A model generated the notes under the pieces. That model was not told the DNA's origin. It ran no database searches and worked only from the letters and a program-made list of their open reading frames with translations. A DNA stretch of 35,559 nucleotides from an uncultured Psychrobacter sp. (GTDB taxonomy: Bacteria; Pseudomonadota; Gammaproteobacteria; Pseudomonadales; Moraxellaceae), in assembly GCA_913061175.1 (NCBI GenBank), contig CAJXUF010000005.1:1-35559 (forward strand), written 5' to 3'. Shown here piece by piece: positions 1-35,559 of this stretch. Each line of letters begins with the position of its first letter. Within the stretch, counting starts at the first letter, position 1. Both the position numbers and the translations under genes were made by a program.

Positions 1-760
<760 letters not shown>

Positions 761-877
761 TTACTCCACTATTATAAGTATGAGAATACAATTGATTGAT
801 TTGATAGTTGCTTATCAAAAGCGATTATTAGAAACTGCTATCAAAATGTGCTGAGTATAAAATAATACTCAAAAGGA

Positions 878-1168
878 CTAGCCTTCTAGCACACCCAATA
901 CATCAGACTCTTTCATAATCAATAGTTCTTCACCGTCAACCTTTACGGTTTGACCAGCATATTGACCGAACAAAACTTTGTCGCCAGCTTTTACATCTAA
1001 CGCACGAGTTTCACCATTGTCACGAACTTGACCATTACCAACTGCAAGCACTTCACCTTGTGAAGGTTTCTCTTGTGCTGAACCAGGAAGCAAGATACCA
1101 CCAGCAGTCTTTGTTTCTTCTTCTATGCGGCGGACGACAATACGGTCATGTAAAGGACGAATGTTCAT
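878..1168 (-). CDS. groES: Co-chaperonin GroES
   Basis: 96 aa, [40 protein letters not shown]... classic GroES. Confidence 0.98.
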
Positions 1169-1295
1169 CGATATGACTCCAAAAGTTGGTTAATAAAATT
1201 AAGGGTTTATTTGAATTAATGGTCTCAAAACCAGTATCTATAGGGAACACTGCCAAAAACAACGCTTTATAGATAAGCCTTGAGCTTGTAACAAA

Positions 1296-1324
1296 AAGTG
1301 GGGGCAAGGTGAGTTCGGTTCAAG
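1296..1324 (-). promoter_or_regulatory. Candidate sigma-32 heat-shock promoter for groESL
   Basis: Reverse strand CTTGAA-N14-CCCCCACTT, close to the sigma-32 consensus, about 130 bp upstream of groES. Confidence 0.6.
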
Positions 1325-1645
1325 TGTAAAGCCCAAAAATTTACAAGATTATTTTGCAAAAAATTATCAATCAACGTTTCATATAAATGAATGAGGTTTA
1401 GTAAAGCCGCTATGCTATTCAAATAAGGACAAGAAGTATGAATATTAAAAAATATTAGCGAGCTAAATTTATATTTTGACCAATACCAAATTAACTATAG
1501 AAACATTTGCTACAAGCTCTACACGAAGCGGTATGACATCACGCTTGAAAATGTAACAGCGTATGACCATTATAGGTCTGGTAAACATAATAAGAACGAA
1601 CGATAAAAGTTGCTATATAGGCAATAAATTAATGAAGGGGTATCT

Positions 1646-2425
1646 ATGAGTTTTTCATCAATGCACGAAAAGTCATCAAGCGACAATGTTAATAATGCTA
1701 ATAACGCAAAACGCAGTCCATCTAAATTTTTATCTGCCTTGGTAACAGGCATCAGTATCTCTACTGTTGGAGCTTTGAGTATGACCACACCTACCCTAGC
1801 TAGCGCAAAAACCGTCCAACCATCAACTGCCGATTATAGTTTTACCGTTGAGGACAAGTACAAAGGCACAGCAACTCGTACGCTAAGCAAATCTGGTAAT
1901 ACGTGGAAATATAACGTTAAGGCTCGCGTCGCTGGTGTGGCTAGCGCCTCACAAAACAGCACTTTTACGCTTAATGGCAACAATGTCAGCCCCACGCAGG
2001 CGAGCACCACTTACAAACTACTTGGCATGGGTCGCACGCACAAACTAGACTTTAACCCAGGCAGTAAAAAAGTCACCAGTAACTATAAGGGCAAGTCGAC
2101 GACTATGAATATGTCGCAACAAGCCTTTGATGACTTGAGCCTTGAGGTACAGATTCGTCAGGATTTATTAAACGGTAAGTTCTCTGGTAATTACTACATG
2201 GCAAAAAAAGACAAAATCGAGAAGACGCCATTTAAAAAATCAGGCAGCACTAAGATTACCGTACCAGCGGGTACCTTTGATACGGTACGTGTTGATCGCG
2301 TCCACGATGACGATAGCCGCTCTACCAGCTTTTGGTTAGCCCCAAGCTTGGACTATATGCCAGTTAAAGTTAGTCAAATTAACGATGGTAAGAAAATGGA
2401 TTTGGAATTAACTAAGATTAACTAA
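1646..2425 (+). CDS. DUF3108 domain-containing secreted protein
   Basis: N-terminal signal-like segment; YSFTVEDKYKGTATRTLSKSGNTWKYNVKA...KITVPAGTFDTVRVDR...FWLAPSLDYMPVKV is DUF3108-like. Confidence 0.75.
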   Translation: MSFSSMHEKSSSDNVNNANNAKRSPSKFLSALVTGISISTVGALSMTTPTLASAKTVQPSTADYSFTVEDKYKGTATRTLSKSGNTWKYNVKARVAGVASASQNSTFTLNGNNVSPTQASTTYKLLGMGRTHKLDFNPGSKKVTSNYKGKSTTMNMSQQAFDDLSLEVQIRQDLLNGKFSGNYYMAKKDKIEKTPFKKSGSTKITVPAGTFDTVRVDRVHDDDSRSTSFWLAPSLDYMPVKVSQINDGKKMDLELTKIN

Positions 2426-2450
2426 TCTACTTATCTTGAAAGTTATAAAC

Positions 2451-2486
2451 AAAAAAGCGGCGCTCCATTTGGGGCGCCGCTTTTTT
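2451..2486 (+). terminator. Rho-independent terminator (bidirectional geometry)
   Basis: AAAAAAGCGGCGCtccatttgGGGCGCCGCTTTTTT between convergent genes. Confidence 0.85.
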
Positions 2487-2535
2487 ATGGTTTTAGATCG
2501 ATAGGTATAACTTATGAGGCTTTAGGTAAGTTCAA

Positions 2536-2985
2536 TTATTGACGAGGTTTCTTCACAACGTTGTTCATCGAAGGCAGGCGTTTAAGCAAAATAAATAGCC
2601 AAACATTGATGGCAAGTAATAGTAAGAAATCCGCTAAGTATACGGCGATTTCCGCCCAGCTACTGCCATATATACGAGTAAACAGCACCACGCCACTCGC
2701 ACCCAAATATACCAAGGTAAACATACTGCTTATCAACAATGCATAAGGGGAACGACCACGCAATATCCATGGCGTCAGAATCAACGCTGGCACTAGCCAT
2801 AACGCCTGCCAAGCAATACCGCCAACGATATCAGGGCTACTAGGATTAAAGATACTAATAAAGATAGGCAATCCGAGCAGTCTATAAACGAGCCAAATTA
2901 ACCACGTAACCTTCAAGCGCTGTGCAATAGGTGCGATAGGCTTAACCGTTTTAAGAGGCTTTGTATTAGAGCGGGTTGTAGCCAT
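2536..2985 (-). CDS. DUF2069 domain-containing membrane protein
   Basis: 149 aa, several hydrophobic segments, WLIWLVYRLLGLPIFISIFNP... pattern; located beside wrbA. Confidence 0.65.
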   Translation of the reverse strand: MATTRSNTKPLKTVKPIAPIAQRLKVTWLIWLVYRLLGLPIFISIFNPSSPDIVGGIAWQALWLVPALILTPWILRGRSPYALLISSMFTLVYLGASGVVLFTRIYGSSWAEIAVYLADFLLLLAINVWLFILLKRLPSMNNVVKKPRQ

Positions 2986-3139
2986 TAGATATTTTGATTT
3001 CCTAAATGAATAATATACTGCTGAACATTAATAAGTAGCTCTTTGTTATAACCACTTGCTTATAGCCGATTGGTTATAAGCATTCAACCATAGATTTTGA
3101 GACTCAGACGATTCTAGACAGCAGGTTTATAAAAGTTAC

Positions 3140-3763
3140 TTATCGGCCCCAATTAGCCTGTGCTAATGCAGCCGCAGTAATCGCTAAACGGCGACCCTGT
3201 GCAATACCCAAATCTCGCTCGTCAGCAGATATAGGCTGATCATGCGATGCACCGCTGACATGGCTGGCACCATAAGGCGTGCCGCCACGATGAGTACGGT
3301 TCAATGCTGGCTCTGCATAGGGCACACCTACGATGACCATACCGTGATGCATCAGGGGCAACATCATCGTCAACAACGTCGTTTCTTGGCCACCATGCAT
3401 AGAGCCTGTCGCCGTAAATACTGAAGCTGGTTTGTTCTGTAGGTTCCCTGCCAGCCATAGAGTCACGGTATTATCCCAAAAATACTTCATGGGTGCGGCC
3501 ATATTACCAAAGTGCGTTGGGCTGCCAAGCGCAAGACCGCTACAGTCTTTTAGATCATCCATCGTACAGTACAAGTCACCCTCATCAGGTATTGCAGGCT
3601 TACTTGACGTGGTTTCAGGTGCCACTGTCGGTACCGTACGGATACGCGCGGTCATGCCAGCATCTTCAATACCTTGAGCGATAGCATATGCTAATGTCTT
3701 AGTCGTACCGTAATTAGAATAATAAAGCACCAAAACATAAGGGTCGGTCTGACTCATTAGCAA
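3140..3763 (-). CDS. wrbA: NAD(P)H:quinone oxidoreductase, WrbA-like flavoprotein
   Basis: YVLVLYYSNYGTTKTLAYAIAQGIEDAGM flavodoxin start; GSPTHFGNMAAPMKYFWD; TGSMHGGQETTLLTMMLPLMHHGMVIVG. Confidence 0.85.
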   Translation of the reverse strand: MLMSQTDPYVLVLYYSNYGTTKTLAYAIAQGIEDAGMTARIRTVPTVAPETTSSKPAIPDEGDLYCTMDDLKDCSGLALGSPTHFGNMAAPMKYFWDNTVTLWLAGNLQNKPASVFTATGSMHGGQETTLLTMMLPLMHHGMVIVGVPYAEPALNRTHRGGTPYGASHVSGASHDQPISADERDLGIAQGRRLAITAAALAQANWGR

Positions 3764-4013
3764 AGCTTCCTTATAAAAACGTCAGTCATACTGGCCACCA
3801 AAAATGCGGCGAAATATACGACTAACTGGCATTGTAGAATATGTGCACATTATGCCCGAGTCATTCACTGTCATGCAAATAACCATGATTGATAACCTGA
3901 CTTATATTGTATCTGATGCGCTAGGTGGTGCATTTTGACACAATTAAACCGCAGATGATAACCGTTCATCTTTGTTACACTATTGTCACTCTTACTTTTG
4001 CTTAATGGTCGAC

Positions 4014-5597
4014 ATGGAAAAATTATCTCAAAAACTCCCGTTTTTACAGCAGCGCTGGTTTCAGTTCTTACGGTTTTTGACTCGGCATTTTTTTGAAGAT
4101 AATTGCCAGCAAAAGGCCGCTTCGCTGACATACACCACTATGCTGTCGATCGTACCGGTATTGACGGTATTACTGATGATTTTGTCATCCGTACCAGCTC
4201 TCGCATCAGTTAGAGCTCAGATTTATGACGTCATTTATAGCAATCTATTGCCGCAATCGAGCATGCAAGTTAGTGAGTACATTAATAGCTTTGCTGAAAA
4301 GTCATCTAACCTAACCATTATCGGTGCCATGATTTTATTCTTTACGACTATCATGACCTTGACCACCATTGAACGCGCGTTTAACCAAATCTGGCGAGTA
4401 GAAGATCGCTCCGGTGGCATCAAAAGCATGCTGCGTTATTGGACCATTGTTACGTTGGGGCCGTTGGTATTGGGTACCGCTTTTATCGCTTCAAGTACTG
4501 TACAGAGTCTGAGCTTTCTCAATCGTCAAATTGCTGGCTACGGTATCGACTGGAGCTTTTGGGTACAAATGGCATCGATTGGTATTACCATGGCGGGCTT
4601 TATCGGTATGTACTGGTTTATTCCCAAGGCGCGCGTACCAACAAAAAATGCAGCCATCGCTGGCGTGTTTGTGGCCATTGTCTTTGAATTAATGAAGCAT
4701 CTGTTTGGTACAGTAATGGCTAACTTTACCAGCTACGAAGCGATTTACGGCGCTTTTGCCGCATTGCCTATCTTTCTACTATGGATTTATCTGTCGTGGA
4801 ATTTGATTTTATTAGGCGTTGAGATCAGCTATACCTTGACGATTTTTGAGACAGAAGAAGTCTACCCTCGTCACCCGCTACTCAGCTTGTTAGACATGTT
4901 GAACTTAGTTTATACCCACCACTTAAAAGGTGAAGCTGTTAGCGAGCAAGCGCTGCGCAATGTCTTAGGTCGCAAAGAGCTACCGAAATGGTATACCTAT
5001 ATCAACTATCTACAAGACAGCAATCTTATCACCATGACGGATGATGATGACTACGTGCTCAAAAGAGACCTGAGTAGGATGACGTTATGGGACTTTTATC
5101 GTACCTTGCCCTATCCACTTCCTATCAAAGACGAGCTGGATGAGATGAAATTGGAAGGTCAAAAGCCTTGGCTAAGTTTATTGGTAAAACGCTTTGAAAA
5201 CACCGAAGCATATGCCAAACAGCAACTGCATCTGCCGCTAAATGCTATTTTTGCCAATAGCGAACCGCGGAAACAATCTACTAGTAAGCATGGCGATGAC
5301 CATAAATTATTTAGAAAAACCTCTGCCGCCACTGAAAACGTACAACGACATGATAATCTAGATAGACATGGTGAGAGTGCTTACAACGGTACTAATCCGA
5401 ATCTCGAGGCCTCACCGCACCTAGAACCTATGGCTTATGACAAAGACAGTGATATTGAATATGACGATCACGACAATGAGGCCATCATACCTCTAGGGAC
5501 TAGTGATAGTCATCCTGAGACAGATATGACCAGACGTGCGCATAAAAACGCTATTATTACAGAAGCAGATAACCCTAAGGCTCATCACAGTGAATAA
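4014..5597 (+). CDS. YihY/BrkB family inner membrane protein with long hydrophilic C-terminal tail
   Basis: KAASLTYTTMLSIVPVLTVLLMI...AAIAGVFVAIVFELMKHLFGTVMANFTSYEAIYGAFAALPIFLLWIYLSWNLILLGVEIS; ORF extends upstream to 3972 but MEKLSQK at 4014 is the likely start. Confidence 0.88.
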   Translation: MEKLSQKLPFLQQRWFQFLRFLTRHFFEDNCQQKAASLTYTTMLSIVPVLTVLLMILSSVPALASVRAQIYDVIYSNLLPQSSMQVSEYINSFAEKSSNLTIIGAMILFFTTIMTLTTIERAFNQIWRVEDRSGGIKSMLRYWTIVTLGPLVLGTAFIASSTVQSLSFLNRQIAGYGIDWSFWVQMASIGITMAGFIGMYWFIPKARVPTKNAAIAGVFVAIVFELMKHLFGTVMANFTSYEAIYGAFAALPIFLLWIYLSWNLILLGVEISYTLTIFETEEVYPRHPLLSLLDMLNLVYTHHLKGEAVSEQALRNVLGRKELPKWYTYINYLQDSNLITMTDDDDYVLKRDLSRMTLWDFYRTLPYPLPIKDELDEMKLEGQKPWLSLLVKRFENTEAYAKQQLHLPLNAIFANSEPRKQSTSKHGDDHKLFRKTSAATENVQRHDNLDRHGESAYNGTNPNLEASPHLEPMAYDKDSDIEYDDHDNEAIIPLGTSDSHPETDMTRRAHKNAIITEADNPKAHHSE

Positions 5598-7206
5598 AAA
5601 TGATGGAGACAGTGTCTGGACACGTACGATCAATGCAAGTCAAAACAGACTTAAGCAGTTCACTAAGTTGTGGTCAATACAAACGCTGACCGACTTGCCT
5701 GATCGCTTGAGTAATCTGTGGCAGTGGCTGATTGGCTCCTATTGGTTTATCCCAACCGCTTGTGTCATCGTCGGTATTTTACTTGCTCCTTTGCTAGTCG
5801 CGATTGATCAGCATTTTGATCGTGAAACGGTAAAAGAGATCTCCTTTGCTTTTACTGGTGATGACGAGGCGGCGCGCGCGATTATGACAGCCATCGCTGG
5901 TGCGGTATTGGGCGTAGCCGGTACGACGTTCTCGATTACAATCGCCGTCCTGTCGATGGCCTCTTCACAGTTTGGTCCAAGACTGCTACGTAACTTTTTG
6001 ACCGACACTCCAAATCAGTTTGTCCTTGGCGCTTTTATCGGTACATTTAGCTATAGCTTACTGGTATTGAAGTCTATCCATAAGTCTGACGTGGCTTTTG
6101 GTGTGCCGCAATTGGCAGTGACTTTTGCCATTATCATGGCGATTATCTGTGCGCTGCTTTTAGTTTATTTTGTGCAGCATATGGTGCATGCCATTCAAGC
6201 GTCACACGTCATTCAAAATGCTAGCAACGATGCAATTGCAAACATTTACTATTGGTATAACGATCGATGTGATATTCAACATCAACGCGATGCTGAGCAC
6301 CATGATATCGAGCAGTTCCAAAACTGGCCTGCTATGCCGATTTATTCACCAAATTCAGGTTATCTACAGCAGATTTATCTTGAGTCATTGATTGCGCTGT
6401 CACAAGATTATGGTGGCGTGGTACAAATGCATGTCAACCTCGGTAATTACGTCACTGACAAAAACGTCATTGGTTACTTTTATCAGCGGCCTGCATCTCA
6501 TCCAAATAATCAAAAGAAGACAGCGACCCCACATCTGGCAGTGATACCAAGAGCGCCTGATGGACTGTTTTGGCAACGTCTTGCAGGCTGCCTGCGGCTT
6601 GAGCAACGATTGGCGCACTCTAACGACATCGCCTATAGCTTAGGTCAGATGACGGAAATTGCTGTACGCGCACTATCCCCTGGTATCAATGATCCAAAGA
6701 CTGCGGTCAATTGCGTCCAGTCTCTAACCAGCTGTCTGAGTATTATGATGCGTCGTCAGCCACCAAGCCCTTATCATTTTCACATACCGCAATCAGACAC
6801 TAACGATAACTCTGAAAATGCTATCGAACAGAAGCGACTGGCCATATTAGCGCTAGTGACTCATATCCCCAAAATTTCTGACTTTATCAATGTATCACTC
6901 GGTGAGATACGTCGTTACGCAGCTGCTGACCTAATGGTCTTAAAAGCTCTATGCCAGGCAATGGTCAATTTGAATTATGCTCGGGTAAACAGCGCACAGC
7001 AGCAAACGCTATTACATGAATTGCATCTGATTCAGCGAGCTGGTGAAGAGAATTTAAATTATCAGGAGCTGGTCGATGACTTGGTTGCTATGTGCGAACA
7101 AGCCAAGCAATTTATCCTTGATAAGGATGCGCAGCACAAACATTTTAATTATGTCAGTGAGTTTGAAGCCGATATTCGTCAAGCGTTACAGACACAGTCT
7201 AGTTAA
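5590..7206 (+). CDS. DUF2254 domain-containing membrane protein
   Basis: Likely GTG start at 5590 overlapping the yihY stop; FTGDDEAARAIMTAIAGAVLGVAGTTFSITIAVLSMASSQFGPRLLRNFLTDTPNQFVLGAFIGTFSYSLLVL, ALSPGINDPKTA. Confidence 0.85.
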   Translation: MNKNDGDSVWTRTINASQNRLKQFTKLWSIQTLTDLPDRLSNLWQWLIGSYWFIPTACVIVGILLAPLLVAIDQHFDRETVKEISFAFTGDDEAARAIMTAIAGAVLGVAGTTFSITIAVLSMASSQFGPRLLRNFLTDTPNQFVLGAFIGTFSYSLLVLKSIHKSDVAFGVPQLAVTFAIIMAIICALLLVYFVQHMVHAIQASHVIQNASNDAIANIYYWYNDRCDIQHQRDAEHHDIEQFQNWPAMPIYSPNSGYLQQIYLESLIALSQDYGGVVQMHVNLGNYVTDKNVIGYFYQRPASHPNNQKKTATPHLAVIPRAPDGLFWQRLAGCLRLEQRLAHSNDIAYSLGQMTEIAVRALSPGINDPKTAVNCVQSLTSCLSIMMRRQPPSPYHFHIPQSDTNDNSENAIEQKRLAILALVTHIPKISDFINVSLGEIRRYAAADLMVLKALCQAMVNLNYARVNSAQQQTLLHELHLIQRAGEENLNYQELVDDLVAMCEQAKQFILDKDAQHKHFNYVSEFEADIRQALQTQSS

Positions 7207-7375
7207 TGTTATAACCAATTAACTGTTTAGATAGATGGCGGTATCAGCCCTTATAAGCACTTTACTTATAGTCACACTACTTATAATCACAACACCTATA
7301 GCTAGCAACACTTATAACGTCCCTAGAAGCCCTGCGCTTTAGATACTTTTTATATTTATATGAGACCTACTTTTT

Positions 7376-8650
7376 ATGGCATCTGCAACCAGCCTCACCA
7401 TCCTAGAAATCAGCGCCATATTTTTGTCGATTACTGCTTCATTAACTTATATTAATCACCGCTTCATTGGTTTGCCGACCACTATCGGTGTCATGGTCAT
7501 CTCTATCTTACTGTCAATCGGTGCGATATTTTTGGGCTTCTTAGGGTTTGATCAGCTGATCGATTACGAAGTCAGTTTATTGGAACAGCTTGATTTTACC
7601 GAAGTTCTCTTAGACGGTATGCTATCGATGTTGCTATTTGCAGGCGCATTACACGTCAATATTGGCGACTTAAGACGTTACAAGTTACCTATCGGCATCC
7701 TTGCGGGACTTGGTACGATCATATCAGCGATGCTCATTGCGACCGCGATTTATTTTATGCTGCCGTTGTTTGGTTTCGGCCTGCCGTTTCTCTGGTGCCT
7801 GTTGTTTGGGGCGCTTATCTCCCCTACCGATCCTATCGCCGTCATGGGTATCCTCTCATCAGCAGGTGCTCCAAAGAGCATCGAGACCGTCATCGCTGGC
7901 GAGTCATTGTTCAATGATGGTATCGGCGTGGTTATTTTTGTCTTACTGCTGGGGATTTTATCTAGCGGTGATATTCCTACTGCCAACTACGTCGCACATA
8001 CATTAGCGGTTGAAGCTGGTGGCGGCGTTGTATTCGGACTGGTACTTGGTGCGATTTTGTATTACTTGCTCAAGAGCATTGATAGCTATCAAGAAGAAGT
8101 GCTATTAACATTAGCAGGCGTCATCGGTGGCTACGCGTTGGCCAGCCATTGGCATTTATCAGGGCCACTCGCCATGGTCATGATGGGTCTGATGGTCGGT
8201 AACCGTGGTCGCGAGCTAGCAATGAGTGATAAGACACGGCACTATATTGATTTGTTTTGGGAATTGATTGATGAGATTTTAAACGCCATTTTGTTTGTGC
8301 TCATCGGTCTAGAAGTGGTCATGATTGCTTATTCAGGCAATTTATTTATAGCGAGTGGTTTGACGATTTTGATTGCGCTCGTTGCCAGATTTATCGTGGT
8401 AGGCATGACGACAAAAACCTTTCATCGTCAGCTTGATTTGCCTACGGGCGCATGGAAAGTTCTGACGTGGGGCGGCTTACGCGGTGGTATCTCAGTCGCG
8501 CTAGTATTACAGCTACCAATCGGGGCTGAACGAGAGATTTTATTGGCACTCACTTATGCGGTGGTGATTTTCTCTATCTTGGTACAAGGTCTGAGCGTTG
8601 GAAAAGTCGCTAAAAGCATTCGTACGGATGAAAAACCAGTAGACGTATAA
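7376..8650 (+). CDS. Na+/H+ (cation:proton) antiporter, CPA1/NhaP type
   Basis: LLFGALISPTDPIAVMGILSSAGAPKSIETVIAGESLFNDGIGVVIF; TWGGLRGGISVALVLQLP. Confidence 0.9.
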   Translation: MASATSLTILEISAIFLSITASLTYINHRFIGLPTTIGVMVISILLSIGAIFLGFLGFDQLIDYEVSLLEQLDFTEVLLDGMLSMLLFAGALHVNIGDLRRYKLPIGILAGLGTIISAMLIATAIYFMLPLFGFGLPFLWCLLFGALISPTDPIAVMGILSSAGAPKSIETVIAGESLFNDGIGVVIFVLLLGILSSGDIPTANYVAHTLAVEAGGGVVFGLVLGAILYYLLKSIDSYQEEVLLTLAGVIGGYALASHWHLSGPLAMVMMGLMVGNRGRELAMSDKTRHYIDLFWELIDEILNAILFVLIGLEVVMIAYSGNLFIASGLTILIALVARFIVVGMTTKTFHRQLDLPTGAWKVLTWGGLRGGISVALVLQLPIGAEREILLALTYAVVIFSILVQGLSVGKVAKSIRTDEKPVDV

Positions 8651-8670
8651 GCTAAAAATATAGCAGGCAC

Positions 8671-8712
8671 AAAAAATCCAGCATAAGACACGTATCTTAT
8701 GCTGGATTTTTT
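8671..8712 (+). terminator. Rho-independent terminator (bidirectional geometry)
   Basis: AAAAAATCCAGCATAAGAcacgtaTCTTATGCTGGATTTTTT between convergent genes. Confidence 0.85.
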
Positions 8713-8728
8713 GACTTAAACTTAAACG

Positions 8729-9214
8729 TTATATCAAGCCCTTTCGTTTCATATTGCGATAAACCACAATAATAATGAGCAGATTAGAAACCAATATTCC
8801 AAGCTTAAACCAGTCAAACGGGCTAACGATCAGATAATAAATTTCTATAGGAATAAATACCCCATAGCCTAATACCCCGAACCAATACGCCCATGTTTTG
8901 TCATGCCATAAGCCATAGGCTTCGAGGAAGCGCAGGCTAGCATAAGCGAATATCAATAATAAAAACATCGGCCAGTTTTTGCTTGCCTGCTGAGCAATAC
9001 GTACGGCACTGTCTATTTGCGGAGCAAGCATATGGCCGAAGCTGCGCTGCCAAGTAACCGTTGCAGTCGTTAGCCAATGCTCAAGATTGGTATGCCACCA
9101 CCATAATGCCCCTGCTCCTAGTAACGCACCAACACCTTTCACTACCTCATAAATGGCTACTGCTTTGATAGACTCACTCGCCGTACTGCGCGATTTTTCT
9201 TGCTGGCCATTCAT
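8729..9214 (-). CDS. DUF2127 domain-containing membrane protein
   Basis: SIKAVAIYEVVKGVGALLGAGALWWW...YASLRFLEAYGLWHDKTWAYWFGVLGYGVFIPIEIYYLI; upstream in-frame extension to 9337 overlaps pyrC' so the start MNGQQEKSR is chosen. Confidence 0.7.
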   Translation of the reverse strand: MNGQQEKSRSTASESIKAVAIYEVVKGVGALLGAGALWWWHTNLEHWLTTATVTWQRSFGHMLAPQIDSAVRIAQQASKNWPMFLLLIFAYASLRFLEAYGLWHDKTWAYWFGVLGYGVFIPIEIYYLIVSPFDWFKLGILVSNLLIIIVVYRNMKRKGLI

Positions 9215-9269
9215 GGTAACCCCTTTATCCTTCGAGGATGGCGGCAGACGGTCATCCTGTCGGGGCAAA

Positions 9270-10481
9270 TTAGCCAAAGAATGTCTCCACAACACGTCCT
9301 TGCAGCTGCTGATTGAAAAACGGCGTATTCTTACCACTCGATAGCATCGATTGCGCGGTTACTTGCCACTCAAGGTTAGGATCGACTAATACTGCACCGC
9401 CGATAGCTTCATACTGCTCACTAATACCTGCGATTTTTGCAGGATTTAAGCAGATCTTATCTACCAGTTGCGAGAGTGTTAATACCTCATCATTGACCAG
9501 CTGGCAAGCCAACGCCATAAACGTATCGAAGTTTGAGATACCTGGTGTACTTTCGGCAAACGGTGCTTTTTTGGCGGTACTATTCAGTGGCTCGTGATGA
9601 CTACAGATAGCGTCGATAGTGCCATCCTTTAACCCACGGCGGATTGCCTGCTGATCCGTGTTACTACGTAGCGGTGGCAACACGTACGCCTGAGCATTGA
9701 AGCCTTCCAAGTTGTCATCGGTTAAATACAGCTGATGCATCGCAACATCACACGTAACAGGCAAGCCTTTGTCTTTTGCCCAGCGCATAAGCTCGATAGA
9801 GGACTTACATGATAACTGGCTAAAATGAGCAGCGATTCCGGTCTCTTCCACCATCAATAGCTGCGTAGACAACGCAACCGTTTCTGCAATCCAAGGAATC
9901 CCTTGCAGACCATGATAAGAAGCAATATAGCCCTCATGTGCTACGCCATCTCCAGACAGACTTGGCTCATCAGGATAAAAGAATACTTTCATACCAAAAG
10001 TCGCCGCGTATTCTAGCGTGCGTAGCAATACTAAGTCATTGCGAAAAGGTCTACGCGCATTGGATACTGCGATACAGCCGCCCTTTTTAAGCCCTGCGAT
10101 GTTAGACGGTCGTTCGCCCTCTAACCCTGTGGTCAATGCACCCAAAATATGCAAATAAATCCCGCCATCACTCAAGGCGCGCTCACGTAAACCTTTTAAG
10201 AGTGAGCCATTTTCTAAAATAGGATTGGTATCAGGCGGCGTCACTACATGCAAAAAACCATTACCACGAGCTGCGCTGCCTTCTGATTTTAGCGTGCCGT
10301 GTTGCTGCTGGCCTGGCTCACGCAAACGCGCGCATAGATCTACTAGTGGTGGCAATAACCACATCTCACCGCCAGATTCGAGTGTAGATAGTTTTTCTGT
10401 TGCAGTTTGTGGCAATGCATCTTTAAATGCTTTTGGTAAATGGTCAAGAATGGGTGCATCAGTATTAAGCATGGTAGACAT
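9270..10481 (-). CDS. Dihydroorotase-like protein (PyrC'), probably catalytically inactive ATCase partner
   Basis: Dihydroorotase-like fold motifs (LREPG, NARRPFRNDL, PGISNFDTFMALACQLV, NPAKIAGI), but DLCARLREPG replaces D-x-H-x-H-LREPG; directly downstream of pyrB. Confidence 0.85.
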   Translation of the reverse strand: MSTMLNTDAPILDHLPKAFKDALPQTATEKLSTLESGGEMWLLPPLVDLCARLREPGQQQHGTLKSEGSAARGNGFLHVVTPPDTNPILENGSLLKGLRERALSDGGIYLHILGALTTGLEGERPSNIAGLKKGGCIAVSNARRPFRNDLVLLRTLEYAATFGMKVFFYPDEPSLSGDGVAHEGYIASYHGLQGIPWIAETVALSTQLLMVEETGIAAHFSQLSCKSSIELMRWAKDKGLPVTCDVAMHQLYLTDDNLEGFNAQAYVLPPLRSNTDQQAIRRGLKDGTIDAICSHHEPLNSTAKKAPFAESTPGISNFDTFMALACQLVNDEVLTLSQLVDKICLNPAKIAGISEQYEAIGGAVLVDPNLEWQVTAQSMLSSGKNTPFFNQQLQGRVVETFFG

Positions 10482-10539
10482 AACGTTATTACCGTATCAA
10501 TAAAATGAAATAAATGAGAATAAGTCGCTCGGCAGGCTG

Positions 10540-11613
10540 TTATTTGCCAACCGCTTGATGAGCGCGTTGACCTTCCATTGCAAGCGACAAGACCGCCATG
10601 CGAATGGCAATGCCGTTATTTACCTGCTTTAAGATAACGGATTGTGCGCCATCAGCCACACTAGAGGCAATCTCAACACCGCGATTCATCGGCCCTGGAT
10701 GCATCACCAATGCATCAGGCTTGGCAAGAGCTACTCGCTCTGGTGTGATTCCATAATGCTTATAGTATTCACTCGATGAGGCCAAGAGCGGCGAACCGAT
10801 ACGCTCATTTTGTATTCTTAATCCCATGATCACATCACAGTCGGTGACACACTCGTCCATGTTTTCATATACTTGCACACCGAAACGTTCGATACCTTTG
10901 GGCAGTAGAGTACGCGGTGCACAAACACGGATGTCTGTCACACCTAGTGTTTGCAGTGCACTGATATCAGAGCGTGCCACGCGTGAATGCTTGATATCAC
11001 CAACGATTGCGATAGACAGCTCTTCGAATGGGCGCGGAGCTTCACGGTGAATAGTCAACATGTCTAGCATTCCCTGAGTAGGATGCGCATGCCAACCATC
11101 GCCACCGTTAATGATTGCGATATCAGGCGTGACTTCTGTCGCCATAAAATGCGCGGCACCTGATGCTGAATGGCGTACTACAAAGATATCTGCGGTCATT
11201 GCCTGTAGATTCCACAGTGTATCACGCAGACTCTCGCCTTTTTTGGTGCTCGAACGTTCGATATCGATATTGAGTACATTGGCACCCAAGCGTTTTTCTG
11301 CGACCTCGAATGTCGTCCGTGTACGAGTCGATGGTTCAAAAAACAAATTCATGACCGTATAGCCGTCTAACTCAGGACGATTGATTAGCTGTCCATTGTC
11401 ATCAAAGAATGTCTCTGCTTTTGCGATAATAGCTTTGAGCTGTGCTTTATTAAGCCCTTCAACACCTAAGAAATGCCGGATACTGCCATCAGTATTGAGC
11501 TGCGGACGACTTAGTGAAGTATTGAGCCTTTGATGAATCGTATTGGGATCAAATTTTGCATAATCAGTCGGTGAGACTGGTTGTGTAGCGCTACTATCGA
11601 TAGAATTTGACAT
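10540..11613 (-). CDS. pyrB: Aspartate carbamoyltransferase catalytic subunit
   Basis: [57 protein letters not shown]. Confidence 0.95.
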
Positions 11614-12002
11614 AATGGCGAGTCTTTATTGTGGGTTTATATGAGTCTATAGTCATCACTTATTCATCTTTGTTCGATCATTTATCACTGATAGGCATAG
11701 ATACAAAGGACATTTTGACGCTTATTTGCTACAATTTACCGTAATCAAACTCGACCAAAAAATAGCCTTAGCAGACAATCAGAAAGCGTGAGTAGACATG
11801 CTGTATTCTCATAGAGAATAATTCTGACAAAACTATAAATGAATAACAATAGATATAGTGTAGCCGATTTTGTGGTCGGGACAAAGATGCCGTATTAGCT
11901 ATTTAAGAATTTACCTATTTCAGGTGTGCTAAATGCCACCTACTTCTTTACTTTGACACCTATCCGTTCTTTTACTTTCCATACCATTTATTAGGAAGCC
12001 TT

Positions 12003-12986
12003 ATGACGACCTTAGCAGACTATCTAAACCAACATGCCACTAGCCCTGCACTTAACGACGTGATTACCACTGTCACTGATGTCGGTAAGACGATTTCACA
12101 ATTGCTCAGAAAAGGCGCTCTAGCAGACATTTTGGGCGAAGCGGGTAATCAAAACGTCCAAGGCGAAGATCAGAAAAAACTAGATGTACTGGCCAATGAC
12201 CTACTGCTAGATGCATTGGCAAAAAATACACATTGTGCTGGTGTCGCTTCAGAAGAGCTCGATGATGCCACGCCTGCTAATGACGATGGTAGCCTATTGG
12301 TGTTATTTGACCCATTAGATGGCTCATCAAATATCGATATCAATATGGCAGTGGGTACGATTTTTTCTGTTCTGCCGTATGAGCGTCAAGGTCAAACCAG
12401 TGAAAACAGCGACTATTTGCAAGCAGGCAATAAACAGCTAGCAGCCGGTTATCTGCTATATGGTACCTCTACTGTCCTAGCGCTAACCATCGCTGATAAA
12501 GTTGTGATGTTTAGCCTAGATCCAGAGACGTCTGACTATGTGTTGATAGAAGACGACGTGCAAATCGATGCCGATACAAGCGAATATGCTATCAATAGCT
12601 CAAATTATCGCTACTGGCGCGCACCGATGCAACAGTACATCGATGAGCTTATCGCTGGTGAGACAGGTGTGCGTGGACGCGATTTCAATACGCGCTGGGT
12701 AGCCGCCATGGTTGGTGACGTCCATCGCATTTTATGCCGAGGTGGTCTGTTCACCTATCCGTTTGATACCAAATACGCTCACAAAGCGGGTAAACTACGC
12801 TTGATGTATGAAGCCAACCCAATGAGCCTATTGATTGAACGCGCGGGTGGCGGTGCGACAGATGCTGTCAATCGTATCTTAGATATCGAACCGACTGATA
12901 TCCATCAGCGTGTTCCTGTGGTGCTCGGTAGCAAAAACGAAGTCAATTACGTGAAAGATTTACACGTCAATTATTCTGAAAAATAA
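12003..12986 (+). CDS. fbp: Class 1 fructose-1,6-bisphosphatase
   Basis: [48 protein letters not shown]. Confidence 0.95.
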
Positions 12987-13055
12987 TTGATTGACGCACC
13001 TGTTAAGAACAGCCAGCAGAATACTAAATTAATAGGCATTGTGTTGGTTATTTAA

Positions 13056-13883
13056 ATGACTCCTTTACCCTTCTCTAAGCGATCCACTATGGTATTAAAT
13101 CCCACCGAGCTGATTACCTCAGATAAGAACACAACTGTGAAGCTTGTAAAAGCACTGTTGTCCCAAGCACGCCAGCGTAAAAAGAACGGTCAGACAGTCA
13201 TAGAAGGCGTCCATTTGATAGATGCCGCCCTGCGTAGTGACTATCCTTTCGCACACATACTACTGTCTGAGTCAGCGCGTAGCCACCCTGAAGTTCAGCA
13301 GGTACTAACTCGTCTACCCACTTATACGCCTATTCTTACTTTGTCAGACTCACTTTATGAGAATATTCGTAGCTTGGGTACTGGCATTGATATCATGGCG
13401 ATAATCAAAGTACCAACGCCTAGCCTATCGATGATCGATGAGGACTGCTTGATCTTGAACGACGTGCAGGATAGCGGAAATGTTGGTACGCTACTACGCA
13501 CAGCAGCAGCCGTTGGTATCCGCAACATCCTATGCACCAGTGCGACCGCTCAAGCTTGGTCTCCCAAGACGCTACGAGCAGGTATGGGTGCACAGTTTGC
13601 ACTGACTATTTATGAAGGCTTGAGTACGCAAGATATTTTAGATCAAGTAAAGGTACCGCTTTTGGCGACTAGCTCACATACAGATACTATCATTTACGAG
13701 CACGATTTATCTGCGCCTGTGGCATGGATTATGGGTCATGAAGGCCAAGGCGTTAGCGACGATTTGATGCAATGTGCCACGCCTATCGCTTTACCGCAGC
13801 CAAATGGTCAAGAGAGCTTAAATGTAGCGATTGCAGGGTCTTTATGTCTGTATGAGACCTTACGCCAAAGACAATACTCTTAG
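13056..13883 (+). CDS. RNA 2'-O-methyltransferase, SpoU/TrmH family
   Basis: VIEGVHLIDAAL N-terminal substrate-binding region; LNDVQDSGNVGTLLRTAAAVGI; WIMGHEGQGVSDDLM; IALPQPNGQESLNVAIAGSLCLYE. Confidence 0.88.
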   Translation: MTPLPFSKRSTMVLNPTELITSDKNTTVKLVKALLSQARQRKKNGQTVIEGVHLIDAALRSDYPFAHILLSESARSHPEVQQVLTRLPTYTPILTLSDSLYENIRSLGTGIDIMAIIKVPTPSLSMIDEDCLILNDVQDSGNVGTLLRTAAAVGIRNILCTSATAQAWSPKTLRAGMGAQFALTIYEGLSTQDILDQVKVPLLATSSHTDTIIYEHDLSAPVAWIMGHEGQGVSDDLMQCATPIALPQPNGQESLNVAIAGSLCLYETLRQRQYS

Positions 13884-13925
13884 CATGCATTTATAACTGT
13901 TATTAAAGCCTAATTTATTAAGCAT

Positions 13926-13960
13926 AAAAAAACCCACTACCAATTGATAGTGGGTTTTTT
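13926..13960 (+). terminator. Rho-independent terminator (bidirectional geometry)
   Basis: AAAAAACCCACTAtcaattga-type stem: AAACCCACTAccaattgaTAGTGGGTTTTTT. Confidence 0.85.
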
Positions 13961-13978
13961 ATCATCTGTCTACTACTG

Positions 13979-14088
13979 ATATAGTCAAAGAAGTCTAAAA
14001 CGGATACAAGGCAGCCAACTGCAGATTGTACAAGTAGTACATCTAAGGAGAGTAACGCCGTAGCCGTTTAGTAGTTCTGTGACTATAT
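13979..14088. repeat. 110-bp palindrome-ended intergenic element (MITE-like)
   Basis: Ends ATATAGTCA...TGACTATAT form a perfect 9-bp inverted repeat that continues imperfectly (AAGAAGTCTAAAACGGATAC vs CAGAACTACTAAACGGCTAC); abuts the etfA stop. Confidence 0.6.
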
Positions 14089-14089
14089 A

Positions 14090-15022
14090 TTAAACCTTGC
14101 TAGTAAGCTCAGGTAGTGCTTCGAATAGATCAGCTTCTAAGAAGTAATCAGCAACGCTAGCAATAGGTGCTTCTGGGTCATTGTTGATAGCAACGATGAC
14201 TTTAGAATCTTTCATACCAGCCAAATGCTGAATCGCGCCTGAGATACCAGCTGCGATATATAGCTGCGGTGCAACGATTTTACCCGTTTGACCGACCTGC
14301 ATATCATTTGGTACATAGCCTGCGTCAACAGCGGCACGTGATGCACCAACAGCAGCGCCTAGCTTGTCAGCCAATGGCTCAATGTACTTGGTGAAGTTTT
14401 CACCGTTTGCCAATGCACGACCACCAGAAACAACGATACCAGCTGACGTCAATTCTGGACGATCAGACTTAGCCATTTCTTCGTTAACGAAGCTAGCTTT
14501 ACCAGTTTCTTGTACGTTATCGATAGTTTCAACAGTAGCTGAACCACCTTCGCTTGCCACTGGGTCAAACGCAGTAGTACGTACTGTTAGTACCACTTTG
14601 TCTTCTGTTGTTTTTACTGTCGCTGTCGCATTACCTGCATAGATAGGACGCTCAAACGTTTGCGCATCTACTACACCTGAGATTTCAGACAACATGCTGA
14701 CGTCAAGTAACGCAGCAACGCGTGGCATAAAGTTTTTACCAGTCGTGGTCGCAGCCGCTAGGATATGGCTGTAATCACCAGCGATATCAGCAACTAATAG
14801 CGCCACGTTACCTGCCAATTGATGCTCATAAGCAGCATTGTCAGCCAATAGTACTTTAGTCACGCCTTCTGCTTTTGCCGCTTCATCAGCAACAGCTTGG
14901 CTACCACTACCAGCAACCAATACATGGATATCATCACCCATTTGTTTAGCAGCAGCGATCGTGTTTAAAGTTGCCTTTTTTAGACTGGCATTGTCATGTT
15001 CTGCATATACCAAAATTGCCAT
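14090..15022 (-). CDS. etfA: Electron transfer flavoprotein alpha subunit
   Basis: ELTSAGIVVSGGRALANGENF...GAAVGASRAAVDAGYVPNDMQVGQTGKIVAPQLYIAAGISGAIQHLAGMKDSKVIVAINNDPEAPI. Confidence 0.96.
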   Translation of the reverse strand: MAILVYAEHDNASLKKATLNTIAAAKQMGDDIHVLVAGSGSQAVADEAAKAEGVTKVLLADNAAYEHQLAGNVALLVADIAGDYSHILAAATTTGKNFMPRVAALLDVSMLSEISGVVDAQTFERPIYAGNATATVKTTEDKVVLTVRTTAFDPVASEGGSATVETIDNVQETGKASFVNEEMAKSDRPELTSAGIVVSGGRALANGENFTKYIEPLADKLGAAVGASRAAVDAGYVPNDMQVGQTGKIVAPQLYIAAGISGAIQHLAGMKDSKVIVAINNDPEAPIASVADYFLEADLFEALPELTSKV

Positions 15023-15182
15023 GGTTTTAGTCCTTTATATATTCGTATTATCTATTCATGCGGTTGTTTGTGTACAAAGCTATTTGAGCAACTATCATTT
15101 AATATGAAATAAAGCAGTCCAATTCATAGCCTTGTACAGGATATGCCGTAGCGAAGTATCCAATCATTAAAACATTAAAACA

Positions 15183-15932
15183 TTAAATGACTTTTGCTTC
15201 GTTTCTTAGCTTATCGACCAACTCATCAACTGACCCTACTGTAATACCAGCTTTACGGTCAGCAGGTGGCACGACTTTAATAATTTCTTGCTTAGATGTC
15301 ATATCAACACCGAAATCTGCTGGCGTTTTCTCATCAAGTGGCTTTTTCTTCGCTTTCATGATGTTAGGCAATTTAGCATAACGTGGCTCATTCAAACGTA
15401 GATCAGTCGTGATAACCGCTGGCAAATCAAGAGCAACAGTTTGTAGGCCGCCATCGATTTCACGCGTTACGTTTACTTTGTCGCCTTCAACTTTCACTTC
15501 TGATGCAAACGTACCCTGACCGATACCCATCAATGCCGCTAGCATCTGACCAGTTTGGTTGTTGTCATCATCAATCGCTTGCTTACCTAATAAGATAATA
15601 TCAGTGCTTTCAGCTTCGGCGATACTTTTTAGAATCTTAGCAACTTGTAGTGGATATGGTTTTTCGTCACTTACTACTAATACACCACGGTCAGCACCTA
15701 GCGCTAGGGCTGCACGAATCTGCTCTTGTGACTCTTTTGGACCGATTGAAGCAACAATGATCTCATCAATGACGCCAGCTTCTTTTAGACGAACCGCTTC
15801 TTCTACTGCGATTTCATCAAAAGGGTTGATTGACATTTTAGTGTTTGATAAGTCAACGCCAGAGTTGTCGGCTTTTACACGAACTTTTACGTTATAATCA
15901 ATGACACGCTTGACCGCTACTAATGCTTTCAT
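15183..15932 (-). CDS. etfB: Electron transfer flavoprotein beta subunit
   Basis: [27 protein letters not shown]...[21 protein letters not shown]...[22 protein letters not shown]. Confidence 0.96.
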
Positions 15933-16390
15933 ACGTTCCTCGTTTATTAATGTTATGAGTTAAAAATTGTCAGTTAAGAACCAAAGGTTCGTTGTGGTTC
16001 AAATTGTCGTTCAAAATACTGCTCAAGGTTATTACTACATCAACAGAATATTGTTAACTAAGAAAGATGAGCCAATATCTAAGAGCATATTAGCATTGTA
16101 TCTCTTACTAATGAAATCTGCTAAAGCTAAGCCAACCGTTATTATCAGACCTATGTATCTTGCGTCAGCAGGCAGATAAGGTCAAGACAACGCCGTGAAT
16201 AATGCGTCATAAATTTGTCAACACTCTATAATAAATACTCTATAAGCGCATCGTTTCACGTTTTTCATGGTTCAACAGCTCAAAATGCTCATACCCTTTA
16301 TAGCATTCTAAGCCTTAGCTTTACTTAATATTTTGTTATTATTTATCTCTTCAAAGTTAACGGATAAGAATAGTTAGTTAATTAATAAAG

Positions 16391-16960
16391 CTAGACCTGC
16401 GACTTACCATTCTTAATAACACCAAGCAATAACTCGCTATCACGTATATCGTCAAATAAAGACCAATCAGGTTCAACGTCATTATTTTTGATGACACTCA
16501 TATCACCTGTCGTCTCCATAATCACTGCAAACACCTCTATTTTCGCTTTGATACCATTTTTACGTAGCACTTCCTGTACATCGCTAGTGCTAAGATTAGC
16601 CTCTTTTAAGTTGTCTTCTAAATACTCACCATGAGCCATTAGGATAATAGCTTGGTTATCTATCAATGCTTTTAGTGGCTTGATCTTACGTCTGATAACT
16701 GAGATAACACCCTGAATCAAGAATAGCACCGCAACAGCAAACAATCCTTGAAATAGAGAGGGCTTATCTGACAGCACAGTTGATGCCAATATACTACCAA
16801 TACCAACCGTCATCGCAAAATCATGGCTTGATAACTTGGAAAAACTGCGTAAACCCATTAATCGAGTAAACAACATCAGCCCTACATAAAAGCCTACTGC
16901 AGATAAAGAAATCCCGAGCACTTGTTGCCAGTCAATTGAAAGCCAATTTTCCCACTTCAT
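16391..16960 (-). CDS. DUF421 (YetF/YcaP-like) membrane protein
   Basis: LMLFTRLMGLRSFSKLSSHDFAMTVGIGSILASTVL...LIDNQAIILMAHGEYLEDNLKEANLSTSDVQEVLRKNGI. Confidence 0.8.
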   Translation of the reverse strand: MKWENWLSIDWQQVLGISLSAVGFYVGLMLFTRLMGLRSFSKLSSHDFAMTVGIGSILASTVLSDKPSLFQGLFAVAVLFLIQGVISVIRRKIKPLKALIDNQAIILMAHGEYLEDNLKEANLSTSDVQEVLRKNGIKAKIEVFAVIMETTGDMSVIKNNDVEPDWSLFDDIRDSELLLGVIKNGKSQV

Positions 16961-17081
16961 AATACAACCTTATCTATTACATCTTTATTAAATCATTGTT
17001 CATTATTACCTGATGATGTTGACCGTCAAAATCAATAGCACTTTACATTAGCAACACTTTGCCATACCAAAAAAGTCCCAT

Positions 17082-17117
17082 AAAAAAAGCAACCTGATAA
17101 GAGGTTGCTTCTTTTTA
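17082..17117 (-). terminator. Rho-independent terminator, probably of the csp gene
   Basis: Reverse strand AAGCAACCTCTTATCAGGTTGCTTTTTTTA. Confidence 0.75.
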
Positions 17118-17227
17118 AAGTCGATACAGTATTTTTATTGTTTTAACAAACAAAGTAATCAATGCATATTGATAATCTTATTGTCATTAAGCTTACTGAC
17201 AAGCAGTTAACTTAACGATGAATGAGA

Positions 17228-17440
17228 TTAGATAGCTTCGATTTGCTCAGCTTGTGGGCCTTTTTTGCCATCACCTAAGATGAAAGACACTTTTTGGCCT
17301 TCGGCTAGAGTTTTGAAACCGTTACCTTGGATAGCGCTGTAGTGAGCGAATACGTCTTGTCCGCCGTTGTCTTGAGCGATAAAACCAAAACCTTTAGCTT
17401 CATTAAACCACTTTACAGTGCCTTCAACTTTATCTGACAT
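17228..17440 (-). CDS. Cold-shock protein (CspA family)
   Basis: [70 protein letters not shown]; upstream in-frame extension to 17485 unlikely. Confidence 0.95.
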
Positions 17441-17803
17441 AAATTTTCCTGACTCTTTAACTGTTGGCGAGACTTGTGTCATCACCGATTAATTGATATA
17501 TACCCTAATATTTTCTGCTAAATGCGGCGGCCAAAAATGCTAAATAATCTTAAAGAAAATTTGTATTTTTTGCCTCAAATATTTTGAGTACAGTCTGATT
17601 ATAACAGTTTTCCATGGTAGGAACAGTCTAAATTGCTGATTTTTGTAAATAAATACTACACATTGTTGCAAGCTAATATAGATAACAATCTTATTCGTAT
17701 CTTGTTGATATCAAATAATTTTTATTTATAGGTGTACTACAACTTTATTGGTAAACCACTAATTAAATAAATCAAAATAGATGATAATAAGTTGGAATAT
17801 TAG

Positions 17804-18313
17804 TTACTGCAATGGTGATGTTGGTAGCCATGCTGAACTCAATACAAGCAAACATAACGCAAAAAACACCAATGAAAATGACTGACTATAGGCAATATAC
17901 TTGGCTGGAATAACCAAGTCTTTAGGAGAGTCAGGAATGCCTTTACGCTTCAGTAGCTTGGTACCATATATCCAGCCAAAGGTCGTGTATATGCCATATG
18001 CAGCAGGCACTGCGATAGCTAATGGGGTCAAATCAATAACGTATAAAATCACCACTGATATGAAGAACCATAGAGTATCTAACAATGAACTAACTTTGAA
18101 GAATTTAGATTGAGGCAGTTTACCATCGGTCTGTTTAAGCATCTCCCCTTCTATCCAAATTAAAACTGCTACCACAGCGCTAAGAGTAATATATACGAAT
18201 TGCGGCGTTAGCCAGTCTGAATAAGATATTTGCACAGCATACAACCTATTATCTATAGAAAGTGAGAATGAAGCATCCGCCCGCTTCGAATACTTAGAAA
18301 CGGGTAAGAACAA
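17804..18313 (-). CDS. Hypothetical multi-pass membrane protein
   Basis: 169-aa ORF with several hydrophobic segments; no family recognised. Confidence 0.6.
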   Translation of the reverse strand: MFLPVSKYSKRADASFSLSIDNRLYAVQISYSDWLTPQFVYITLSAVVAVLIWIEGEMLKQTDGKLPQSKFFKVSSLLDTLWFFISVVILYVIDLTPLAIAVPAAYGIYTTFGWIYGTKLLKRKGIPDSPKDLVIPAKYIAYSQSFSLVFFALCLLVLSSAWLPTSPLQ

Positions 18314-18444
18314 TGATGAATGTTAATCGCAAAGGCGCTTTGGCCAATGTTAAGGTGCCTACTTATATTGGGCAGCAATTAATGGTTTTCAACCGATAAC
18401 CCAGATTCAAATCAAAGCGAAAAACGCCTATCAAATACTTTGCA

Positions 18445-18481
18445 TAAAAAAACCCATGCTATCAAGTGATAACACGGGCTA
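18445..18481 (-). terminator. Rho-independent terminator of ilvC
   Basis: Reverse strand AGCCCGTGTTATCACTTGATAGCATGGGTTTTTTTAT. Confidence 0.7.
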
Positions 18482-18549
18482 TTTAATCTAAATCAGATTA
18501 TTATCTGAATAAGACTTTCATTTGTATAAAACTTTTATCTGTATAAGAC

Positions 18550-19587
<1,038 letters not shown>

Positions 19588-19700
19588 TCATGGCTTGCCA
19601 TGGATAGTAAACGCTTATGCTGTAGTCGATATAATAACTAAGATAAGCGCTTTGTTGATTAGATAAATAACTATTGGTTTACACTGGTTTTGATAAATAT

Positions 19701-20198
19701 TTAAATGCTGAGGGTTTTTTCACCGCGGGCAATACCGATCACACCTGAGCGAACCACTTCCATAATACGCTCACGGCCAATCACATCGATAAAACCATCA
19801 AGTTTGGCTTTGTCGCCCACGATTTGAATCGTATATAAGTTCGAATTTACATCGACGATTTGTGCGCGGAAAATGTCTGCGCTACGTTTGATCTCTTCAC
19901 GAACACCGCCTGTTGCACGGACTTTAATGAGCATCAATTCACGCTCAACGTGTACGTTCTCCGTCAAATTAAGCACTTTAACCACTTCAATCAATTTATG
20001 CAATTGTTTGGTGATCTGCTCAATTCTTTCAGGTGACGTAATGGTCGTAACCGTTAGACGTGAGATACTTGGGTCATCAGTAGGCGCGACGTTCAAAGTT
20101 TCGATATTGTAGCCACGTTGTGAGAACAAGCCGACTAACCGCGACAACGAACCCGCTTCGTTTTCCATCAATACCGAAATCAGATGTTGTTGTTGCAT
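19701..20198 (-). CDS. ilvN: Acetolactate synthase small subunit
   Basis: [53 protein letters not shown] overlaps the ilvB stop (TAATG). ilvN/ilvH naming is ambiguous. Confidence 0.93.
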   Translation of the reverse strand: MQQQHLISVLMENEAGSLSRLVGLFSQRGYNIETLNVAPTDDPSISRLTVTTITSPERIEQITKQLHKLIEVVKVLNLTENVHVERELMLIKVRATGGVREEIKRSADIFRAQIVDVNSNLYTIQIVGDKAKLDGFIDVIGRERIMEVVRSGVIGIARGEKTLSI

Positions 20199-22033
20199 TA
20201 GGTACGCTCCCCTTTTGTTAACCACATATCACGCATGGCCTGTCCAGCGATTTGCATTGGATATACATGCTCATTACGATCGACGTAAACATCGATAAAT
20301 ACCAGTTTGTCTTTCATAGCCATTGCTTCAGCCAATTGTGCTTCCATAGTCGCAGGGTCAGTAATTTTGATACCGACATGACCATAGCTTTCAGCCAATT
20401 TGACAAAATCTGGTAAGGAGTTCATATAAGACTGGGCATGACGACCTTCATACAGCATATCTTGCCACTGCTTCACCATACCAAGCTGCGCATTGTTAAT
20501 GTTCAGAATTTTAACTGGTAAGTTATACTGTAAGCAGGTCGATAGCTCTTGGATATTCATCTGAATAGAGCCTTCACCAGTAATACAAACCACATCACGC
20601 TCAGGATTGGCAAGTTTGGCAGCCATTGCATACGGCAGACCAACACCCATGGTACCAAGACCACCTGAATTCAGCCATTGACGTGGCTCATTGTAAGTAT
20701 AGTAAAGTGCCGCAAACATCTGATGCTGACCGACGTCACTTGTGATAATAGCGTTACTGTTAGTCACTTTATCTAGAGCTTGTACGACACTTTGTGGCTT
20801 AATACCATTATCTGTGCTGGTGTCATAACGTAAGCCATGACGCTTACGCCACTCATTAATTTGTGACCACCAATCGAGCAATGCGTGCTGCTCTAACTGC
20901 TTGTCTTGACCAACAATCTCTAGCATGTCCGTTAAGACCGACTTCACATCACCTACGATAGGAATGTGCGCAAGAATCGTCTTTGAAATTGACGCAGGAT
21001 CGATATCGATATGAATGATGGTTGCGTTAGGACAGAATTTTTTAACGTTGTTGGTCACACGATCATCAAAACGCGCGCCGACAGCCAAAATCACATCAGC
21101 ATGATGCATACTCATATTGGCTTCGTAAGTACCGTGCATGCCAAGCATACCTAAGAACTGACGATCAGAGCCAGGGAATGTACCAAGACCCATCAAGGTA
21201 TTGGTCACTGGTAAATTCAGACGATGTGCAAGATCTGTTAATTCTTCGTGCGCATTGCTCCAAATCACACCGCCACCTGCATATACAACAGGACGCTGCG
21301 CTGCTAATAGCGTTTCAATGGCTTTTTTGATTTGACCGCTATGGCCTTTGAGTGAAGGCTGATACGAGCGTATAAACACTTCTTCTGGATATTCGTAAGC
21401 GAATTTTTCGCTAGGCGCAGTCATGTCTTTTGGCACATCAATGACGACAGGGCCTGGGCGACCAGTCTGTGCAATATAAAATGCCTTTTTTACAATCATT
21501 GGAATTTCGCTAGCATGGCGTACCTGAAAGCTATGCTTAACGATAGGACGTGATACACCTACCATATCTGTTTCTTGGAAAGCATCTTCACCGATTAGGC
21601 TACTTGGTACCTGACCTGCGATTACAACCATTGGTACAGAGTCCATAAAGGCAGTAGCAATAGCTGTCACGGTATTGGTCGCACCAGGGCCTGATGTGGC
21701 CAACACGACGCCAGTATTACCAGTCACTCGCGAATAAGCATCGGCCATGTGACCCGCTGCTTGCTCGTGACGTACTAAGATGTGCTCAATATTTTCTTGC
21801 TGAAACAGCGCATCATAAATGTGTAAGACCGCGCCACCTGGATAGCCAAAGATGTATTCGACACCTTCGTCAGTCAGTGCTTGCACCAGCATTTCAGCGC
21901 CCGATAGCATCACAGGCTGTGCACTACCTTCTGCAAGACGTTGTTGCTTTTGTTCAAAATTTTTGGCGGCATTACCCGTTTGGGTATGTCCCGTCATGTT
22001 CGGACTTTGCGTGGTTTGCGTCACTGTCATCAC
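20198..22033 (-). CDS. ilvB: Acetolactate synthase large subunit (biosynthetic)
   Basis: [35 protein letters not shown]...TPP-binding [29 protein letters not shown]. ilvB/ilvI naming is ambiguous. Confidence 0.95.
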
Positions 22034-22886
22034 CTTTTTTTGCGGCGAGAATTTGCGGGATTCTATGAGTAAAAATAATTACTTACCGTCGTTATTTTCA
22101 CTTACTGAATGATCGCTAATTCTTGTCCATATCAAGAATATCTGCCCAATAGGTTTAATTAAAACTGTCTCATAGGACAATACTAATCAAACATAGCAGT
22201 GTATTTTAGGTCAGCTTTGTGATGGATATTTATCGATATACAGTGACAAGATGCGAGTGCATCTATAAAAGAAGAGGCTTATTATTGAGATTCGATACTA
22301 GCAAGTACCTATTGTGACTTTATTTGTACAGATGCATCGATATACATAAGCGAAAAAACTTCATAGCCAATACTAAATTATAAGATCTTTAGAACTTACA
22401 ATAGGCTTTGGGGAAATTTCTTAACGTCATACTATATCGCGTTTGATACAACTGCTAAAAACACATTTAGCACATTTCAAATAATAAGTTTATCTTAGTC
22501 ATTGTAGACAGATAAGTCCGGAGATAATGTATCGCTATCAATAGTGGTCGTTTTACCACTATGCTTGCTATATCATTATCACAAAGGAAATAAAACTGCG
22601 TAAGCTACCGATAAGTAACTCGTAGTTCTCATTCTCAAGTGCCACGGCAACATCGTAAAAGCCGCTCACTGACCAATCAACTGCTATTATATTCGATGGT
22701 TTACGAGTTATTGTCAAGAAAAACTTCTAAAGCCTATCCCAAACTATTAGTTATTAAATAATATACATTGATAAGTATTATTTGCTAGAATCAGAAGTAG
22801 ATACATTATTACTACTAATTAAACGCTCAAGTGTTATATTTACACCTATATACATTTGATTTTTACTACATGAGAGGATTGCTACT

Positions 22887-23384
22887 ATGGCATATGCGTC
22901 TAAGATAAATACCGCAGCCAAATTATTAACGAGTACCGCGTGTATGCTAATGTTGTCTATGAACGCCAGTCAGGCTATTCAGGTTTATAAGTCTATCGGA
23001 GCGCATGGCGAAGTTAAATATAGTCAACATGCCCCTCAGACTGGTAAAAATATCGAACTGATTGAATTTCGTAGTGACGGTAGACAAAGTAACGCAGGCC
23101 AAATGGCAGGAAAAACAGATCCCAACCAGAGTAATAATGCCCAAACTGCAGAAGAGCAAAGAATTGCACAATTGGAAGCACGTATTAAAGAGCAAGATGC
23201 AAAAGAAAATGCTCAGCGCTGCCAATCACTACGTAACAATCTAACTAACCTCAATGTCGGCGGCCGTATCTATGAAATGGATGCCAACGGTAAGCGTCAA
23301 TATCTAGATGGTCGTGAAATTGAGCTTAAGCGCGAGCGTGTACAGCAGGCGATTGATCAATACTGTGCTAACTCTTCTACTTAA
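22887..23384 (+). CDS. DUF4124 domain-containing secreted protein
   Basis: Signal-like N-terminus then QVYKSIGAHGEVKYSQHAPQTGKNIELIEF, coiled-coil-like region and Cys-containing C-terminus. Confidence 0.7.
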   Translation: MAYASKINTAAKLLTSTACMLMLSMNASQAIQVYKSIGAHGEVKYSQHAPQTGKNIELIEFRSDGRQSNAGQMAGKTDPNQSNNAQTAEEQRIAQLEARIKEQDAKENAQRCQSLRNNLTNLNVGGRIYEMDANGKRQYLDGREIELKRERVQQAIDQYCANSST

Positions 23385-23405
23385 CTCTCTATCTCAAGCA
23401 ATATA

Positions 23406-25238
23406 TCAAACTATCATAAGCTGCATTACATGACGAATGGCTGCTGGCATATCTTGAGCTTGTAGCCCTCGTTGTCCCACTAGCAATGTATTGGTGTCGC
23501 TATAATGATTGTTCCTTTGATTTACTAATACATCTCCTGCAAACCCATGTATAAGAACCGCTTGATGTAAGCTACGTGCCTCTGCTGATAAATCTTGCTG
23601 TGCCAATAGTCCCGCGGTCACCCCAGATAGCACATCACCCATGCCAGCGGTTGCCATGCCAGCATTCCCTACATTACAGACGTATACGTTTTCTTTTCCC
23701 TCTTTTTGTTCTAACACTAACGATCCTGCCCCTTTTAATACCCAGTTACCACCATATGTTGCAGCACACTGTTTTATAGCTTGTAGTCTATTGGACTCAA
23801 TCTTACTTATCTTTTGATCAAGTAGTCTAGCTGCTTCCCCACTATGCGGCGTCAAGCAAACCCTATGATTAGTACTGTATTCTCGTAGCTCTGTTATTAG
23901 CTCATGATTATCCGTATACAGCGCTGCCAAGTGATAAAGTCCATCTGCATCGATCACAATTGATTTTTCATTCTCTATAGCAGCCTGTACATAATCAATA
24001 AATAATGCTTTGGCTTTCTTATCACGGCTAAGTCCCATCCCAATGGCAACGACACTGGCCTGCTTGATTAAATCTCTTACGCCACTTGCGTCATGTAAAT
24101 TAATGGTCATCGCATCTGGCAATGAGGTCAGTAACGACCCATGAAAAGCCTCATGGCAGGTAACTGTTATTTTACCAGCACCTGTCGCCATCGTACTGGC
24201 CGCAGACAGTATGGCAGCACCGCCCATACCCTGAGAGCCATCGACGCGATTTCCCCCAATGACTAGCACCTGACCATAGCTACCTTTGTAGCTGTTTTGG
24301 CGACGCGCCTTCATACTATGCGCAGCTGTCAGCAGCGTGGCAACTGGCTCAAATGCTTGAATGGTATTTTTCTCAGGTATCGTGTGATTGCTAGCTGTTT
24401 GGTGAAGCGTCATTTGATAAGGTATCAACGGTATATCGATTATGTCTCCGCTATAGTCTGTACCATCTTTGGTATGTAGACCAAACTTACGCGCAATCAA
24501 ACATAGAGTCACGTCAGCTTGTATTGCCATGCGCTCAAACACCTCACCGGTAGAGGCCACTAACCCACTCGGAATATCGACTGCAATTGCTAAGGCGTTA
24601 TTTTGCTGAGTAAGACTATTGAAGGCGTTAATAGCTGATTTATAAACGCCTTCTGGTGCACGATCTAAGCCAATACCAAATAATGCATCAATATAGACAT
24701 CAGCTGGAAATTTTCTTTTATCCGAACCATTATGATTAATAATATCTTCAAATCGTTGATAGTGACAGTTGCTCGCTAAAGCTATCTGTAATGCCTTTGT
24801 CGCGTCCGTTATATTTCTACTATCGCTATCTTTACCTCTAGGAGTTTTAGAAGTTACTGATTGATCATGGAGATCAAAATCATTTTCGCTAAAGCCAACC
24901 GTTATTACTTCTACTTGCCAGCCAGCTTGCTGTAAATAATGAGCGATAAGCCAACCATCACCACCATTATTACCTTTCCCTACCCAGATACTTGCTCGAC
25001 GAGGATGAACACTACGGTGATAAACGTTAGTATTAGTAGAATGGCTGGCACTGACATTTCTTCGCTCATAAATCTGCTCTATTTGCTGTGTCATTTGCCA
25101 AGCGGCTTGTTTCATCAAACCAAAACTGTCGTATCCTTGTGCAAACCAAGCCTGTTCCATCGCATAAATCTGCTTACTACTATATAGCGCAATAGGTTTT
25201 GTATTTTTTATAGGTGATAACTTGGTACTATTTCTCAT
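23406..25238 (-). CDS. nnr: Bifunctional NAD(P)H-hydrate epimerase / ADP-dependent NAD(P)H-hydrate dehydratase
   Basis: WVGKGNNGGDGWLIAHYLQQAGWQVEV; DALFGIGLDRAPEG; KGSYGQVLVIGGNRVDGSQGMGGAAILSA; NAGMATAGMGDVLSGVTAGLLAQ. Confidence 0.93.
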   Translation of the reverse strand: MRNSTKLSPIKNTKPIALYSSKQIYAMEQAWFAQGYDSFGLMKQAAWQMTQQIEQIYERRNVSASHSTNTNVYHRSVHPRRASIWVGKGNNGGDGWLIAHYLQQAGWQVEVITVGFSENDFDLHDQSVTSKTPRGKDSDSRNITDATKALQIALASNCHYQRFEDIINHNGSDKRKFPADVYIDALFGIGLDRAPEGVYKSAINAFNSLTQQNNALAIAVDIPSGLVASTGEVFERMAIQADVTLCLIARKFGLHTKDGTDYSGDIIDIPLIPYQMTLHQTASNHTIPEKNTIQAFEPVATLLTAAHSMKARRQNSYKGSYGQVLVIGGNRVDGSQGMGGAAILSAASTMATGAGKITVTCHEAFHGSLLTSLPDAMTINLHDASGVRDLIKQASVVAIGMGLSRDKKAKALFIDYVQAAIENEKSIVIDADGLYHLAALYTDNHELITELREYSTNHRVCLTPHSGEAARLLDQKISKIESNRLQAIKQCAATYGGNWVLKGAGSLVLEQKEGKENVYVCNVGNAGMATAGMGDVLSGVTAGLLAQQDLSAEARSLHQAVLIHGFAGDVLVNQRNNHYSDTNTLLVGQRGLQAQDMPAAIRHVMQLMIV

Positions 25239-25419
25239 AACTTATCCTTGTTGGTTCTACTCATTTTTTATTTTATCTAAATTTGGTTGCTCATTTCTCA
25301 TATCAGCTTAGCAAAAGCTTACCTCGACTTATGTATCAATATGAATGTGAGTTTATTTTCTTTTATACTTGCACTCATTGCTCACTGGCTTATCATAGCG
25401 GTATTTACATTATCTCTGA

Positions 25420-26640
25420 TTGTCAGATATGAATAATCTGATTAAAACAAACGAGAAAACATCTAATAAGCACCTACTATCTATGCCTACTGATAAAAAC
25501 AAAATTACCATTACCAATCCAACTGTATTTACAACCACAGCTGATGTTAAGCAGTGGATTACAGCACAAGCACAGGAACTAGGGTTTGCTGATTGTGGTT
25601 TTTTATCCGTACATCATCCTTTGTTTACTAAGCAGATTGAACAACTACAGAAGTGGCTAGATAAAGGTTATGAAGGTCAACTGCAGTTTATGCATAATAA
25701 TCATGATCTGCGCGCTCACCCTGATCAGTTAGTCGAGGGCGCAAAGACCATCATCAGCGTACGTATGGATTATCTAACTCAATCACCGACGCCGCGAGCT
25801 GTCACTGATAACGACCATCCTAATAAAGGCATCATTGCGCGTTATGCAAGAGGGCGCGACTACCATAAAACGATGCGTAGCCGTTTAAAGCAATTGGCTT
25901 TGAAGATAGAAACAATGCTTCCTGAATGGCAACATTTGGATATCGGTTCAGAGAAAGAGTTTGTGTTTAGACCTTTTAGCGATTCGGCGCCTATCTTTGA
26001 GCGGCCTATTGCAGATGCAGCAGGTCTCGGTTGGACAGGTAAACATACACTACTTATAAATAAGCAAGCTGGCTCATTTTTTGTGCTTGGTGAGCTGTTT
26101 TTGAGCCTTGAGCTACCCGATGACAAACCAGTCAAGGAGCATTGCGGTAGTTGTAGCGCTTGTATTGACATATGTCCTACTCAAGCAATTGTAGCGCCTC
26201 ATGAGCTCAATGCCGCTGCTTGTATCTCTTATTTGACTATCGAGCACGATGGAGTCATCGATACCAAATATCGACGCGCAATTGGCAATCGGGTTTTTGG
26301 CTGTGATGATTGTCAGTTAATCTGTCCATGGAATCGCTATGCAAACCTTACGACCGTCAATGACTTCGCACCAAGGCATGGATTGGATAATAGTAGCTTG
26401 CTTGAACTATGGCAGTGGCAAGAAGCCGACTTTATGAAGAACACTCAAGGTAGCCCACTAAGACGCACCGGCTATGTGAATTTTTTACGTAATATTGCTA
26501 TCGGCCTTGGCAATGCTAATGCCAGCTTAGAAGTGGTCGAACAGTTAAAATCTAAATTAACCATACATAATGACATGCTAGATGAGCATATCGAATGGGC
26601 TCTAACTGAGCAGCACAACAAGCTAGACTCGACTAATTAA
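25420..26640 (+). CDS. queG: Epoxyqueuosine reductase
   Basis: ARGRDYHKTMRSRLKQLA; DAAGLGWTGKHTLLINKQAGSFFVLGELF; HCGSCSACIDICPTQAIVAP; FGCDDCQLICPWN (two 4Fe-4S motifs). Confidence 0.96.
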   Translation: MSDMNNLIKTNEKTSNKHLLSMPTDKNKITITNPTVFTTTADVKQWITAQAQELGFADCGFLSVHHPLFTKQIEQLQKWLDKGYEGQLQFMHNNHDLRAHPDQLVEGAKTIISVRMDYLTQSPTPRAVTDNDHPNKGIIARYARGRDYHKTMRSRLKQLALKIETMLPEWQHLDIGSEKEFVFRPFSDSAPIFERPIADAAGLGWTGKHTLLINKQAGSFFVLGELFLSLELPDDKPVKEHCGSCSACIDICPTQAIVAPHELNAAACISYLTIEHDGVIDTKYRRAIGNRVFGCDDCQLICPWNRYANLTTVNDFAPRHGLDNSSLLELWQWQEADFMKNTQGSPLRRTGYVNFLRNIAIGLGNANASLEVVEQLKSKLTIHNDMLDEHIEWALTEQHNKLDSTN

Positions 26641-26702
26641 CCAATCACTTTATAACTATCAAATATCCCTGAGATAAAATGGTTATTTGAAGTGTACAAC
26701 AT

Positions 26703-26739
26703 AAAAAAAGCCTCTTAATAATAAGAGGCTTTTTTTATT
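26703..26739 (+). terminator. Rho-independent terminator (bidirectional geometry)
   Basis: AAAAAAAGCCTCTTAataaTAAGAGGCTTTTTTT between convergent genes. Confidence 0.88.
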
Positions 26740-26786
26740 AGAATGTCATATTTAAAATATTATTTTTCTATACGCTTCTTATAGAA

Positions 26787-27296
26787 TTATGGCTTAGGAA
26801 TGCGTAGTACTTGACCTGGATAGATTTTATCTGGATCAGATAACATTGGCTTGTTCGCTTCGAATATCTTCATATAATCGCCAGATGAACCATAAACTTC
26901 TTTAGCAATCTTAGATAAGCTGTCACCAGACTTTACCGTATACATCGTAGATTCAGGTGCATCTTCTTCGATATCGATGTTATCAATAACTTTTGCAACG
27001 TTTTGCACGTTACCGATAGCGATAATTGCTTTTTCACGATCAGCTTGAGTTTTAGCATTACCACTGATTTCTGCGGTATCTGTAGAACCGTTATATTTAA
27101 TTTTTAGGTTACTGATATTGAGGTTTTGCTGCTGAATACGGCGCAACAAAATATTAGCCACTGATTGTGCACTCGGCTCACTGCTTTGTACTGGTGTATT
27201 AGCATCTGCTTTCGTTTCTGTCTTAGCATCATGCTTTTCGTCATCACGGTTAAAAATCTTATCACCGATATCTTTTGCAAAGCTAAACATACCCAT
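26787..27296 (-). CDS. kbp: BON + LysM domain potassium-binding protein (Kbp/YgaU-like)
   Basis: MGMFSFAKDIGDKIF...BON-like ISGNAKTQADREKAIIAIGNVQNVAKVIDNI...LysM YTVKSGDSLSKIAKEVYGSSGDYMKIFEANKPMLSDPDKIYPGQVLRIP. Confidence 0.88.
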   Translation of the reverse strand: MGMFSFAKDIGDKIFNRDDEKHDAKTETKADANTPVQSSEPSAQSVANILLRRIQQQNLNISNLKIKYNGSTDTAEISGNAKTQADREKAIIAIGNVQNVAKVIDNIDIEEDAPESTMYTVKSGDSLSKIAKEVYGSSGDYMKIFEANKPMLSDPDKIYPGQVLRIPKP

Positions 27297-27517
27297 ATAT
27301 CTACTCCTTGAAATATTATTATTTGTCATTCTTTTAATAAAACACGCAATCAAACAATGTTTTAAATGTCTAACTGGTATTTTTTTCTACGACTTACTAT
27401 TATGAGTATAGATAAAGTGAGGCAATGTAGATAGTAATAGTATGTTGAATAATGTTGAATTGACGTAGTCAATGTTAAATTCGATTGCTGTATTTAAAAA
27501 TATCAGTCATATACACA

Positions 27518-27551
27518 TAAAAAAACCGCCTATCTAATCAGATAAGCGGCA
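27518..27551 (-). terminator. Rho-independent terminator of acpP
   Basis: Reverse strand GCCGCTTATCTGATTAGATAGGCGGTTTTTTT. Confidence 0.8.
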
Positions 27552-27578
27552 TCATAAATCTGCTAAATAAGTAGCAGA

Positions 27579-27815
27579 TTATAGTTGGGCTTGTACGTAA
27601 TCGATTGCTTTTTGAACAGTAGTCAGTTCTGCAGAATCTTCATCAGGAATAGTGATACCAAAATCACTTTCAAATGACATAACCAATTCAACTAGGTCTA
27701 AAGAATCTGCACCTAGGTCTTCCATGAATGAAGCATCGTTGTTTATGTCTTCAACATTCATACCTAGTTGCTCAGCTACTGCTGCTTTTACTCTTAGCTC
27801 GATATCATTACTCAT
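27579..27815 (-). CDS. acpP: Acyl carrier protein
   Basis: [74 protein letters not shown]. Confidence 0.97.
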
Positions 27816-27964
27816 GTAGATCACTCCGTTATCATCTATTATTTTTAATAAACTGCTATATCGCCTTATTTAACGCCATAGCATGGTATATAAAATGTGT
27901 TTGCCAGACTAGCAATGCTGTCTGAGTACTCTATGACATGTTATACAGTCTGTCTGATGTCTAA

Positions 27965-27991
27965 TAAAGCCCTGCTATCATACAGGGCTTT
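27965..27991 (-). terminator. Probable terminator downstream of fabG
   Basis: Reverse strand AAAGCCCTGTatgatAGCAGGGCTTTATT. Confidence 0.55.
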
Positions 27992-28085
27992 GACTCAAAA
28001 GTATCCGTCATTATAGCACCCTTTATTATAGTTTACACTCGTTCACACAGTTTTTTATTATAACTATGTAACGCTCATATATTGA

Positions 28086-28814
28086 CTACATATACATGCC
28101 GCCATTGACAGGAATGACAGCGCCTGTGATATAGCTGGCCTCGTCGCTCGCCAAGAAATGTACCGCTGCAGCGATGTCTTCTGGCTGACCAAGACGGCTG
28201 ATAGGTACAGCATCTAACATAGAGTTCAATAGGCGCTCATCAAGCTCATCTGTCATATCCGTTTCGATCAAGCCTGGTGCGACGCAGTTGATGGTCACTT
28301 GGCGTGAACCAATCTCACGTGCAAGCGTACGGCTAAACCCTTCAACGCCAGCTTTGGTCGCCGCATAGTTAGATTGGCCTGCATTGCCCATTTGAGCGAC
28401 GACAGAGGTAATGTTGATAATACGACCACGGCGTGCTTTCATCATACCGCGTACGGCACGTTTGCTCATGCGATATACTGAGGTCAAATTGGTATCGATA
28501 ACATTTTCCCAATCTTCATCTTTCATACGCATCAGTAGGCCATCTTGAGTGATACCTGCATTGTTAACCAATACTTGCACCGCACCATAGACGCTTTCGA
28601 TCTCTTCAAACAATTTGTCAATTTGAGCAGTATCACGTACGTCTAAAACACGACCAATACCACCAGTATCATGAAGGTAGTCATCGATAAGCTCAGCGCC
28701 CTTTTCAGTGGTCGCAGTTCCAATAACAAAATGTCCTTCTTTGGCAAAACGCTTGGCCACTGCCTTGCCGATACCTCGGCTAGCGCCGGTTACTAATGTA
28801 ATCGTACGGCTCAT
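28086..28814 (-). CDS. fabG: 3-oxoacyl-ACP reductase
   Basis: TLVTGASRGIGKAVAKRFAKEG; NNAGITQDGLLMRMKDEDWENVIDTNLTS; YAATKAGVEGFSRTLAREI. Confidence 0.95.
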   Translation of the reverse strand: MSRTITLVTGASRGIGKAVAKRFAKEGHFVIGTATTEKGAELIDDYLHDTGGIGRVLDVRDTAQIDKLFEEIESVYGAVQVLVNNAGITQDGLLMRMKDEDWENVIDTNLTSVYRMSKRAVRGMMKARRGRIINITSVVAQMGNAGQSNYAATKAGVEGFSRTLAREIGSRQVTINCVAPGLIETDMTDELDERLLNSMLDAVPISRLGQPEDIAAAVHFLASDEASYITGAVIPVNGGMYM

Positions 28815-29779
28815 GATAACACCTCCAATAATTTTTCTAGACGGGCAGGCTTGTCAGTAGGATAGCTGGCGATTGGCTGCGCCTGACGCTTCGCCAAATT
28901 GCTCAGTACATTACCACTGCCGCATTCGATTAAGATATTAATTTGCTTATCAGCCAGCTCTTGCATGGTTTTTGACCACAATACTGGCTCACTCAGCTGT
29001 TCAGTCAATGCTTGCTTGATACCGACCGCACTGGTTTCGACACGCGCATAGCGATTTTGTATAACAGGAATGGTTGCCTGATCAAACTTGATACCCGCTA
29101 GTATCTCAGCCAATGCATTGCTGGCAGGTTCCATAAGGGCGCAGTGAGACGGTACACTCACTTTTAGAGGGACAGATTTTTTACCAGTATTTTTGACTTT
29201 ATCAATAACAGCGTTAACACCAGCAGCATTACCCGAGATAACCACTTGTCCTGGACTATTAAAATTGGCTGCACCGACTACCGCATCTTCGACATGTTCG
29301 GTTGCTTGTTCACACAGGTTTTCAACTCGGTTATCTTCTAGTCCTAATACTGCAGCCATAGCAGTATCGACACCTACAACGGCCTCTTGCATCAACTGAC
29401 CGCGCTTATGTACTAAAGTGACTGCATCACCCAGCGATATCACATTGGCAGCACACAGGGCACTGTACTCGCCCAGAGAGTGACCAGCTAAATAACAAGG
29501 CGTCTCTTCTATTTTTTGTTGTAAGACACGCCAAATAGCAATACTAGCGGTCAAAAGCGCAGGCTGAGTATATTGGGTTTGATTGAGTTTTTCTTCGTCC
29601 TGACAGATTGCCCACAAATCCTCACCAAGCGCATCACTCGCTTCGGTAAATGTATCGCGTATCTCTGGATAGATTTCGGCAAGCTCGCTCGTCATTGCGA
29701 CTGCTTGAGATCCTTGTCCAGGAAAAATGACTGCGATACGAGCGGGTTGCTTTTTTACCATATCGGGTACAGAAGCCAT
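28811..29779 (-). CDS. fabD: Malonyl-CoA:ACP transacylase
   Basis: AVIFPGQGSQAVAM; AGHSLGEYSALCAA; overlaps fabG start by 4 bp. Confidence 0.95.
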   Translation of the reverse strand: MASVPDMVKKQPARIAVIFPGQGSQAVAMTSELAEIYPEIRDTFTEASDALGEDLWAICQDEEKLNQTQYTQPALLTASIAIWRVLQQKIEETPCYLAGHSLGEYSALCAANVISLGDAVTLVHKRGQLMQEAVVGVDTAMAAVLGLEDNRVENLCEQATEHVEDAVVGAANFNSPGQVVISGNAAGVNAVIDKVKNTGKKSVPLKVSVPSHCALMEPASNALAEILAGIKFDQATIPVIQNRYARVETSAVGIKQALTEQLSEPVLWSKTMQELADKQINILIECGSGNVLSNLAKRQAQPIASYPTDKPARLEKLLEVLS

Positions 29780-30050
29780 AACCAATATTCCTTATCTGAT
29801 TAGAAATATCCCTAAAAACAATGGGGTGTATTATATTATTAGATGTTATACAAAGCCGCTACTTCAAGTATTTATGCAAGAAAACGGATTGTCAGTAAAC
29901 TATACACTGACAGACACTATTATCATAGCGGATGCAAACCAAACAGCAAGAGTAACGCTGCCCAAATTAAAGGAGCAGATTATATCAGCACATTTTTAAA
30001 TCTACTAAACATAACAAGCGAATTAAGCAATAAGTCTAGTTATAAATAAC

Positions 30051-30108
30051 AAAAAGCCAAGTTATCCAGCTACATAATATATGATAGCGAAATAACTTGG
30101 CTTTTTTT
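30051..30108 (-). terminator. Long-stem inverted repeat, probable rpmF terminator
   Basis: AAAAAGCCAAGTTAT ... ATAACTTGGCTTTTTTT; 15-bp arms, about 28-nt loop; outward T-tract on both strands. Confidence 0.65.
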
Positions 30109-30204
30109 AGCTCAAAGCTTATTGACTAATAATAACTAGGCAAAAACAATAATAGTCACCAGTACTATTACTATCTTCGCCTAAGCTATTATAGAGCCAA
30201 TGTC

Positions 30205-30387
30205 TTAGGCGTCTTGGCTGACTTTGAACAGTTGACGACCACGGTAGAAACCATCTTTAGTCATGTGATGACGACGATGTTTTTCACCAGTAGTAGCATC
30301 TACGCTTAGTTCAGCAATTTCCATACGGTGATGTGAACGGCGCATGTCACGACGAGAACGGCTTTTACGACTTTTTTGAACAGCCAT
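30205..30387 (-). CDS. rpmF: 50S ribosomal protein L32
   Basis: [54 protein letters not shown]. Confidence 0.97.
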
Positions 30388-30705
30388 GATATAGCTCCTA
30401 TACTTAAAAGGGATAAGCTTGAAATTCAGCTTAAGTCGATACTGACAGAGGCTATATAATCATAACAACCTAAGTCTTAAGCATCATTAGTTAAATAGAT
30501 TGCCACTCACATAAAGCACTGACCAAGGCTGAATCTTATAAAAAATTTACCCAGTCAGTTTCTATCAGCAAGCAACAGGTTGCTCGAATGCAATAAACCG
30601 GACATTATACGCATGTTTATTAAATTAATAAAGCCCTGCCTCGCACTCTTCTGTACAAAGCTGATAAAAGGCTTTTTAAATACATCGATTAGATAATTTT
30701 GGCGC

Positions 30706-31299
30706 TTATAGTTTGCCTTTTAGCGAGGCTAAAGCAGCAAAAGGATTTTCACCTTCCTCTTCTTCTGGTATTTCACCAAACTGCTCAACAGACATCTCAC
30801 AATCGTCATGCTTTGGCGCCATTGGGGTTTTAAGCAAGATCTCGTCTTCTACCAACTTTTTAAATGGTAACAGACGCTCTGGAGATTGCTCGGTAACAAT
30901 TTCATCCAGTAATAAATAATCTTGTTCATCTTTGACTAAACGAACCTGACTATCGTTTTCGAGTAGCGCGATGTCATAATCATCAGATAAGTCTATAGCG
31001 ATTGGTTGTAAACAGCGCTGACAAGTTAGCCAAACGTCACCTGTCAAAGTAAATGCTAAATGCAAGACGTTGTTGCGACGATACAAGTTAGCGTTGAGCT
31101 GTATATTTGACTGCTCATGTTCAGTGCTCAGAGTAGTAGCCAGACGATCAAACGAGCTTGGTTTGACCTCTCCTGACCATTCATAACCAGTGTCTGCCCA
31201 CTTATCTAAAGAGATGTGCTCAGGCATGCCAGTAGATACAGGCGCTTTTTTATTGTCAGCGTGAGGTGCTGACGGTTTAGTTTCTGGAGTGCTTGACAT
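30706..31299 (-). CDS. yceD: YceD family (DUF177) protein
   Basis: LTCQRCLQPIAIDLSDDYDIALLENDSQ...DYLLLDEIVTEQSPERLLPFKKLVEDEILLKTPMAPKHDDCE; upstream of rpmF. Confidence 0.9.
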   Translation of the reverse strand: MSSTPETKPSAPHADNKKAPVSTGMPEHISLDKWADTGYEWSGEVKPSSFDRLATTLSTEHEQSNIQLNANLYRRNNVLHLAFTLTGDVWLTCQRCLQPIAIDLSDDYDIALLENDSQVRLVKDEQDYLLLDEIVTEQSPERLLPFKKLVEDEILLKTPMAPKHDDCEMSVEQFGEIPEEEEGENPFAALASLKGKL

Positions 31300-31480
31300 G
31301 CGCGGCCTCATTCATAAAAACGGTGTATAATATTGCCTGCCATACTAACGGAAAGTGCCATATTCTGCTAGCGCTAGTATGTTAAGATTTTTTGATAGTA
31401 AATTTGTTTAAGCTCTTTTACTACTTACCTTTTACCTAAAGTTTTTTGTCTTTAGTATTTATTAAGTCAATGTCTTCTCT

Positions 31481-31909
31481 ATGAATCTATCCGATAATAA
31501 AATTAATTTTTCTGATTTACTTTCTCCTACTGAAGCAAGTTCGTTGCTACAACAACTTATCCAATTAGGGAGTCATACTAAAAATGTTCCTAATAATAGA
31601 CTGTGCCTCGATAAAGATGAGTATTTAAACGAATGCAGAAGTCAGTGGCAAAAGTTGTCTACTACTCAGCTTGACAATACTTACTCAGCAGAATTGATAA
31701 TTGATAGCGAACGACTAGCTACCGATTGGCTCATACAGTTATTTAATACTTTATTCGCTGATCAGCAAGTTATATTGGTTCGTAGCAATGATGAACCCGA
31801 ATATTTTCCAGCTAAAAATAATGAACCCGCTCGAATTGAATTCGCTCATGGCTTTTTTGCCAGTGCTTTACATGAAATTCACACATCTCCTTATAGGTTG
31901 ACATGCTAG
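31481..31909 (+). pseudogene. epmC: Truncated EF-P hydroxylase (EpmC/YfcM)
   Basis: LIQLFNTLFADQQVILVRSNDEPEYFPAKNNEPARIEFAHGFFASALHEI matches EpmC up to the HEISHW motif, then an unrelated 10-codon tail and stop; the C-terminal half is missing. Confidence 0.75.
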
Positions 31910-32660
31910 AAACCTCTTATTCTAATAGTGTACATCGCTATATTATTTGTAGGCATCTAAATTAAAACTATCACTTCGGTGATTATTACAACCTATCAGA
32001 ACAAATCACTTTTACCTATCCAAAAGATAATGGTCGTTCTATCAATTAGGTATCATAACAATTAAGTTTTTCAGGTATCTTTCACATCTTCAGAAGCATT
32101 CTTTCTAATATCATCCTATCTAAGCTATAAACGCGGACATGATGCGCTTCGCTACGTCTATCTATTAATGGTTACTTTTGATCAATCGTACCATCCTCTA
32201 ATCCAGTAGATTTTATCTATGTCAGATAGGTAGAAGTAAAAGTAGTTTTCTGCTATTCATGTTTATCATTAACGTCTTTGCACATAGTATTGTCAGTTGC
32301 AAGATATCGAATCATATGAACACGGATATAATGATGGTAATATTAAAGCACGCGAGTGTAGATAGAAGCAGACCCAAGGATGTAATTCACCACGGTGATA
32401 TTAGGTCTTAATGCTTATCTATTCACTAAGCGAATAAGCTGACTAGCTATAGCATTATTATGTTTGTGGGCAGAATAGTTATTCTTTATTTCGGAGATGG
32501 CTGGACGAGAGTTAGTGATACTGGACTAGTAATCTTACATAGGTGAAATGATTTGATAAATATGATTGAATAGCACAATTAATTATGTTTCATCTTTCGA
32601 TACTGGCTGTGAAAAGCAATACTATAATAGCTTAGCAACGTCGGGCTCAAACTATAAGAG

Positions 32661-32909
32661 CTAATTATCTTCGAGCGCTATCTTAGTATAGTGAGCATGT
32701 AGCAAAGCTTTTACTTCCTTGCTAGTTGCAATTTTACCTTCCTCAAAGTCTTGAAAGATGTGCTGAGTATCTGGGTTAATAGGAATATTATCGACTGCGA
32801 AGCTGCCCAAAGTATCAAAGTTAATGCGGCGGCGCTTTTCTATTTCTTGTTTGCTAACGAGGATAGGACGATCATCGGTAATCGATGCTTCAAATTTAGA
32901 ATCTTCCAT
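32661..32909 (-). CDS. VbhA/FicA-like antitoxin-domain protein (orphan)
   Basis: 82 aa; VSKQEIEKRRRINFDTLGSFAVDNIPINPDTQHIFQDFEEGKIATSKEVKALLHAHY resembles VbhA-type sequences (S-x3-E-G motif followed by ...P-x-x...G-x-I-T/S-x-x-E); here S-FAV-D-N. Confidence 0.6.
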   Translation of the reverse strand: MEDSKFEASITDDRPILVSKQEIEKRRRINFDTLGSFAVDNIPINPDTQHIFQDFEEGKIATSKEVKALLHAHYTKIALEDN

Positions 32910-33037
32910 ACTAGCTCCTATCAGTAGTAATAAAATTGTTCAGCAAGTCAGATAGTCTTCTATCTAGACAATCTTTCTCTCATTGCTATGTCTTATTCGG
33001 CTGATTTAATTGTATTAGTGATTTAGACATCGGTAAA

Positions 33038-34330
33038 TCATGATTGTTTAATATCAAGAGCTATTGTGACTGAATAATTCGTACTTCTAGCATCTCCTAG
33101 AGTTGCGTAACTTACTTGCTCTAAAGTTTTTTGGGACCTATATGGGCTGAATAGCTCATCAAGAGTATGGTGAAAACCACCATCATCTACTGCAAATACA
33201 TAATCAAAAAATATTTTGGCCATTGCAGACTGAGGGTGGCTAGCATCGCGAAAAGATTTATTGTGACTCCAACTACCACTGTATATTTTATTGAATACTC
33301 TCTCTATATTACCAGAAACAGAATTTGAAGCATGTTTTCGAGTAATACCTGGTTTTTGCACGTATGCAGCAGCATTTTCCACAGACTTCCAAATGATATA
33401 ATGCATGGTTGATACAGAGCATTCAGCTAAACATGATCTGAGAATACTAATTAGCTTTTCGCCAATAGGCGGTGCTAGATAGTTCAATCTTGACCTAGTA
33501 ATCAGGTAGCTTAAACACTCTCCTAGCTGTAACTTTTCACACCAGTTCTTAAATTGATCATTCGCTACTAGAGCACTGGTATTTTTCTGAGATTTAGCGT
33601 TTATCAAGATTTTAGTAAGATTCTCAATACTATAAGCAAACTCAAAGATCGCTTGATAGAAATCTATCTCTAGCTCTTTTTCTTCGTTGATAGTTACGTA
33701 TTCGTAGCTATTTTCAGAAGCGAGTATGAGCAGATTTCGGTTAAAAAGATGCTGTAGTATCTCTTCATCTAATTTAGAGAACGGTGATAAAGGTAATGAT
33801 AAATTGTCACGTAGAGAGACTGTATTCCTTATATTATCTGCCCCTAGGCTCTCTACAGTCGCTGCGAGTAGAAGTTTATCCACATCGTTAAGCTCAGTGA
33901 CTGAAGGAATACTGCTTAATTGAATGCTTCGGCATTGATTGATGTACTCTAGAGCGGTCTGTCTCTTTTCTTCTGCTAAACGGTCTTGTTTAAGACGATA
34001 CTCTAAGTACTCTTGATCCATTCTTTTTTCAAGCGCCGCCCTGCAATCATCACACCGCCATCTAATAAGATCCAATCGAGTTAGCTGTGAGCGAGTATAG
34101 CAAATCTTAGTTGTACCGCAGTCTATGCATTGGCAGTCTAGTACGACAAGATGAGCATTTATTTTAACGATACTAGGTATATCCTGATGCTTAACATCAA
34201 ACTCTTGACCTATTTCTTTACAGGTATATATAAAACCACTTCGTTTATCGCCTTCTCTTAACCAGTACCTCTCACAGATCAGCTTATTAGTTTCTGTTAT
34301 ATCTGGCTGATACTCTAGTTTTGTTTTCAT
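33038..34330 (-). CDS. Hypothetical protein, about 430 aa, with N-terminal Cys-cluster (zinc-ribbon-like)
   Basis: Long ORF with ATG at 34330 preceded by GAGG; CQCIDCG...RWRCDDC; no family recognised for the remainder. Confidence 0.75.
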   Translation of the reverse strand: MKTKLEYQPDITETNKLICERYWLREGDKRSGFIYTCKEIGQEFDVKHQDIPSIVKINAHLVVLDCQCIDCGTTKICYTRSQLTRLDLIRWRCDDCRAALEKRMDQEYLEYRLKQDRLAEEKRQTALEYINQCRSIQLSSIPSVTELNDVDKLLLAATVESLGADNIRNTVSLRDNLSLPLSPFSKLDEEILQHLFNRNLLILASENSYEYVTINEEKELEIDFYQAIFEFAYSIENLTKILINAKSQKNTSALVANDQFKNWCEKLQLGECLSYLITRSRLNYLAPPIGEKLISILRSCLAECSVSTMHYIIWKSVENAAAYVQKPGITRKHASNSVSGNIERVFNKIYSGSWSHNKSFRDASHPQSAMAKIFFDYVFAVDDGGFHHTLDELFSPYRSQKTLEQVSYATLGDARSTNYSVTIALDIKQS

Positions 34331-34351
34331 ACTCACCTCATAATACCGACT

Positions 34352-34366
34352 ATATCCCGTGGATAT
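34352..34366. promoter_or_regulatory. Perfect 6-3-6 palindrome in divergent promoter region (candidate operator)
   Basis: ATATCC-CGT-GGATAT, 21 bp upstream of the 430-aa ORF start and 48 bp upstream of the XRE regulator start. Confidence 0.5.
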
Positions 34367-34414
34367 TATAGCCCACCACTGTGAGTATTGCTATTTTTAG
34401 CAGTGGTTGGTGAG

Positions 34415-34624
34415 ATGAAGACAGATGAACGCATGATAGCCTTTGGAAAGCGTATCCGTGATGTGCGCAGAAGCAAAGGAATATCTCAAGAAGTGCTGGC
34501 AGAGATGGCAGATATTGATCGAAGTTATATGGGAAATATCGAGCGTGGAGAGAAGAATGTCACTCTCAAAAAGGCCTATGATATTTGCGATGCATTGGAT
34601 ATAGATATTAAGGATCTAGTCTAA
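34415..34624 (+). CDS. XRE-family HTH transcriptional regulator (controller-protein-like)
   Basis: MKTDERMIAFGKRIRDVRRSKGISQEVLAEMADIDRSYMGNIERGEKNVTLKKAYDICDALDIDIKDLV; SD-like GGTGAG before ATG. Confidence 0.88.
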   Translation: MKTDERMIAFGKRIRDVRRSKGISQEVLAEMADIDRSYMGNIERGEKNVTLKKAYDICDALDIDIKDLV

Positions 34625-34661
34625 ATTGTTCGATTCATAATAATATGATAGTTAACTATAG

Positions 34662-34812
34662 TCAGTCTAGAATAAAAGAGATACAACCCATATCATGAAA
34701 CAGCTTAGGTAGATTATTCTCCATCCAGCCTTGACGTAGAAATTTTGCCTGTGCCCACTTCTTTTCAATGGGATTTAGATCAGGGCTGTAGGGTGGCAAC
34801 CAAAGAATACGA
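34662..34812 (-). pseudogene. IS630-family transposase C-terminal remnant
   Basis: Reverse strand RILWLPPYSPDLNPIEKKWAQAKFLRQGWMENNLPKLFHDMGCISFILD*; characteristic PPYSPDLNPIE motif. Confidence 0.85.
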
Positions 34813-34882
34813 GAGACCATCCCAGATTCTGTGTAACTGACGTTTAGATTAAATACTTACACAAAATTTAGGAAGGTCTCTG
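34813..34882. mobile_element. 70-bp residual element with IS256-type terminal inverted repeats
   Basis: AGAGACCATCCCAGATTCTGTGTAA at left and, on the opposite strand, AGAGACCTTCCTAAATTTTGTGTAA at right (21/25 identical), with 20 bp between. Confidence 0.65.
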
Positions 34883-35018
34883 AAAATTAACCACCTGACA
34901 CAACTCGTCACCTACTAACAGATCTTGGCGGTCATAAAAGTTGCCCCAACGCTTATAATTATTATCCGTTCTCGACTCAGGGTTATAAGGAATGGCAATG
35001 TAGGTTTGAATTTTATTA
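34874..35018 (-). pseudogene. Fragment resembling C-terminal region of a type II restriction endonuclease (TdeIII-like)
   Basis: Reverse strand NKIQTYIAIPYNPESRTDNNYKRWGNFYDRQDLLVGDELCQVVNFQRPS*; family assignment from memory of the YNP...Y...D...vLiGeefw pattern. Confidence 0.4.
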
Positions 35019-35045
35019 GTGTCCTAAATTAGTTGACCACTACAA
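35019..35045. mobile_element. Putative IS3-type insertion sequence terminus (solo end)
   Basis: Reverse strand TGTAGTGGTCAACTAATTTAGGACACT, TG-starting terminus typical of IS3-family ends; no transposase adjacent. Confidence 0.4.
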
Positions 35046-35233
35046 TTTTTTACTTACAACACGCAACCTTTTTAACACACGTTGATTATAAATCTTTTTT
35101 TCAAGGTGCTAATATAATTGAGTAATACTTAACTTAGATAACATAAACCACTGTTTCTAATAACTTTCATCTTGTATTATCACAGATTATTGGTTTATCG
35201 CGATTTTGCAAGCTTTACTTAATTGGAGAAATT

Positions 35234-35559
35234 ATGCGTGCTTTAACTTACCACGGTGCTAAAGATGTGCGAGTGGACAATGTCCCAGAACCTAAACTGC
35301 AAGAAAAAGATGATGTTATTTTACGTGTGACTGCAACTGCAATTTGTGGCTCAGATTTACACTTATATCGTGGCAAAATGCCTGCAACCGAGGAAGGCGA
35401 TATCTTCGGTCATGAGTTTATGGGTGTGGTTGAAGAAGTAGGCTCTGAAGTCACTGCTGTTAAAAAAGGCGATAGAGTTGTTATTCCTTTTGTTATTGCA
35501 TGTGGTAACTGCTTTTTCTGTCAGCATGACCTAATGTCCGCTTGTGAGACTACAAATAC
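35234..35559 (+). CDS. Zinc-dependent alcohol/formaldehyde dehydrogenase (MDR family), N-terminal part
   Basis: [70 protein letters not shown]...CGNCFFCQ; runs off the window end. Confidence 0.9.

Follow-up and report, generated by a model that had tools for sequence, protein, structure and literature searches.

Results

Genes and features of the locus

The window, the whole stretch of DNA that was analysed, comprises 35,559 nucleotides from an uncultured Psychrobacter sp. An XRE gene on the plus strand (34415..34624) encodes a 69-amino acid protein resembling the controllers of restriction-modification (R-M) systems; a longer frame with a TTG start runs from 34388. Divergent from it, on the minus strand, a gene at 33038..34330 encodes a 430-amino acid protein belonging to a family without earlier description. 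Its ATG start is at 34330, with an alternative GTG at 34336. The cysteines of a zinc ribbon, C68-x2-C71 and C93-x2-C96, are encoded at 34043..34129 of the minus strand. A gene for an 82-amino acid VbhA-like protein (32661..32909, minus strand) lies 128 bp downstream of the 430-aa gene. An earlier sequence-only reading had given coordinates for the three genes and the cysteines, all of which hold. The XRE and 430-aa genes are separated by a divergent regulatory gap (34331..34414), which is conserved and only adjoins XRE genes.

The locus is bordered by a truncated epmC gene (31481..31909, plus strand), which covers positions 1-49 of 162 of PF04315. On the other side are a fragment of a DDE_3 (IS630-type) transposase (34662..34820, minus strand; PF13358, 3.3e-7) and a relic of a TdeIII-type restriction endonuclease (about 34871..35023, minus strand; PF09520, 6.4e-5, below the cut-off). 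The truncated epmC and the transposase and endonuclease debris reported earlier were thus recovered by Pfam, the endonuclease with a match below the cut-off. In near-identical loci epmC is cut at the same length as in the window (31481-31909), as if its 3′ end had been removed once by insertion and the product then inherited or spread by recombination. An alcohol dehydrogenase gene at the right end of the window (35234-35557) also follows a VbhA-like gene in another genome, one that lacks the pair (G058; L178:6656-7795), which suggests a variable site common to both.

Those close relatives of the locus that bear a name belong to Psychrobacter. Of 105 genomes of the genus, 30 encode all or part of the 430-aa protein, and dN/dS between close copies is 0.10-0.35. 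The three genes are therefore not chance ORFs.

The XRE protein is related to C proteins

The XRE protein consists of an HTH domain only and has the size of a C protein. It matched HTH_3 (7e-13) and the PADLOC 'control protein' models (4e-18). In the PDB, only C.AhdI (3.5e-15) and C.BclI (1.2e-12) scored below 1e-6, so the nearest characterised relatives of this short HTH protein are C proteins. Its controller-like character, proposed from the sequence alone, was borne out by these relatives.

Orthologues of the XRE protein at ≥62% identity numbered 31 in the 105 genomes of the genus; below these, identity fell to about 50%, a clear drop. In 30/31 cases the gene adjoins a 430-aa gene or a piece of one at a contig edge, and the divergent arrangement with an unrecognised 430-aa protein that had been noticed in the window is thus a coupling found across these orthologues. 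The exception (G024) retains the XRE gene and the operator without the 430-aa gene, and adjoins a type I R-M-like gene (HsdR, recognised by eye). The same pair is present on four Psychrobacter plasmids. Among full-length 430-aa copies with >35% identity, one (L059) lacks the XRE gene. The XRE protein as a C-type controller resembling those of type II R-M systems, and the pair as a constant unit, are both well supported by these comparisons.

A conserved gap with a C-box-like operator

In most diverged copies the 78-bp gap is 87-92% identical to that of the window. This conservation is maintained while the nucleotide identity of the 430-aa gene drops to 54% and dS of the XRE gene reaches about 0.7-3 (saturated). 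Only in the two most diverged copies does the gap fall further, to 71% (L060) and 69% (L064). Recent gene transfer alone was rejected as the cause of gap conservation because the synonymous sites of XRE are saturated.

Boxes of the C.PvuII type are built of GACT-tat-AGTC repeats, and their spacer has GT at its centre (PMC4824078). The Esp1396I sites are GTGACTTATAGTC and GATTATAGTC, and the -35 of the C/R genes includes the right TATA (PMC3758141). The window operator compared with these boxes, GACTATATCCCGTGGATATTATAGCC (34348..34373, plus strand), lies in the XRE gene's own promoter region and is C-box-like but an imperfect palindrome of the GACT-tat-AGTC type, since its halves are imperfect and its centre is one base off the published spacing. 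Exact half-sites, GATTATAGTC or GACTATAGTC, occur in three homologues (L222, L224 and L060). The L060 gap holds GACTATAGTCCGTAG, including one perfect GACTATAGTC half-site.

The box extends beyond the genus. CCGTGG was found 38-72 bp ahead of the start in five distant XRE homologues, two of which have it as GATTATAGTCCGTGG. These homologues are carried by plasmids of Moraxella, Enterobacter, Caballeronia, Acinetobacter and Paraburkholderia, and in the sequences compared their divergent partners show no relation to the 430-aa protein. The joint chance of the C-box core ahead of all five, estimated with shuffled gaps, is 8e-11, a value that is too small because the Caballeronia and Paraburkholderia homologues are related. 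On the Enterobacter plasmid (L222) the C-protein-like XRE is divergent from an unnamed 189-aa protein that looks like a coiled coil, and a helicase and TIR/CBASS genes adjoin. On the Acinetobacter plasmid (L224) the partner is an unnamed 162-aa protein, also of coiled-coil appearance, and type I R-M genes adjoin.

A 20-base core of the operator, allowing ≤2 mismatches, occurs at 31 places in 24 of the 105 genomes, every one of them at an XRE gene or an XRE relic. No regulon beyond the locus was found in the 105 genomes. The XRE protein therefore looks like a strictly local controller.

The gap contains a second dyad, ACCACTG-N19-CAGTGGT (34375..34407). Among the genome matches listed, exact copies of it occur only in these gaps. 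Because it is kept with the 430-aa partner and missing ahead of the five distant XREs, we regard the dyad as a candidate site for the 430-aa protein.

Two promoters were predicted by reading the gap. The 430-aa promoter (34365..34393, minus strand) would have its -10, TATAAT, at 34370-34365 and a weak -35, TAGCAA, at 34393-34388. The XRE promoter (34369..34397, plus strand) would have its -35, TAGCCC, at 34369-34374 and its -10, TATTTT, at 34392-34397. A generic promoter scan listed neither. As read, the two promoters overlap, the 430-aa -10 lies inside the right half-site of the C-box, and the XRE -35 overlaps the same half.

The 430-aa protein

The dN/dS values between close copies indicate purifying selection on a functional 430-aa protein. 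None of the four ribbon cysteines varies across an alignment of 30 sequences from the wider family. A confident AlphaFold2 model of the protein had a pLDDT of 88.6 and a pTM of 0.70, with a disordered tail (401-430). From the model and the secondary structure of the alignment, we infer a layout of an HTH-like N-terminus, the zinc ribbon, a 45-residue helix, a winged-helix-like middle and a helical C-terminal domain; these labels have no fold matches behind them. No credible match to the family was found in Pfam, NCBIfam, PADLOC, PHROG or PDB sequences, and a whole-model Foldseek search gave no credible fold match in the PDB or among viral models. Matches to DUF1033, DUF7838 and Condensin2nSMC were single and weak and were rejected as chance. 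A phage origin was unsupported, with no relative in viral contigs or phage records. The protein has no toxin or nuclease signature and no Fic domain. The HTH-like start, zinc ribbon and winged-helix-like middle make a nucleic-acid-binding protein the most likely assignment, and we judge this likelier than a toxin.

Remote relatives share about 10-27% identity and the same four cysteines, and are encoded by solitary genes. Their hosts are Acinetobacter, other Moraxellaceae, another gammaproteobacterial family, and Bacillota plasmids. Solitary members in housekeeping surroundings were seen in Acinetobacter (thiM and a pepN-like gene) and in Psychrobacter (L066/L067). A related unnamed zinc-ribbon protein of 385-430 aa (L108-L127, from Acinetobacter and other Moraxellaceae) is encoded by a solitary gene in many Acinetobacter species, commonly between thiM and a pepN-like aminopeptidase gene. 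Several Psychrobacter also contain stand-alone frames of 106-155 aa corresponding to the N-terminal HTH/zinc part (L117:7807-8175, L118:7680-8147, L119:857-1321, L178:3341-3661), and in L117-L119 such a frame adjoins a 414-aa gene.

With its solitary remote relatives, the wider family does not qualify as a defence family; it is the subfamily coupled to XRE that recurs among defence genes. The basic activity of the 430-aa protein may be unrelated to defence. Homologues standing alone in housekeeping contexts had been named beforehand as an argument against a defence-type module. Some remote relatives are of this kind; in Psychrobacter, 30/31 XRE orthologues adjoin a 430-aa gene.

Neighbourhoods of the pair

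Genes beside the pair were identified by PADLOC, Pfam or record annotation. They include Gabija (L044), SIR2-HerA (L051, with the same clusters in L055), a type IIG R-M system (L052, with the same clusters in L053 and a broken one in L061), DRT2 (L049, with the same cluster in L050), and type III and type II methyltransferases (L063, L064). OLD/AriA-like (L046), Ppl-like (L062) and caspase-like (L045) genes and a TniQ transposition gene (L060) were also found, as was a Wadjet/Mks-like four-gene set (L051-L053, L055, L056, L058). Plasmid copies adjoin a type I R-M system (L031), a reverse transcriptase (L033) or LlaMI R-M genes (L034). The ends of the GajB and HerA genes lie no more than about 50 bp from the XRE stop codon. 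In the contexts examined, no constant methyltransferase or endonuclease adjoins the pair, and here there is only the TdeIII relic. The Wadjet/Mks-like set (L052:10838-17554) encodes a DUF3584 protein of 1296 aa, an MksE-like protein of 206 aa, an unassigned protein of 435 aa and a DUF2399/Toprim protein of 303 aa; PADLOC recognises only JetD, weakly.

Recurrence of the pair near defence genes, which the sequence-only reading anticipated, was therefore seen in many neighbourhoods, and the association between pair and defence is suggestive. The defence-type neighbourhood claimed for the window itself gave way to core genes and relics. Its lineage has the epmC site, relics and, in sister loci, core genes, with no intact defence system. 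Several copies of the pair, including that of the window, lie among core genes.

Recombination between the halves of the pair

The histories of the two genes are discordant. The window and L043 have 430-aa genes that are 97% identical and a common flank on the epmC side, and their XREs are 83% identical. In L052 and L061 the XRE-side cassette is common (type IIG R-M; XRE 88%), but identity between the 430-aa genes is 62%. For L062 and L052 identity is 91% in XRE, 96% in the gap and 63% in the 430-aa C-terminal half. By these comparisons, recombination at the gap has joined XRE and 430-aa genes of different lineages. Among unrelated sites similarity extends about as far as the two stop codons of the pair, and a search for mobile-element ends found no flank common to unrelated sites. 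Given the discordant histories and the ends of similarity at the stop codons, the pair, and above all its gap, can serve as homology for the exchange of either side. That exchange is the selected role of the gap is speculation.

The VbhA-like gene

A family profile of the 82-aa protein gave five matches in the PDB, all of them chains of Fic antitoxins, with a weak best E of 0.0058. Calling the protein VbhA-like was therefore fair. It aligns over the inhibitory helix, as do the VbhA/BiaA antitoxins of Fic toxins, which are also small proteins, and its scores are weak; against PF18495 it fell below the cut-off. The AF2 model is poor (pLDDT 52). Unlike VbhA/BiaA, which have the inhibitory motif [S/T]xxxE[G/N], the 82-aa protein has SxxxDN, its family having SFAVDN, SHAVDN or SIGVGD at this place, and no Fic gene adjoins it. 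None of the VbhA-like copies inspected has an adjacent fic gene, and the one Fic gene found in this genome is unlinked. A RhuM-like/Fic gene of this genome is flanked by hsdM-like and hsdS-like genes in a type I R-M locus on contig C9 (L190:53-3020). A PADLOC match of the 82-aa protein to REase_II (0.0033) was set aside, as the family profile finds only Fic antitoxins. In sequence the 82-aa protein is a weak but consistent look-alike of Fic antitoxins.

The VbhA-like gene accompanies only those 430-aa genes that are ≥85% identical to that of the window; it is missing from most 430-aa lineages, and copies of it also stand alone next to IS256- or IS3-like genes. Co-occurrence is thus constant between XRE and the 430-aa gene (30/31) and not between the 430-aa and 82-aa genes. 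The three-gene module originally proposed reduces to a pair, and we take the VbhA-like gene to be a passenger or an accessory of a single 430-aa subclade.

Discussion

C proteins are known timers of restriction-modification genes. The XRE of the window resembles C.AhdI, C.BclI and C.Esp1396I in being an HTH-only protein of the ∼70-80-aa class with a GAC/TATA/CCGTG-type operator before its own gene, and as in C-box systems the TATA of the right half overlaps the -35 in the gap. Unlike R-M controllers, the pair has no constant endonuclease or methyltransferase, the partner is divergent and from an undescribed family, and the halves of the C-box are imperfect. RptR, a repressor of type I R-M systems in defence islands, is likewise a small repressor conserved together with its site across defence neighbourhoods, but it binds TAGCTA repeats, heads an operon and is not an XRE/C protein (PMC12255303). 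The same gene pair is present as ORF32-ORF33 of pP62BP1, with 36% and 80% identity to the genes of the window, on a plasmid with LlaMI-type R-M genes. The 2012 annotation lists ORF32 as hypothetical and ORF33 as XRE, possibly involved in replication control; the accessible part of that description does not mention the pairing, the operator or their recurrence (PMC3346939). A description of the XRE/430-aa pair as a unit was not found in the literature searched, mostly papers outside subscription journals. The pair is best classed as a new variation on C-protein circuitry with a new partner family.

Sequence comparison establishes the pair, its operator and the conservation and local nature of that operator, the neighbourhoods, and recombination between the two halves. 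Our preferred reading, held with moderate confidence, is a divergent switch of two genes that acts locally, with the C-type XRE shutting the gene of a probable nucleic-acid-binding protein. We infer XRE binding, the direction and timing of regulation and the function of the 430-aa protein as follows. The XRE protein would bind the C-box-like operator between the genes. The XRE promoter, with its -35 overlapping the right half-site, would be helped by the bound protein at low levels; on accumulation the protein would block the 430-aa promoter, whose TATAAT is inside that half-site. Self-control by XRE with repression of the 430-aa gene is the simplest prediction from the promoter anatomy. C proteins time some methyltransferase genes in this way, by self-control and repression. 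Entry of the DNA into a naive cell, or loss of XRE, would turn on the 430-aa gene, which would then be shut, with the timing of a C-repressed methyltransferase gene. Its product would probably serve establishment, or the control of neighbouring genes, rather than act as a toxin.

Instead, the 430-aa protein could act by itself in phage defence, as an effector or sensor that the C-type XRE holds at a low level until XRE is lost or is overcome in the course of infection. The pair does recur among defence genes, the 430-aa protein evolves faster than its controller, as an arms race would give, and a tight repressor would fit a costly product. Against this, the protein has no catalytic signature or fold match, dN/dS shows no positive selection, its remote relatives are solitary in housekeeping surroundings, and several copies, that of the window included, lie among core genes. 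We regard this explanation as possible but unlikely. It is improbable that the locus is a degenerate R-M system, with XRE as a C protein left behind and a 430-aa gene that simply came to lie under its promoter. A pairing kept in 30/31 cases at very different sites, an operator under selection and purifying selection on the 430-aa gene all argue otherwise, even though XRE is homologous to C proteins, R-M genes are near many copies, a TdeIII relic is present here and XRE persists without the 430-aa gene in one genome.

A toxin-antitoxin system, in which XRE or the VbhA-like protein would counter a toxic 430-aa protein, would account for a small and a large gene paired on plasmids and islands and for the resemblance of the 82-aa protein to Fic antitoxins. 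That architecture, favoured by the sequence-only reading, is not indicated by an XRE that is an HTH-only relative of C proteins or by a 430-aa protein devoid of a Fic domain or a toxin or nuclease signature. The 82-aa gene is also absent from most copies and occurs elsewhere without the 430-aa gene, and we consider the explanation very doubtful. Most improbable is a role in replication or maintenance, proposed for ORF33 of pP62BP1 on the grounds that it precedes the origin (PMC3346939). The pair adjoins the replication region on that plasmid, but most copies are chromosomal and far from plasmid origins.

The divergent switch may be taken one step further, as a tentative and rather unlikely extension. 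The pair could be a portable establishment switch and at the same time a seam at which defence cassettes recombine. Over one conserved gap a C protein would oppose a new zinc-ribbon DNA-binding partner, the former at the C-box-like site and the latter at the second dyad, giving a pulse of the partner on entry, and the gap would provide homology for exchanging XRE-side and 430-side cassettes.

Circuitry like that of C proteins is here freed from R-M, tied to an undescribed protein family and found near defence systems of many unrelated kinds. A switch that worked as its anatomy suggests would show how incoming cassettes can be timed in the absence of R-M genes. The gap would also provide a concrete, testable route for the exchange of parts between defence islands by homologous recombination.
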